Source of the DNA: Terriglobia bacterium
GTDB taxonomy: Bacteria > Acidobacteriota > Terriglobia > JAIQFV01
Reading direction: 5' to 3'
Assembly (NCBI GenBank): GCA_028716525.1
Contig: JAQUPQ010000013.1
Coordinates: 26,385-90,384, forward strand
Length of the DNA stretch: 64,000 bases
Positions 1 to 64,000 of the stretch are shown here, piece after piece. A program made the position numbers and the translations under genes. The notes under the pieces were generated by a model. It was not told the origin of the DNA. It saw only the letters and a program-made list of their open reading frames with translations, and did no database searches. Position 1 is the first letter of the stretch. Each line of letters begins with the position of its first letter.

Positions 1-723
1 GCGTCCGTATTCGGCGCTGAACGTCGAATTGGTGGCTGAAAATTCGGCGACGGTGTTGATGGACGGCTGGAAGGTGATTTGATTTTGCACCATGTCGTTC
101 AGGTTGACGCCGTTGATCAGGAAATTCACGGTGTCTTCCCGATTGCCGGCGGTGTCAAAGGCGAAGGCGCCTTGCCCGCGCAACGGAGCCGTTAAGAACC
201 CGCTCTGAGGCTGCACGACGGAGCCCGGGAGCAGCAGTCCCAGGTCCACAAAGTGCCGGCCATTCAAGGGAATTTCCTGAACGGTTCGTTGCGTGATGGT
301 CTGACCGACTTCCATGGTCGTGGACTCGATGACCGGGGCCGAAGCTTCCACGTTGACCGTCTGTGAAACCTGTCCCACGGCCAGCGTCACATCGAGGTCG
401 GTCGTTACCGCAACCTGAACAATCACGTTGTCTGCCACCTTGGTTTGGAATCCCTGGGCTTGAGCCGTCACGCGATAATTGCCGATCGGCATGGCCGCCA
501 GAAGAAATTGCCCCGTCGATTCAGTGACGGTGGAACGTTCGATTCCAGTGGCATTGTTGTGGGCCGTTACCTTGGCTCCCACAATGGCGCCCCCCTGAGC
601 GTCGGTGACCAATCCGGCAATGCTTCCCGCAGACTGCGCCCGGACGGAAACGGACAGCAACGAAAACGCTAGTAACGCGATTGCGAAAACGAACAACCCT
701 CGAGCTGGCCTGGATAGAATCAT
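1..723 (-). CDS. TonB-dependent receptor / Oar-like outer membrane protein with N-terminal carboxypeptidase-regulatory-like domain (partial, runs off window start)
   Basis: Reverse-strand reading from ATG at 723: MILSRPARGLFVFAIALLAFSLLSVSVRAQSAGSIAGLVTDAQGGAIVGAKVTAHNNATGIERSTVTES...NGRHFVDLGLLLPG...; signal peptide plus CarboxypepD_reg-like repeat and plug-like region. Not in the ORF track because it is truncated by the edge. Confidence 0.88.
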   Translation of the reverse strand, partial: MILSRPARGLFVFAIALLAFSLLSVSVRAQSAGSIAGLVTDAQGGAIVGAKVTAHNNATGIERSTVTESTGQFLLAAMPIGNYRVTAQAQGFQTKVADNVIVQVAVTTDLDVTLAVGQVSQTVNVEASAPVIESTTMEVGQTITQRTVQEIPLNGRHFVDLGLLLPGSVVQPQSGFLTAPLRGQGAFAFDTAGNREDTVNFLINGVNLNDMVQNQITFQPSINTVAEFSATNSTFSAEYGR

Positions 724-857
724 GCGTCCTCTCCTTAGGTGTGGTGTTGGCATCGATAATTTAAGCTGACATAGTGCAGGTCGTCCCTGAAACCATGGAT
801 TGAGGAGCGTTTCCCGGCCGTTTGAGAACAGTTTGGAAGTAAAGGTTAAAAGCTGGT

Positions 858-886
858 TTTATAACCGAGAAGAGTGTTCCACGCAA
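858..886 (-). promoter_or_regulatory. Candidate sigma70-type promoter for the TonB receptor gene (TTGCGT-N17-TATAAA on the minus strand)
   Basis: Plus-strand acgcaa (881-886) and tttata (858-863) with exactly 17 nt between; an inverted repeat TGTTCCA-N5-TGGAACA (875-893) overlaps the -35 element. Confidence 0.45.
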
Positions 887-949
887 TGGAACAGTTGCAT
901 TTTTTTGCACAAAGTGTTCCAGCCGGAATTCAGCGCCGCATCGCGCCGC

Positions 950-1987
950 TCAGGCCGGAGGCCGCGGGGAGGGGATTGGGGATTCGAGCGCGGTTTGCAA
1001 TTGGTAGGTCAGCACGGCCTGGCGCAAGGTTTCCAGCGATTCGTCGGAAAGATGCCGGTCGAATTGCAGAATTTCGACACGCCGCGGAATCTGCTGCAGC
1101 AGGCCGGCGGGACACAGCGGTGAGACGTAGGCATATTTGACATGCCCCAAGGCCGCGGCCAACTTGCGGGAATCGGAGAACAACACCGCATGAACGCGGC
1201 CGATGACGGACTCGTGGCCCAGGTTGCGCAGGGCCGAGCGGAAGTTCTGAAAGAAATCCAGATTGGACACCACCATCGCCAGGCCGCCTTTGCGCGCGGA
1301 ATGGATGATGGAGCGGATGAATTCGGGCTTCAATCGAATCTTGACGGGCACCTTGCCGTGCTCGCGGGCAAAGCGCGTGATGTCGTCCCAATGAAAATCG
1401 GTGGTAATCAAAAACGCGGCCGCGGCCAGGGCCTTGGCGACCGAACGCGGCCGGGATTTCAGATCCTGGATCATCACGGGATGCGTGGTAAGGCCCACGT
1501 GGTCTTGAATTTCTTTGGCGAAGAGGTGGATTTGCTCGGTGTTGCATTCCACTACCACTCCGTGAATGCGCCGGCGGCGCGATTCGTCGGCCGTTTCTTC
1601 AAGCAGCTGGAGGTAGCGGGCCGGTGAAAATTGCATGCGGCGGGCCTCCTCCAGATGGCGCTCCATCATGGAGAGCAACGAAACGTAGTAGCTCTGCTCA
1701 AAATTCTTCCGCTCCAGCGTCCCGACCCGCACCCCGCTTCCTTTGCGCACCTCGATCAACCCTTCCTCCTGGAGGCGGTGATAGATTTTGAGAATGGTCT
1801 TGGGATTGACTCCGGCCATGCGGGCCATGGCGCGCACCGCCGGGAGACGGTCGCTGCCTAAACCGCCCATGTGCAACGCCGCCGTCAGTTGACTTTTAAT
1901 CTGGTCATAGAACGGCTGTTTGCTCTTCTTGTCGATGGCGAATTGCATGGCGCTTCCCGGAAGCGTGGATACGGAGCGGCTCTTCAT
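950..1987 (-). CDS. GntR-family transcriptional regulator (YtrA-like wHTH with a C-terminal ligand-binding-like domain)
   Basis: MQFAIDKKSKQPFYDQIKSQLTAALHMGGLGSDRLPAVRAMARMAGVNPKTILKIYHRLQEEGLIEVRKGSGVRV is a classic GntR wHTH; start chosen at internal Met 1987 of the 2059 ORF. Confidence 0.85.
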   Translation of the reverse strand: MKSRSVSTLPGSAMQFAIDKKSKQPFYDQIKSQLTAALHMGGLGSDRLPAVRAMARMAGVNPKTILKIYHRLQEEGLIEVRKGSGVRVGTLERKNFEQSYYVSLLSMMERHLEEARRMQFSPARYLQLLEETADESRRRRIHGVVVECNTEQIHLFAKEIQDHVGLTTHPVMIQDLKSRPRSVAKALAAAAFLITTDFHWDDITRFAREHGKVPVKIRLKPEFIRSIIHSARKGGLAMVVSNLDFFQNFRSALRNLGHESVIGRVHAVLFSDSRKLAAALGHVKYAYVSPLCPAGLLQQIPRRVEILQFDRHLSDESLETLRQAVLTYQLQTALESPIPSPRPPA

Positions 1988-2242
1988 TGAAAAGACCTTG
2001 AAGGACTGGGATACGAGTTTCCGCGCGACGGCTGGAACTCGCGCCGGGCATTCCCCCATGGAATCAGGGTCGGCGGTGCAATCGGTTTTGCCACCCTACC
2101 GGCGCAGTGGAATTTTATCAGAATCCTGAGAAGAGTGGGCGCGCCACGATCGGCCTGTGAAAGCCGAAGGCGGGTCGAGCGCCGCTGGGGCGGTCGGGTT
2201 TTGTGAGATAATCGCGACCGCGAGGTTCTGAGGATTATTGAA

Positions 2243-3484
2243 ATGACCGAAGTATTTGTGGTGCAAGCGGCGCGTACGCCCATCGGCAAGTTTGGCGGGT
2301 CCTTGAAGGATTTTTCCGCGCCGGATTTAGGCGCCGCCGTGGTCAGCGCCCTGTTGGATCGCGCCGGAGTGGAGCCGGCTCGGGTCGACGAATTGATTTT
2401 CGGGTGTGGGCGACAGGCCGGCAGCGGTCCCAATGTGGCCCGACAGGTTTTGTGGCGCGCCGGAATTCCTCAAGAACGTACCGCCTACACCGTGAATATG
2501 GCCTGCGCCTCCAGCCTGAAATGCGTTGTCCTGGCTGCCCAGGAAATTGCTCTGGGCCATGCCGATTGTGTGGTGGCCGGCGGCGCAGAGTCCATGAGCC
2601 GTCTGCCTTTTTATTTGGAAACGGCTCGCTGGGGTGTGCGATTGGGAACACAAACGCTGGTCGACGGCATGTACCGCGACGGATTTTTATGCCCGCTGTC
2701 CCGTTTGGTTATGGGAGAAACGGCCGAGCTTTTGGCGGACGAGTTCAAGATTTCGCGAGCCCAACAGGATGCCTTTGCCCTGGAAAGCCAACATCGTGCC
2801 CAACGGGCTATTACGGCGGGGCGATTCGACCAGGAAATCATTCCGATTAATCTCCAACATAAAGTCGACCGAAGCGGCGCTGAAAAAAACGCTGCACCCG
2901 GGAAGCCATCCGACAAACCGGGCGCAAAACCCGGCGAGAGCTTCACACGCGACGAACATCCGCGCTTCGATGCAAGACCCGAGGATCTGGAACGGCTGTC
3001 ACCGGTCTTCTCGAAAAACGGAACCATCACGGCCGGCAATTCATCGGGAATCACCGACGGCGCCGCCGCCGTGCTGTTGATGTCGAAGGAGGCCATGAAG
3101 CGCAGCGGACTGGACCCGCTGGCGCGCTTTGTGGATGCCACCAGCGTGGGCGTCGATCCGCGTCGCATGGGCCTGGGGCCGGTTCCGGCCGTCCGTCAAT
3201 TGCTGGATCGGCTGAAGATGAAGCTCGACGAGTTCGATTTGGTGGAATTGAACGAAGCCTTTGCGGCCCAGGTCCTGGCGTGCGATCGCGAACTGCGTTT
3301 TGATCATCAAAGATTGAATGTGAACGGCGGGGCCATTGCTCTGGGTCATCCCATCGGAGCGACCGGGGCCCGCATCGTGGTCACGCTTCTTCAAGAAATG
3401 CAGAAACGGGGAGCACGGCGCGGGCTGGCCACACTGTGTGTCAGCGGCGGATTGGGCATGGCCGCGGCCTTCGAAAGACCTTGA
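2243..3484 (+). CDS. Thiolase / acetyl-CoA acetyltransferase
   Basis: [27 protein letters not shown] (nucleophile Cys), [24 protein letters not shown] and CVSGGLGMA motifs. Confidence 0.92.
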
Positions 3485-3570
3485 AGACGGGCACGAACCA
3501 GGGACGACCCGCGAAATTTGTATTTTGGTGTTCGTCTCCCTTCGAGCGATACGGAACTGAGGAATTGTTT

Positions 3571-4437
3571 TTGAGAGTACACGGTCTGCATCTTATCCAA
3601 CGGCTTGTCGTCGCGTTGACAGCTTTGATGTGGGTGGTTTTGTCTCTCCTGCCGGGTCCCCTGTGGGCCCAAAAAAAGTTGGTCTTCAAGGATGGGTCTG
3701 TTGAGAAGGTGGAAAGCTACCAAGTTCAAGGAGACCGCGTTCGATTCAAATCAGCGGAGCGGAGTGAATGGGAAGAAGTTCCTTTGAGCTTGGTGGATCT
3801 CGAGGCCACACGCAAGGTCAATCAGAAAGAAGCGCAAGAAATCCACTCCAGTCCGGCCCGGCCGCTGGAAAAGCCCGGCGCCGGAACGGCGGTTAAGAAT
3901 GAGCCCACGAAAAAGTCCGAGGAGCTTCCGGAAATCGCCGCCGGAGTGAGGCTTCCGAATGCCTATGGAATGTACGTTTGGGATGGGAAAAATCTTGTTC
4001 AATTGTCGGAAGCGGGAACACGCAAGCACAAAGACAAGAAAAACGCCATCATCAACATGGTCGCACCGGCGCCCGTCATGAAACAGAAAACCAGCGTGCA
4101 GCTTGACGGAGAAACTTCGGATACGCGCTTAACCACCGCCTCTCCGGTGTTCTATGCGTATCTGCCTGAAGAGCGAGCTTCCCAGGTTTCGCTGTATCGC
4201 ATGATCGTTTCCAAGAACGCCCGGGTTCTCAAAGAGGTTTCCCATTCTCAAATCACCGGCAGCGACTCCGAAAGGACTCAGGATTACATTTTCACTCCCT
4301 CCATCCGGATGAGCGAAAACGTGTACAAGATTTTTCCCACGAAGCCGCTGGAAGCGGGGGAGTATTGTCTGGTGGAGGTGAATGCGGGCCAGGATCGAGA
4401 GACTCCCACGGTTTGGGATTTTTCTGTAGTAAAGTGA
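3571..4437 (+). CDS. Hypothetical exported protein
   Basis: Signal-peptide-like N-terminus from TTG at 3571 (LRVHGLHLIQRLVVALTALMWVVLSLLPGPLWAQ); remainder has no recognised domain. Confidence 0.6.
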   Translation: MRVHGLHLIQRLVVALTALMWVVLSLLPGPLWAQKKLVFKDGSVEKVESYQVQGDRVRFKSAERSEWEEVPLSLVDLEATRKVNQKEAQEIHSSPARPLEKPGAGTAVKNEPTKKSEELPEIAAGVRLPNAYGMYVWDGKNLVQLSEAGTRKHKDKKNAIINMVAPAPVMKQKTSVQLDGETSDTRLTTASPVFYAYLPEERASQVSLYRMIVSKNARVLKEVSHSQITGSDSERTQDYIFTPSIRMSENVYKIFPTKPLEAGEYCLVEVNAGQDRETPTVWDFSVVK

Positions 4438-4620
4438 TTTCCCCAAAACAATCCTTCGCGGAACACATGCAACCTGAACAGAAGGGTTATCCATGGATCG
4501 GAATAATCCGGTTTTTAATAGTTGGTATTCTAAAAACAGTAACCCGTCTCCTATAAAAAGAATTTTGATGACATTTCGTTGGAAATGAAGTACTTATTTA
4601 GGCCTACGAATGTGCAAATC

Positions 4621-4636
4621 TGGCAAATGAGTTGCT
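4621..4636 (+). promoter_or_regulatory. Candidate sigma54 (-24/-12) promoter
   Basis: TGGCAA-ATGAG-TTGCT against the TGGCAC-N5-TTGCW consensus (one mismatch), invariant GG/GC correctly spaced, about 60 nt before the kinase start codon. Confidence 0.5.
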
Positions 4637-4696
4637 TAAAAGTTGTGCAAGTCGGATTTTTCATGTTTTTGGGCTTTTGAACATTAGAGCAAGGCC

Positions 4697-7630
4697 ATGA
4701 CGCGACTACTTCCATTTTCCTTCAAATCTGTATTGATCGGCCTGATCACCGTGGCCGTGGCGGTGTTCGGCACGATCAATTTCATCGAGCGGACCAAGAC
4801 CAACATGTGGATTGCTCCCGACGACGGGGTGTCGTGGCAGGACGCGGATCAAGGCATTCAGGCCTGGATTGTGGAGTCGGGCAGTTCCGGCGAGAAAGCG
4901 GGCGTGCAAGTCGGCGACATTTTGGTGTCGATTGAAGGCCACCAAGTGGCGGATTCCATCGAAGTGACCAAGCGCCTGTTCCAAGTGGGAGTCTGGAACA
5001 AGCCCACCTATCACATTTTGCGTCACGGCATCCCCATTGATTTGCGGGTCATTGTGGCGCCGCAGGATACGCGGGCCTCGTTCAAATTCTTTTTGGAGCT
5101 GGTTGGGCTGTTGTATCTGCTGATCGGCGTGTTCATCTTCATGCGTCGATGGGAAGCCCCGCAGGCGGTCCTTTTTTACGCCTTCTGCCTGACCTCATTC
5201 GTGTTGTACACGTTCTCTTACACCGGCAAGCTGAATCTTTTCGACTGGTGTATTTACTGGTCCAACTCGCTGGCGTTGATATTGCAGCCGGCGCTGTTTG
5301 TGCATTTTTGTGTGTCCTTTCCCCGGTACAAGCGTGTTCTGGAATCGCGCCGGGTTCTGGTCGGTCTTCTGTATTTGCCCATGGTGGTGCTGCTGGGGCT
5401 GCAGGTGGCGTTCATCACGGGAACGTTTTTGACGCCGCATTTCACACTGGCACAGCGCTGGTTTTTGGACCGGCTCGACATTTTGTATTCAGCGGTGTAT
5501 TTCCTGGCGGGTGCAGCCAGCTTGGTGCACACCTATCGGCTCGCCGCCACGCCGGAGTTGCGGCAGCAGATGCGTTGGATTACGCCGGGGGCCATCGCCG
5601 CGGTTGTTCCTTTTGCGGTGGGCTATGCCTTTCCGTATTTCTTGGGGGTGGTGCCGACGCTGTGGATGAACTACTCCGTCCTGCCGCTGATTTTGATTCC
5701 GCTGACCTTCGGGTACGCCATCATCCGCTATCGCCTGATGGATGTGGATATCATGTTCAAACAAGGCGTGGCCTACACCCTCGCCACTTTGATGATCATC
5801 GGTGTGTATTTTGCGGTGGTCGCAGCCATTGGAATCACGTTCAGCAAAGCCATTGCGGGTTCCCCGGTGACCAGCGTGATCACGACCGTGGTGGCGGCGT
5901 TTCTTTTCGCGCCGGTCCGCAATTGGATTCAGGTGCGGCTGGATAAATTCTTTTATCGTGAGCGTTATGACTATCGTTCCACCATGATCGAATTCGGGCG
6001 CGCCTTGGGTTCGGAGATCCATCTCGACCTGATGTTGAACTCGGTGGTGGATCGGCTTTCACAGACCTTGCAGGTCGACCGCATTGCCGTTTTCCTTCGA
6101 AAGGACACGCCGCAGGGCCACTTTGTGATTGCGCGTGCCCGCGGCATCCCGTACGCCACCAATTTGGATTTGAAATTCCTGTCGCCGGAGCGCCCCGAGC
6201 TTCGCCGCGGATATCTTTTTTACGAGAATTTCAAATCCCTTCTTCATGAGAAGGCGGAGCACCACGCCTCGCTGCGGCATTTGGATTTGAATTATTACAT
6301 CCCCTGTGTGGCCAAGGATTCCATTCTGGCGGTCATCGGATTGAGCAAAACCATCTACGGCGACTTTCTCTCTCGCGAAGATTTGGAGCTGCTGCAGACC
6401 ATTGCCGGCTACGTCGGCATCGCCGTGGAAAACGCCCAGCTCTACGAATCCCTGGAGCAAGAGGCCCTGGAAGCGCAGCGATTGAAGGCCTTTTTGGAAA
6501 ACATCGTGGAATCGATCAATGTGGGCATTTTGACCAGCGATTTGGATGATCGCATCGATTCATGGAATTCGCAGATGGAACGGTTTTACGGATTGAGACG
6601 CGGGCAGGCGCTCGGGCGAACCTTGAAAGAGGTGTTTCCGGGCGATTTGATGCGGGCCGTCCGGCGCGTCTACACCGCCAGCGTCACCCATGCCGCGCTG
6701 AAGCCCGTCGGCGACAGTGAAGACGCCATCGGGCGAATTTACAAGTTCAACCTCCGTCACCCGGTGTGGAGGGTTTCGGACGGAGGTAATGGAGATCAGG
6801 CCACCCCCGAAGCCCGCATCGTCAACATCGCCGTGACTCCACTCATCGGTCGGGATCACACCATCAAAGGGAAACTCATCCTGTTTGACGACATTACGGA
6901 CCGCTCGGCCCTCGAAGATCAACTCATGCAATCCGAGAAGCTGACCTCTATCGGATTGTTGGCCGCCGGCGTGGCCCATGAGGTCAACACGCCCTTGGCG
7001 GTGATCTCCAGTTACACGCAGATGCTTCAAAAACAATTGAAACCCGACGATCCCATGAACAAGATTGTTGAAAAGATCATCAAACAATCGTTTCGCGCCT
7101 CCGAAATTGTGAACGGCCTGTTGAGCTTTTCGCGGACCGCCGGCACGCAGTACTCGGAGGTGGATTGCAACAAGGTGATCAACGAAACGCTGTCGCTGCT
7201 GGAACATCAATTCAAGACCGCCAAGGTGAATGTGGAAAAACGGCTGGGCGGGGATCTGCCTTCCATTCATGCCAACATCGGCAAGCTGCAGCAGGTGTTT
7301 CTGAACTTGTTTTTGAATGCCAAGGACGCCATGCCTTCGGGCGGCGTATTGACGATCACGACCGGAGCGCGGAATTCCGATGTGATTATCGAGGTCGCCG
7401 ACACCGGCAGCGGCATTTCCACGGAGCATTTGAAAAAGATTTACGACCCGTTCTTTACCACAAAGACCGGGCGCGGCACCGGGCTGGGACTCTCCGTCAG
7501 CTACGGCATTATCCAGGAGCATTCCGGGAAGATTGATGTTGAAAGCCAGCCCGGGCAGGGCACTCGATTTACCTTGGAGTTTCCCGCCCTTCATGCCCGG
7601 GTGGCCGCGGAAAGGGTGGTCACGGTATGA
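4697..7630 (+). CDS. Membrane sensor histidine kinase (N-terminal PDZ, 7TM-like region, GAF, PAS, HisKA, HATPase_c)
   Basis: PDZ-like segment (GVSWQDADQGIQAWIVESGSSGEKAGVQVGDILVSIEG), multiple TMs, GAF, PAS, H-box VAHEVNTPLAVISSYTQML, G-boxes DTGSGIS...TGRGTGLGLSVSYGI. Confidence 0.92.
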   Translation: MTRLLPFSFKSVLIGLITVAVAVFGTINFIERTKTNMWIAPDDGVSWQDADQGIQAWIVESGSSGEKAGVQVGDILVSIEGHQVADSIEVTKRLFQVGVWNKPTYHILRHGIPIDLRVIVAPQDTRASFKFFLELVGLLYLLIGVFIFMRRWEAPQAVLFYAFCLTSFVLYTFSYTGKLNLFDWCIYWSNSLALILQPALFVHFCVSFPRYKRVLESRRVLVGLLYLPMVVLLGLQVAFITGTFLTPHFTLAQRWFLDRLDILYSAVYFLAGAASLVHTYRLAATPELRQQMRWITPGAIAAVVPFAVGYAFPYFLGVVPTLWMNYSVLPLILIPLTFGYAIIRYRLMDVDIMFKQGVAYTLATLMIIGVYFAVVAAIGITFSKAIAGSPVTSVITTVVAAFLFAPVRNWIQVRLDKFFYRERYDYRSTMIEFGRALGSEIHLDLMLNSVVDRLSQTLQVDRIAVFLRKDTPQGHFVIARARGIPYATNLDLKFLSPERPELRRGYLFYENFKSLLHEKAEHHASLRHLDLNYYIPCVAKDSILAVIGLSKTIYGDFLSREDLELLQTIAGYVGIAVENAQLYESLEQEALEAQRLKAFLENIVESINVGILTSDLDDRIDSWNSQMERFYGLRRGQALGRTLKEVFPGDLMRAVRRVYTASVTHAALKPVGDSEDAIGRIYKFNLRHPVWRVSDGGNGDQATPEARIVNIAVTPLIGRDHTIKGKLILFDDITDRSALEDQLMQSEKLTSIGLLAAGVAHEVNTPLAVISSYTQMLQKQLKPDDPMNKIVEKIIKQSFRASEIVNGLLSFSRTAGTQYSEVDCNKVINETLSLLEHQFKTAKVNVEKRLGGDLPSIHANIGKLQQVFLNLFLNAKDAMPSGGVLTITTGARNSDVIIEVADTGSGISTEHLKKIYDPFFTTKTGRGTGLGLSVSYGIIQEHSGKIDVESQPGQGTRFTLEFPALHARVAAERVVTV

Positions 7631-9069
7631 GCGTGGTGATGGGCACAGGAACCGAACCCCAAACCCGGACCCCGGCGCGGGCCAACATTCTGGTGGTCGA
7701 CGACGAGGCTGAAATTCGGGAATCGCTCGAGATGCTCCTGAACGCCGAAGGCTATTCCGTCAGTGGAGCTTCCAACGGGGAAGAAGGACTGCAGCGTCTT
7801 CGCGACAAGGATTTCGATGTGGTGTTGCTGGACGTCATGATGCCGGGGAAGAACGGACTGGAAGTGTTGAAAGAGATTCGCGCCCTCGACCGTGACGTAG
7901 CCGTCGTGATGATTACAGCCTTCGGTTCGGTCGAAAATGCCATTGCCGCCATCCGCTCGGGCGCTCACGATTTCATTACCAAGCCCTGGGACAACGACAA
8001 GCTGCTGATCGATGTCGAGAATGCCGTCCGCAACCGGCGACTGCTGCAGGAGAACGTGCAGCTGAAGCGGGCGCTGAAGGAACGCTACAATTTTCCCAAC
8101 ATCATCGGCAAGAGCGAGCGCATGCTGAAGATTTTCGATTTGGTCACCCAAGTGGCCTCCTCGCGCTCCACGGTGATGATCCAGGGCGAGAGCGGAACCG
8201 GAAAAGAGCTCATCGCCAAGGCCGTTCACTCCATCTCGCCGCGGGCCGATCGGCCCTTCATTCCCGTCAATACCGGATCCTTGCCCGCCGACCTGTTGGA
8301 GTCCAACCTCTTCGGACACGAGAAAGGGGCGTTCACCAGCGCCGTGGCCTCCAAGAAGGGGCTGTTTGAAGTCGCCGACACCGGAACCATCTTTTTTGAC
8401 GAGATCGGTTTGGTGGGATTGGAAACGCAGGCCAAATTGCTGCGGGTCATTCAAGAACGCGAATTCATGCGGTTGGGCGGGGTGGAAACCATCAAGGTCG
8501 ACGTCCGCATCATCGCCGCCACCAACGAAGATTTGAAGGGCTTGGTCACCCAGGGCAAGTTTCGCGATGATTTGTTCTACCGCTTGAACGTCATCGCCGT
8601 GCAGCTGCCGCCCCTGCGCGAACGCAAGGAAGATATTCCCCTGCTGGTGGAGCACTTCATCCAAAAGTATTGCGAGGATAATGGCCGCCCCGCCATCCGA
8701 TTCACCGCCGAAGCCATGAAAGCCTTGATGGACCACAACTGGCCCGGCAATGTTCGGGAACTCGAAAACGCCGTGGAACGCGCCGTGGTGCTCAGCACCA
8801 CGCCCTGGGTGGACGTGAGCCTTCTTCCGGAATCCATTTTTGAATCCGGTGTGCCCGGCAACCGGACGCTGCAAAATATTCCCTTCAATGAAAATGCCAC
8901 CCTGTTCGATATTCTCGATTCGGTGGAACGCCGCGTGATTGTCGATGTGCTGGAGAAGGTGGCTTGGAGTCAAACCAATGCCGCCGAACGGTTGGGTGTT
9001 CCGCTGTCCACGCTCAATCAAAAGATCAAGCGGTTGAACATCGAGATCAAACGGCGGCGAGAAGCCTGA
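7627..9069 (+). CDS. Sigma54-type response regulator (REC-AAA+-Fis HTH, NtrC family)
   Basis: REC domain (ILVVDDEAEIRESL...DVVLLDVMMPG), Walker A ESGTGKELIA, GAFTSA loop, Walker B, C-terminal Fis-like HTH; ATGA overlap with the kinase stop codon. Confidence 0.93.
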   Translation: MSVVMGTGTEPQTRTPARANILVVDDEAEIRESLEMLLNAEGYSVSGASNGEEGLQRLRDKDFDVVLLDVMMPGKNGLEVLKEIRALDRDVAVVMITAFGSVENAIAAIRSGAHDFITKPWDNDKLLIDVENAVRNRRLLQENVQLKRALKERYNFPNIIGKSERMLKIFDLVTQVASSRSTVMIQGESGTGKELIAKAVHSISPRADRPFIPVNTGSLPADLLESNLFGHEKGAFTSAVASKKGLFEVADTGTIFFDEIGLVGLETQAKLLRVIQEREFMRLGGVETIKVDVRIIAATNEDLKGLVTQGKFRDDLFYRLNVIAVQLPPLRERKEDIPLLVEHFIQKYCEDNGRPAIRFTAEAMKALMDHNWPGNVRELENAVERAVVLSTTPWVDVSLLPESIFESGVPGNRTLQNIPFNENATLFDILDSVERRVIVDVLEKVAWSQTNAAERLGVPLSTLNQKIKRLNIEIKRRREA

Positions 9070-9215
9070 CACGGCGAAGAGGCTTGGAAGCCGGCTGCAT
9101 CGTTTGGACTCCTGGCGGTCATCGCCTCCCCGGATCAATGTCCCTGTATTGATTTCCCTTCCTCGAGGTCCCGCCGCCGCTTGATTTTGCAGGATTGGTT
9201 CTCTAGAATGCCGTC

Positions 9216-10289
9216 ATGCGTCGCGGGTGTGTCCTATTTCTAGCTGTGATGTGCGGCTGCTTGGCGGCAAGCCGCCTGGCGGCCGATTACATCAAAGGAG
9301 CCAGCTACTTCGCTCAGGGAAAATACGATCTCGCCATCAAAGAGTACGAAGAAGAATTGCGCCTCGATCCGGCATACGTTCAAGGGCATTACATCGTCGG
9401 TCTGTGTTACGCCCGTTTGCAGAATTACGACAAAGCGATTGCCGCGCTCTCCCAAGCTCAAGCCCTCGACAAAAAGGATTTTCAAATAGCGCTGGCGCTG
9501 GCCCAAGCTTATTTTGACGCGCATCGGTATGCCGACCTGAAGGAGGCGCTCAACACCGCATCGTTGAATGCCCAAAATCCCGCCGATTTGAACAAGCTGA
9601 AATTTCTGAGCGCCACGGCGCTGTTTAACCAGGAGGATTACACCCAGGCGCTTCCGGAGCTTCATGCCGCATTGGCGAGCAATCCCAAGGACGCGGTGCT
9701 TCTCTCTGAGATCGGCATTGCTCAATTTCACCTCAAGAATTACGACGAAGCCATTGCGGCGCTCACGAAGGCCGTCGCGGAAAAGCCGGACGATGCCCAG
9801 ACCGCGCTGTTTTTGGGTGAGTCGTATTTTGCCCGGGCCTTGGCCCTTACTCCCGGACGCGAACGAACAATGGGATTCACTGAAGGCTTTCGGCTGGGAG
9901 AAAAATGGGCCGTGAAGCAGCCGCAAAATTTCGATGCCGTTTCATTGGCGGGACGTGCCGCGTTGGCGCTCAAGAACTATTCTCAAGCCGAATCCTTTCT
10001 CAAGCGAGCCGTCCAACTGCAGCCGGATTCCGCCGTGGCGCAATTCAGCTTGGGACAAGCGTATGCCTTCGAAGGCAAGCTGGCGGATGCCGAGTCGGCT
10101 CTGACCAAGGCATCGGCCAGTCTGTCGAATGAGCCGGCGCTTTATTCCATACTGGGTTTTGTTCTGGAAAAAGAGAACAAGCTGGAGGCCGCCCAAGCCG
10201 CCTACGAGAAGGCGAACTCCTTGAGCCCGAGCAAGGAAACACAGTCCTCCTTGGACCGGGTCAAGCAAAAGATCGGTTCCAGCCATTAA
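9216..10289 (+). CDS. Secreted/periplasmic TPR-repeat protein
   Basis: Signal peptide followed by repeated TPR motifs (YDLAIKEYEEELRLDPAYVQGHYIVGLCYARLQNYDKAIAAL...). Confidence 0.88.
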   Translation: MRRGCVLFLAVMCGCLAASRLAADYIKGASYFAQGKYDLAIKEYEEELRLDPAYVQGHYIVGLCYARLQNYDKAIAALSQAQALDKKDFQIALALAQAYFDAHRYADLKEALNTASLNAQNPADLNKLKFLSATALFNQEDYTQALPELHAALASNPKDAVLLSEIGIAQFHLKNYDEAIAALTKAVAEKPDDAQTALFLGESYFARALALTPGRERTMGFTEGFRLGEKWAVKQPQNFDAVSLAGRAALALKNYSQAESFLKRAVQLQPDSAVAQFSLGQAYAFEGKLADAESALTKASASLSNEPALYSILGFVLEKENKLEAAQAAYEKANSLSPSKETQSSLDRVKQKIGSSH

Positions 10290-10316
10290 GCGAAAACCCC
10301 ATCGGGACAGAAAGCC

Positions 10317-11333
10317 ATGGATCTCTTAACCCGTGTCAAAACGCGAGCCCGTAAAAACACGCAGCACATTGTGTTGTCGGAGGGCGAAGACGATCGCACG
10401 TTGCAGGCGGCCGAGCAGATTGTGGATCAAAAGCTGGCCCGCCTGACGGTGCTGGGCGACGAGGCGGCGGTGCGGGCGCGTTCCAAAGAAATTCGCGTGA
10501 ACTTGGAGGGGGTGACGCTGGTGTCGCCGCGGGAATCGGCGCTGCGCAAGAAATTTGTGGATCTTTATTACGAATCGCGACGCGCCAAGGGTACGACCCA
10601 CGAAGAAGCGGAAAAGGATTTGCTGGATCCCATGTTTTTTGCCGCCATGATGGTGGCCACCGGCGAGGCGGACGGAACCGTGGGCGGAGCCTGTCACACC
10701 ACGGCGCACACGGTTCGGGCAGCCTTGCGGTGCATCGGCCCGAAGCCGGGATGTTCCATTGTCTCCAGTTTCTTTCTGATGGTGCTGCCGGAGTCGGCGG
10801 GGCGGTCCGCCCTGGGCGTGGAAGGGGCGTTGGTGTATGCCGATTGCGCTGTGGTGCCCAATCCCACGGCCCCGCAACTGGCCGACATTGCCATCGCGGC
10901 GGCCGAAAGCGCGCGAGTTTTTCTGGAAGCGGAGCCGCGAGTGGCCCTCCTGGCCTTCTCGACGAAAGGCAGCGCTCAAGACCCGCTGCTCGACAAGATC
11001 ATTGAGGCCGTACGCACCGCCCACGCCCGCGCACCGCAACTGGCGGTGGACGGCGAATTACAGGTGGACGCAGCGCTCCTTCCGGCGATCGCTCATTCCA
11101 AAGCACCCACCAGCCCGCTTCAAGGGCGGGCCAATACGCTGGTTTTTCCGGATTTGAATGCGGGGAATATTGCCTACAAACTGACGGAACGATTGGCCGG
11201 CGCCACCGCCATCGGACCATTGCTCCAAGGACTCCTCAAGCCTGCCAACGATCTGTCGAGAGGCTGCTCCTGGCAAGACATCGTCAATGTGACGGCGATT
11301 ACCGCTGTGCAAGCCCAAGCCGCCGGATCTTGA
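10317..11333 (+). CDS. pta: Phosphate acetyltransferase
   Basis: [36 protein letters not shown]...[32 protein letters not shown]...[27 protein letters not shown] domain. Confidence 0.93.
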
Positions 11334-11458
11334 GGCGCCTGAAGGGCGTACCCGGCGGCAAACCCACAGCTACACGTCAATTCACACGATTCGAGAGAAG
11401 GATATCCCGCGGCCAGTTGTCCGCTTCGATTCCGCCCCTGCAGGCGGAGACGCGCGGT

Positions 11459-11773
11459 TCAATTGGCCGGGTTGTCTGAGGAAAGAGCCCCACGTCGGGC
11501 CTGAAAGCACTCGCGACAATATACGGGCCGGCCTTGCGACGGCCGGAACGGGACCGTCGTTTGTCGTCCGCATTGCGAACACAGCGCTTGTGTTTCCACA
11601 CGCGGCGCGACCACGTCGCCGCTGCCGGCGGAACGCTGTTTGGCCTTACAGGCCTTGCATCGGCGGGGTTCGTTCTTGAAGTTCTTGTCGTGGAAGAAAA
11701 GCTGTTCGCCTGCCGTGAAGACGAACTCTTGTTGGCATTCCACACAAACCAGCGTTCGATCCTGGTAATCCAT
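11459..11773 (-). CDS. Small zinc-ribbon protein (zf-trcl plus CxxC-x17-CxxC domain)
   Basis: MDYQDRTLVCVECQQEFVFTAGEQLFFHDKNFKNEPRRCKACKAKQR...CSQCGRQTTVPFRPSQGRPVYCREC; the final pair is spaced exactly 17 residues apart. Confidence 0.75.
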   Translation of the reverse strand: MDYQDRTLVCVECQQEFVFTAGEQLFFHDKNFKNEPRRCKACKAKQRSAGSGDVVAPRVETQALCSQCGRQTTVPFRPSQGRPVYCRECFQARRGALSSDNPAN

Positions 11774-11960
11774 AGGGACACTCCATGAATAAACCCTCCC
11801 TCCATTCCCGGCTTCTGTGCTCCAGGCAGAGTGAAACGGAACATGGATTCGGAATGAATAGGAGAGTTCAGGAATTCCGTCGGGATCACCGCGCATCCAC
11901 GGCAGACGGATGAACGGGCAGTGCTACGACTTCCAATAAACCTCAGCGGGAACTGCGATT

Positions 11961-11986
11961 CGGGGAACTCTTAGTCTGGTTCCCCG
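11961..11986 (-). terminator. Hairpin downstream of rpsU (possible terminator)
   Basis: Perfect inverted repeat CGGGGAAC-N10-GTTCCCCG just after the rpsU stop; no clear U-tract on the minus strand. Confidence 0.4.
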
Positions 11987-11990
11987 TTAT

Positions 11991-12191
11991 TTAGGAGTCA
12001 ATCTCGCGTCTCGCCTTCTTCCTATTACGTTTTCTGGCTAACGCCTGCTTGACACGTTTTTTTTCGCCAGGCTTCATATAGAAGGAGTGACGCTTCACTT
12101 CCTTGATGATGTCCTCCTGTTGGACTTTTCGCTTGAAGCGTCGCAAGGCATTCTCTATACTTTCGCCTTCTTGAAGTCGGACCTCAGCCAA
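11991..12191 (-). CDS. rpsU: 30S ribosomal protein S21
   Basis: MAEVRLQEGESIENALRRFKRKVQQEDIIKEVKRHSFYMKPGEKKRVKQALARKRNRKKARR. Confidence 0.96.
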   Translation of the reverse strand: MAEVRLQEGESIENALRRFKRKVQQEDIIKEVKRHSFYMKPGEKKRVKQALARKRNRKKARREIDS

Positions 12192-12349
12192 TCGCTAACA
12201 CCTCCAATTTGAGGGAGACTACCCAAAACAACCCAATCCTTCTACTAGAATGCCGTGGTGGTGTCAAGCGGAAACTTGCGCGATGAGGCCGTCAAATCGG
12301 TGGATTTCGGGGGTTGCGGATTCATTCCAGCCCCCTTGAGGAGGCGAAG

Positions 12350-12760
12350 ATGAGCGAGACATTCGTGGCCAGTCGTTGGACTCGAGGCAATCGCATTTTT
12401 CCGATTAAAATTGAAGTGTCCCCCATGCAGGTCGTTAAGATCAAACGCCATTTGCTGTCTTCCGATGAAGAGTCGGTCAACATCAATCAGGTGGCTTCAG
12501 TGCGCATTAAGACGGGCATTATTTGGTCGGATATCTGGATTGAGTCCACGGGCGGCTCTGATCCCATCTTCAGTCATGGTCACCGTAAACGGGATGCCCG
12601 CCGCATCAAGGAGTTGGTGGAGCAGTATCAATCGGAATATCGGCGCGGCTCCGCCGACATTGCGGTCAGTGAAGGAAACACCAAGACCTGCCCCTATTGC
12701 GCCGAAACCATCAAGGCCGCGGCCAAAGTGTGCCGCTTCTGCGGGAAAGAATTGACGTAA
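12350..12760 (+). CDS. Hypothetical protein with PH-like N-terminal region and C-terminal zinc ribbon
   Basis: C-terminal CPYCAETIKAAAKVCRFCGKEL zinc ribbon; start at MSETFVASRW. Confidence 0.7.
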   Translation: MSETFVASRWTRGNRIFPIKIEVSPMQVVKIKRHLLSSDEESVNINQVASVRIKTGIIWSDIWIESTGGSDPIFSHGHRKRDARRIKELVEQYQSEYRRGSADIAVSEGNTKTCPYCAETIKAAAKVCRFCGKELT

Positions 12761-12838
12761 ACCGGTTCGAGACGCCGGGGCCGGGAAGCAGCATTCTCTA
12801 CGCGGATGAGCCCGGTCCGATGAGTCTTCAGCCGGGCT

Positions 12839-14215
12839 TCAAACTCTGCTGGCTTCCCGATCGCGGTAAAAGAAGTACACAATCAGGCCCGAAGCCAGCC
12901 ATCCCAGCCCAATCAAGATGGCGTGCCACGACAGATAATAGAGTTCCCCCAAGACTCCGAGTAGCGCCAGAATGCAAGGCAGAGGTTGCCCCGCGATGGA
13001 AAGGGGAATGCGGAAGGGTCGCGTCAGCGTGGGTCGCTTGTGTCGCAAGATAAGAACCGAGATGTTGACGAACACGAAGACCACGAGAGCGGCAAAGACC
13101 CCGGCGGAAGCCACTACCGAAAGATTTCCGGTCAACGCAAAGCCCGTACCCAACAAACCCAAGAGGATTGTTCCCACGGTCGGGGATTGAAATCGGGGAT
13201 GCACGGTGGCGAAGAAACGCGGCAGTTTGTGGTGACGCGCCATGGCCAGTCCGACGCGAGGGGCTCCCAGCAGACACCCGATGCCGGAAGTGGCGGTGGC
13301 GGCGATCCCGACCACCGCAATGAATGCCGGGGCCAAATGGGCGAACAGGCTCTTGGTCGACAACAGCGTTTTGATGGCGGTCGCGAGCGGCGCGTCGAGA
13401 TTCGGTAACACCCTCCAATCCACGATACGCACGCTGGTCCATCCCACCAGAGTGTAAAGCAGCACCACGGCGAGCACCGACGTGATCGTGGCCAGGGGAA
13501 CATCCCGGCGCGGATTGCGCGCCTCCTCCGCCAACATGCAAATGGCATCGATGTGTGTCTGCCCGAACGCCAACAGAGCTGCCGCGGCCACCACACCCGT
13601 CCAGCCGAACGGCATGAAAGGGATTTGGGCGGGGGGCGAAGGTCTGATGGCCGCATGAATTCCCAAAACAACAAACAGGACCAGCGCCAAGACTTTCAGC
13701 AGCACCAAAGTATTGATGACGTGTTTGGAAAGCTTCAGCCCGAAATAAAGCAAGAATGTTGTGAGCAATCCGATCAACGCCGCCCAGGTGGTGGCGCTGA
13801 AACCGGCGTAGAGATAGCGCGCATACAAACCGAATCCCAACCACACGGCGGAACCTACGATGACGTACTGGGTCATCAGAGTCCACCCCGCCACAATCGA
13901 AACGAAATCGCCCCAGCGTGGCGAAAACGTGGAGAAGGCTTCGCGGCAGTACACATACGACGCGCCGGCGTCGGGAAACATCCCGGCGAGTTCGGCAAAG
14001 CTCAACGCCGTCAGCAGGGCCACCACTCCCGCGATCAGGAAACTGACAAACAACGCCGGGCCGGCGCGGCCCGCAGCCACACCCGTCAGCACGAAAATAC
14101 CCGCTCCCACCAGCGCGGCCACGCCGATGCACCAGAGATCGAAAAACGTGAGTTGACCTGAGAGTTTTGCTTCCTTCGAATCGGCGCCGGGGGAGGAGGG
14201 GCTGTTCATTCTCAT
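12839..14215 (-). CDS. APC-superfamily amino acid permease
   Basis: LTFFDLWCIGVAALVGAGIFVLTGVAAGRAGPALFVSFLIAGVVALLTALSFAELAGMFPDAGASYVYCREAF; about 12 TM segments. Confidence 0.92.
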   Translation of the reverse strand: MRMNSPSSPGADSKEAKLSGQLTFFDLWCIGVAALVGAGIFVLTGVAAGRAGPALFVSFLIAGVVALLTALSFAELAGMFPDAGASYVYCREAFSTFSPRWGDFVSIVAGWTLMTQYVIVGSAVWLGFGLYARYLYAGFSATTWAALIGLLTTFLLYFGLKLSKHVINTLVLLKVLALVLFVVLGIHAAIRPSPPAQIPFMPFGWTGVVAAAALLAFGQTHIDAICMLAEEARNPRRDVPLATITSVLAVVLLYTLVGWTSVRIVDWRVLPNLDAPLATAIKTLLSTKSLFAHLAPAFIAVVGIAATATSGIGCLLGAPRVGLAMARHHKLPRFFATVHPRFQSPTVGTILLGLLGTGFALTGNLSVVASAGVFAALVVFVFVNISVLILRHKRPTLTRPFRIPLSIAGQPLPCILALLGVLGELYYLSWHAILIGLGWLASGLIVYFFYRDREASRV

Positions 14216-14368
14216 GAAGTGGCGTGAATCCAGGAGTTGATGAGCAACAGGTGAATGGCTCAATCCTGGTTTAGAAACGCTTGGGACTATGAAAGGAATC
14301 CGGAAAGACGCGAAGAGCAAATCCGCGCAATCATTGCTGTGAGCCTTCTGTACCGCGGCGGCTGCAGA

Positions 14369-16309
14369 CTAGATGGCGCGGCGAAGGGCCGCATCCAGGG
14401 CCTTCTCATTCACTTTCACGGTACCGCTTTTGATGCTCCGATCCAAGAGATCGTCCTGGAATGCCTGAAAGGCTTCGGTTCGTTTTTGGTCGAGCAATTG
14501 GACGGTAAATGATGCTTTGGCCTTTTGAAAATCCTCGGGTTTGACTTCTTCCTTGGTTTTGACGCGGAACACAATGAACTTGTTTCCGAGCGGCAAGGCT
14601 CCGGAGGTGTCTCCCGGCTTCATGCTGAATGCCGAAGCGGTAATCTCCTGAGTGTTCCCCAAGGTTTTCTCAGTCGCATACCGTTTGAAAGGCTCGGAGG
14701 TTTCGGCTTTGGCCCCCGCGGCTTTGGCGGCCGCCAGGAAATCCTTGGCTTTGGAGGCGGTCTGTGCAAACGCGGCGGCTTTCTGCTTGGCCGCATCCTG
14801 GGATTTATCCTGCTTGTAAGCCGCTTCGACTTTGGCTCGAACCTCTTCGAACTGGGGTGTGTGTGCGGGTTTAATTTCGAGGACTTCGGGGATGACAAAT
14901 CCCGGTCCGACACGGACCGGCGCACCCACTTTGTTCAAGGCTGTGCCGAAAACGCTCTTTTCGAAATCCGGATTGCTGCCAATGTCGGGCACCGATTCGC
15001 CCAGGGTGAACAACGGCGTTTCCCGAACCTCGGCGCCAAACTGCCGGGCTACACCCTCCAGGTCATTCGGTCTCGACGCGAGTGCGGAGAAAATATTATT
15101 GGCTTCGGCGCTTCCTTCCTGATCCGCTTTTTGCGCCATGTAGGTCGGCCGGATTTGCTCTTTAGCTTCCTCGAAACTCAACGTGTGAGCCGCTTCCTTC
15201 GCGGTGACCTTGATGATATGAAAACCGAACGGGGATTGGACCAGATCGCTGACCGCTCCCACGCCCAGTGAGAATGCGGCTTGCTTGAATTCGTCCACGA
15301 AGGGGCTTTCCTGGTTTATCCATCCGAGATCGCCGCCGGCTGTTTTGGAAGTCCTATCATCGGAGTATTGTCGGGCGAGCTGAGCAAAATCTCCGCCCGC
15401 TCGAACTTGCGCCAACACCTCCACGGCTTTTTGCCGAAGCGCGGCAATCTCTTCCGGCGTCTTTCCAGGGGTGGCGAAAAGGATGTGGCTGACGCGGATG
15501 CGATCACTCACAAAATATCGGGTGCGGTTTTGTTGGTAATACTGTTGCAAATCCGCATCCGTGACCTTGAGGGTCGAGCGGACTTTGTTCAGGTCCACCA
15601 GCACATACTTGGCGCGGCGTTGTTCACCCGTTTGAAATTTCTGAGTATTCGCTTGAAAGTATTTCTTCAATTCTGCGTCGTCCGTCTTCATGGTCTTTTG
15701 AATTTCCACCGGATCAAAGAGGGCGTATTCCACACTGACCTTCTCATTGGCGTCGCGATAAGCCTTCTCAACTTCGTCCGGCGTAACCAGGATGCCGTCA
15801 GTGATGAGGTGTTTCAGTTTTTCGATGATAATTTGCTGCCGTTCGCCCGTTTCAAATTCATCAATTGAAGAACCATTTTGTTCAAGCACGCGTTGATAAA
15901 TCTGCATGTTGAAGGAGCCGCCCATTTGCTGGAACAGCGGATAGGCTAAAATGCGGTCCCGGACCTCTCGATCACTGGCGGTCAGGCCGTATTTTTCCGC
16001 TTCCTGATAAAGCAATTTCTGCGTGATCAAGTCATCCAACAGTTGCCTCGGAATGCCCAACTGCTTCAGAAAGTTCATATCCTTTGGATAATTCGGGTTT
16101 TTCAAAAGCCGTTTCAACGAGACGGCGTACTCGGGGACGAGAATTTGCGCGGAACCGACTTGCGCGATAGTTTGGGTGGCACTCGTCTCGTCGGTAGTAG
16201 TGATTCCGGTGGGAATAAAGAAAACCACCATGCCCACGGCCGTAAAACCCGTAATGATGGCCAAGATCCATTTCGAGGCGGCCTTCTGTTTGCGGAATAG
16301 ATCAAGCAT
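14369..16309 (-). CDS. Membrane-anchored peptidyl-prolyl cis-trans isomerase (PpiD/SurA-like, rotamase domain)
   Basis: MLDLFRKQKAASKWILAIITGFTAVGMVVFFIPTG TM anchor, SurA_N-like region, parvulin domain RVSHILFATPGKTPEEIAALRQKAVEVLAQVRAGGDFAQLARQYSDD. Confidence 0.92.
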   Translation of the reverse strand: MLDLFRKQKAASKWILAIITGFTAVGMVVFFIPTGITTTDETSATQTIAQVGSAQILVPEYAVSLKRLLKNPNYPKDMNFLKQLGIPRQLLDDLITQKLLYQEAEKYGLTASDREVRDRILAYPLFQQMGGSFNMQIYQRVLEQNGSSIDEFETGERQQIIIEKLKHLITDGILVTPDEVEKAYRDANEKVSVEYALFDPVEIQKTMKTDDAELKKYFQANTQKFQTGEQRRAKYVLVDLNKVRSTLKVTDADLQQYYQQNRTRYFVSDRIRVSHILFATPGKTPEEIAALRQKAVEVLAQVRAGGDFAQLARQYSDDRTSKTAGGDLGWINQESPFVDEFKQAAFSLGVGAVSDLVQSPFGFHIIKVTAKEAAHTLSFEEAKEQIRPTYMAQKADQEGSAEANNIFSALASRPNDLEGVARQFGAEVRETPLFTLGESVPDIGSNPDFEKSVFGTALNKVGAPVRVGPGFVIPEVLEIKPAHTPQFEEVRAKVEAAYKQDKSQDAAKQKAAAFAQTASKAKDFLAAAKAAGAKAETSEPFKRYATEKTLGNTQEITASAFSMKPGDTSGALPLGNKFIVFRVKTKEEVKPEDFQKAKASFTVQLLDQKRTEAFQAFQDDLLDRSIKSGTVKVNEKALDAALRRAI

Positions 16310-16862
16310 GAATTGGCACTCCTTCCAAAACCTCGATTATATTCGAGCCTTTCGTATAGCTCAACGACAATCTTTACGGTTGCCCTGAAGATTACTTCGG
16401 GGACAGGTTTTCGAGGCGAGCGGGGTATCTCCTGGGGGGAGTTTCAAAAAAGTTGAAGTCCCATCTCGTCTGTGCTAATTTAAGGCGTTTGTTGGGGTTC
16501 GGGACGCTGCCGTGTCTGACTGCGGGCTCATTTCGGGTCTGCAGGCGCGGTCTTCCGAATTCTCGGGATTCTCAATTTCTTGGTTGTCGCGGTTTTTCAA
16601 AGGTTCCCTTTCAAAGGAGTGCGGATCCGTCGGTTCACACGTCCCGCGACGTAGTTGGTCGGTCGGTGTCCATCCGTCGTTCGCCACGCTCTGAAGGGTA
16701 TTTTTTTCGCGAATCGATCAGAACGGGACTGCTCGGCCTCCGTGTCGGGCGGTTTTTTCGCGAGCGGTGTGGCCCATGAGCGGGTGTGGAATCGGTTGCA
16801 CAGCCACCCACTGAAATTTCGAGATCAAATCTCCCGGCAAACAACGAAGGAGTCCTCACCGG

Positions 16863-17894
16863 ATGAACGTACGATCTCTCTTCAGTTTTTTCTCCAGTGA
16901 TCTGGCCATCGACCTCGGCACCGCCAACACCCTGGTGTTTGCCAAAGGCAAGGGGATTGTGGTGAACGAGCCGTCGATCGTGGTCATCAACCGCACCACC
17001 AACGAAGTGGAGGCGGTCGGCCACGAAGCCAAGGAAATGTTGGGACGGACGCCCGGAAATATTGCCGCCATTCGACCCTTGAAAGACGGGGTCATTGCCG
17101 ACTTCAAAGTCACCGAGCGCATGCTGAATTACTTCATTCAGCGGGCGCACAATCGCAAGATGTTGGTGCACCCGCGTATAGTCATCGGCGTGCCCAGTGA
17201 AATCACGCAGGTCGAAAAACGTGCGGTTATGGACTCGGCTTTTCGCGCCAAGGCCAGCGAAGTTCACCTCGTGGAGCAAGCGATGGTCGCGGCCATCGGC
17301 GCGGGACTGCCCATTTCCGAGCCCTCCGGAAACATGATTGTCGACATCGGGGGCGGCACCACCGATATTGCCGTGATTTCACTCTCCGGAATTGTGTACA
17401 GCCGCTCGGTGCGAGTCGCCGGCAATGCCATGGACGAAGCCATCACGCAGTTCATGAAACGAAAATTCAACCTGCTGGTGGGAGAACGCACGGCGGAACT
17501 GATTAAGACCGGGATCGGTTCGGCCTATCCGCTGGACACACCGCTTACCCTGGAAATCAAAGGGCGAAATCTCATCGAAGGAATTCCCAAGACCGTTACG
17601 GTGACCGACGCGGAAATCCGCGAGTCGCTCAGTGAAAGCGTGGGCATCATTGTGAACGCCATCCGCGTGGCGCTGGAGCGTACGCCGCCGGAACTCTCGG
17701 CCGACATCAGCGACCGCGGCATCATGCTGACGGGCGGCGGGGCGTTGCTTAAGAATCTGGACCGGCGCATCAGCGAGGAAACCGGACTGCCGGTATTTGT
17801 CGCCGACGATCCCTTGTGCTCCGTGGTGCTGGGAACCGGCAAGATGCTCGACGATTTCAAGCTCTTGCGCAAGATTTCGATCGATTATCAGTAG
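16863..17894 (+). CDS. mreB: Rod shape-determining protein MreB
   Basis: SSDLAIDLGTANTLVFAKGKGIVVNEPSIVVINRTTNEVEAVGHEAKEMLGRTPGNI...; actin-like ATPase signature. Confidence 0.98.
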   Translation: MNVRSLFSFFSSDLAIDLGTANTLVFAKGKGIVVNEPSIVVINRTTNEVEAVGHEAKEMLGRTPGNIAAIRPLKDGVIADFKVTERMLNYFIQRAHNRKMLVHPRIVIGVPSEITQVEKRAVMDSAFRAKASEVHLVEQAMVAAIGAGLPISEPSGNMIVDIGGGTTDIAVISLSGIVYSRSVRVAGNAMDEAITQFMKRKFNLLVGERTAELIKTGIGSAYPLDTPLTLEIKGRNLIEGIPKTVTVTDAEIRESLSESVGIIVNAIRVALERTPPELSADISDRGIMLTGGGALLKNLDRRISEETGLPVFVADDPLCSVVLGTGKMLDDFKLLRKISIDYQ

Positions 17895-17917
17895 CCGGAC
17901 CACACTCGAAAGACAAC

Positions 17918-18730
17918 ATGATTGATTTTCTGATTCGACAAAAGAACTGGACCCTGTTGGTAACGGCCACCCTCTTGCAGTTGGCGCTGTTGGGATCGCA
18001 GGCCAACGGCCGCGACAATGTGCGGCTGATTCAACTGTGGGTCAATGCCTTGATTGTTCCCGCCGAACAGGTCACTTTTCAAATCGCACATGGGCTTGGA
18101 AATACCTGGCACCGCTACGTCGGATTGCGCCAGGCGGCGGAAGAAAATCGCAGGCTGACCGCCCAGGTGCAGCAACTGACTTTGGATAAGAACCGTTTGG
18201 AAGGGGAAGTGGAATCCATCCGCGGTTTGCAAGGACTTTTGAATCTCAAGGAAGCGGTCCCCACCGAAACGGTGGCCGCCCAGGTCATCGGCAGTTCTCC
18301 CACTGACGCCTTTAAAACCGTCACCATCAACCGCGGTTCGCATGCCGGCCTGGGCAATAATCTTCCCGTCATCACCCCCAACGGTGTGGTGGGGCGCTTG
18401 GTGCGCGTGTATTCACGCTCCGCCGTGGTGCAACTGATTACCGACAGCGAGAGCGGCGTGGGCGTGGTGTTTCAGAATTCGCGGGTGCATGGAGTGGCCA
18501 AGGGCACGGGGGGATCGCGATTGGCCGTGGATTATGTCGTGAACGAAGAGAAGATTACTCCGGGCGAGGAAATTCGCACCTCCGGCGAGGATCGTCTCTA
18601 TCCCAAGGGTTTGTTGGTGGGACACGTGGTTTCGGTGGGATCAGGCAGGAACATTTTCAAGGCCATCGAAGCCGAACCGGCCGTGCGGTTCTCACAATTG
18701 GAAGACGTTTTGGTGATGAAACAGCAATGA
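17918..18730 (+). CDS. mreC: Rod shape-determining protein MreC
   Basis: N-terminal TM, coiled coil, AAQVIGSSPTDAFKTVTINRGSHAGLGNNLPVITPNGVVGRL; follows mreB. Confidence 0.95.
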   Translation: MIDFLIRQKNWTLLVTATLLQLALLGSQANGRDNVRLIQLWVNALIVPAEQVTFQIAHGLGNTWHRYVGLRQAAEENRRLTAQVQQLTLDKNRLEGEVESIRGLQGLLNLKEAVPTETVAAQVIGSSPTDAFKTVTINRGSHAGLGNNLPVITPNGVVGRLVRVYSRSAVVQLITDSESGVGVVFQNSRVHGVAKGTGGSRLAVDYVVNEEKITPGEEIRTSGEDRLYPKGLLVGHVVSVGSGRNIFKAIEAEPAVRFSQLEDVLVMKQQ

Positions 18731-19275
18731 CTCGGCCCCGCGGCGCGCCGCGGGGGCGCACTTCCATCAATGCCGGGTGGAACAGGAATTTCGGAATGCG
18801 CTTTTCCTTGGTGGTCGTGGCCTTGTTCATCCTGGTCGCCGTTTTTGTCCAGGCGAAGCTGCCGCTGTGGATCCCGTTCCTTTCGCGACTCGACCTCCCG
18901 CTGATTGTGGTCATTTACTTCGGACTCGCCCAGCGCCAGCCCACCCACGGATTGGTCATCGGCATGATCACCGGCTTGCTGCAGGACGGACTATCGCACG
19001 GGGCTTTGGGGATGAATGGCTTGACCAAAATGTTGGTGGGATTTCTGGCTTCCTCCATCAGCGGACGTGTGGAAGTCGATTATCCCGTGATTCGAATCGC
19101 CGCCTTGCTGGCTTTTTCGGTTTTGAATCTTTTGATCTTTATGCTCCTCGAAAAACTGTTTTTCGCGGCCCGATTCTCCTGGGCTCACTATCACTTGATC
19201 GATTCGCCGGTGCTGAATGCGGTGGTGGGATTCCCGATTTTTGTGCTGGCCGACCGGTATTTTCGAAGAGATTAG
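18727..19275 (+). CDS. mreD: Rod shape-determining protein MreD
   Basis: Multi-TM protein in the mreBCD position, ATGA overlap with mreC; GLLQDGLSHGALGMNGLTKMLVGFLAS. Confidence 0.9.
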   Translation: MTRPRGAPRGRTSINAGWNRNFGMRFSLVVVALFILVAVFVQAKLPLWIPFLSRLDLPLIVVIYFGLAQRQPTHGLVIGMITGLLQDGLSHGALGMNGLTKMLVGFLASSISGRVEVDYPVIRIAALLAFSVLNLLIFMLLEKLFFAARFSWAHYHLIDSPVLNAVVGFPIFVLADRYFRRD

Positions 19276-19290
19276 GCGGGCGTTGGACCC

Positions 19291-21225
19291 ATGGATTATC
19301 GCGAACTTTTTACGGATGAGACAAAGACCACCGTGAGCCGCATTGGCGCCATCGAACATGTGGTCGGCGCCGTGTTTTTGATTTTGCTCGCCGGCTTTGG
19401 ATACCTGCAACTCATCCAACAAGGACGCTACACCGATCTGGCCGAGCGGAACCGCATCCGGACCATTCCCATGGTGGCCCCGCGCGGACGTATCTTGGAC
19501 CGGGATGGACGCGTCATTGTCGACAACCGGTCGTCATTCTCCATCGCCCTGCTCCGGGAAAATACCAAGAACCTTGAAACCAATTTGCCGGCGATCTCCG
19601 CCGGTTTGGAGCTGGACATCGCCGCGGTCCGCGAAGACATCAAGCGCTTCAAGACCACACCTTCTTTTCAGCCCATCATTATCAAGGAGGACGCTACCGA
19701 GGCGGACGTCGCCTTTGTGGACGCCCATCGGTTGGAGTATCCCGAATTGGAAATCATGATGGTGCCGCGTCGTGCCTACCCGAAGGACGGCCTGGCCGCC
19801 CATGTGCTCGGTTATGTCGGTGAGGTGTCCGCCGATATGCTGGAGAGCCATGACAATGCCGCATGGCAGCCGGGCGATCTGGTGGGCAAATCCGGCATCG
19901 AGAAGGAATACAACGATTTTCTGACGGGCAAGGACGGGTACAAGCGCGTCATCGTCAACAGCCGCGGCCGCGAAATGGGGCGCCTGGAACAGGTGGATCC
20001 CGTCCCGGGCAACGAACTGCGATTGACGATCGATTTGGACCTGCAACGAGTGGCGGAGCAGGAGTTGGGAGACCGCTCGGGCGCTGTGGTGGTCTTGAAT
20101 CCCCAGACCGGCGACGTACTCGCCATGGTCTCGCATCCGGATTTCGATCCCAATCAGTTTGCCGGCAAGATGACTCCCGCCGACTGGAACGCGCTCCAAG
20201 ACGATCCCCGCAAACCGCTGCTCAATCGCGCCCTGCAAGCTCGCTTCTCCCCGGGCTCGGTGTTCAAAGTCATCATGGCGGCGGCGGGCCTTGAAGCCGG
20301 CACCTTGAAGCCCGACACCACATATTATTGCGGCGGCACGGTGATGATGTACGGCACGCTGTTTCATTGCCATGGCGGCCACGGCCACGGCACGGTCGGT
20401 CTGCATCAGGCCATCGTCAACTCCTGCAATATTTTCTTTTATAACGTCGGCAAGTTGCTGGGAATCGATCGCATCAGTTATTACGCGCACAAGATGGGAT
20501 TGGGTGAGAAGACCGGTATTGATCTGCCCAATGAAGATCCCGGTTTGATTCCGTCTCCCGAATGGAAACTGAAGACCAAGTATCAACCGTGGTATCTGGG
20601 AGAAACCATCTCGGTGGCCATCGGACAGGGCCCCGTCGGTGTGACGCCGCTCCAATTGGTGCGTACCGTTTCGGGGATTGCTCTGGGCGGTGTGTTCCAC
20701 ACGCCGCGGGTGGTGACGTTGAATCAGAATGAAGGACTGAAGGGCGCCGCGGCGAATGCCTCGAATGAACGGTTTGCGCTCAAGCCCGAAACGGTGGATA
20801 TCATCAGCCGCGGCTTGTGGGGCGTGGTGAATGAAGGCGGGACGGGATTCGAAGCCCGCATTCCCGGTTACGACATATGCGGAAAGACCGGAACGGTGCA
20901 GGTGGTGGGAAGCGGGGCCAAAGTGAACCATGCCGCAGGATCGGAATTCGGCAATCACGGATGGTTTGTCGGATTTGCCCCCCGCGAGAATCCGGAAATT
21001 GCCGTGGCGGTGATCGTGGAACACGGGGGATACGGCGGCGATATTTCCGCACCCATCGCCCATGAGATTTTCAGAACCTACTTCATGAAGAAACAGGGGA
21101 AACAAACTCCGGGGACGGTCATTCAGTTGACGGCGCTCCACAAACCCGTCGCCGTGGAAGAGAATGTCGAGGCCGGAACGCCCGCGAACTTCGCCGATAA
21201 CACCAAGGGAGCGCACAAACCGTGA
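19291..21225 (+). CDS. mrdA: Penicillin-binding protein 2 (peptidoglycan transpeptidase)
   Basis: PBP dimer domain, SxxK (RFSPGSVFKVIMA), SCN (VNSCNIFF), KTGT (CGKTGTVQVVG); next to rodA. Confidence 0.96.
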   Translation: MDYRELFTDETKTTVSRIGAIEHVVGAVFLILLAGFGYLQLIQQGRYTDLAERNRIRTIPMVAPRGRILDRDGRVIVDNRSSFSIALLRENTKNLETNLPAISAGLELDIAAVREDIKRFKTTPSFQPIIIKEDATEADVAFVDAHRLEYPELEIMMVPRRAYPKDGLAAHVLGYVGEVSADMLESHDNAAWQPGDLVGKSGIEKEYNDFLTGKDGYKRVIVNSRGREMGRLEQVDPVPGNELRLTIDLDLQRVAEQELGDRSGAVVVLNPQTGDVLAMVSHPDFDPNQFAGKMTPADWNALQDDPRKPLLNRALQARFSPGSVFKVIMAAAGLEAGTLKPDTTYYCGGTVMMYGTLFHCHGGHGHGTVGLHQAIVNSCNIFFYNVGKLLGIDRISYYAHKMGLGEKTGIDLPNEDPGLIPSPEWKLKTKYQPWYLGETISVAIGQGPVGVTPLQLVRTVSGIALGGVFHTPRVVTLNQNEGLKGAAANASNERFALKPETVDIISRGLWGVVNEGGTGFEARIPGYDICGKTGTVQVVGSGAKVNHAAGSEFGNHGWFVGFAPRENPEIAVAVIVEHGGYGGDISAPIAHEIFRTYFMKKQGKQTPGTVIQLTALHKPVAVEENVEAGTPANFADNTKGAHKP

Positions 21226-21259
21226 GGCCGGATGGAAGGGAAAGTGGGATGGGAGCCCA

Positions 21260-22345
21260 GTGAGACGAAGAGCCTTAGCCGATTTTGATTGGTGGTTATT
21301 GCTGGCCGCGCTGGCGCTGGTGGCCATCGGGTTGTTGGAGATTTACAGCTCCACCGCTCATACCCGCTATGCCGGATTGCACATCCGCCAATTTTATTGG
21401 GTGCTGCTCGGCCTCGCCATCATGTGGACGGTGGTGTTCGTCGATTATCACTTGATCATTGAGCAAACACCGGTGCTGTATATAATCGGCGTCCTGATGC
21501 TGCTGGTCGTTTTGGTTGTCGGACAAACCATTTCGGGATCCAAGCGATGGCTGGGCTACGGAGCCTTCTCCATTCAGCCCGCCGAGATTTTCAAGATAAT
21601 TTTGATATTGACGCTGGCGCGTTACTTCAGTGAGCGGCGGTTGCGCACGCTGACCTGGGTGGACATGATGCAGGTGGGTGTCCTGGCGGCGATTCCTTTC
21701 GTTCTCATTCTGATGGAACCCGATCTGGGCACGGCACTGACCTTTTTCCCGATTCTCGGAGTGGGGCTGTGGTTGGGAGGAATTCGATGGAAGATGCTGG
21801 CGACCCTGGCCCTGGGGTTTGTCCTGATTCTTCCTTTGGGTTGGTTTGTCCTCAAACCCTATCAGCGCGCGCGACTGATGACCTTTACTCATTCGGACGC
21901 CGATCCGTTGGGGCGTGGATACCAGATCGCGCAATCCAAAATAGCCGTGGGATCGGGTGGACTTCTGGGCAAGGGCTTCCTTCAAGGCAGTCAAAACCGG
22001 CTGGGGTTTGTTCCTTACCGCCACACGGATTTCATTTTCTCGGTGGTCGGTGAAGAACAGGGCTTCCTGGGAGTGCTGGTGTCGCTGTTGTTGTTCATAT
22101 TTGTCATCTTCCGCTCCATTCAACATGCGCGCAGCGCCCGCGATCGATACGGGGTTTTTCTAGTGATGGGCGTGGCGGCGTTGCTGGCCTTTCACGTCGT
22201 GGTCAACGTGGGCATGGTCATCGGTCTCATGCCGGTCACCGGTATCCCTCTGCCCTTCGTGAGTTCCGGCGGATCGTCCATTCTTTCCACGTTCATGGCG
22301 TTGGGCCTGGTTCTCAACGTCCGCATGCGCCGCTACGCCAACTGA
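21260..22345 (+). CDS. rodA: Rod shape-determining protein RodA (SEDS family)
   Basis: GTG start at 21260: VRRRALADFDWWLLLAALALVAIGLLEIYSST...GSKRWLGYGAFSIQPAEIFKI...VTGIPLPFVSSGGSSILSTF. Confidence 0.95.
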   Translation: MRRRALADFDWWLLLAALALVAIGLLEIYSSTAHTRYAGLHIRQFYWVLLGLAIMWTVVFVDYHLIIEQTPVLYIIGVLMLLVVLVVGQTISGSKRWLGYGAFSIQPAEIFKIILILTLARYFSERRLRTLTWVDMMQVGVLAAIPFVLILMEPDLGTALTFFPILGVGLWLGGIRWKMLATLALGFVLILPLGWFVLKPYQRARLMTFTHSDADPLGRGYQIAQSKIAVGSGGLLGKGFLQGSQNRLGFVPYRHTDFIFSVVGEEQGFLGVLVSLLLFIFVIFRSIQHARSARDRYGVFLVMGVAALLAFHVVVNVGMVIGLMPVTGIPLPFVSSGGSSILSTFMALGLVLNVRMRRYAN

Positions 22346-22488
22346 ATTCCCGTCTTGCCTCTGCCCCGGGATTCATAAAATCACCTTGAATGGGAGGAGC
22401 CTGCAGCCCCTCGGCTTGCGGGCTCAGAGGGACTTCACCCGGAGATTCGGAGGCGAAGGAAACGCGTTGGGCTGCACAAAAATTATGC

Positions 22489-22515
22489 AATCCGGCCGCC
22501 GGATTTGAATATAAT
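22489..22515 (+). promoter_or_regulatory. Palindrome adjoining a TATAAT -10 element upstream of the radical SAM/RNase E-G pair
   Basis: AATCCGGC-C-GCCGGATT (22489-22505) followed by TATAAT (22510-22515). Confidence 0.4.
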
Positions 22516-22595
22516 AAGGCGTCCCCGGAGCGTCGAGTTCCGCCGGCAAAGGTGAGGCTTTGCTGAGCGGCTAAATTCATGAGGAAAGCATAGCC

Positions 22596-25487
22596 ATGTC
22601 TTCGATTTCTACCCTCGATCAGTTTCTCTCGCAGGTTGAGAAGCCCGTCCGTTACATGGGCGGAGAATGGAACCAGGTGGTCAAGGATCACGCCGCCGTG
22701 GACGTAACGATGGCCTTGTGTTTCCCCGACCTCTATGAAATCGGCATGTCGCATATGGGCGTGCGCATCCTTTATTCATTGCTCAACAAGCGGCCCGAGG
22801 TGGCCTTGGAACGCTGTTTTACCCCCTGGATCGACCTCATCGACCAGATGCGCGCTCGCGGCGTTCCCCTGTGCTCGCTCGAAACACACACCCCGCTGCG
22901 GCAGTTCGATCTTATCGGTTTCTCCCTGCAATATGAGATGTCGTTTACGAACATCCTGGTGATGCTGGACCTGGCCGGGATTCCCTTGCGCAGCGGCGAT
23001 CGGGACTTGAGTTTTCCTTTGGTGCTGGCCGGCGGTCCCGTGGCCATGGCGCCGGAACCCATCGGGGATTTCATCGACGCCTTCGTGATCGGCGACGGCG
23101 AAGAAACCCTCAACACGCTGATCGACCGCGTGAAGTGCTGGAAACGCGAGGGCGACGGATTGACCGCGCATGCCGACAAGACCGGGCTCTTGCGCGAACT
23201 CGCAAAAATTCCCGGGGTGTATGTTCCTGCTCTTTATGACGTGGTGGAGCATCCGTTGCATGGGTTGCAAGTGGTCGTGCCGCGGGAAAACGGAGAGCCG
23301 GTGCATGTTTCTTCGGGAGGGGACGCCAGGTTTTGGAATCCGCGAAGCCGGGATTCCGCGCCGCAAAACGCCGCGGCTCCACCCTTTCCGATTACGCGGT
23401 GTTACGTCAACAATATTTCCGACTATCCGTTTCCTTCCGATTTGATCGTGCCGTTTGGGGAAATTGTCCACGACCGCATCTCCGTGGAGATCGCTCGCGG
23501 GTGTCTTGACGGCTGCCGCTTCTGTCAGGCCGGTTATACCTATCGCCCGCTCCGGGAGCGGTCCATCGACGATATTGTCAATACCATCGTCCGGGCCAGC
23601 GAACAAACCGGCTTCGATGAAGCCACGATTGCTTCGCTCTCCACGGCCGATTACTCCTGCTTAAATCCGCTGCTCGAAAAACTGATGAATGAGCTGGAGC
23701 GTCGCAAGATTGCTTTGTCGCTCACCTCCATGCGGGCCGACTCGATCACCCCGGAAGTCACTTCCCAGATGAAACGCGTGCGCAAGACCGGGCTGACCAT
23801 TGCTCCGGAGGCCGGGACCCAGCGCATGCGCGACATCATCAATAAGAACATCACCGAGGAATCCGTGTTGAAGAGTGTGGCCACGGCTTTTGAGGCCGGT
23901 TGGGATTTGATCAAACTGTATTTCATGATCGGACTGCCGATGGAAACGGAAGCCGATGTTCGAGGAATTTTTGAACTCGGCAAAAAAGTCCGGGATCTGA
24001 GCAAACATTCCAAACGGTCGGTGAACGTCAATCTCTCGGCGTCTTCCTTTATTCCGAAATCGCACACCCCCTTCCAGTGGTTCGGTTTTTGTGATCTGGA
24101 GGAAATCAAGGAAAAGCAGCGTCTTCTGCGCTCCCTGTGCAAGCCGGCGCGCATTAATTTCAAGCATCATCATCCCGAGACCTCACAGATGGAGTGTGTG
24201 CTTTCGCGCGGCGACCGGCGCCTGGGCCGCGTTCTGGAGCGGGCGTTCCAAATGGGCTGCCGCTTTGACGGCTGGGACGATCAATTTCAATACGCCAAAT
24301 GGCTGGAGGCGTTTGAGCAGGAAGGAATCGACTATCGGCAATATCTCAAGCCCCTGCCGGTATTTGACAGTCCGGAATGGCGGCAGTCAAGCGAAATCGA
24401 GCGGCGGGACGGTGCGGCTTATATTCGGGCTCTTTCCAGCGTCAAAATCAAACCCCTGGAGGCCCAGGTCGATTGGACCCCATTGCCTTGGGATCATCTC
24501 GATAATCGCGTCGATAAGAAATTCATTGTGTGGGACTTGAAACGGAGTTTGCAAGCCCGGGTTTCGCCGACCTGCGGACCCGACTTGTGCTATAATTGCG
24601 GGCTGGAATGTGATTTTGGAGGAGTCGGCCCTGGCGTCCTCGCCTCTCAGGAATCAAAGGGCGGTGAAACCGGCGACGGCGACGGTCGAAAGCAGGTTTC
24701 GAGTGTTGCGGGAGAAGCTCCACCTCTCCTAAACGCCCCGAGCGATTTCGGAAATCGGAATCGTTATCGCGCCATGTTTTCGAAACTCGGGCGATCCAAA
24801 TTCTTGTCCCATCTGGATTTAATGCGGCTTGTTCAGCGCGCATTTCGACGCGCTGGAATCCCGCTAAGATATACGCAAGGTTTTCATCCGCAACCCGTGG
24901 TGGCCTTTGGTCCGGCCTTATCGGTGGGAATTGAAGGCGCCGCTGAAATTGTGGATTTCGAAGCAGGGATTTTGTTGGAGGAGGTTGAATTTCTTTCGGT
25001 CATCAACTCCGTTCTCCCTGACGGAGTGCGTTTCAGTCGGCTGAGGCCCATGGAATGGAATGCGCCCTCGGCCACTGCCATCGTCAAAGCAGCCCGTTAC
25101 AGCGTGGACTTGCAGTTGAACAGAGTGGCCGGCGCCGGCGATTCCGGCGACGGAAATCAGGGAGCGTGGGATGCGGAGAGCGTGGAGCGGCGATTGAACG
25201 ATTTTCGCGCCGCTGAACACTTCATCATCCAACGGCAGAAGAAGGATCGGACGGTCGCGACCGACCTCCGCTCATTCGTCCGAAGGGTCGAGTTAATTTC
25301 CGGCGACACAGAGTCGGGTTGCCTGCGCATCGAATTGGACATCGAGATGGGTGAGCGCGGCTCGGTGAAGCCACAAGAAGTTTTAAAATCAATTTTGAAT
25401 ATTTCAGACGAGAACTTTCACGCGATTCAGCGCCACGCGTTGTTCGCCGAACGAAATGGAACTTACATCCCGGCTTTTTCCAGTTAA
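22596..25487 (+). CDS. B12-binding-type radical SAM protein (TIGR03960-like) fused to a DUF2344/TIGR03936-like domain
   Basis: ARGCLDGCRFCQAGYTYRPLRERS radical SAM motif, C-terminal CGPDLCYNCGLEC cluster, then FSKLGRSKFLSHLDLMRLVQRAFRRAGIPLRYTQGFHPQPVVAFGPALSVGIEG typical of DUF2344. Confidence 0.9.
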   Translation: MSSISTLDQFLSQVEKPVRYMGGEWNQVVKDHAAVDVTMALCFPDLYEIGMSHMGVRILYSLLNKRPEVALERCFTPWIDLIDQMRARGVPLCSLETHTPLRQFDLIGFSLQYEMSFTNILVMLDLAGIPLRSGDRDLSFPLVLAGGPVAMAPEPIGDFIDAFVIGDGEETLNTLIDRVKCWKREGDGLTAHADKTGLLRELAKIPGVYVPALYDVVEHPLHGLQVVVPRENGEPVHVSSGGDARFWNPRSRDSAPQNAAAPPFPITRCYVNNISDYPFPSDLIVPFGEIVHDRISVEIARGCLDGCRFCQAGYTYRPLRERSIDDIVNTIVRASEQTGFDEATIASLSTADYSCLNPLLEKLMNELERRKIALSLTSMRADSITPEVTSQMKRVRKTGLTIAPEAGTQRMRDIINKNITEESVLKSVATAFEAGWDLIKLYFMIGLPMETEADVRGIFELGKKVRDLSKHSKRSVNVNLSASSFIPKSHTPFQWFGFCDLEEIKEKQRLLRSLCKPARINFKHHHPETSQMECVLSRGDRRLGRVLERAFQMGCRFDGWDDQFQYAKWLEAFEQEGIDYRQYLKPLPVFDSPEWRQSSEIERRDGAAYIRALSSVKIKPLEAQVDWTPLPWDHLDNRVDKKFIVWDLKRSLQARVSPTCGPDLCYNCGLECDFGGVGPGVLASQESKGGETGDGDGRKQVSSVAGEAPPLLNAPSDFGNRNRYRAMFSKLGRSKFLSHLDLMRLVQRAFRRAGIPLRYTQGFHPQPVVAFGPALSVGIEGAAEIVDFEAGILLEEVEFLSVINSVLPDGVRFSRLRPMEWNAPSATAIVKAARYSVDLQLNRVAGAGDSGDGNQGAWDAESVERRLNDFRAAEHFIIQRQKKDRTVATDLRSFVRRVELISGDTESGCLRIELDIEMGERGSVKPQEVLKSILNISDENFHAIQRHALFAERNGTYIPAFSS

Positions 25488-25846
25488 TTTCTGGAATCAG
25501 CTGTTCATTTTCTTGGAAGTGATTCTAAAGGCCCCAGCCGGTGGGCGATGGATTCACCTGCCCCGGCTGAACGCCCGCCTTCATGGAGGGCGAAGGCCTT
25601 CTTCCCCACGAGTGTGTGACTCCTCGCCCCGCGTGAGATTGCGGTCTTCCACGAAAAAAGTTCGTCATTTCACCCCGCCTGATCCGCCCCCGCTGGAGAG
25701 ACAACGATCCGCAGGGACGGGAGGCAGATCCACCCCAGACGGCCCTCAACGCATTCGAACCGGCTTCCGGTTTGAAAGTTCCTGTCTCGAGAGCGCTCGC
25801 CGGCGCACTTTGCAAACACGGCTGAGCCTCGGGAAGGAATTTTGTA

Positions 25847-28800
25847 ATGTCGAAGGAAATGATTATCGCCACGTCTCCCCAAGAGACGAAAGTAGCGATC
25901 CTCGAAGACGATCAACTGGTTGAAGTCCACATCGAACGGAGCCGCGAGCAAGCGCTCGTCGGATCCATCTATAAAGGCCGCGTCACTAAAGTCCTGCCCG
26001 GAATGCAGTCGGCGTTCGTCAACATCGGCTTGGAACGCGATGCTTTCCTCTATGTCTCCGACTTTTTTGAAGAATCCGGCGAACTGGACTCCCTCACCGC
26101 CGGGGTGGACGAGAAGATCGACAAGCTGGAGTTTTCCGGCCACGCAGTCGCAGGGAAAACGCCCTCGCCGGCTATCATCGAAATTCCCACCATAACGGAA
26201 AAAGCAGAGGCGCCCGGGCCGTCCACTCCTCGAGCGGCTGTGACTCCCATCGCGGAGTCCGCCGTGACCACACACCCTCCGGCTGTTCCAGAAAGTACGC
26301 CGGAGCCAACCAAGAGCCAGGCCGGTTCCAAAGAAACAGCTTCCCGGGGGCGCGATTTTGATCGCTCCGGCCCGGGTGGTCGTGGCCGCTTTGGACGACG
26401 CCGGGGTCGCCATCGATCTTGGGAACGGCGTCGCGAGGAAACACCAGCGCCTGGCGGGAATGCCCCGACGGCCGCCGCGCCTTCTCAACCTGTTCCCGGG
26501 ATCGCTGCAGCGCCACCTCCCCAAGTACATTCCGCAAGCGTTTTGACGCCCTTGCCGGGAGAATCCTTGTCAAAATTCAAATCTCCCTCGGAAGCGTCCC
26601 TCATCACGGAAACACCTTCTGAGAGGGCACACTCTTCGGAAGTTCAACCGGAAACTCCGAGCGCCACCACCGAAAATGCCCCTCAGCAAACGCCGGACGT
26701 GGAACGCGCTGCGCCGCCACAGATTTCCGAACAGGAGCCGGTCTCCGGGACATCAACGAGCCCGGAGGCACCAACAGAAGCACCGAGCGCGGCAGAACCC
26801 CCTTCGGGCGTCGAGCCTCAAATGGAGCCACAGGGTAAGGCTGCTGAGACAACGGCGGATCAAATCGAATCACCAACCCCGATTGAAGAAGCCGTGGTGG
26901 AGACTCCATCTGCGCCCAGCGCTGTCGAGAAATCCGTAGAAGCGGCTTCGGAGTTGAAAGAAGAGCAGGAAACAAAGCCGGAAGTCAGCGTCCCGACCGT
27001 TGCCGAAACTCCTGCTGAACAAACGAAAGAGGCACCGGCGATCTTGCAGGAAGCGGACACAGAACCAGTTGCTTTATCCGAACCCGCAGCGATTGAAGTT
27101 CCCGAGGGTGCCGCCCCGACCAGCCCGGAGGAAGGTGCGCCGACAATCCCGGTCGAGTTGTCGGCCTCTGACGAAAGTCCTTCGACACTTCCTTCGGAGG
27201 TGAAAGAGCCGCCGGAGATTTCCGGGGGTATACAGCCGGCTGAAGAAACAGAAGTTTCGAGTCCGGAGATAACCGCGCCGCCGGAAGAGACGGTGAGCCC
27301 TGAAGCCGCGCCCATCGAAGTAGCATCATTGGAAACTGCGGTCGAGCCCTCCACGGAGTCGACTCCGATCGTGTTGGTTACGCCCTCCACGCCTCCAGCC
27401 GCTGCCATTGAATCGTCGGAGACCCCGGTTGTTGAAACCGTGGACGAACAGGTTCTCGATGAGCTTCAGGAAGAGGCCGAGGCGCTGGTGGCTGAGGAGG
27501 AGGCCGAGCAGGTCGCAGCAGCCCCGGTCGGCGCGACCGCGCCTCGAGTGGCGGAGATCGAGCCCCCGCGTGAAGTGTACGGTCCCCCCACGCCCTACGC
27601 GTTTATGACGGGAGAGGAAAAAGCCGCCTACAATGCCGCCCGCGCCCGCACGCGATCTTCGGCAAAAATTGTGGACGGATCACGGCGTTTGACGGCGCCG
27701 CAGCCGCGCGAATACGGATATCCTCGTGGCCGTCGCGGTCGTCGCGGACGTCATCGCTACGGCGAGCGTCCCTCTCGGGAGTCGCGCGAGGGACAAGGCG
27801 CGGCTCGTGAAGAAAAGAAGGTTTCTCACCGGCCCTTGATTACGGACCTGCTTCGCGAAGGGCAGGAGATTCTTGTTCAGATTGCCAAAGAGCCGCTCGG
27901 AAAAAAAGGCGCGCGCATCACGTCCCACATTGCTTTGCCGGGGCGCTACCTGGTGTATATGCCGACCGTCGATCATATCGGCGTCTCGCGCAAAATCGGC
28001 ACCGATGAGGAACGCCAACGCCTGAAGCGGATCTTAAATGCCAATCGAGGTTCCATGCCCGGCGGATTTATTGTCCGTACAGCGGGAGAAGGCCGCGCCG
28101 AGGAGGAACTGAAACAGGACATCCGCTTCCTGGCGCAAACCTGGACCGATATCCGGTCGCACGCGGAGAAACGTTCGGCCCCGGCGCTGATGCATCGGGA
28201 TCTGGGCGTGTTGGAGCGCATCCTGCGTGACCAGTTGTCCGCAGAATTCACGGCCATCCGTATCGACAACGAAACGGAATACGCCAAAGTGCTGGATTTT
28301 GTGAATACGTTCCAGCCGGCTTTGGTCGGACGTGTGCGTTTGCACTTGAAGGACACCCCCATCTTTGAAGAGCACGGTATCGATCACGAAATTGAAAAAG
28401 CGCTCAAACCCAAGGTGTGGCTGAAATCCGGCGGATATATTGTCATTAACCAAACCGAGGCCATGGTGGCCATCGATGTGAACACCGGCAAGTTTGTGGG
28501 GAAAACCACGCGGCTCGAGGACACCATTGTCAAAACCAATATTGACGCCGCCAAAGAAGTGGCGCGCCAGGTGCGGCTGCGGGATATGGGCGGCATTATC
28601 GTGATCGATTTTATCGATATGGAGGAGCGAAAAAATCGCCAGAAGGTGATCCAGGCGTTGGAGGAGTCTATGCGCCGCGATCGCGCCCCCTCGAAAATTC
28701 TGGCGTTCAATGATTTTGGTTTGGTGGCGCTGACACGCAAACGCGTCAAGCAGTCTCTTGAAAAGAGCCTGCTGCAGTCCTGCCCCTACTGCCAGGGGCA

Positions 28801-29032
28801 CGGCATGATCAAGAGCCTTCAAACCGTCTGCTACGAAATTCAACAGGAAGCGAAAAAAATGGCGGGCGAGCTGGAGGGCCGCGAGATTCGTGTCCGCGTT
28901 CATCCCGAAGTGGCCAAGGCGCTTAAGACCACGGAGCAAACCGTGGTCCATGAAATCGAAGCGCATACGCGCAAGGACGTGATCATTAAATCCGATCCGG
29001 CAACGCACCAGGATCAGTTTGAAATCTTTTGA
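25847..29032 (+). CDS. Ribonuclease E/G family endoribonuclease with a large insertion in the S1 domain
   Basis: N-term IATSPQETKVAILEDDQLVEVHIERSREQALVGSIYKGRVTKVLPGMQSAFVNIGLERDAFLYVSD; core VAIDVNTGKFVG, GGIIVIDFIDM, SCPYCQGHG Zn-link. Confidence 0.95.
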   Translation: MSKEMIIATSPQETKVAILEDDQLVEVHIERSREQALVGSIYKGRVTKVLPGMQSAFVNIGLERDAFLYVSDFFEESGELDSLTAGVDEKIDKLEFSGHAVAGKTPSPAIIEIPTITEKAEAPGPSTPRAAVTPIAESAVTTHPPAVPESTPEPTKSQAGSKETASRGRDFDRSGPGGRGRFGRRRGRHRSWERRREETPAPGGNAPTAAAPSQPVPGIAAAPPPQVHSASVLTPLPGESLSKFKSPSEASLITETPSERAHSSEVQPETPSATTENAPQQTPDVERAAPPQISEQEPVSGTSTSPEAPTEAPSAAEPPSGVEPQMEPQGKAAETTADQIESPTPIEEAVVETPSAPSAVEKSVEAASELKEEQETKPEVSVPTVAETPAEQTKEAPAILQEADTEPVALSEPAAIEVPEGAAPTSPEEGAPTIPVELSASDESPSTLPSEVKEPPEISGGIQPAEETEVSSPEITAPPEETVSPEAAPIEVASLETAVEPSTESTPIVLVTPSTPPAAAIESSETPVVETVDEQVLDELQEEAEALVAEEEAEQVAAAPVGATAPRVAEIEPPREVYGPPTPYAFMTGEEKAAYNAARARTRSSAKIVDGSRRLTAPQPREYGYPRGRRGRRGRHRYGERPSRESREGQGAAREEKKVSHRPLITDLLREGQEILVQIAKEPLGKKGARITSHIALPGRYLVYMPTVDHIGVSRKIGTDEERQRLKRILNANRGSMPGGFIVRTAGEGRAEEELKQDIRFLAQTWTDIRSHAEKRSAPALMHRDLGVLERILRDQLSAEFTAIRIDNETEYAKVLDFVNTFQPALVGRVRLHLKDTPIFEEHGIDHEIEKALKPKVWLKSGGYIVINQTEAMVAIDVNTGKFVGKTTRLEDTIVKTNIDAAKEVARQVRLRDMGGIIVIDFIDMEERKNRQKVIQALEESMRRDRAPSKILAFNDFGLVALTRKRVKQSLEKSLLQSCPYCQGHGMIKSLQTVCYEIQQEAKKMAGELEGREIRVRVHPEVAKALKTTEQTVVHEIEAHTRKDVIIKSDPATHQDQFEIF

Positions 29033-29240
29033 GCCCCACCGAGGAGTGGACGCAGGATCACCTGTCGATTTTCCAGTAATGTTTCTTGGGGCCCAGGGTT
29101 GGCTGCTCAACGCATCCAACCCCTTTTCATTTTGAGAGACCGGGCGCTCTGAATCGATCACCGCATTTCCTTTGGAATTTTCTCCAAGGGTTTCTAGAAT
29201 ATCCCGCACGGACTTTCATTCCACGGCCCAGGAGTCCTCC

Positions 29241-30425
29241 TTGAAATTCGATACCTTCGAGCTCGAACGTTTCCAATCCACCTGGGAAAATCAGGTAGAG
29301 ATCAATATCTCGGAGAGCGGCGTGCACCCGCTGACCGTGGATGAATTATTCGCTCTGGCGGGACAGGTGAACGCGCCCCGGGTTTCGCGCAGGAATTTTC
29401 CGGCGCCGTTATCCGGAACCCGATTGGGGTACAGCCAAACCGATGGCACCTTGGTGCTGCGCCAAAAGATCGCCCGTTTGTACCGTGGAGCCACGACGGA
29501 CCACGTGGAAGTCACCAACGGGGGTTCCGAGGCCAACTTCGTGACCCTGTGGCGGCTGGTCGAGCGGGGTGATGAGATTGTCGTCATGATGCCGAACTAC
29601 ATGCAGGTGTGGGGTCTGGGCCGCGCGTTTCACGGCCGCGTCAAAGAGTGGTGGTTGCATCCGGTCAAGGGGACGACATCGCCGCGCTGGGTGCCGCAGG
29701 GTCCGGAGCTCAAGAAATTGGTGACGAAGAAGACGCGCTTGATTGCCGTCTGCAATCCCAATAATCCCACCGGTGCGGTCCTGAAGCGGAATTTCATGGA
29801 GGAAGTTATCGCCCGGGCCCGTTGGGCCGATGCCTGGGTTCTAGCCGACGAGGTTTATCAGGGCGCCGAACTCTCGGGCGCGATCACACCTTCATTTTGG
29901 TCCATCGGGGATAAGGCGCCATACAAAAAACTCATCGTCAGCAACAGTCTTTCGAAGGCTTACGGGCTGCCGGGATTGAGGATCGGATGGCTGGTGGGTT
30001 CGCCGGAAGCCATCGCCCATTCCTGGGCGGCCCACGATTACACCAGCATCGGACCGGGCGCGTTGAATGACGCCCTGGCGGCCATCGCGTTGACGCCCGC
30101 CGTTCGAAAGTCGATATTGGAGCGCACCCGCAACGTCCTTCGATCGCAATGGCCGATTCTCGAAGACTGGGCGGAACAAAACGGTGACACGTTTGAGCTG
30201 ATCAAACCTCAAGCCGGCGCCATCGCCTTGCTTCGATATAAATTCAAAATGAACTCGACGCAATTCGCCGAACATCTGCGCCGACAGAAGAGCGTGCTGA
30301 TTGTTCCCGGCGACCATTTTCACCTGGACGGCTATCTGCGCGTCGGTTTCGGCGGGCACTTGAAGGAATTGAAAGAAGGGTTGAAACGGTTATCCCAAGT
30401 GGCGGCCCGTCTTCATGGAGGTTGA
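29241..30425 (+). CDS. Class I/II PLP-dependent aminotransferase
   Basis: VTNGGSEANFVTLWRLVERGDEIVVMMPNY, CNPNNPTGAVL, ADEVYQGAE, SNSLSKAYGLPGLRIGWLVG (PLP Lys). Probable TTG start. Confidence 0.9.
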   Translation: MKFDTFELERFQSTWENQVEINISESGVHPLTVDELFALAGQVNAPRVSRRNFPAPLSGTRLGYSQTDGTLVLRQKIARLYRGATTDHVEVTNGGSEANFVTLWRLVERGDEIVVMMPNYMQVWGLGRAFHGRVKEWWLHPVKGTTSPRWVPQGPELKKLVTKKTRLIAVCNPNNPTGAVLKRNFMEEVIARARWADAWVLADEVYQGAELSGAITPSFWSIGDKAPYKKLIVSNSLSKAYGLPGLRIGWLVGSPEAIAHSWAAHDYTSIGPGALNDALAAIALTPAVRKSILERTRNVLRSQWPILEDWAEQNGDTFELIKPQAGAIALLRYKFKMNSTQFAEHLRRQKSVLIVPGDHFHLDGYLRVGFGGHLKELKEGLKRLSQVAARLHGG

Positions 30426-30506
30426 AGAGCACGTTTTCTGCCGTCGTATCGAGGCGGTTGCGGGAGTGTTAAAATATTCTGTTCGGTTGCGCATCAGGAG
30501 GCCATC

Positions 30507-32657
30507 ATGTCGAGAGGCTGGTTTGCAATCATCAGCGCAGGACTTCTTATAATTTCAGGAGTGTCATCCATGAGTGCTCAAAAACATCCGCTCACGTTCG
30601 ACGACTTGATGAGGGTGAAACGCGTTGCGGACCCCCAAATTTCGCCTGACGGAAAGTGGGTGGCTTATTCCGTCACCGTGTATCACAAGGCCGAAAACGG
30701 CCACAACGCTGCTCTCTGGCTGGTTCCGACGGCCGGAGGAGAAGCCCGGCAATTGACCCGCTCCGAGAAGAACGATGAGCGCCCGCGCTGGTCGCCCGAC
30801 AGCAAGTCCATTGCTTTTATTTCAAATCGCGACGGCGCGTCGCAGGTTTGGATGATTTCTCTGGAGGGTGGCGAGGCGCACAAGGTCACCTCCATCGCAA
30901 CCGAAGCTGACGGCGTGGTGTTTTCGCCGGATGGAAAACACCTGCTCTTCACGTCCGACGTTTATCCGGAATGTGACAACGCCGATCCTCAGAAAGCCCT
31001 GGAATGCAATGCCGCCAAAAGGAAAGAAGTTGAAGAATCCAAGGTCAAGGCCCGCATCGCCACACATTTGCTGTTTCGTCATTGGAACGAGTGGAAAGGC
31101 GGCAAACGATCGCATCTTTTTATTGTTCCGATCGATGGATCGGCCCCGCCGCGTGATCTCACCCCGGGGGATTTCGATGTCCCACCGTTTTCGCTGGGCG
31201 GCCCCGACGATTACGTGTTCTCACCCGACGGCAAGGAAGTGTGCTACACCTCCAACCACGATCGACACGAGGAACGTTCGACCAATATGGACCTGTTCGT
31301 CGTGAATGTCTCCAGCGGGGCAACCAAGAAACTGACCGACAATCCCGCGTACGACGGTTCTCCGCAGTACTCTCCTGACGGCCGTTTCATTGCCTATCGC
31401 GCCCAACTTCGTCCGGGCTATGAAAGCGATCGCTTTCGCTTGATGCTGCTCGACCGCACCACGGGAGCGCAACGCCATCTCACGGAGAATTTTGACCGCT
31501 GGATCGACTCCTTCATCTGGTCGCCGGATTCGAAAAAACTCTATTTCATTGCCGGTGATCGCGGGACCAATCCTATTTTTGAAGTTTCAATTACGGGAGA
31601 AGGGCTAAAGCGTCTTTATGCGGCGCACTCCTGCGGGGATCTCAACGTGACTCCCGACGGCCGGGTCCTGGTCTTTACGCGCTCGTCGATGCATCATCCG
31701 ACAGAGATTCTTCGAATGAACGTCGAGGGCACGAAGCGCGATTGGCTGACTCATCACAACGACGCCTGGTTGAAGGAAATTGACATGAACGCGGCAGAAG
31801 AGTTTTGGTTTGATGGCGCGCCCTCCTCGGGCGGTCCGAAAGTGGATCCGGGCGTCGCCCAAGGGTTCATCGATCCGGCGGAGTTGGATGGGGCCATGCC
31901 CGCTCAAAAAAATCTGGACGTGCCGAAAATTCATTCCTGGATTTTAAAGCCCCCGCAGTTTGACGCCTCCAAAAAATATCCGCTGCTGCTGTTCGTCCAC
32001 GGCGGTCCTCAGGGCTCGTGGGAAGATAACTGGGGATATCGCTGGAATCCTCAAATGTACGCGGCCGCCGGCTACGTGGTGGTGATGCCGGACCCGCGCG
32101 GCTCCACGGGATACGGGCAGCAGTTGATCGACGAGATCAATAAGGATTGGGGCGGCCGATGCTTTAAAGATTTGATGCGGGCGACCGATGTCGCTGAAAA
32201 ACTGCCGTTCGTCGATAAGGCGCGAATGGCGGCCGCCGGCGCCTCGTTCGGCGGCTTCATGATCAACTGGTTCCAAGGGCATACGGACCGGTTCAAGGCC
32301 CTGGTCGGACACGCCGGAGATTTCGATCAGGTCAGCAGCTATTATGTTACAGAAGAACTATGGTTCCCGGAATGGGAGCTCGGCGGCCCGCAGTACGACA
32401 ACCCGGAGCTGTACGATTTCCTTTCGCCGGTGCGCTATGCCAAGGATTTCAAAACACCGGAACTGGTGACCCATGGAGAACGCGATTTTCGCGTTCCCAT
32501 CGGCGAAGGGTTGGGCATGTTCACGGCTCTCCAACGCCGCGGCGTGGAATCGAAGCTCTTGGTCTTTCCCGACGAGGGGCACTGGATTCTGAAGCCGCTG
32601 AATTCAGAATTGTTTTACAAGACAGCCATCGATTGGCTCAATCAGCATACCCGGTGA
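30507..32657 (+). CDS. S9-family prolyl oligopeptidase / acylaminoacyl peptidase-like secreted enzyme
   Basis: WD40-like beta-propeller repeats, catalytic AAAGASFGGFMINWFQGHT (GxSxGG), C-terminal HGERDFRVPIGEG and DEGHWI. Confidence 0.93.
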   Translation: MSRGWFAIISAGLLIISGVSSMSAQKHPLTFDDLMRVKRVADPQISPDGKWVAYSVTVYHKAENGHNAALWLVPTAGGEARQLTRSEKNDERPRWSPDSKSIAFISNRDGASQVWMISLEGGEAHKVTSIATEADGVVFSPDGKHLLFTSDVYPECDNADPQKALECNAAKRKEVEESKVKARIATHLLFRHWNEWKGGKRSHLFIVPIDGSAPPRDLTPGDFDVPPFSLGGPDDYVFSPDGKEVCYTSNHDRHEERSTNMDLFVVNVSSGATKKLTDNPAYDGSPQYSPDGRFIAYRAQLRPGYESDRFRLMLLDRTTGAQRHLTENFDRWIDSFIWSPDSKKLYFIAGDRGTNPIFEVSITGEGLKRLYAAHSCGDLNVTPDGRVLVFTRSSMHHPTEILRMNVEGTKRDWLTHHNDAWLKEIDMNAAEEFWFDGAPSSGGPKVDPGVAQGFIDPAELDGAMPAQKNLDVPKIHSWILKPPQFDASKKYPLLLFVHGGPQGSWEDNWGYRWNPQMYAAAGYVVVMPDPRGSTGYGQQLIDEINKDWGGRCFKDLMRATDVAEKLPFVDKARMAAAGASFGGFMINWFQGHTDRFKALVGHAGDFDQVSSYYVTEELWFPEWELGGPQYDNPELYDFLSPVRYAKDFKTPELVTHGERDFRVPIGEGLGMFTALQRRGVESKLLVFPDEGHWILKPLNSELFYKTAIDWLNQHTR

Positions 32658-32693
32658 CGTCGGGATGCAGTTCAATCTCAGGAGCAGGTCTTC

Positions 32694-33665
32694 ATGAAGT
32701 ATCGAAAACTTGGACAGACAGGAATTGAAGTTTCCGAAATCGGTTTTGGAGCATGGGGCATCGGGGGTCACCTATGGCAGGATTCCAAGGATGATGAGTC
32801 ACTCCAAGCACTGAATCGCGCCATCGATCTGGGCGTGAATTTCATCGACACGGCCGTGGCTTACGGGGAGGGGCACAGCGAGCGGCTCATAGCAAGGGTA
32901 TTGAAGGCTCATCGCGACAAACGCATCTACGTTTCCACCAAGGTCAATCCCAAAAATTACGAATGGCCGGCGCGAAAGGGCGTCGACATCCGCGAAGTGT
33001 TTCCCACCTCCTACATCGTCGAGCGCACGGAGCAAAGCCTCAAGAACCTGGGCGTCGAGCGCCTTGATCTCGAGCAGCTGCACGTGTGGAATGATGAGTG
33101 GGTGAACACCGATGAGTGGCGCGCCGCGTTTGAAAAATTGCGGCGCGAAGGCAAAGTTTGGCACTTTGGAATTTCCATCAACGACCATCAGCCGGAAAAC
33201 GGAATGCAGATGATTGACACAGGTGAAATCGCGACGGTCCAGGTGATCTACAACATCTTTGATCAATCCCCGGAAACTAAGCTCCTCCCCGCGTGTGAAC
33301 AAAAAAGCATCGGTGTGATTGTGCGGGTTCCGTTCGACGAAGGTTCTCTCACCGGGTCGATTACCGAGCAAACGGTTTTTAGCGAGGGAGATTTTCGCGC
33401 CAACTATTTTCGCGGCGACCGCAAGAAACAAGTGGTCGAGCGGGTCGCGAAGCTGCGCCGGCTGTTGAACGGTGAAGCCGGGACGCTTCCCGAACTGGCC
33501 CTGCGATTCGTCTTAAACCCGCCGGCAGTGGCCACCGTCATTCCGGGCATGCGCAAGGCGAAAAACGTCGAAGCCAATGTCGCGGTTTCCGATGGGCGTT
33601 GCTTGTCGGAGGATTTGCTGGCGGAGCTTCGAAATCATTCCTGGATTCGAAACTTTTACGAATAA
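32694..33665 (+). CDS. Aldo/keto reductase
   Basis: MKYRKLGQTGIEVSEIGFGAWGIGG...ALNRAIDLGVNFIDTAVAYGEGHSERLIA...VIPGMRKAKNVEANV. Confidence 0.93.
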   Translation: MKYRKLGQTGIEVSEIGFGAWGIGGHLWQDSKDDESLQALNRAIDLGVNFIDTAVAYGEGHSERLIARVLKAHRDKRIYVSTKVNPKNYEWPARKGVDIREVFPTSYIVERTEQSLKNLGVERLDLEQLHVWNDEWVNTDEWRAAFEKLRREGKVWHFGISINDHQPENGMQMIDTGEIATVQVIYNIFDQSPETKLLPACEQKSIGVIVRVPFDEGSLTGSITEQTVFSEGDFRANYFRGDRKKQVVERVAKLRRLLNGEAGTLPELALRFVLNPPAVATVIPGMRKAKNVEANVAVSDGRCLSEDLLAELRNHSWIRNFYE

Positions 33666-33832
33666 TCGCTGGACGCCATCGGCCAGGGATGTCCGGGGGC
33701 GTAATTTTCTCCGCTTGAGGGCATGCATCTCCAGACAAGGAGATGTCATCCAAAGATGGCAGAAAAAGGCAGAGGGTGTGTTTTAAAGGTGTGCTACCAA
33801 CGTTTTAAACCTATGGATTTTTAGGGGGTTGT

Positions 33833-34840
33833 ATGGTCAAGTCTGCAGTTCCTTCAGTGCCGGGAGCGAGCCAGGCCAGGCTACGGCTCTTGATGGCGGC
33901 GGTTGCTGTTCTGATCACTGTCACGATGACAGTACCCATGCTGGCTCGTGGCCATTCGTTTTCGTTTGGATTTGGATATTATGGCGGGCCGCGTCATTTC
34001 TACGGACACGGTTATTTCTATCGTCCTTACGGCTATCCATCCTTTGGGTTCTCCTATTGGGGCGGAGGGCCCTACTACGACCCGTACTCTTATCCGTACC
34101 CTTACGCCTATTCTGGCCCCGGATACGGTTATCCCCCGCCACCGCCGGGTTACTCGATGACCTACGAAGATCGGCCGCAGTCACCGAATTCCCGCACTGC
34201 CTGGCTGCGAATTGATGTGCAGCCCCGCGATGCGGCGGTTTACATCGACGGCGAATACGCCGGACTGGCGTCGGACTTCGAAGGGGGTAAACGCCTGCTG
34301 CCGGTTTCTCCCACGGATCATACCGTGCGGCTGGAGGCGCAGGGTTTTCAATCGGCGCGTATTGATTTGCGAGTCAATCCCCTGCAAACCCTGGATGTGA
34401 AGCAGCACTTGGCTCCTTTGGCGCACTCTTCAACTTCGCCGGGGGAACCGCCGAATAGCTCTCCACCGCCTGATGATTCCCGAAATACTCCGCCTAACTT
34501 GCGCCAGCCTTATTCTGGTGCGCCGCCACGGGGACGACGAACGCCGCCGACTTACGCGGAAAAACAGCAGCCCACAGATGCAGCACCACAAGCGGAGTTC
34601 GGCTCGATTGTACTGAAGTTTGCACCCGCTTTGGGCCAGGCCACGGTCTACATCGATGATCGAATGATCGGCACGACCGAAGCCAACGATCCGGTGTTTG
34701 AAGTGAATGACGTGCCCGTAGGAACACATTCCATCCGTGTGACACGCGATGGGTACGACGAATTCAACGCCGAAATTTCGGTCACGCCGGGCCAACGAGC
34801 CCAGCGTTCGGTGACCTTACAAAAATCGCCGATCACCTAA
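33833..34840 (+). CDS. PEGA-domain protein with Tyr/Gly/Pro-rich N-terminal region
   Basis: Two PEGA-like repeats (IDVQPRDAAVYIDGEYAG...; KFAPALGQATVYIDDRMIGTTEANDPVFEVNDVPVGTHSIRVTRDGY) after a low-complexity segment. Confidence 0.85.
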   Translation: MVKSAVPSVPGASQARLRLLMAAVAVLITVTMTVPMLARGHSFSFGFGYYGGPRHFYGHGYFYRPYGYPSFGFSYWGGGPYYDPYSYPYPYAYSGPGYGYPPPPPGYSMTYEDRPQSPNSRTAWLRIDVQPRDAAVYIDGEYAGLASDFEGGKRLLPVSPTDHTVRLEAQGFQSARIDLRVNPLQTLDVKQHLAPLAHSSTSPGEPPNSSPPPDDSRNTPPNLRQPYSGAPPRGRRTPPTYAEKQQPTDAAPQAEFGSIVLKFAPALGQATVYIDDRMIGTTEANDPVFEVNDVPVGTHSIRVTRDGYDEFNAEISVTPGQRAQRSVTLQKSPIT

Positions 34841-35007
34841 AGGTTTATTTCTCAGGGCGCTTTTCGGTCCGGTGAATTCGGCTGAGGGAATAGTCGGACG
34901 TGAGAAACCCTCTCCAGATCCACCGGATTTTTTTGGCGCTCCACCGCGGGCGGCGCTGTCGATATCGTTCCTGAATCCCCCCGATCTTTTCATTCACGTT
35001 CGCCCCC

Positions 35008-35035
35008 TTGCGTATTTATCCATCTGGAATACAAT
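35008..35035 (+). promoter_or_regulatory. Candidate sigma70 promoter of hom
   Basis: TTGCGT-N16-TACAAT about 55 nt before the hom ATG. Confidence 0.4.
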
Positions 35036-35089
35036 TTTGCCTCTGCAAGAATTGGGGCAGGTTTCTTCGCCACCGGGGAGGACGAGAGA

Positions 35090-36115
35090 ATGCACTACAA
35101 ACTGGCTCTGATCGGATTCGGAAATGTGGGAAAGAATTTCGCCAAGTTGCTGGAGCGCAAGAAGACCCGCCTGAAGAAGGAATTTGGCATCACCTATCAA
35201 ATCGTCGCCATCGCGACCGGATCTCATGGTCTGGCGATCAATCCGCGCGGACTCGACGCCCGCAAGATCCTGGCGCATCTCTCAAAGAAGGGATCGCTCG
35301 CGGCATTTCATCGCGGGAAGCCGGTGAGTGGCGTCGTCGATCTCATCAAGAGATGCGGCGCGGATATTCTGTTCGAGATTTCGCCGCAGAATCCCTGGAC
35401 GGGCCAGCCGGCGCTTGGGTATATCGAGGCGGCGCTTCAGAAGAAAATGCATGTCATCACCGCCAATAAGGGCCCGATCGTGCACGGTTATCAAAAGCTT
35501 CGGCGCTTGGCGGCCCGCTCTCGGGTGCAATTACGACACGAGGGCGTGGTTATGGATGGAACTCCGATATTTAATTTATATGAGTCGACCTTACCGGCAA
35601 CCGACGTGCGCGGATTTGAAGGAATTTTGAACGCCACCACCAACTTCTTGATCAATGCCATGGAAAATGGAAAACCGATCGACACGGCTTTGGAAGAAGC
35701 CAAAGCGTTAGGCATTGTGGAAGCGAATCCCGCGGTCGACGTCGAGGGCTGGGACGCCACTTCCAAGCTCTGCTGCTTGGCCAATGTCTTGATGGGAGCG
35801 AATCTCAGGCCCCAGGACGTCGATCGTGAAGGAATTCAAAATCTCTCGCCTGAGAAACTGCACGAAGCCCGCCATCGCGGAAACTGTATCCGCCTGGTGG
35901 TGCGCGCCTGGCGTGAAGGAAGAAAAGTGCGCGGCAGCGTCAAGCCCACAGAGATTCCTTTGACGCATACCTTTGCCACCTTGAGTGCCGACACCACGAT
36001 CTTGACCCTCGATACCGACACCATGGAGAAGATCTCCATCGTCGAGGGACCCGGGGGACCGCATCAAACAGCTTTTGCGTTGCTGTCGGATTTTATCAAT
36101 GTGGCGAGGGCTTGA
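35090..36115 (+). CDS. hom: Homoserine dehydrogenase
   Basis: MHYKLALIGFGNVGKNFAKLLERKKTRL...VITANKGPIVHGYQKLRRLA...GILNATTNFLINAMENGKPIDTALEEAKALGIVEANPAVDVEGWDATSKLCCLANVLMG. Confidence 0.92.
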   Translation: MHYKLALIGFGNVGKNFAKLLERKKTRLKKEFGITYQIVAIATGSHGLAINPRGLDARKILAHLSKKGSLAAFHRGKPVSGVVDLIKRCGADILFEISPQNPWTGQPALGYIEAALQKKMHVITANKGPIVHGYQKLRRLAARSRVQLRHEGVVMDGTPIFNLYESTLPATDVRGFEGILNATTNFLINAMENGKPIDTALEEAKALGIVEANPAVDVEGWDATSKLCCLANVLMGANLRPQDVDREGIQNLSPEKLHEARHRGNCIRLVVRAWREGRKVRGSVKPTEIPLTHTFATLSADTTILTLDTDTMEKISIVEGPGGPHQTAFALLSDFINVARA

Positions 36116-36139
36116 GCTGAGGGAAAATTCCTGCTGCCG

Positions 36140-36739
36140 TTACAATTCTCTTCGACCTTCCAAGGCTTTCATCATCGTGACTTCATCGGCGTAATCGAGC
36201 TCGCTGCCGATGGGCACGCCCATGCCGATGCGCGTGACCTTCAATCCCAACGGCTTCAGCAATTTTGAAAGGTAGATGGCGGTTGCTTCGCCTTCGACGT
36301 TGGGGTTTGTCGCCAGGATGATTTCCTCCACCTCGCCGCCGCGCAATCGCTCAATCAGATTTTTGATTCGCAACTGCTCCGGTCCAATTCCCTTGAGCGG
36401 CGCCAACGATCCCATCAACACGTGATAGCGGCCTTGATAGACGCGTGTCTTCTCCACCGCCAAAATATTTCCCGGTTCTTCCACCACACAGATTTGTTTG
36501 GGATTGCGCGTGGCGCTGGAACAGAAGTAGCACGGATCGACGTCGGTGAGATTGTTGCAAGTGGAACATAATCCGATTTTCTGTTTGACGTCGGAGATGG
36601 CTTGGGCCAGACGGTCGGCTTCTTCGGTGGACCCTTTCAATAAATGAAAAGCGATCCGCTGGGCAGACTTCTGACCGATGGATGGCAAATGCTTCAATTC
36701 TTCGATGAGTCGAGCCACCGGCTCGGGATAGTCAGGCAT
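36140..36739 (-). CDS. recR: Recombination protein RecR
   Basis: [35 protein letters not shown]...[18 protein letters not shown]...[33 protein letters not shown]. Confidence 0.98.
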
Positions 36740-36870
36740 GTGTGATACCGAAGATCCTCTGGAATAGACCGAAGTTTTTAAAATCGAAAGACAAGAGCGG
36801 GTCTATTGCGAGAACTGAGTCTAAAGGAATTTTCATCTGGTGAAAAGAGAAGAACAGGTTTGGGATGCTG

Positions 36871-36991
36871 TTCACCGCTGAGACGCTGAGTCCGCTGAGG
36901 CTGCGCTGAGAATTCCTTTGATTTAATCTATCTCAGTCCAAGGTATCAAACCTCTGCGCGATCTCTGCGTCCTCGGCGTCTCTGCGGTGAG
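36871..36991. repeat. Inverted CTCTGCG / CGCTGAG-type degenerate repeat arms around a ~40 bp spacer
   Basis: Left arm TTCACCGCTGAGACGCTGAGTCCGCTGAGGCTGCGCTGAG; right arm CCTCTGCGCGATCTCTGCGTCCTCGGCGTCTCTGCGGTGAG, near reverse complement of the left. Confidence 0.75.
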
Positions 36992-37015
36992 ACTATCCCT
37001 ATTTTTTGCTGAGAA

Positions 37016-37330
37016 TTAGGATTCAAATAAACCCGGAATTTTCAAACCACCGGCCAGCGAGCCCATTTGCCCTTGAAGCTGTTCGTCCACTTTGCGGCCG
37101 GCTTCGTTGACCGCCGCCAGCACGAGATCTTGAACCATTTCCCGGTCATTGGCGTTGAGGGCTTCTGGGTCGATGGCCACTGAGAGCAGAAGTTTTTGGC
37201 CGTTCATCCTCACCGAAACCATGCCTCCTCCCGCAGAGGCCTCCACAACGAGGTCCTCCATCTGCTTTTGCAGTTGTTCCTGCATCTTCTGCGCTTGCTT
37301 CAGGATCTGTTGCATGTTGGGTACGTTCAT
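37016..37330 (-). CDS. ybaB: YbaB/EbfC family nucleoid-associated protein
   Basis: MQQILKQAQKMQEQLQKQMEDLVVEASAGGGMVSVRMNGQKLLLSVAIDPEALNANDREMVQDLVLAAVNEAGRK; between dnaX and recR. Confidence 0.95.
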   Translation of the reverse strand: MNVPNMQQILKQAQKMQEQLQKQMEDLVVEASAGGGMVSVRMNGQKLLLSVAIDPEALNANDREMVQDLVLAAVNEAGRKVDEQLQGQMGSLAGGLKIPGLFES

Positions 37331-37361
37331 GGGTTTCGCCTCGCCCTTCGGGAGGAGGGTC

Positions 37362-39143
37362 TCATTGCTTTTTCTTGATGCCTACAATTTCTCCCCGAAA
37401 AGTTTTTACAAAAGACTGGACGACGGGATCCTTTTGAGGATCGGTTTCCACAGAAACGGTTCGCATGGGGGTTTGGCCCTGACTTTCAACCGGCGCCGGC
37501 TCAACCCCGGCGTTCTCCAGCATCGCAAAAGTGACCTGAAAAGGTCTGCCAAATGAATTCTGGCATATTCGTTTCAGAGTTTCAACGTGGCTGCGCGTGT
37601 TCAAGCGGTCGTAAAACACTTCGTTGGCCCTCGTGAAAAATAGATGCACCGTAGAACCCTCCAGTTGGATTCGGGAGGCGCGCTCCAAAAACGACCCCAG
37701 CAACTTGGATTGAGCGCCCACAGCCTCACGAAATGCGCGAATTTCCTGGGATTCATCCCGCTTCACGGGCGACTCGGCAGCTTCGCTGGAGGGCGCGGAT
37801 TTGAAACCCGTGCCGGGTGTCCCGCTCCTCAGGGGTGAGCGGTTCGTTGAGGGCGTTGCCGGCGAAGAAAAGTCCGGCCGACGTGCATTCAGTGGAGGCT
37901 TGAATCGCGGTTCAGTGTTTTTTTTTAGATAAGGAGACTCATTCGGGGCATCGGTGCCCGCCGAGAATCGCGGCGCCGGTGACCCGGCCGGATTAGTATT
38001 AGGAGACGCGGGCGCAGATTTTAGTTCTTCCAGAAATTCTTCGATCGACATCAAACGCGCCGCCTGCACGAGCCGCACCAACCCCAGTTCGAGGTGCAAT
38101 CGTGGCTGCGTGGACCATTTCAGATCGTTGTCGGTGCGCGCCAGGAGGTGGAAAAATCGAACCAGGTCCTCTTCCGAAAAATTAGCGGCGGTCTTGGCAA
38201 GCGCCTCAATTTGATCGGCGGGCAATTCCAGAAGTTCGGAGCGCGTTCCCGCGACGCGCACGATCATGAGATTGCGAAGATGTTGGATGGCCTCGCGGCA
38301 GAAATGTTTCGGATCAAACCCGGCTTGGTGCAGATCATTTACCAGTTGCAGGATGGCGTTGCTGTCGCGCCGGATCAGGGCCTCGCTGAGCCGGTCCAAA
38401 TACTCCTGCGAAACCAGGCCCAACAGTTCGCGGATTTTGGATTCTTCGAGTTGCGTGCCGCAGAAAGAAATGACCTGATCCAGAATCGATTGGGCATCGC
38501 GAATGGAACCCTCCGCCGAATGCACCAGCATGGACAGCCCGGCGGGTGTGATGGTCATGCCTTCCGCCCGGCAGATCTTTTCGAGCGATTCGTAAATCTC
38601 ATGGTAGGAAAGCGTGCGGAACGAGAAATTCTGGCAACGCGACAGAATGGTGGGCTTGAGCTTGTGCCGTTCGGTGGTGGCAAACATAAAAATGATGTGA
38701 TCGGGCGGCTCTTCCAGAGTTTTCAGCAGCGCGTCCCAGGCATCGTCCGTCAGCTGATGGGCTTCATCAATGATATAAATTTTATAGCGGTCGCGGGCCG
38801 GACGATACTTCACGTTTTCGCGAAGCTGTCGAATGTCGTCGATGCCGCGGTTGGAGGCCGCGTCGATCTCGATGACGTCCACGGCATTGCCGTTCTTGAT
38901 TTCACGGCAGGAATCGCATTGGTCGCAGGGTGTGGGGGTCGGACCTTTGGCGCAATTGAGCGCCTTGGCGAAGATTCGCGCACTGGTGGTCTTCCCGACG
39001 CCCCGTACACCGGAGAATAAATAGGCGTGCCCGATACGCTTTTGTTCAATGGCGTTGCGCAGCGTCGTCGTGATTACCGACTGCCCAATGACGTCATCGA
39101 ACTGCTGGGGACGATATTTTCTGGCGATGACTTGGTAAGACAT
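37362..39143 (-). CDS. dnaX: DNA polymerase III subunit gamma/tau
   Basis: MSYQVIARKYRPQQFDDVIGQSVITTTLRNAIEQKRIGHAYLFSGVRGVGKTTSARIFAKALNC...; AAA+ clamp loader. Confidence 0.97.
   Translation of the reverse strand: MSYQVIARKYRPQQFDDVIGQSVITTTLRNAIEQKRIGHAYLFSGVRGVGKTTSARIFAKALNCAKGPTPTPCDQCDSCREIKNGNAVDVIEIDAASNRGIDDIRQLRENVKYRPARDRYKIYIIDEAHQLTDDAWDALLKTLEEPPDHIIFMFATTERHKLKPTILSRCQNFSFRTLSYHEIYESLEKICRAEGMTITPAGLSMLVHSAEGSIRDAQSILDQVISFCGTQLEESKIRELLGLVSQEYLDRLSEALIRRDSNAILQLVNDLHQAGFDPKHFCREAIQHLRNLMIVRVAGTRSELLELPADQIEALAKTAANFSEEDLVRFFHLLARTDNDLKWSTQPRLHLELGLVRLVQAARLMSIEEFLEELKSAPASPNTNPAGSPAPRFSAGTDAPNESPYLKKNTEPRFKPPLNARRPDFSSPATPSTNRSPLRSGTPGTGFKSAPSSEAAESPVKRDESQEIRAFREAVGAQSKLLGSFLERASRIQLEGSTVHLFFTRANEVFYDRLNTRSHVETLKRICQNSFGRPFQVTFAMLENAGVEPAPVESQGQTPMRTVSVETDPQKDPVVQSFVKTFRGEIVGIKKKQ
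37918..37926 (-). other. A9 homopolymer (candidate slippage site) inside dnaX
   Basis: Minus strand CTA AAA AAA AAC ACT GAA; one extra A or a -1 shift gives CAC TGA. Confidence 0.6.
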
Positions 39144-39153
39144 GAGATCTTAA

Positions 39154-39209
39154 AATTCCAAATTCCAAAGTCCAAATAAAATCCAAGTTCCAAAAACCAA
39201 ATTCCAACA
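39154..39209. repeat. 7-bp-periodic repeat array (AATTCCA type), left arm
   Basis: AATTCCA AATTCCA AAGTCCA AATAAAA TCCAAGT TCCAAAA ACCAAAT TCCAACA. Confidence 0.8.
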
Positions 39210-39314
39210 ATCAGAAAGCAAATGGCAGCTTTTGCAAGTTAGAGGCATTTGATCGGCCAGCGGTAACTCGTGAGACTTAGGTAGAGTTCCAAAGTTACCT
39301 ATCGCATTTCTTGT

Positions 39315-39398
39315 TTGGAATTTGAGCTCCTTTGAAATTTGTTTGGATTTTGGAGCTTGGAATTTATTTGGGATTTGGCTCTTGGCATTTGGAATTTG
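39315..39398. repeat. 7-bp-periodic repeat array (TTGGAAT type), right arm, 12 consecutive heptads
   Basis: TTGGAAT TTGAGCT CCTTTGA AATTTGT TTGGATT TTGGAGC TTGGAAT TTATTTG GGATTTG GCTCTTG GCATTTG GAATTTG. Confidence 0.85.
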
Positions 39399-39407
39399 TT
39401 TTATTTA

Positions 39408-39514
39408 ACCAGGTTCCGGGTGATCTGCGGCACATCGCAGTGACCGTTACCGTTGCTGCCGTCAGGCCCTGGCGGGGTTCGCGGGCCGCGATTGCACAGA
39501 GCCCGAAACCTGGA
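39408..39514 (-). ncRNA. ffs: Signal recognition particle RNA (small bacterial 4.5S type)
   Basis: Minus strand carries the SRP helix-8 core GCC-AGG-GCC-UGAC-GGC-AGCA-ACGG (39450-39475), closing stem CCAGGTTTCGGG/CCCGGAACCTGG, and lies directly upstream of dnaX-ybaB-recR as in Bacillus. Confidence 0.85.
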
Positions 39515-39810
39515 ACCACTGGAGCGTCCTACGGTTGATTTGCGACCCTCATTCGACAGGGTCGTCGACGCAACTCAATTGTCTCCGAGCAAGCAGGCTT
39601 TGAACATTGCCAAGGACCCTCTGCGAAAACTCCGCGCCCTCAGCGCCTCCGCGTTTAAGGTTCTGTGGGGTTCAGCATAACAAGCCCGTACCCTGGTACC
39701 CCGATTCGCGTGACTGATGCTTGCTCAGGAACCTCTCCGTCGTCGCTCCGAAACAGGCGTTTATATCACTTTTTCGCGGGGTCGACAAGGAGAGGCCGCC
39801 GGCTGGGGGA

Positions 39811-39861
39811 AATCCAAATTCCAAGGTCCAAAATCCAAACCAATTCCAAAAAGCTCAAATC
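39811..39861. repeat. 7-bp-periodic repeat array (AATCCAA type)
   Basis: AATCCAA ATTCCAA GGTCCAA AATCCAA then a degenerate continuation. Confidence 0.75.
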
Positions 39862-39968
39862 CACCTGATTAAATCAAGTCGGCCAAACAAACTGGAAAGA
39901 CCGGAAGGACCAAACAGACAGGACAGACTGAAGAGACCGGACAGACCGCTTCGCCCTGAATCGATCTC

Positions 39969-40610
39969 TTAGGTTTGAATCAACAGCAGGCCTTCTCGAA
40001 TTTCGATGTGCTTGATGGTGGGCGAATACGGTATGGGTTTGCTGACGTCGATCTTGTTGGTTTGCTTTCGGGCCAGGACTTCAATGATCTTCTGCACCAG
40101 CATTGCAGGCAGAGAAATATTGTTCAGCTGAGCGCGCTGAATTTCGTACGTTAAGGCGTTGTTATTGAAAAACAGCTTGGCTTCGGTGTGCATGGCTTGA
40201 TCGCCGCTGAATACCAGAGTGACCAGTTTGAGCAGCGTGGAATTATCGGTTTTGAGCTGATCCACATCCACCACCGCATCGCCCGCCACCTGATCGCCAT
40301 TCAGAAATCGCACGAAGATGGATTTCAATCCGGGGTTAGGCTTCTTGTGAAACTCCTCGGTGACGTAGGCATTCATTTCGTCTTGAGAAATCCGCACCGT
40401 TGTTCCGGGGGGCAAACGTTTGCCGGCCGGAGGGTTGACCTTCAAGGAATCGAAGGTATCGCGAACGCGGTCTGCCATCTCGGCGCGGGTCGGGATCCGA
40501 TGCGGTTGCGCCGAAAAATCCATGCTGAGAGCCGCGGTCAGAATCGCGAATACACACGTGATCGATAGCGGAGCCCGGGGCCAATGTTTCTTCGTGCGAA
40601 TAGAATTCAT
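39969..40610 (-). CDS. Hypothetical exported protein
   Basis: N-terminal TM/signal segment (APLSITCVFAILTAALSMDFSAQP); coherent ORF, no recognised domain. Confidence 0.65.
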   Translation of the reverse strand: MNSIRTKKHWPRAPLSITCVFAILTAALSMDFSAQPHRIPTRAEMADRVRDTFDSLKVNPPAGKRLPPGTTVRISQDEMNAYVTEEFHKKPNPGLKSIFVRFLNGDQVAGDAVVDVDQLKTDNSTLLKLVTLVFSGDQAMHTEAKLFFNNNALTYEIQRAQLNNISLPAMLVQKIIEVLARKQTNKIDVSKPIPYSPTIKHIEIREGLLLIQT

Positions 40611-40710
40611 GCCGGGGGATTAAATCATGAAGCGGAACTGAGAATCAATGTTTGAAAGATTTAAACGCGAGTTCAGGATTGAACATCCTCTATTTCCGAT
40701 ATTCGATGAT

Positions 40711-40815
40711 CAGGGTTTGGTAGCCACGATCCCCCAGCATTTTGGGGGGATCGTGGGTTTTTCCCTTACCCTGCAGAAGAGCCCACCCCGATGCATCGGG
40801 GTGGCTACCCAAACA
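40711..40815. repeat. REP-like nested palindromic element
   Basis: Outer inverted arms GTTTGGTAGCCAC / GTGGCTACCCAAAC; inner hairpins CCACGATCCCCC...GGGGGGATCGTGG and CCACCCCGATGCATCGGGGTGG. Confidence 0.7.
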
Positions 40816-40884
40816 CTACGCATTCTCGGAGAAGTTCTTCATGCCCCATGGGTCGGGGCGAGCGCTATCCGGGCGACAGATAAT

Positions 40885-40913
40885 CGCCGGCATAAAGAAC
40901 TGCCGGCGCTACC
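40885..40913. repeat. REP-like palindrome with ...CTGCCGGCGCTACC end
   Basis: CGCCGGC-N10-GCCGGCG ending in CGCTACC; 14-bp core CTGCCGGCGCTACC repeated exactly at 62200-62213. Confidence 0.65.
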
Positions 40914-40998
40914 AAAGCTGTTTTCGGAGCAGTTGTCCGGAGTTCGAAGCGAAATCAATTACGAGAGATGTCCGTTCTTGAAATCACATTTTATGATC

Positions 40999-43428
40999 TC
41001 ACTCATAGCGCAGCGCTTCGATGGGGTCGACTTTTGTCGCTCGCCTTGCCGGGATGAGGCTTGCCAGCAGCGCTACCGCCAGTAGGATCAGTGCGGTGGT
41101 AAGGAACGTTACAGGATCGAAAGCGCTGACGTCAAAGAGTTGGCTGGAAATGGCGCGGGACAGGGCGAACGACGCCAGCACACCAACCACTAATCCTGCT
41201 CCGGCTAAAAGCAACCCCTGACGCAAGACCAGGCCAAGAACCTGTCCTGGACGCGCACCCAGGGCTACGCGAACACCGAGCTCTTGAGTGCGCTGTGAGA
41301 CAGAATAACTAATGATGCCGTAAAGCCCCAATGCCGCCATCAACAAGGCCACGACAGCAAAGAATCCCAGCAGCGATACAACAAATCGCTGGGGACCGAG
41401 GGAATTGTCGACGCGCTCCTTCATGGGGACGAAATTATAAGCCGGCAAGTTGGGATCCAACGTGCGAACGGCGGCGCGCAAGCCGCCGATGAGCGACAGA
41501 GGATCAAGCGAAGTCTTCGCGACTAAGAAACCGCTGGGGAAGGAGACCTGGTACCCCGGGTAATACGTTACGCCTTTTCCCGAGTCGCCCACCAGCGCCG
41601 TGTGATCCACATGCCCGACCACGCCGACGATGGTCGCCCATGGAATTTGGGACCCGCGACGAATCTGTTGGCCGATGGGATCCTGGTTTGGCCAATATTG
41701 TCGGGCCAGGGTATCGTCGATCACCGCGACGGGTTGAGTGTTTTGACGATCGGCATCAGTGAACACACGTCCCCGGAGCAACGGAATCGACAAAGTGGCA
41801 AAGTATCCCGGTGTGACCAGACACAAACCGCTGTGCGGACCGGGATCATCGGCGGCAAGAACACGCCCTTGTATATCAAAGCTGGCTGCGGCGTCGAAGC
41901 CACTAAACGGAATCGGGGTGGCGAGGGCCGCGGAAGAAACACCCGGCAGATGCATCATCTCGTTGGCCAGCGCTTGATAGAATGCAATGCGCTGTTCGGG
42001 CGTTGAGTAATGACTTTGCGGCAACGCCAGGGCGGCTGTCAAAACACCGCGCGGTTGAAAGCCTGGATTCACCTGTTGCATTCGGCCCAGGCTCTTGAGG
42101 AGCAATCCGGCGCCCACCAGCAGCACCAAGGCCAGCGCCACTTCGCCGCTGACCAAAACGGTACGCAAACGACTCTGCCCGCGGCTTCCGACTCCCGAAC
42201 GGCCGCCTTCCTTCAGCAATTCAAATTGATGAACACCCGCCACATGCCAGGCTGGCACCACTCCAAACAGAAGGCCCGAAAGAATTCCGATCACCGCCGT
42301 GAAAGACAGAACAAAAAGATCCGTTCGAATCACCAGGGCTTTCACCACGTCTTGTGGACCCAGCCACAACAGAGCACGAATTCCGAGTTGCGACAAGGCC
42401 AGCCCGAGGAGGGTTCCCAGGCCCGACAGCAGTAAACTTTCGGTGAACGCTTGTCGAATCAAATGACCTCGACGCGCGCCCAGCGCCACGCGAATGGCCA
42501 ACTCGCGGCCGCGCCCTGCCGAGCGCGCCAACATCAAGCCGGCAATGTTGGAACAGGCAATCAACAAGACGAATGCCACGGCCCCGAAAAGGATAAACAT
42601 GGGCGTTTTCAAGTTGCCGTACAAAAACTCCGTCAGTGGAAGTGCAAACATTCCCCAGCCGGCATCCTTGGCATAGGCGGCGCCGGCGCCTCCTTGAAGA
42701 AAGCGTTGCGTCAGGATTTGCACAAAATTAATGGCCTGCGGAACCGGCACATTGGAGCGGACGCGCGCCACGACGAAAAGATTTTCATTGAATCGGGAGG
42801 CGGGCGCGAAACGCTGGGGCGGGAGGCCCAGGGGAGCCCACAGCTGAGTCCCCGCGGGCCAGTTGAAATCGGGTCGCATGACGCCCACCACTTCGTAAAT
42901 CTGCTGGTTCAATTCGATTTTTTTCCCGACCAGGGTGGGGTCGCTTCCAAAAATATCTCTCCAAGTGTTGAACGACAAAATGACCACCTGATTGGCGTTG
43001 GGCTGGTCCTCTTCGGGACGAAACATCCGACCCAGCAGAGGGGTTGCCCCAAACGCATCGAACCATTGCCACGAAACACTGGCGCCCGAAAGGCGTTGAG
43101 GCACATCCCCGACCGTGTAATTGAAACTAGCCGGGATGGAAGCCGCGGCCGAAGAAAACATTTCTTTGCTGTCGCGAACGTCGGCAAAGTCCGGCGCCGA
43201 GATGGAGATGCTCTTGAGGTTGAGCTGATCGTACTTCGCCCGGATGGCCAGCACATGATCAGCCTCGCGAATGCCCGCAGGGTGGAGGAGCAGCCCGTTG
43301 ACCACACTGAAGATGGCGGAGTTGGCGGCGATGCCCATCGCCAGAGTGAGCACGGCCACAAGGGCGAAGCCCGGATTTCGCCACAGCATCCGGAAGGCAT
43401 AACGAAGGTCCTGTCGAAGAGTGTTCAT
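40999..43428 (-). CDS. ADOP-type MacB/FtsX-like ABC transporter permease
   Basis: MNTLRQDLRYAFRMLWRNPGFALVAVLTLAMGIAANSAIFSVVNGLLLHP; duplicated MacB_PCD/FtsX domains, C-term ...IPARRATKVDPIEALRYE. Confidence 0.94.
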   Translation of the reverse strand: MNTLRQDLRYAFRMLWRNPGFALVAVLTLAMGIAANSAIFSVVNGLLLHPAGIREADHVLAIRAKYDQLNLKSISISAPDFADVRDSKEMFSSAAASIPASFNYTVGDVPQRLSGASVSWQWFDAFGATPLLGRMFRPEEDQPNANQVVILSFNTWRDIFGSDPTLVGKKIELNQQIYEVVGVMRPDFNWPAGTQLWAPLGLPPQRFAPASRFNENLFVVARVRSNVPVPQAINFVQILTQRFLQGGAGAAYAKDAGWGMFALPLTEFLYGNLKTPMFILFGAVAFVLLIACSNIAGLMLARSAGRGRELAIRVALGARRGHLIRQAFTESLLLSGLGTLLGLALSQLGIRALLWLGPQDVVKALVIRTDLFVLSFTAVIGILSGLLFGVVPAWHVAGVHQFELLKEGGRSGVGSRGQSRLRTVLVSGEVALALVLLVGAGLLLKSLGRMQQVNPGFQPRGVLTAALALPQSHYSTPEQRIAFYQALANEMMHLPGVSSAALATPIPFSGFDAAASFDIQGRVLAADDPGPHSGLCLVTPGYFATLSIPLLRGRVFTDADRQNTQPVAVIDDTLARQYWPNQDPIGQQIRRGSQIPWATIVGVVGHVDHTALVGDSGKGVTYYPGYQVSFPSGFLVAKTSLDPLSLIGGLRAAVRTLDPNLPAYNFVPMKERVDNSLGPQRFVVSLLGFFAVVALLMAALGLYGIISYSVSQRTQELGVRVALGARPGQVLGLVLRQGLLLAGAGLVVGVLASFALSRAISSQLFDVSAFDPVTFLTTALILLAVALLASLIPARRATKVDPIEALRYE

Positions 43429-43744
43429 GATTTAAATGATCACCTCACAGGGCAAGATGACTTTCCTTTTTTTGCCTGCGCTGAAGCGCAAGTGAAAGAC
43501 GCCCGCTCGAGTTTCTCGACTCAAGGTTTTTGTTCTCTGTGCAGAAATCTACAAACCCATTCTACAGGGAGAAAAAAATAAGATGACCGCATATTTGTAT
43601 ATACTGAGGGAGCGGGGAAAGGTTATGCACGGGGGCTGGCCAAATTCAGTTCTTCACAATATGAAAATAGTTGAGGAAGGGTGTGTACTGATTTTCCTTT
43701 AATTTCTCACGGCCCGCGGTTATGCCGAAACAACCTACTCCTTT

Positions 43745-43769
43745 CCCCCGCGGGGGATCGTGGCTACCA
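43745..43769. repeat. REP-like element copy (inverted relative to 40718-40735)
   Basis: CCCCCGCGGGGGATCGTGGCTACCA; GGGGGATCGTGGCTACCA is the exact reverse complement of 40718-40735. Confidence 0.65.
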
Positions 43770-44046
43770 GAACCTCCCATTTTCATGGTCTCGGGTGCGA
43801 TAAAGGGCCATGCCCGACTGCGGTTGAATCCAAAATGGGTCAACCACCCACCTCCGGCCTCGCTTGACGCCCGTCAGGGGGGGGCAGTATGCTTCAGGCC
43901 ACGTCACGGAGGCGGGAGGGCGTTTTAGAGCCGAGCCGTCCGCTCATACCAATCCACAATGCCGATTACCATGTGTCGTCCCACCGCATTTGAGAGAGAA
44001 GCTCGCTAGAGGCGTCGAGCTGCTCGTTGGAGAAGGAGGCAAGTGT

Positions 44047-45504
44047 ATGTCGACCCCGAATTTCGGTCAGCCCGAATACGGTTTTGGAGGAATGCATCCG
44101 TCGGAAGGATATTCCTGGCCATCGCTTGAGTTGCGCGATTTGATCGGCTCCAGCGGGGCCTCCATTCAATGGCGTTTGGCGGCCATCTTTCTGGTGGCGC
44201 TTGCCTTGTCGGACCTGTCGTGGCTTCTCATCCAACCGCTGTTGGAGAGGCCGATCCAGATGATGCCGCTTCCCGTATGGATGATGGCGCTGGTCACCGA
44301 TTTAATTGTGGCAGCCGCCGCGGTGATGTCGTTTCGCTGGATTCGAATACCCGTGGCGGCAGCGGCTGTTACTGCCGTGGGCATCTCGCTTTTAACATTG
44401 CCCCTGCGGTGGCAAAGTTTTCATTTCCAGCAACTGAAGTGGGCGATATTCTATTTTGCATCCACCATTGTTTTCAATTTCTTGTTTTTTACGGGATTGG
44501 CGTTGGGGGTCCGCTGGATGAAGCGGCTGCTGTTGGGATTGCTTCTCGGCGGGCTTGTCGGCATGCTCCTCCACCAAGTCGTTTTTACAGTGAGCTTGAA
44601 AGCCCTCCAAGACGCTACTACGCGATTTTCATTCGACATTAAGAGCGTGGTGATCCTCCTCCTTAATGCCGTGATTTTTGCGGTTACTTTTTGGGGAGGA
44701 CTGCAGTTGCCGTGGGCCAGGTTTACTCCCGGTCAAGAACCCACCGCGGTTCCGTTATATCCGCTCACCGGACGCGCCGGAGAATTGCAACAAGCCGCCG
44801 ACTACTTTGCCGTGGGCAAGTTGTTGCGCCCGGCCGGTATTGGCAGTGTGGTTTTTGGAATCGTCGCCATTGCGCTGGGTTCCTCCATGATGAGTGAAAA
44901 TCCTATTAATGCCATCCTGGCCGTGATTGGTGTTTTTCTTTTGATCGAAGGCGTTTGGGTGATGGCGGCGCCGGCGCCGGCAGGAATGATTGTCGACGGC
45001 ATTGCGCTCATTGTTCTGGGTATTTGGAATATCATCGTGACGATTTCCAACGCCTCTTCCGGAGCCAGCGGTCCGCACTTCTTCGCGATCCTGGGACTTT
45101 GGCAAGTTGTGTGGGGCTTTCAGAGTTTCGGCCGCTACTCGCGTTTCTCCGGACGTGTCTCGGGAAAACCACCTCAGGAATTGATAAATCAGGTTGCGGC
45201 CATTTCAAAAAGCCTGGCCGCCAAGGGCGCTTCGCAACAACCGGAAGTCATGGAATTCACGGTCGGAGTCAAACGAGCAAAACGGACTTGGAAGGGAAAA
45301 CTCCTGGACGATTTGGCGGTCTTCAGCATTGAGAAGGAAGCAGATTTCATCGTGGCGGATAAGTCCAGCGTGAACTTTTCTCAGCAGTCGGGTGTCTCAA
45401 GCGCCGGCGGCGTGTCCGTTTCCTTCAACATTGGTTCCCGCAGCGGCGATGCTACGATGACCTCAAATCAATTTGAAAAATATCAACGCTGGAAACCAAG
45501 CTAA
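44047..45504 (+). CDS. Multi-pass membrane protein of unknown function with soluble C-terminal domain
   Basis: About 10 hydrophobic segments, then VMEFTVGVKRAKRTWKGKLLDDLAVFSIEKEADFIVADKSSVNFSQQSGVSS; start at MSTPNFGQPEYGFGG. Confidence 0.7.
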   Translation: MSTPNFGQPEYGFGGMHPSEGYSWPSLELRDLIGSSGASIQWRLAAIFLVALALSDLSWLLIQPLLERPIQMMPLPVWMMALVTDLIVAAAAVMSFRWIRIPVAAAAVTAVGISLLTLPLRWQSFHFQQLKWAIFYFASTIVFNFLFFTGLALGVRWMKRLLLGLLLGGLVGMLLHQVVFTVSLKALQDATTRFSFDIKSVVILLLNAVIFAVTFWGGLQLPWARFTPGQEPTAVPLYPLTGRAGELQQAADYFAVGKLLRPAGIGSVVFGIVAIALGSSMMSENPINAILAVIGVFLLIEGVWVMAAPAPAGMIVDGIALIVLGIWNIIVTISNASSGASGPHFFAILGLWQVVWGFQSFGRYSRFSGRVSGKPPQELINQVAAISKSLAAKGASQQPEVMEFTVGVKRAKRTWKGKLLDDLAVFSIEKEADFIVADKSSVNFSQQSGVSSAGGVSVSFNIGSRSGDATMTSNQFEKYQRWKPS

Positions 45505-45597
45505 GGGTTGGGGACTGATACCTCCCATTGTTCGGGGGACTAAAAAGCTGAGGAATTTATGGGTGGCGAAGTGCAAACCCGCTAAGGCGAAAGATCG

Positions 45598-45622
45598 TTA
45601 GCCCGGGGCATAAGCGCCGGGA
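45598..45622. repeat. REP-like hairpin GTTAGCCCGGGGCATAAGCGCCGGG
   Basis: Self-complementary CCCGGGGC-ATAA-GCGCCGGG with a GTTAG foot in an intergenic region. Confidence 0.5.
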
Positions 45623-45901
45623 AGGCCGACATCGGAATTGTCCAACCCGATTTGGCGGCCGACAGAACTCGTCGCGAAGGTTTCGGCCTCTCTTCGAGCC
45701 GTACGCTCCACAAACTTCATCAATAAGAATTCTTCCGATTCAGGATTTCTCCGGACTCAGCCCTGCGGCCTACAGGGCCCATCAGCCGGCCACATCAACC
45801 ACGTTCCGCTTTCATAAAAAGGTCAAATTTTTACAATACAAAACCATCCTTCTTCGAACATACTGACACTTGTAACGATCAACCCGAGAAGGAGAAAAGC
45901 T

Positions 45902-46366
45902 ATGGGAAGCAAAGTCCAACCCATTCCGGCGGGGTATCACACCTTGACCCCGCATGTGATCACCAAAGACTGTGCGCGTGCCTTGGAGTTTTACAAGAAA
46001 GCCTTTGGCGCGATCGAGTTGATGCGACATGCGGGACCGCAAGGAAAAATCATGCATGCCGAAATCAAGATCGGCAATTCCGTCATCATGCTGGCGGACG
46101 AGTTTCCGGAGATGGGGGCGTCGAGTCCGGACACAGTGGGTGGCTCACCGGTGACGTTTTATTTGTATGTTGAAGACTGCGATGCGGTTTGTGCTCAAGC
46201 AATCTCGGCCGGGGCCATACAGAAGGAGCCGGTCAAGACGGAATTCTACGGCGACCGCCGCGGCGGCGTGAGTGATCCCTTTGGGTACACCTGGTACATC
46301 GCGACTCACGTGGAAGATGTTTCTCCTGAGGAATTGGCCAAGCGTGCAGCCGCACAGGGACGCTAG
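45902..46366 (+). CDS. VOC/glyoxalase-like (PhnB-type) protein
   Basis: MGSKVQPIPAGYHTLTPHVITKDCARALEFYKKAFGAIELMRHAGPQGKIMHAEIKIGNSVIMLADEFPE...DPFGYTWYIATHVEDVS. Confidence 0.92.
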   Translation: MGSKVQPIPAGYHTLTPHVITKDCARALEFYKKAFGAIELMRHAGPQGKIMHAEIKIGNSVIMLADEFPEMGASSPDTVGGSPVTFYLYVEDCDAVCAQAISAGAIQKEPVKTEFYGDRRGGVSDPFGYTWYIATHVEDVSPEELAKRAAAQGR

Positions 46367-46688
46367 ATTCTTTCGTGAGTGATGAGTTAAATGGGACATT
46401 GGCCGGGCGCTCGGCCGCATGCTCTGACGGAAAGTCCCCGGTTTATCGAAACGACCCGCAGCTCCCTTCTTCCTGATGATGGGGCGAGACTCACTCTCGC
46501 CCCGTGAAGATCAAAAGGAAAGAAATAGAAAATTTCCTTCGACTCCGATTGGACCCGCGTATCGCTGCCGACGACTCTTAGACCGGACAAGAACTCCTGC
46601 TCAAAATTGCCCACTTGCGGTTCCTTTGTTAAAATCCAAAGGCTTTGACTCGTTCGAAGAAACTCGCGTACAGTCTCACCGCGACGAA

Positions 46689-47777
46689 ATGCAGATGAAC
46701 GACACGATTGTTCATGTTCAGGATTTGTGCAAGTTTTTTCGCACCTTTAAGCGCCGCGAAGGGGTGCTGGGTGCCGTAAAGGACTTGTTTGTCCGTGAGC
46801 AGCGGCTGGTGAAGGCCGTTGACCACGTCTCGTTCGACATCGCGCGGGGTGAAATGGTCGGCTACATCGGGCCCAACGGCGCCGGCAAGTCCACGACCAT
46901 CAAGATGCTCACGGGCATCCTGGTTCCCACCGAGGGTGAAGTCCAGGTCAACAACTTTGTACCCCATCGAGACCGAAAACATTACACGCGAAGCATCGGC
47001 GTGGTCTTCGGTCAGCGGACTCAGTTGTGGTGGGACATTGCCGTCATCGAATCGTTCAAACTGTTGCGGCGCATCTACGATGTTTCCGAGCGCGATTTCG
47101 ACGCCCGCATGGCCCTGTTCAACGACATCCTGCGCCTCAACGATTTTCTGCATACGCCTGTCCGCAAACTCTCTTTGGGAGAGCGCATGCGCTGCGACTT
47201 GGCGGCTTCGCTCCTCCACAATCCTCCGCTCCTGTTTCTCGATGAGCCCACCATCGGGCTCGATGTGGTCGCCAAGGAAAGTATTCGGGAATTCTTGAAA
47301 ACCATCAATCCGGAATTCCAAACCACCATTCTCCTGACGACTCACGACTTGGCGGATATCGAGGAGCTGTGTCGGCGCATCATGATCATCGATCAGGGAA
47401 AAATCCTGTTCGACGGGTCCTTGGAAGAAATCAAACGACGGTTGGGGAAGATCAATCAAATCACGCTGTATCTGAAAGACCGCTCCGAGCAGGCCAAGAT
47501 CGCCGCCCTGAACGCCTCGCTCGCTTTGCTGGCACAAACGCTGTCTGCCGGCGCTGCCAAGCAGATGAGCGCCAACGGATTGCATCTTGAACAGATCGAC
47601 GATTTGAAGTGTCGAATCGTTTACGATCGAAGGTTGATCCCGACCGAAGAGATCCTGCGACAAATTGTAAATTCCTTGGAAGTCCGCGACATCCTCATCG
47701 AAGAGGAATCGATTGAGGAGATTGTGAAGAAGATTTATACCGAAGGCAGAGAGGCATTTGTTGGCGAGCGGGCATAG
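46689..47777 (+). CDS. ABC-2-type transporter ATP-binding protein
   Basis: Walker A GPNGAGKSTTIKMLTGIL, signature LSLGERMRCDLA, Walker B LLFLDEPTIGLD. Confidence 0.94.
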   Translation: MQMNDTIVHVQDLCKFFRTFKRREGVLGAVKDLFVREQRLVKAVDHVSFDIARGEMVGYIGPNGAGKSTTIKMLTGILVPTEGEVQVNNFVPHRDRKHYTRSIGVVFGQRTQLWWDIAVIESFKLLRRIYDVSERDFDARMALFNDILRLNDFLHTPVRKLSLGERMRCDLAASLLHNPPLLFLDEPTIGLDVVAKESIREFLKTINPEFQTTILLTTHDLADIEELCRRIMIIDQGKILFDGSLEEIKRRLGKINQITLYLKDRSEQAKIAALNASLALLAQTLSAGAAKQMSANGLHLEQIDDLKCRIVYDRRLIPTEEILRQIVNSLEVRDILIEEESIEEIVKKIYTEGREAFVGERA

Positions 47778-47788
47778 AGCCGGGAGAT

Positions 47789-47881
47789 AGGTGCCAGGTA
47801 TCGGGTGCCGGGTGTCGGGAAAAAACAACCCCACCATCAAAAAAGTGCCTTTCCTGACACCTGACACCTGATACCCGATAC
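47789..47881. repeat. Heptad-repeat inverted element (AGGTGCC / CTGACAC type)
   Basis: Left 47789-47816 AGGTGCC AGGTATC GGGTGCC GGGTGTC; right 47854-47881 CTGACAC CTGACAC CTGATAC CCGATAC. Confidence 0.8.
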
Positions 47882-47892
47882 CTAATTACAAC

Positions 47893-48696
47893 ATGAAGAA
47901 CTGGCTTCAAACCTATCTGGAATTTGCGCGGGTGGGATTCGTCAACATCCTGGCGTATCGACTCCGCTACTACACGGGTGTCATCACCTATTTCATCAAC
48001 GTCACGGTGTACTACTTCATCTGGCGGGCGATATTCACCAACAGCGATCACATTGAAGGCTTCAACTTGAAGCAGATGACGACCTACGTGGCGCTGGGCT
48101 GGATCATCCGGTCGTTTTATTTCAGCACCATTGATCAAGACATGGCCAACGACGTCATGGAAGGCAAGATCTCCATGACGCTGATCAAACCCATCCACGT
48201 GCAATGGAGCCTGGTGGCGCAATCGCTGGGAGAAAGCTGTTTTCGCCTTTTCATGCTGACGGCCCCGGCGGCCGTGGTGATCGCCTTGGTGTTTCCGATG
48301 AGCGGTCCCTCCAGCGCCCTGCATTTTGCGGGATTCTTTGCTTCCACTGTGCTGTCGTTTTTCATTGTGGCGTCGATCAATTTTATTGCCGGAACGTGCG
48401 CCATCCGATTGAAATCGATTCTGGGCCTGCTGCGCGCAAAATATTTTCTGCTGGAGTTGTTCTCGGGCCTGTTGATTCCCATGACGTTCTTTCCCCAAAG
48501 CATCCAGAAGGTGATGAACTATCTTCCGTTCCAGCACATTAGTTTCACCCCGGTTCTGATCTATCTGGGAAAGATCCAAGGACCGAAGATTTGGGAAGAG
48601 TTGGGAATCCAGCTGCTCTGGGCGGTGGCGATTTTTTTGATCGGCCAGTGGTGGTGGGCGACATCGATTCGCAAGTTGTCGATTCAGGGAGGATGA
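47893..48696 (+). CDS. ABC-2-type transporter permease
   Basis: MKNWLQTYLEFARVGFVNILAYRLRYYTGVITYFINVTVYYFIWRAIF; 6 TM, next to the ATPase. Confidence 0.9.
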   Translation: MKNWLQTYLEFARVGFVNILAYRLRYYTGVITYFINVTVYYFIWRAIFTNSDHIEGFNLKQMTTYVALGWIIRSFYFSTIDQDMANDVMEGKISMTLIKPIHVQWSLVAQSLGESCFRLFMLTAPAAVVIALVFPMSGPSSALHFAGFFASTVLSFFIVASINFIAGTCAIRLKSILGLLRAKYFLLELFSGLLIPMTFFPQSIQKVMNYLPFQHISFTPVLIYLGKIQGPKIWEELGIQLLWAVAIFLIGQWWWATSIRKLSIQGG

Positions 48697-48702
48697 GGAA
48701 TA

Positions 48703-48900
48703 CAGGTGCCAGGGACCGGGTGTCAGGGGTCAGGGAAGGCCTTGGGGGTTTGAGATTGCGCGATTGGGAAAATACAGGTGTGAGGTTTGAGGGGCGAGGA
48801 ACAGCAGTTGGAATTAGAAATTAAGAATTAAAAATTAGGATTTGAAGTTAGCTATCAGCTGTCGCCTTTGAACTATCAGACGTTAGCCTTTAGCAATCAG
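48703..48900. repeat. Series of 7-bp-periodic degenerate arrays between the two permease genes
   Basis: 48703-48737 CAGGTGC CAGGGAC CGGGTGT CAGGGGT CAGGGAA; 48776-48803 AGGTGTG AGGTTTG AGGGGCG AGGAACA; 48810-48900 thirteen consecutive heptads from GGAATTA to CAATCAG. Confidence 0.85.
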
Positions 48901-49041
48901 CGTAACGAGGCGTGGCGAGCAAGCGGGCAAGCCCTCAAGCTTGCAAGCCTGAAGGCGTAATTGAGAGTCGGCAATCCATTTTTGTTATGCAGAGATGTTC
49001 AACGATCATCTGTTGGCCCGCTTAGCGCTTGGGGCTTGGTA

Positions 49042-49132
49042 CTTATAGCTCTCGCCTGATTGCTGAAAGCTGATGTCTGATGGTTCATAGCTTTTGGCTG
49101 ATTGCTGAAAGCTGACAGCTGATTGCTGAGGT
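49042..49132. repeat. 7-bp-periodic array (CTGATTG/CTGAAAG type), 13 heptads, inverted relative to 48852-48900
   Basis: CTTATAG CTCTCGC CTGATTG CTGAAAG CTGATGT CTGATGG TTCATAG CTTTTGG CTGATTG CTGAAAG CTGACAG CTGATTG CTGAGGT. Confidence 0.88.
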
Positions 49133-49144
49133 CCAGAGTTTTCC

Positions 49145-49936
49145 GTGAAGCGACACTTTTTACTATTCATCCATTATTTCGCCCAATATTCCAAAGTGCG
49201 CATGGCCTACAAGGGCGATTTCTTCATTGCTCTAGGAACCTCTTTTACGGCCACGTTGCTGGGATTCGGTTTTGTTCTGGTGCTGTTTTCGAAAATCCCG
49301 AACCTCAAGGGCTGGTCGTTTAACGAGCTGTTGTTTCTGTACGGCTTTTCGCTGATTCCCCTGGGATTTTTCAACATGCTGAGCCTCAATCTCTATCAAT
49401 TCGGCGAGGTCTACATCATCCAGGGAAAATTCGATCGCATTCTTTTGCGTCCCATTCACTCGTTGTTTCAAGTGTTGTTCGAAGCTTTTCGCCTGGAGTC
49501 GTTGCAGGAAACCATTACGGGCATTTTGGTGATGGCCTACTGCTCTCATCGAATGCATTTGGAATGGGGCACGATCGACGTGTTATTGGCCGTGGTCATG
49601 ATTGCCTTGGGCGCGATCATTTATCTGGCCACTTTCCTCATCCTAACCAGCGTCTCGTTCTTTTTTGAAGACAAGGTGGGGGTTGTGCCGCCGGTGTATA
49701 ACATGTTAGCCTTCGGACGTTACCCCCTGTCGATTTATAATGTGTTCATTCAGTTTTTGTTGAGTTGGATTATTCCGTTTGCCTTTGCGTCGTTTTACCC
49801 GAGTGTTCGATTGCTGCATCGCAGTGAATATGGGGGTTTTTACGTTTTACTACCGGCGGTCGCCCTGTTTTTCTCAGGGCTGGCATTGGTGCTGTGGCAG
49901 CTGGGTGAGAGAAACTACAGCAGCACGGGAACGTAG
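49145..49936 (+). CDS. ABC-2-type transporter permease (second subunit)
   Basis: MKRHFLLFIHYFAQYSKVRMAYKGDFFIALGTSFTATLLGFGFVLVLFSKIPNLKGWSFNELLFLYGFSLI; 6 TM. Confidence 0.9.
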   Translation: MKRHFLLFIHYFAQYSKVRMAYKGDFFIALGTSFTATLLGFGFVLVLFSKIPNLKGWSFNELLFLYGFSLIPLGFFNMLSLNLYQFGEVYIIQGKFDRILLRPIHSLFQVLFEAFRLESLQETITGILVMAYCSHRMHLEWGTIDVLLAVVMIALGAIIYLATFLILTSVSFFFEDKVGVVPPVYNMLAFGRYPLSIYNVFIQFLLSWIIPFAFASFYPSVRLLHRSEYGGFYVLLPAVALFFSGLALVLWQLGERNYSSTGT

Positions 49937-49970
49937 ATCATAAACAGGCCGGAAGGTGCAGCGGCTTTTG

Positions 49971-50495
49971 ATGTGGATCATGCACACCTATTTTCCCATG
50001 GATGCAGAAAAAGACTTGATGGACTGGCTGATGTGGCCATGTCTGATCCTGATCGTGACAACGCCGTTGCGGTTTGCGATGGAGGCGGCCGGAGTATCGA
50101 CCGGGATTACGCGATTTTTCAGTTCCACGGTCATCGTGATGCTCCTGTCCGCGTATCTCGGTGCCGCCATGGCACAGCACATTGAGAATCCCTGGCGGCG
50201 ACTTATCGGCGCAGGATTTTCATTGGGCTATTTGAATGGATTGATGACGCTCATCGCAACCCTGCTCAGCACCTATACCACCATCGAAACACACTATCGA
50301 TATCACGATGTCCACATCAGCGACGCCCGACATATTCTCATGATGCACGTTGTGAGCGGTCCGCTCCTCATTTCTCTGGTCGCGATTCTGATTGCGCTCG
50401 CCGCCTACGGCATTTCCGTTCGCATCAAGAAACGGCGCCTGTCATTCGCCGTATCTTCGGACGATCGCGCGACATCCCGGACGGACCCTAAATAG
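49971..50495 (+). CDS. Hypothetical membrane protein
   Basis: Several TM segments (LMWPCLILIVTTPLRFAM; FFSSTVIVMLLSAYLGAAMA; LLISLVAILIALAAYG). Confidence 0.65.
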   Translation: MWIMHTYFPMDAEKDLMDWLMWPCLILIVTTPLRFAMEAAGVSTGITRFFSSTVIVMLLSAYLGAAMAQHIENPWRRLIGAGFSLGYLNGLMTLIATLLSTYTTIETHYRYHDVHISDARHILMMHVVSGPLLISLVAILIALAAYGISVRIKKRRLSFAVSSDDRATSRTDPK

Positions 50496-50502
50496 ATATT
50501 GA

Positions 50503-53346
50503 ATGAACAATCTCATGTGGCTCAAATCCAGATATCCCTCCGATCACATCTCCTGGAGTTTGCGAAAATTGCCGGGTCGATGGCGTTTCTTCTCTCGGCC
50601 GGTTGTGGCACTGATCTTGTTGCTGACGACGGCATCCGGATTAGCGGCTCAGTCGGCGCCCACACGCGACGAGCTGTTCAACCGGCTTCCATTGACCGCC
50701 CGCGTGTTGATGGTCGGGGCCCACCCGGACGATGAAAATAGTGCACTGCTTGAATATCTTTCACGCGGGCTGGGTGTGCGATGCGCCTACTTGTCGGCGA
50801 CGCGCGGCGAGGGTGGACAGAATCTCATCGGGCCGGAGTTGTTCGAAGCCCTCGGCATCATCCGTACCGAGGAATTGCTGGCGGCGCGGCAGTACGACCA
50901 GTGTGATCAGTTTTTCACGCGGGCCTTTGATTTTGGATTTTCCAAGGATCCCAACGAAGCTTTTGCGAAGTGGGGGCGCGAGGAAACGCTGGGCGATATG
51001 GTTCGAGTCATTCGACGATATCGGCCCGATGTCGTCATCTCCGTCTGGCAGGGAAAACCCAGCGACGGCCACGGGCATCATCAAGCCATCGGCATTCTGA
51101 CGCCGGAGGCTTTTCGCGACGCCGCGGATTCCGCCAAATTTCCGGAACAACTGCGGCAGGGCTTGCATACGTGGCAGCCCAAACGACTTTATGTGATGGT
51201 TCGCGATCTAAAAGACCCGCAAAGTTTTTCAAGGGATGTCGGAAGCTTCGATTCCGAGCTTCTGCGTTCGCTGCCTGAGATTGCCGCCATCGGTCGGAGC
51301 CAACATCAAACTCAAGGGCAGGGAAGCCCCCGGCGTCAGGGTCCTGTGCCGGTGTATTTGAAATTGGCGGACGGCCCTCCGGGTGTTCAACTTCCCGGCG
51401 ACTCTCAAGCCGTGCGCGCTGATTTTGATGAACTGATGAAAGCCGGAACCGAATCATGGGCCGCCGATGCGGGCACGGAACAACAGATCGTCCCCACGCT
51501 GACCATCGACTTGAAATCCCTTGATGCTTTGGCGCGCAAAATCGCCGCCCGGCCCGAGGCCTCGCCGGCGGAGGTGGTTCCACAAGTGGCCGAAGGCATT
51601 CAGGCGCTTCGCGCGCTGCGGTTGAAGGTGTTGAACAGCGCCCTGAGGGATGACCATCAATTTGCTTTGGACGAACATTTGCGCTCCAAGGAACGGGATT
51701 TTTCACGCGCCTTGGAAGCCGTTTTGGGATTGAGTTTTCAGGTGCGAGCGGCGCAGCCGGCCGCGAATCCGGGAGAAAAATTTGAAGTCACGGCGCGGTT
51801 GTTGAATCGAAGCGGGGTGCCCGTGGAGCCGGTAATTATTGAAGCGGCGCCCCGGCCCGGATGGCGCTTTGAAAAACTTTCCGGAGAATCCAAGCCGTTG
51901 GGTTTTAATCAGTCCGTGGAATGGCGGTTTTCCGTAACACCCCCGGTCGACGCATTGCCGACAGAAATGTACTGGCTGCGTCTGCCGCGAAAGGTGGACC
52001 GCTACGAAATTTCCAACCAGGCGCTCATCGGTTTGGCGGAAGACCCGCCGGAACTCATGTTCCTGGCCACCTACCGCGCCGCTGGAATCACGCGGGGATT
52101 GCCGTTTCGCGTGGAGCGCCCGGTGGAATATGTGCGCGTCGATCCGCGTTATGGAGAACGCCACGAAAGCTTCAAAGTGGTCCCGCCTGTTTCTGTTTCG
52201 GTGGAATTGGGTGGGTCCTCGGCAGCACAAACTCGCGATGCCTTCGTCCGAATTGAAAGCACTTCTCCGCGGCCCATCGACGGCACGGTGAGTTTAATTT
52301 TGCCGAAGGGTTGGCGAAGTACGCCGAGCATGACGGCCGTCTCGGTGGTTCAACGGGGCGATGCCGTCACGAAGAAGTTTGTGCTTCATTATCCCCCCAA
52401 CCTGTCACCGGGGCAGAGACCGATTTTTGCGATTGCAAAAATCGGCAACCAGAATTTTTTGCGCGGCTTTCAGACCATTTCCTATCCCCACATTCACGAG
52501 CAGAACATCTACGAGGCGGCACAGACGGTCGTCAATATTTTGGATCTAAAACTCCCGCCGCACCTCAAGGTGGGATATATCACGGGCACAGGCGACCGGG
52601 TTCCCGAGGCGCTTGCAGAAATGGGGGTCAGTGTAACGGAACTCAATGAGCGGGCATTATCAACGGCGAATCTGGCGGTGTACGATGCCATTGTCACGGG
52701 CATCAGGGCCTACGACGTCCGCCGCGATCTCGATCAGAATAATGCGCGTCTGCTCGATTATGTGCGCCGCGGCGGAACGTTGATTGTGCAATACAATTCC
52801 GTTTCCTTTGGCGCCAATCCGAGTTTGTTGCGGCGCCAAAACAGCGAGGAACTAGCGTCCGTCGACAAGACCACGGATTCCGGTCTTCGAAAGCAACCGG
52901 AGGAATTAAAAGGTCCACAGTCTGAAGAAAAAATCTCGCTTTTCGTGGATGCGACGCGACAATTCGGCCCGTACCCGATGTTGCGAGGCCTTCTGACCGA
53001 CCGCGTGGTCGATGAGCAAGCGCCGGTGACACTTCTTGCTGCCACCAATCCCATCTTCACGAGCCCTAATAGAATTACGTCAAGAGATTTTGACGGTTGG
53101 GTGCAAGAGCGCGGCCTTTATTTCATGAGCGCATGGGATGCCCGCTATACACCGCTCCTGGCCTCGCACGATCCCGGTGAAAAGGATTTGCCGGGAGGAA
53201 TGCTGTACGCGCGTTATGGCAAAGGAAATTTCGTGTACACCGGCTATGCTTGGTTTCGACAGTTGCCCGCGGGCGTCAGCGGCGCTATTCGGATTTTCGC
53301 CAACATGATTTCCTTGTCCCGCACGATTTCCACAAAAACTCCATGA
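50503..53346 (+). CDS. PIG-L/LmbE family deacetylase, multidomain secreted
   Basis: LTARVLMVGAHPDDENSALLEYLSRGLGVRCAYLSATRGEGGQNLIG...SDGHGHHQAIG; C-terminal GATase-like region YDAIVTGIRAYDVRRDLDQNNARLLDYVRRGGTLIVQYN. Confidence 0.9.
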   Translation: MNNLMWLKSRYPSDHISWSLRKLPGRWRFFSRPVVALILLLTTASGLAAQSAPTRDELFNRLPLTARVLMVGAHPDDENSALLEYLSRGLGVRCAYLSATRGEGGQNLIGPELFEALGIIRTEELLAARQYDQCDQFFTRAFDFGFSKDPNEAFAKWGREETLGDMVRVIRRYRPDVVISVWQGKPSDGHGHHQAIGILTPEAFRDAADSAKFPEQLRQGLHTWQPKRLYVMVRDLKDPQSFSRDVGSFDSELLRSLPEIAAIGRSQHQTQGQGSPRRQGPVPVYLKLADGPPGVQLPGDSQAVRADFDELMKAGTESWAADAGTEQQIVPTLTIDLKSLDALARKIAARPEASPAEVVPQVAEGIQALRALRLKVLNSALRDDHQFALDEHLRSKERDFSRALEAVLGLSFQVRAAQPAANPGEKFEVTARLLNRSGVPVEPVIIEAAPRPGWRFEKLSGESKPLGFNQSVEWRFSVTPPVDALPTEMYWLRLPRKVDRYEISNQALIGLAEDPPELMFLATYRAAGITRGLPFRVERPVEYVRVDPRYGERHESFKVVPPVSVSVELGGSSAAQTRDAFVRIESTSPRPIDGTVSLILPKGWRSTPSMTAVSVVQRGDAVTKKFVLHYPPNLSPGQRPIFAIAKIGNQNFLRGFQTISYPHIHEQNIYEAAQTVVNILDLKLPPHLKVGYITGTGDRVPEALAEMGVSVTELNERALSTANLAVYDAIVTGIRAYDVRRDLDQNNARLLDYVRRGGTLIVQYNSVSFGANPSLLRRQNSEELASVDKTTDSGLRKQPEELKGPQSEEKISLFVDATRQFGPYPMLRGLLTDRVVDEQAPVTLLAATNPIFTSPNRITSRDFDGWVQERGLYFMSAWDARYTPLLASHDPGEKDLPGGMLYARYGKGNFVYTGYAWFRQLPAGVSGAIRIFANMISLSRTISTKTP

Positions 53347-54740
53347 CACCACGACCAGATGCGTCGGACTCCATGCGTCCCGGGGCCGGCCTCATTCGCG
53401 GCATCGGCTTATGGCAAGCGACGTCGTTGAACATGATCGACATGATCGGCGTCGGTCCGTTCATCACGCTGCCGGCGATTCTGGCGGCCATGGGCGGACC
53501 TCAAGCCATGCTGGGCTGGGTTTTCGGCGCCTTGATTTCGATGTGTGACGGTTTGGTGTGGGCGGAATTCGGAGCGGCGCTTCCCGGTTCCGGCGGCTCC
53601 TATGTCTACCTGCGCGAAGCCTTCGGCGATCGCTGGGGCCGTTTGATGTCGTTCTTGTTCATCTGGATGATTCTGTTCAGTGCGCCTCTTTCCGTGGCTT
53701 CGGGCGCGATTGGGTTTTCGCAATACACCTCATTTCTTTGGCGGGGCATGACACCGTTGGAAAGCAAACTGGTGGCCGTAGGCGTGGTTGTGCTGACGGT
53801 GGCGTTGTTGTATCGAAAGATCACAACCATCGGCAAACTTTCCATCCTGTTATGGGGCGGTGTGCTCTTGACGGTGGGCTGGATGGTGGTGGCGGGGCTC
53901 GCCAACTTTCATCTCAAGAACGTGCTCGATTTTCCTCCCGGGGCCTTTCGCCTGAACATGAACTTCTGGTTCGGATTGGCGCTGGCTTCGCGCTTTGCGC
54001 TGTATGACTATTGGGGCTATTACAACATTTGTTTTTTGGGCGACGAGGTGCGCGACCCTCACCGCAACATCCCGCGAGCCGTGCTGATATCGATTGCCGG
54101 TGTGGCCGCGATTTATTTCTTGATGAATGTGTCGGTCATCAGCGTGATTCCATGGCGCCAAGCGGTGGCACTCGTTTCCAATCCCAACCAGACGCACAAC
54201 TTTATTGCCTCGGTCTTCATGGAACGGCTGTATGGCCATGGCGCGGCGGTTGTGATCACAGTATTGGTGATGTGGACTGCCTTTGCCTCGGTGTTCTCGT
54301 TGCTGCTGGGCTATTCGCGTATTCCCTATGCGGCGGCGGAGCGGGGAGATTTCTTCAAGTGGTTTGCAAAACTCCATCCGCGTCATTCGTTTCCTTATCT
54401 ATCGCTCCTTTTCCTGGGAGTGACGGCGGCGTTCTTCAGTCTCAAAAAGTTAACCGACGTCATTTCGGCGCTGGTCATCATCCGGGTGGTCATTCAATTC
54501 TTGAGCCAGACCGTAGGATTGATGGTTTGGCGCCGGCGTCGGCCGGAGGTGACACGGCCTTTTCGCATGTGGTTGTATCCGTTACCCGCGCTGATCGCGC
54601 TGGCGGGCTGGGTGTTTGTCTTAATTTCACGGGCGCAGGAAATGCGGTTCATTTTTTATGCGGTCCTGGTGACGGCGGCCGGCGTTTTGCTGTTCTTCTA
54701 TCGAGCCCACCATCAACGCCGCTGGCCGTTTGCCGGCTAG
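53343..54740 (+). CDS. APC-superfamily permease
   Basis: LIRGIGLWQATSLNMIDMIGVGPFITLPAILAAMGGPQAMLGWVFGALISMCDGLVWAEFGAALPGSGGSYVYLREAFGDRWG; ATGA overlap with the PIG-L gene. Confidence 0.92.
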   Translation: MTPRPDASDSMRPGAGLIRGIGLWQATSLNMIDMIGVGPFITLPAILAAMGGPQAMLGWVFGALISMCDGLVWAEFGAALPGSGGSYVYLREAFGDRWGRLMSFLFIWMILFSAPLSVASGAIGFSQYTSFLWRGMTPLESKLVAVGVVVLTVALLYRKITTIGKLSILLWGGVLLTVGWMVVAGLANFHLKNVLDFPPGAFRLNMNFWFGLALASRFALYDYWGYYNICFLGDEVRDPHRNIPRAVLISIAGVAAIYFLMNVSVISVIPWRQAVALVSNPNQTHNFIASVFMERLYGHGAAVVITVLVMWTAFASVFSLLLGYSRIPYAAAERGDFFKWFAKLHPRHSFPYLSLLFLGVTAAFFSLKKLTDVISALVIIRVVIQFLSQTVGLMVWRRRRPEVTRPFRMWLYPLPALIALAGWVFVLISRAQEMRFIFYAVLVTAAGVLLFFYRAHHQRRWPFAG

Positions 54741-55065
54741 CGGTCGGGCCGGGTACAGCCTATGGAAAGCCGGTGCTCCATCAAACTTTTGCAAATAATT
54801 ACACACGAGGCGCGGTCAGTTTGCTAGATTACTGGCGCTCTTTTTCATCGACTGGCGTCACAGGGAACACCGTTTAGCTCGCAGGGGAAATCGTGTTCAT
54901 GCGGTCCGGAGTAGTGGTCGGTGCTGCAAGAGTTCCCCGGGAAGAATCGTCGTCTTTCGGGTGCCGGTCGAATTTTCAGACCTTACCGTGCCTCAGGATT
55001 CTTTAGCTTTCATCTCATCCGTCAAGTCAAACGAGCAACAGCAGATTTTGAAATGGGAGGAGCCG

Positions 55066-55452
55066 ATGCCTCAAAAGACCAAACCGCCGCGAGGAAAAAA
55101 CAAGTTCATCCCGGCATCGCTCAGCATGGTCGAGCCCAAGCTGCGCGACATTTATTACGAGTTTTACAAAGAAGCTTATCGACCCACATCACTCGATTTC
55201 AAAACCAAAGAGCTGATTTCCATTGCGGCCTCGCTGCTGGCCAAGTGCGAAGGGTGTTTGGAGGGGCATATTAAGAAAGCGCTTCAAGGGGGCGCCACCA
55301 AGCATGAAATCAGCGATGCCATCGCCATTGCCATCGGCATCAATGCCGCCGCAGTCATCGATCAAACCGACAAGGTCGCCATCACGCTGGGATTGGATCA
55401 CTTTGAAGGTTTGCGTCACGGCGGAGCGAATGCTCAAGAGAAGAAGAATTGA
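55066..55452 (+). CDS. Carboxymuconolactone decarboxylase (AhpD-like) family protein
   Basis: LDFKTKELISIAASLLAKCEGCLEGHIKKALQGGATKHEISDAIAIAIGINAAAVIDQ; CxxC motif. Confidence 0.9.
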   Translation: MPQKTKPPRGKNKFIPASLSMVEPKLRDIYYEFYKEAYRPTSLDFKTKELISIAASLLAKCEGCLEGHIKKALQGGATKHEISDAIAIAIGINAAAVIDQTDKVAITLGLDHFEGLRHGGANAQEKKN

Positions 55453-55586
55453 GGCTCGAAGTCGCGCGCGGTTAAGGAAAGAACGGCTTTGAAACGAGCC
55501 GCAGACCCGCGCTCTCTTGGGGCATTCACTTCGACGCTCCCGAGTCGCTGTGTAATGCGGGTCTATCAAAATTCAATTTTCCGAGA

Positions 55587-56807
55587 ATGAATAACCGGAC
55601 ATCTTTCAGCCTCATCGCCAATCTGTTCTTGCTGCTCTTTCTGGGTGTGGTCGACAACCAGATGATCTCACCTCTCTTGCCGCTCATTCAAAAATCCTTT
55701 GGTGTGGATGTGACCACCGTCGGCGCGCTGGTGGTGGCGTATTCCATCGCGGCGGCGTGCAGTGCCCTGTTGTCCGGCGCCCTTTCAGATCATTACGGCC
55801 GCAAGGCCTTCCTGGTCAGCGCGGCCATCGGGTTTGCGGTGTTTTCGCTGTTGACGCATTGGGCCTATTCATTTGCGGTGCTTCTGGTGTTGCGATTTCT
55901 GGTGGGCCTGTGCGCCGGCACCATCTCCACCTGCACCATCGCTCTGGCCAGCGACACCTTCCCGTATGAAATTCGCGGTCGGGCCATTGGAACAATTTCT
56001 TCGGCTTACTTTGCGGCGTTGATCCTGGGAGTTCCCATCGGTTCGCTGGCGGCTGACCGATTCGAATGGCGCACCATTTTTCCGGCGTTGGCGTTGGTGG
56101 CATTGCTGATTGCCGTGACCAACGCCATTTTTCTTCCCCCGCGAAAAATTCAGGCCAAGGCGGCGGATTCCGACTTGCTTCGCACGCGCCTGAAATCTTT
56201 TATGCGATTTTTCTCGAAGAGCGATTTGCTGGCTTCGGTGGTCATGGCATTTTTTGTGAGCGGCGGCATCGTGGGTTTGATCACCTACATCGGAGTGTGG
56301 TTGAATACCGCCTACCAGATTCCCATTCGTTGGGTGGGCATCATCTTCCTGTTGAGCGGCGTGGTTTCGCTCGTCGGAGCGCCGCTGGGCGGAGTTTTGT
56401 CGGATCGTTGGGGCAAGCGCCGCGTCTCCATGATCAGTTGCGTGTTGCTGGCCGTAGCCATTCTGTTGATCCCGATGCTGCACTGGGGAGTGGCGTTGTT
56501 TGCGGTGTTCGGCCTCGTCAGCCTGGGCGCGGCTTTTCGTCAGGGTCCCATCACCGCTTTAATCACGGAGCTGGTGGACGAAAAGGAGCGGGGCGCCTTC
56601 GTGGCGTTGCGAAATATTTCTTCCCAGTTGGGAATTGCCAGCGCGGCGTTTTTGGGCGGTATCCTTTATCAGACCTGGGGATACACGGCCGTGGCGATTC
56701 TTTGCAGCGGTTTTACATTGGTGGTGGTGTGGTTGTTGGCACAGTTCATTCAGGAGCCGCATCTCGAGCACCACTCGGTCGTCTCGGGACCCGTGGGCTC
56801 GCGTTAA
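55587..56807 (+). CDS. MFS transporter
   Basis: 12 TM pattern; GALSDHYGRKAFLVSAAIGFAVFSLLTHWA motif A and second-half GGVLSDRWGKRRV. Confidence 0.93.
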   Translation: MNNRTSFSLIANLFLLLFLGVVDNQMISPLLPLIQKSFGVDVTTVGALVVAYSIAAACSALLSGALSDHYGRKAFLVSAAIGFAVFSLLTHWAYSFAVLLVLRFLVGLCAGTISTCTIALASDTFPYEIRGRAIGTISSAYFAALILGVPIGSLAADRFEWRTIFPALALVALLIAVTNAIFLPPRKIQAKAADSDLLRTRLKSFMRFFSKSDLLASVVMAFFVSGGIVGLITYIGVWLNTAYQIPIRWVGIIFLLSGVVSLVGAPLGGVLSDRWGKRRVSMISCVLLAVAILLIPMLHWGVALFAVFGLVSLGAAFRQGPITALITELVDEKERGAFVALRNISSQLGIASAAFLGGILYQTWGYTAVAILCSGFTLVVVWLLAQFIQEPHLEHHSVVSGPVGSR

Positions 56808-56829
56808 ACAACTTATCAAGGAGCAGAAA

Positions 56830-57789
56830 TTGGCCGACAAGCCCCGCAAAAGGTGGAAGAAAATTCTGAAATGGACGTTGATTGTTTTGCTCCTGGGGGT
56901 CGCTTCCTTCTTCCTCGTTTATGTCCCTTACTTTTTCGCCCACGTGGTCACGCGCGGACGTTATCACTACCGGGACAAGGATGACGGTCAAACCCCGGCC
57001 ACGTACAACGTGGCCTACCGCGACATCGAGTTTCAAACCTCGGATCATCTTTTGTTAAAGGGCTGGTTTGTTCCGGCGGACCATCCTCGTGGCACGGTGG
57101 TATACGTGCATGGATTGAATCGCACGCGCATCGAACTCCTGCGCCAGGCCATGTTTATTCATCACCTGGGTTACAACGGGATTCTTTTCGACGAGCGGCA
57201 CGAGGGCGCAAGCGAAGGAACCATCACGACGATGGGTTATTTTGAACGCTACGACGTCGAAGCGGCCGTCCGCAAAGCTTTGGAGCTGGATCCCGCGGCG
57301 CGGCCCATCATTGTGTGGGGAATTTCCATGGGAGCGGCGGCGTCCTTGGAAGCCGCGGCCGAAACTCCGGCCATCGACGCCGTCATTTGCGACAGCACTT
57401 TTCTGACGCTCCGCGATACCACCTATCATCATTTGAAATTGTTCATGCACCTTCCCAAATTTCCAACCGCCATGACGACCCTGCTGTTCTTCGAGCATTT
57501 CGCGCACTTCAACGCCGACGATTTTGATTTGCAGAAAGCTGTGCAGCGCATCGGGAATCGGCCCATCCTGTTTGTGGCCGGGGGAAACGACAATCGCATG
57601 CCCCCGTCGATTGCCCGGCATCTGTTCTTTATGGCGCAAAGCGGATACAAAATGTTTTTGGAGGTTCCGGGCGCCCGTCACGGGGAATCATTCCGCACCA
57701 ACCCCAAGCTTTATGAAGATGCCGTGGTCGAATTCTTGGGTCGGGTTCAGGAATCGGTGGGACCTGCTGAGAACCGATCTGCACGTTAG
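56830..57789 (+). CDS. Alpha/beta hydrolase
   Basis: TM anchor, PRGTVVYVHGLNRTRIELLRQ, nucleophile elbow VWGISMGAAAS, LFVAGGNDNRMPP, ARHGESF; probable TTG start. Confidence 0.87.
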   Translation: MADKPRKRWKKILKWTLIVLLLGVASFFLVYVPYFFAHVVTRGRYHYRDKDDGQTPATYNVAYRDIEFQTSDHLLLKGWFVPADHPRGTVVYVHGLNRTRIELLRQAMFIHHLGYNGILFDERHEGASEGTITTMGYFERYDVEAAVRKALELDPAARPIIVWGISMGAAASLEAAAETPAIDAVICDSTFLTLRDTTYHHLKLFMHLPKFPTAMTTLLFFEHFAHFNADDFDLQKAVQRIGNRPILFVAGGNDNRMPPSIARHLFFMAQSGYKMFLEVPGARHGESFRTNPKLYEDAVVEFLGRVQESVGPAENRSAR

Positions 57790-57832
57790 CTGCTCCTAAG
57801 AAATGTGTTAGGGGCTGGCGGCTTAGAAGGCA

Positions 57833-57965
57833 GTGACGAGTGACAAGTGACGAGCGGAATACGGCTGGTTCTGGATAGATTGTTCTAGCATGTTGCTAAT
57901 TGGCGCTTTGGATGAATTCTGAGAACTTACTTGCCACTCGTCACTTATCACTAATCACTCGCCGC
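57833..57965. repeat. Heptad-repeat inverted element (GTGACGA type)
   Basis: Left 57833-57853 GTGACGA GTGACAA GTGACGA; right 57931-57965 TTGCCAC TCGTCAC TTATCAC TAATCAC TCGCCGC. Confidence 0.82.
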
Positions 57966-57999
57966 TTCTTCAATCGTCAAGCAATCCAAAGTAGGTAGC

Positions 58000-58034
58000 C
58001 CGCCCGGGTTTTATCCAGGGCGGGACTTTTTCTG
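58000..58034 (+). terminator. Rho-independent-like terminator with GTAGC-footed hairpin
   Basis: CCCGCCC-GGGTTTTATCCA-GGGCGGG followed by actttttctg, between convergent genes. Confidence 0.6.
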
Positions 58035-58038
58035 TGTG

Positions 58039-59370
58039 TTATTTGGAGCGCTTTAATTTTCGAAGAATCCAAAGCAGAAAACGTTTTCGCGGCCACACTT
58101 TAGTGGTTACGCCTTCCAATTCCTGGCCGAGCTGGACCATTAACGAAGGGGATTTCTTGACAGAAAGGATTTGCGAGGGATAGACGCCCCGATGTCCCGT
58201 CATCAGAAAGCTGATGACACAGGCCACCGCAGCGTAGGGAGCGACCTGTGTGCCGAACAGTTCGACGGCCATGATGCTGGCCGCAATGGGAGTGTTCGCC
58301 GCTCCTGCCAGCAGGCTCACCAAACCGATGGCCGAGAACGTGGCGGGATGAAGTCCCATCAAACGGGCGAATAAATTTCCGGCCGTGGCTCCCACAAAAA
58401 AGATCGGCGTCACAATGCCGCCGCTCCCGCCAAAACTCAGCGTGACACCCGTAAAAAGACTCTTCACCAAAAACGCATCCCACGGGACGTTCTGGCCGTT
58501 CAGTGTTCCTTCAATTGTTTCCAGTCCCAGCCCGAGATAGCGGCTCGAGTAAATGAAGGCCAGCGCCATCAGCGCGGTTCCCCCCAGGATGCCTTTGAGC
58601 GGTTTGGAGATTTTCAACCAACTCGAAAGCCGTTCTGTGGATCGAAGGATTTCCACCATCAGAAAAGAACACAGCCCGAAGAACACGCCCGCCAAGACCA
58701 CCTTAAGAAAAAACGCTTCGCTGAAAACCGGGATGAAAGTGATGGGATGGTAGAAGTACGAAACTCCCAACGCTGATGAGATTTGAAACGAAGTGACGCC
58801 AGCGATGAAAGAAGGAAGCAGGACGTCGTACATTAAACTTCCGACGAAAAGAACCTCAACGCCAAAAATCGCGCCTCCAATGGGTGTCCCGAAGACGGAG
58901 GCGAACCCGGCGCTGATTCCACAAATCACCAGTTTTCTGCGGTCTTGATCGTCAAAACGGAATAGATCGGCAAAAAGGGAACATAATCCCGCTCCGATCT
59001 GCGCACACGGGCCCTCTTTTCCTGCCGAGCCCCCGGCCATCAAGGTAACGATCGTTGCGATCAGTTTTACCGGCACGACGGCGCCCTTGATTCTTCCCGA
59101 CTGTTTGTGCACCGCCTCGATGACCTTTTCGGTTCCGTGCCCCTCTGCTTCCGGTGCAAATTTCTTGATGATCCACGCACTCAGAAAAAATGCCACCGGA
59201 AGCGAAACAAAGAAGTAGCGGAACTTCGCGGCGTAAAGTGTGCTGGCCTTTAGTGCCAGCAGAAATCCCGAGGTGGAAAGGCCGACAATCACACCCATGA
59301 TCGTCGCCAACACGACCCATTTGAGCACGCTGATGAAGAGGATACTTTGTTCCGCTAGTCGCCGGGGCAT
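58039..59370 (-). CDS. ClC-family chloride channel/transporter
   Basis: LMAGGSAGKEGPCAQIGAGLCSLFADLF, FGTPIGGAIFGVEVLF, GGSGGIVTPIFFVGATAGNLFARLMG. Confidence 0.93.
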   Translation of the reverse strand: MPRRLAEQSILFISVLKWVVLATIMGVIVGLSTSGFLLALKASTLYAAKFRYFFVSLPVAFFLSAWIIKKFAPEAEGHGTEKVIEAVHKQSGRIKGAVVPVKLIATIVTLMAGGSAGKEGPCAQIGAGLCSLFADLFRFDDQDRRKLVICGISAGFASVFGTPIGGAIFGVEVLFVGSLMYDVLLPSFIAGVTSFQISSALGVSYFYHPITFIPVFSEAFFLKVVLAGVFFGLCSFLMVEILRSTERLSSWLKISKPLKGILGGTALMALAFIYSSRYLGLGLETIEGTLNGQNVPWDAFLVKSLFTGVTLSFGGSGGIVTPIFFVGATAGNLFARLMGLHPATFSAIGLVSLLAGAANTPIAASIMAVELFGTQVAPYAAVACVISFLMTGHRGVYPSQILSVKKSPSLMVQLGQELEGVTTKVWPRKRFLLWILRKLKRSK

Positions 59371-59963
59371 AAGTTTCAATTCTAACCGATATAAACACGC
59401 GCCTGAGCAGGTTTTCTGAAATTTCGTCCGCGCCTGCTGCGGCGGGGTTCTTTGCAAAAAGATTGAAAAATCGTGCGGGGCTGGCAGGATTTTTGTTGAG
59501 TGCGCACCAAGGCCGCAGCCTGCGTCCACCAAGGCGGACTCGGCTGCGCTACCAACGCTCAAATCCAGCAAAATCTGAAGATAAATCACCTGCCGTTCAC
59601 CCCGGATTTTGTACAGTTGAGACTGTCGGACTGTGCCGGGCAGGAAGTCCGTCGACTCCAAAAAAAACAACCTAAGCCTCATGGAAAGAGATAGTTGGTG
59701 GAAGCATCTTGTTTCAAAATCGCACGGTGACCCCGGTTTCTCGTTCGTCGGCCGCAAAGAGATTGACACTTTTTCCGGTTACCCATGATATTGGGGGGCG
59801 ACACACAAGTTTAGGCAGTGTTCCGGCATATCATTCGAAGAGCTCTTCAGCAAACCGTTGGTTCCATAAGAAACACAGATTGCCAGAACTTAAGAGATAC
59901 GAGGTTCGCTGGGGCGAAAGTTCAACCTCCGAACCCATCAATAAATAGAGGAGTTAACATCTG

Positions 59964-62054
59964 ATGCATAAACCTATCAAGTATGCGGAGAAGGGACTCA
60001 CACTCGCCGCCAAAGGCACTTGGGCCGTGTTTGAGCGTTTGAATCGAATTCGACCCAACCCCTCGTTTACGCCGCGGTGGTCCGAGAAACCCCTGCTCAA
60101 ATCCTATCAAAAAACCAAGCCACCCTTGGGTTGGCCTCGAAAGACCGATTCGTTGTGCCCCAAGTGCGTGCCCGAGATTCGCAAAAAGATTCTGGACGGC
60201 CAGGTGCCGGTTGAAATTTTGATGCGCGAAAAAGTGGGTGAAATCAAGGCCCAGATAATTGAACGCGATGGTCAGATCCTGATGGTCAAAGACTGCCCCA
60301 AGCACGGGCATTTCGAAGACGTCATGGCCATCGACACGGATTTCTTCCGCCATCTCGAAGAGTCGTTTCCGGGGCGCGACATTCCGGCGCACAATGACGA
60401 ACGGTTGCACCACCACGGCAGCAGCACCGTGAAACACGGCCGCGGTTCGGTGTTGACGATTGACCTGACCAACCGCTGCAACATGATGTGCGATCCCTGC
60501 TTCATGGATGCCAACCAGGTGGGATTCGTTCATGAACTTTCCTGGGAAGACATCAAGACGCTTCTCGACAACGCCATCACCATCAAGCCGCGCCGCCAGA
60601 TGTCGGTGCAATTTTCCGGCGGCGAGCCGACCCTGTCGCCCTACTTTGTCGAAGCAGTTCGTTACGCCCGCAAGGTGGGATACAACAGCGTGCAGGCGGC
60701 CACCAACGGCATTGAGTTTGCCAAGAGTTTCGAGTTCTGCAAGCAAGCGGCAGAAGCCGGTCTCCGGTACGCCTATTTGCAGTTTGACGGCATCGGCAAT
60801 GCCGCCAACGAGCACCGCAAAGTGGGAAATTTGTTTGACGTGAAGTTGCAGGCCATTGAAAACCTGCATCGCGCCGGCGTGGAAATCGTCCCCGTCATTA
60901 CGATTATCAACGGCATCAACAACGAGCAGGTGGGGCGCATCGTTCAATTTGCGCTCGACAATCCCAAGCGCATTTCGTTCCTGTCGTTCCAGCCGGTTTC
61001 TTTTACCGGCCGCGATGAAGAAATCACTGACGATCGCCGCAAGGCGCAGCGCTACACGCTGTCGCATCTGGCGCACGACGTGAAGAATCAAACCGGTTTG
61101 GGCGAGCCGGCCCGCGATTGGTTCCCGATTTCTTTCATGGGAACGTTTTCCGACTGGGCGGACCTGGTCCACGGACCCGGTGCCGACTGGGGGAGCTTGA
61201 GTTGCGGCTGCCATCCCAACTGCGGAGTGGGCATGGCCGTGATGATCGACAAGGAAACCAAGGAATCGGCCCCGGTCACGTCGTTTCTGAACGGCAATCA
61301 ACTCGCCAAAGACATCGCCCAAATCAACGACGCGGCCCGTGGAAAATTCCTCTCCATTTTCGGAATGGCGCTGGCTCTAATGCGCAACTACGATCCGTTC
61401 AAGTCGCCGACGCATTTCAAGCTGACCGATCTGCTCAAGAAGTTTGACAAATCGTTCGGCGCCACCGGACGCGATTACGGTAGCGTCAAAGGCAACCGCA
61501 CCATGTCCGACATCGAAAGGCGACGGCGCGATCGCTGGAACTTTTTGTTCATCGCCGGCATGTGGTTCCAGGATCTTTTCAACTACGACTTCCGCCGCAC
61601 CGAGCAGTGCATCATCCCCTATGCCACGCAGCAAGGCGAAATCAGCTTCTGCGCTTACAATACCGGCATCGGCTGGCGCAATATCGTGGAAAAGATGCAC
61701 ATGACGGCCACGCTGACGAAGTGGTATGAAGAACACGGTCATCACGAGATCTTTGCCGGCGGCAAGAAGGTGCAGCTCGATAACCAGGACCATTCGCTGG
61801 TTCTGAGAGAAGAGCTCATTACCCAGGAAGTGCAACACGACCTGGATGAGCAGGGCATCGCCAAGACGGCCCGCGAGGAGAAACTGCGAGCAGCCCGCGA
61901 GCGCTTGAAGCAACAACAGGAGGACGAGCGCATGGCGAAGCTGTATCGCCAACACATCCTGGGCGAGGCGACTCCCGAGCAATCGAAGCTGGTGCAGTTG
62001 CTGGGCAAGTACGGCATCGAACCCCGCAACGACGGCCAGTCTTTGCAAGACTGA
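59964..62054 (+). CDS. COG1964-type radical SAM protein resembling tetraether / membrane-spanning lipid synthases (Tes/MSS)
   Basis: N-term LCPKC...KDCPKHGHF; LTNRCNMMCDPCFMDANQVGF radical SAM triad; VQFSGGEPTLSPYFVEAVRYARKVGYNSVQAATNG; LQFDGIGN; SFQPVSFTGRDEEI; SCGCHPNCGVGMAVMID; MWFQDLFNYDFRRTEQCIIPYATQQGEISFCAYNTG. Confidence 0.8.
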   Translation: MHKPIKYAEKGLTLAAKGTWAVFERLNRIRPNPSFTPRWSEKPLLKSYQKTKPPLGWPRKTDSLCPKCVPEIRKKILDGQVPVEILMREKVGEIKAQIIERDGQILMVKDCPKHGHFEDVMAIDTDFFRHLEESFPGRDIPAHNDERLHHHGSSTVKHGRGSVLTIDLTNRCNMMCDPCFMDANQVGFVHELSWEDIKTLLDNAITIKPRRQMSVQFSGGEPTLSPYFVEAVRYARKVGYNSVQAATNGIEFAKSFEFCKQAAEAGLRYAYLQFDGIGNAANEHRKVGNLFDVKLQAIENLHRAGVEIVPVITIINGINNEQVGRIVQFALDNPKRISFLSFQPVSFTGRDEEITDDRRKAQRYTLSHLAHDVKNQTGLGEPARDWFPISFMGTFSDWADLVHGPGADWGSLSCGCHPNCGVGMAVMIDKETKESAPVTSFLNGNQLAKDIAQINDAARGKFLSIFGMALALMRNYDPFKSPTHFKLTDLLKKFDKSFGATGRDYGSVKGNRTMSDIERRRRDRWNFLFIAGMWFQDLFNYDFRRTEQCIIPYATQQGEISFCAYNTGIGWRNIVEKMHMTATLTKWYEEHGHHEIFAGGKKVQLDNQDHSLVLREELITQEVQHDLDEQGIAKTAREEKLRAARERLKQQQEDERMAKLYRQHILGEATPEQSKLVQLLGKYGIEPRNDGQSLQD

Positions 62055-62079
62055 TTTTTTAAGAGGATAAATTTAACAG

Positions 62080-62112
62080 CTCCGAGCGGTAAAACGCTTG
62101 GAGCTTTTTTTT
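62080..62112 (+). terminator. Rho-independent terminator downstream of the Tes-like gene
   Basis: AGCTCCGAGCG-gtaaaa-CGCTTGGAGCT followed by TTTTTTT. Confidence 0.85.
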
Positions 62113-62128
62113 GGCCAAGACCCGGTTT

Positions 62129-62214
62129 GGGTAGCGCCGGGGGTTTCTGACGCCGGCGGATTTTTCTCACAACCCTCGCTAAGCCGCCGTCTAAAAAATC
62201 TGCCGGCGCTACCC
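62129..62214. repeat. REP/MITE-like element with 12-bp perfect terminal inverted repeats
   Basis: GGGTAGCGCCGG ... CCGGCGCTACCC; second inner inverted repeat CGCCGGCGGATTTTT / AAAAATCTGCCGGCG. Confidence 0.7.
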
Positions 62215-62305
62215 CAGCTGATTGCTTGATTGCAGTAAGGTACGGATCTTTTGTCCTCCGGAAGGCTTGCAGATAATGAAACTTCCTGTAGAATCGCAAT
62301 CCACG

Positions 62306-62857
62306 ATGAAACGACTGTCGATCCCAATTCTTTTCGGATTCGCCCTCGGCCTGCTGACACCCTGGGCCATGGCGCAACAGCGTCAACAACCCCCATCTCC
62401 TACTCAAACCGTGGAATTCAAAGCCGGTTCAAAATCCATCGAGCTGACTTATGCCGCGGTGGCTTGGGGGCCGCGAACTTGGGATTCCATCCTGAAAGGC
62501 GTGGATGTCAGCGGCACACGGCGCTGGTTCTTTGGCGTTATGAAACTGCATGGCAAGGCACAGGTGGACGGCTTGCGGCTAAAATCCGGCCGATATGCCC
62601 TGGTGCTGAATCCCAACCGCGACGGTCCGGCCACCCTCTCCTTTATTTCGACACGTTTGAAAACCGTTGAACTGCCGCGCAATCTTCGCGGATCCATTCC
62701 CCGCGGCGCCGAAGTGGGCCATGTTCCCGTTTCCTTCGCGGTCGAAGAAAACATCGTGGACCCTCTCCTAATAAAATTTCAGGGCGATGCCTCCGCCGTT
62801 CAAATGATTTTTCTTTACGGCAATCAACGCCTCGAAAAAACGTTGCAGTTCCGATAA
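62306..62857 (+). CDS. Hypothetical exported protein (DUF2911-like)
   Basis: Signal peptide MKRLSIPILFGFALGLLTPWAMAQQ then a beta-rich domain. Confidence 0.6.
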   Translation: MKRLSIPILFGFALGLLTPWAMAQQRQQPPSPTQTVEFKAGSKSIELTYAAVAWGPRTWDSILKGVDVSGTRRWFFGVMKLHGKAQVDGLRLKSGRYALVLNPNRDGPATLSFISTRLKTVELPRNLRGSIPRGAEVGHVPVSFAVEENIVDPLLIKFQGDASAVQMIFLYGNQRLEKTLQFR

Positions 62858-62922
62858 TTAGTCCTTCATTCGTGGAGCCGTTGACGGGCAACCGCGATGA
62901 CTGGTGGGTGGGCCACCGGGTG

Positions 62923-63085
62923 CCGGGATGCGCACCGCCGCAGGCGGAGCGCATCCCGGAGATCTCACGGAGCGCACAAATTCTGACCGAATGCAGAAGT
63001 CCTGAAACCATTCCTGTTTCCAACGCCTTCAGGATTCGGCAAAAGAAACGGCGATCCGGGATACGCAGAAGGCAACGTATCCCGG
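62923..63085. repeat. Two related strong hairpins upstream of ileS
   Basis: 62923-62959 CCGGGATGCGC-a-CCGCC-gca-GGCGG-a-GCGCATCCCGG; 63056-63085 CCGGGATACG-N10-CGTATCCCGG. Confidence 0.6.
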
Positions 63086-63272
63086 GGCCCCGTGCGTGTC
63101 GCAACGGCGGCGTGTTGTGAAATCCTAGACAATCACCCCGTGGGTCTCTATAATCCCCTGTTCAAGGCACGGACAAGAATCTCTTCTATTGTGGATGGCC
63201 GTAGCGTGCCTCAATTGGAGTACCGAGTTCCCCTTGCGCTGCAAGGGGCGTTTCATTTTTGGAGCTTTGGCT

Positions 63273-64000
63273 TTGGAGAAAATTCTGGAACTGAAGAGTA
63301 CGGTTCATCTGCCGAAGACGACCTTTCCCATGAAGGCCAACTTGGCGCAATCGGAGCCGGTGCGCCTGAAGCAATGGGCCGATACGCGCCTCTACGAAAA
63401 AATTCGCGCTGCCCGGAAGGGCGCCCCCACTTTTGTACTGCACGACGGTCCGCCCTATGCCAACGGCCATATTCACATGGGCACGGCGCTGAACAAGATT
63501 GTGAAGGATTTTGTCGTGAAGTCGCGCACCATGCTGGGCTTCGACACACCCTATCTGCCCGGATGGGACTGCCACGGACTGCCGATTGAAACCCGCATGC
63601 TCCAGGAACTGGGCGCCAAGGTGCGCAACACCAGCACCGTAGAGTTTCGCCGCGCCTGTCGCAAATATGCCGAGCGGTTCTTGGATTTTCAGCGCACGGA
63701 ATTCAAGCGTTTGGGTGTTCTCGGTGAATGGGAGACGCCGTACGTCACCATGTCGCAGGAGTATCAGTCCACCATCGTTCGGAATTTTGCGGCCTTTGTG
63801 GAGAAGGGGTTCGTCTACAAGGGACTGCGGCCGGTCCATTGGTGCATTTTCGATGAAACCGCACTCGCCGAGGCGGAGGTGGAGTATCACGATCATGCCT
63901 CGCCGTCGGTCTATGTCAAGTTTCCCTTGAAAAGCGATCCCGCCGCGCTGGCGCCGGAACTTCGGGGCCGGAAGGTGTCCATTGTGATCTGGACGACCAC
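63273..64000 (+). CDS. ileS: Isoleucyl-tRNA synthetase (partial, runs off window end)
   Basis: LEKILELKSTVHLPKTTFPMKANLAQSEPVRLKQWADTRLYEKI...PTFVLHDGPPYANGHIHMGTALNKIVKDFVVKSRTMLGFDTPYLPGWDCHGLPIE; HIGH motif. TTG start likely, so absent as such from the ORF track. Confidence 0.93.
   Translation, partial: MEKILELKSTVHLPKTTFPMKANLAQSEPVRLKQWADTRLYEKIRAARKGAPTFVLHDGPPYANGHIHMGTALNKIVKDFVVKSRTMLGFDTPYLPGWDCHGLPIETRMLQELGAKVRNTSTVEFRRACRKYAERFLDFQRTEFKRLGVLGEWETPYVTMSQEYQSTIVRNFAAFVEKGFVYKGLRPVHWCIFDETALAEAEVEYHDHASPSVYVKFPLKSDPAALAPELRGRKVSIVIWTT

Follow-up and report, generated by a model that had tools for sequence, protein, structure and literature searches.

Transcriptional slippage on a run of nine A's (A9) within dnaX is established in Thermus thermophilus (PMC1088944, PMC5009743). 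The mechanism considered here is therefore already known, and what the present dnaX adds is probably a separate gain of it. Different routes to a short DnaX have been described. E. coli uses the ribosome, at A_AAA_AAG with a Shine-Dalgarno element and a hairpin, and Caulobacter makes gamma proteolytically (PMC5009743). For the two-ORF dnaX genes with an A10 run, grouped in a GeneTack cluster, transcriptional realignment was predicted (PMC3711429). With ribosome, RNA polymerase and protease all serving as routes to it, the value of the shorter DnaX is the subject of a long debate, on which a probable independent gain would bear.

The window (the whole stretch of DNA analysed, 64,000 nucleotides) carries a dnaX gene that resembles that of T. 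thermophilus in having a sense-strand A9 inside one long open reading frame (PMC1088944, PMC5009743). Also alike are the retention of the clamp-loader part by the predicted short product, the early stops in the shifted frames (in both of them, in this genome) and the presence of tRNA-Lys for AAA and AAG. It differs in that, of the two stops, the −1 one alone is both near the tract and conserved across the family, the +1 product reaching 493 aa in one relative, and in that neighbouring families of the class are without the tract; moreover, slippage has been demonstrated in T. thermophilus, whereas here it is predicted. As in E. coli dnaX, the site lies about two thirds of the way through the gene, an A-rich heptamer is in frame, and the short product (predicted, in our case) ends one or two codons past the shift. 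Unlike in E. coli, with its A6G, its two stimulators and its one tRNA-Lys species, there are here nine A's followed by C, which give the heptamers A_AAA_AAA and A_AAA_AAC, no Shine-Dalgarno-like element or unusually stable hairpin was found, and there are two tRNA-Lys species. The two-ORF A10 genes, including those of Chryseobacterium, share with the present gene an A-run located past domain III (PMC3711429), but their zero frame ends at gamma, and tau needs the shift, while here the zero frame encodes tau.

The A9 tract and its predicted products

The 593-aa product is, judging from its Pfam matches, a clear DnaX, with the AAA+ clamp-loader domains and the gamma/tau domain III (DNA_pol3_delta2, 3.6e-46; DNA_pol3_gamma3, 6.9e-25; DNAX_ATPase_lid, 6.2e-12; all above the cut-offs). 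The features of the locus are collected in Table 1. On the minus strand, the in-frame reading around the tract is CCT TAT CTA AAA AAA AAC ACT GAA. In the −1 frame, or with a tenth A, this becomes AAA CAC TGA and the predicted product has 410 aa, while the loss of one A (A8) leads to the other TGA of Table 1 and to 417 aa. The first-pass annotation of this DNA had described the A9 within a 593-aa dnaX, with truncation at about 410 aa upon an added A or a −1 shift, and an end about nine codons later upon the loss of one A; its sequence, coordinates and frames all match ours.

Table 1. Coordinates of the features of dnaX (positions of the window) and of the second gene with an A9 (positions of locus L250).
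Feature	Position	Strand	Basis or remark
dnaX (DNA polymerase III gamma/tau), 593-aa tau-like full-length product	37362-39143	−	ORF and Pfam
Clamp-loader core, residues 1-376 (AAA+ domain, lid, domain III)	38016-39143	−	Pfam and AlphaFold
Disordered linker, residues 377-465	37749-38015	−	pLDDT and amino-acid identity
A9 slippery tract (predicted), codons 406-409, CT-A AAA AAA AA-C	37918-37926	−	Sequence; conserved in L002 and L003
Two overlapping −1 heptamers within the A9, A_AAA_AAA (37926-37920) and A_AAA_AAC (37923-37917)	37917-37926	−	Heptamer scan
−1-frame TGA, end of the predicted 410-aa gamma-like product (...YLKKKH-stop)	37912-37914	−	Frame reading; same distance in L002 and L003
+1-frame TGA, end of the predicted 417-aa product (...LKKTLNRDSSLH-stop)	37889-37891	−	Place not conserved in relatives
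C-terminal alpha/beta domain, residues 466-543, long tau-like product only	37515-37748	−	AlphaFold, pLDDT about 95
Acylating acetaldehyde dehydrogenase with A9	L250:10832-12517 (G000:C4); also L221, L222	−	TIGR02518
BMC-domain shell gene beside the dehydrogenase	L250:12557-12856	−	PF00936, 6e-28

The position of the tract in the protein was considered on an AlphaFold model built with 50 aligned members of the class. The Pfam domain III stops at residue 373, and the pLDDT is mostly above 90 as far as about residue 360, while in the linker it is below 50 at residues 381-385, 390-416, 418-427 and 432-460. The amino-acid identity of residues 374-455 between genera is 0.23-0.27. Codons 406-409 thus fall in mid-linker, between a confident core and a confident C-terminal domain, in agreement with the earlier claim that the site lies after the clamp-loader core. 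From this position, a short product would keep the whole core and lose the C-terminal domain, and the predicted 410-aa product is in this respect like the gamma of other bacteria. A disordered linker would also suit another route to a short DnaX, such as proteolysis, with the A9 being incidental; this would leave unexplained the conservation at the nucleotide level described below, and we consider it very improbable.

In the window, on both strands, the dnaX tract is the sole A9 (2.6 are expected from shuffles), and it is among the nine A9 runs of the whole 4.2-Mb assembly. Taken alone, the A9 in dnaX is a rare but possible event; it is its conservation that exceeds chance.

Conservation in the family and distribution beyond it

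The search covered 61 genomes; apart from the present one, the family is represented there by two, which are members of a different genus (67-69% identity). The three family genomes thus represent two genera and, since the two that share a genus are 85.6% identical, about two independent lineages. The A9, its phase and the immediate −1-frame TGA are kept in all three. At the tract, the relatives read GTA AAA AAA AAC GAT GAG (L002) and ATA AAA AAA AAC GAT GAA (L003), with an immediate −1 TGA and predicted 409-aa products that end in KKKR. Their +1-frame products end at 493 and 428 aa, respectively, not close to the tract, unlike the 417 aa of the window. The first-pass annotation had named beforehand the loss of the A9 in close relatives as the outcome that would speak against slippage, and both relatives retain it in the same phase. 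Its description of immediate stops in both shifted frames is correct for this genome, but only the −1 stop is conserved in the relatives; so, of the features that it expected an alignment to preserve, the A run and the −1 stop are kept despite the saturation of synonymous sites, and the +1 stop is not.

The synonymous sites of dnaX look saturated, close to random between the family genomes, with identities of 0.21-0.41 at the fourfold-degenerate sites over the gene. In the linker, the longest identical nucleotide block is T-A9-C, with 11 nt, and the runner-up has 6 nt. It should be considered whether the A9 arises as a by-product, from the conservation of Lys-Lys-Asn together with chance codon choice, any slippage being noise, as the three residues are indeed conserved in the protein and AAA makes 39-49% of the Lys codons in the three genomes. 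Several observations argue against this. The codon that precedes AAA AAA is CTA, ATA or GTA, so the residue varies (L/I/V), while its third base is always A and the codon is each time a rare one. The lysines common to the three DnaX are AAA throughout at two of the two sites in the tract versus only one of 18 elsewhere, the remaining conserved Lys codons being mixed. The residue that spans the −1 TGA varies (Thr/Asp), and yet the TGA stays. Given the protein and the codon usage of each genome, the chance of xxA AAA AAA is 0.0037, 0.010 and 0.014, and the joint probability over two lineages is about 4e-5, although the pattern may be partly protein-driven, as Lys-Lys-Asn is itself conserved. The by-product explanation seems accordingly quite improbable, and the conservation of the A9 beyond chance in a diverged linker supports the slippage reading. 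Baranov et al. pointed out that slippage of the truncating kind creates no new coding region, which makes comparative support for it hard to obtain; in the present dnaX, such support comes from the linker, with its saturated synonymous sites.

Outside the family, a further 56 dnaX genes from this class were scanned, and all lack the A9. The longest runs were an A8 (L006) and an A7 (L134), both in family f6, with −1 stops about 12 and 18 codons on. This distribution indicates a probable origin of the signal within this family, separate from the Thermus case, and it fits the earlier proposal of an independently built slippage signal.

A search of genome contigs with the DnaX protein gave matches in distant phyla (Desulfobacteraceae, Zixibacteria, Chitinophagaceae, Chryseobacterium) and none in close relatives. 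In Chitinophagaceae-like dnaX, five loci (L073, L075, L076, L079 and L081) agree in reading AAA AAA AAA ATA GCT GAC/T at about codon 376; this A10 is another candidate slippage site, with the zero frame encoding tau and stops in both shifted frames (after NS in one, at once in the other). The dnaX genes of Chryseobacterium and of one Flavobacteriaceae (L082-L126 except L092; L080) have a zero-frame stop at about 360 aa, just past an A10-A11 run, a two-ORF arrangement with an A-run already described (PMC3711429). Two further dnaX genes carry such a run past the core and soon meet a stop in either shifted frame: L063 (candidate division GN15), with an A9 at codon 388, and L092 (Owenweeksia), with an A10 at codon 354. 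Two interrupted genes were discarded as frameshift cases, as neither has a comparable A-run: L133 (G022), of 479 aa with the C-terminal part in another frame, where the N at the break points to a probable assembly gap, and L156 (G047), of 412 aa with the rest in another frame.

RNA polymerase or ribosome as the proposed slipping agent

Our preferred explanation, to which we assign a probability of roughly 0.72, is that the A9 is a selected slippage site at which RNA polymerase slips, such that dnaX yields two products. In copying T9, the polymerase would add or drop A's. The 593-aa tau-like protein would come from transcripts whose run has 9 or 9+3n A's, and A10 transcripts would meet the immediate −1-frame stop and give the 410-aa gamma-like clamp-loader subunit, without the C-terminal domain; runs of other lengths would lead to truncated forms that exceed it slightly to moderately in size. 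What we infer is the slippage itself, the RNA polymerase rather than the ribosome as the slipping agent, and the ratio of the products. In bacteria, slippage is established for runs of this length, nine A's. Against a two-product reading counts the fact that many bacteria make a single dnaX product.

The same two products could be obtained from homogeneous transcripts by programmed −1 ribosomal frameshifting at A_AAA_AAA or A_AAA_AAC. Both heptamers are in frame, and the −1 stop alone is conserved in the relatives, which is relevant since Antonov et al. treated shifts in one direction as indicative of a ribosomal mechanism (PMC3711429). However, these heptamers are less shift-prone ones, A_AAA_AAG being in E. 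coli far more shift-prone than either (PMC5009743), and a heptamer requires fewer than nine A's. Stimulators of a ribosomal shift were also looked for. By inspection, no Shine-Dalgarno-like element was found upstream of the tract in the three family sequences, and the 81 nt of RNA downstream gave folds no more stable than those of shuffled sequences (z 0.3 to 0.8), in a simple folding that leaves room for a small hairpin or pseudoknot. ARAGORN found two tRNA-Lys genes with CUU anticodon and one with UUU, so that AAG and AAA are both served; T. thermophilus also has both, a feature that a review ties to transcription over the ribosome (PMC5009743). Taken together, the lack of such an element and of an unusually stable hairpin, plus the two kinds of tRNA-Lys, favour slippage of RNA polymerase. 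Transcriptional slippage is thus ranked first, and a ribosomal shift, although second, seems unlikely as the explanation; the two could operate together.

A second gene with a shared A9, and repeats upstream of dnaX

The A9 sites of the three family genomes were listed, and those located inside open reading frames were compared. Just two genes, dnaX and an acylating acetaldehyde dehydrogenase (TIGR02518, 1.8e-190) encoded beside a BMC-domain shell gene (Table 1), turned out to carry an A9 in both genera. In the dehydrogenase, all three family genomes have the A9 (GAA AAA AAA AC) within a linker that is variable and rich in proline and serine; a C-terminal segment conserved across the class, about 45 residues long, follows directly. 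The 18 class orthologs compared from outside the family all lack the run. As to the shifted frames, an extra A leads to KKNF and a stop in G001 and G002, and a lost A to KKR and a stop in G000. It is established for microcompartment cargo that encapsulation peptides occur at protein ends after flexible linkers (PMC8217296), and by analogy the C-terminal tail of the dehydrogenase may be one of them. At the nucleotide level, the case is weaker than that of dnaX, because the EKKT motif is conserved and the alignment of the linker is uncertain.

The second A9 gene suggests that slippage may not be confined to dnaX in this lineage. That the family could employ A9 slippage as a general means of producing a protein both with its C-terminal module and without it (DnaX and the acetaldehyde dehydrogenase) is a tentative and rather doubtful proposal. 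If true, one dehydrogenase gene would give an enzyme with the tail and one lacking it, of which the former may be targeted to the compartment and the latter cytosolic.

Directly upstream of dnaX (39153-39409), the window contains AT-rich repeats of the TTTGGAATTTGG type, which form a long imperfect inverted repeat with arms of 49-55 nt that are 73-82% complementary and lie about 140 nt apart. With one mismatch, the 12-mer TTTGGAATTTGG has 10 matches in the window versus 0.95 expected, and further copies of this type occur at 39814-39839.
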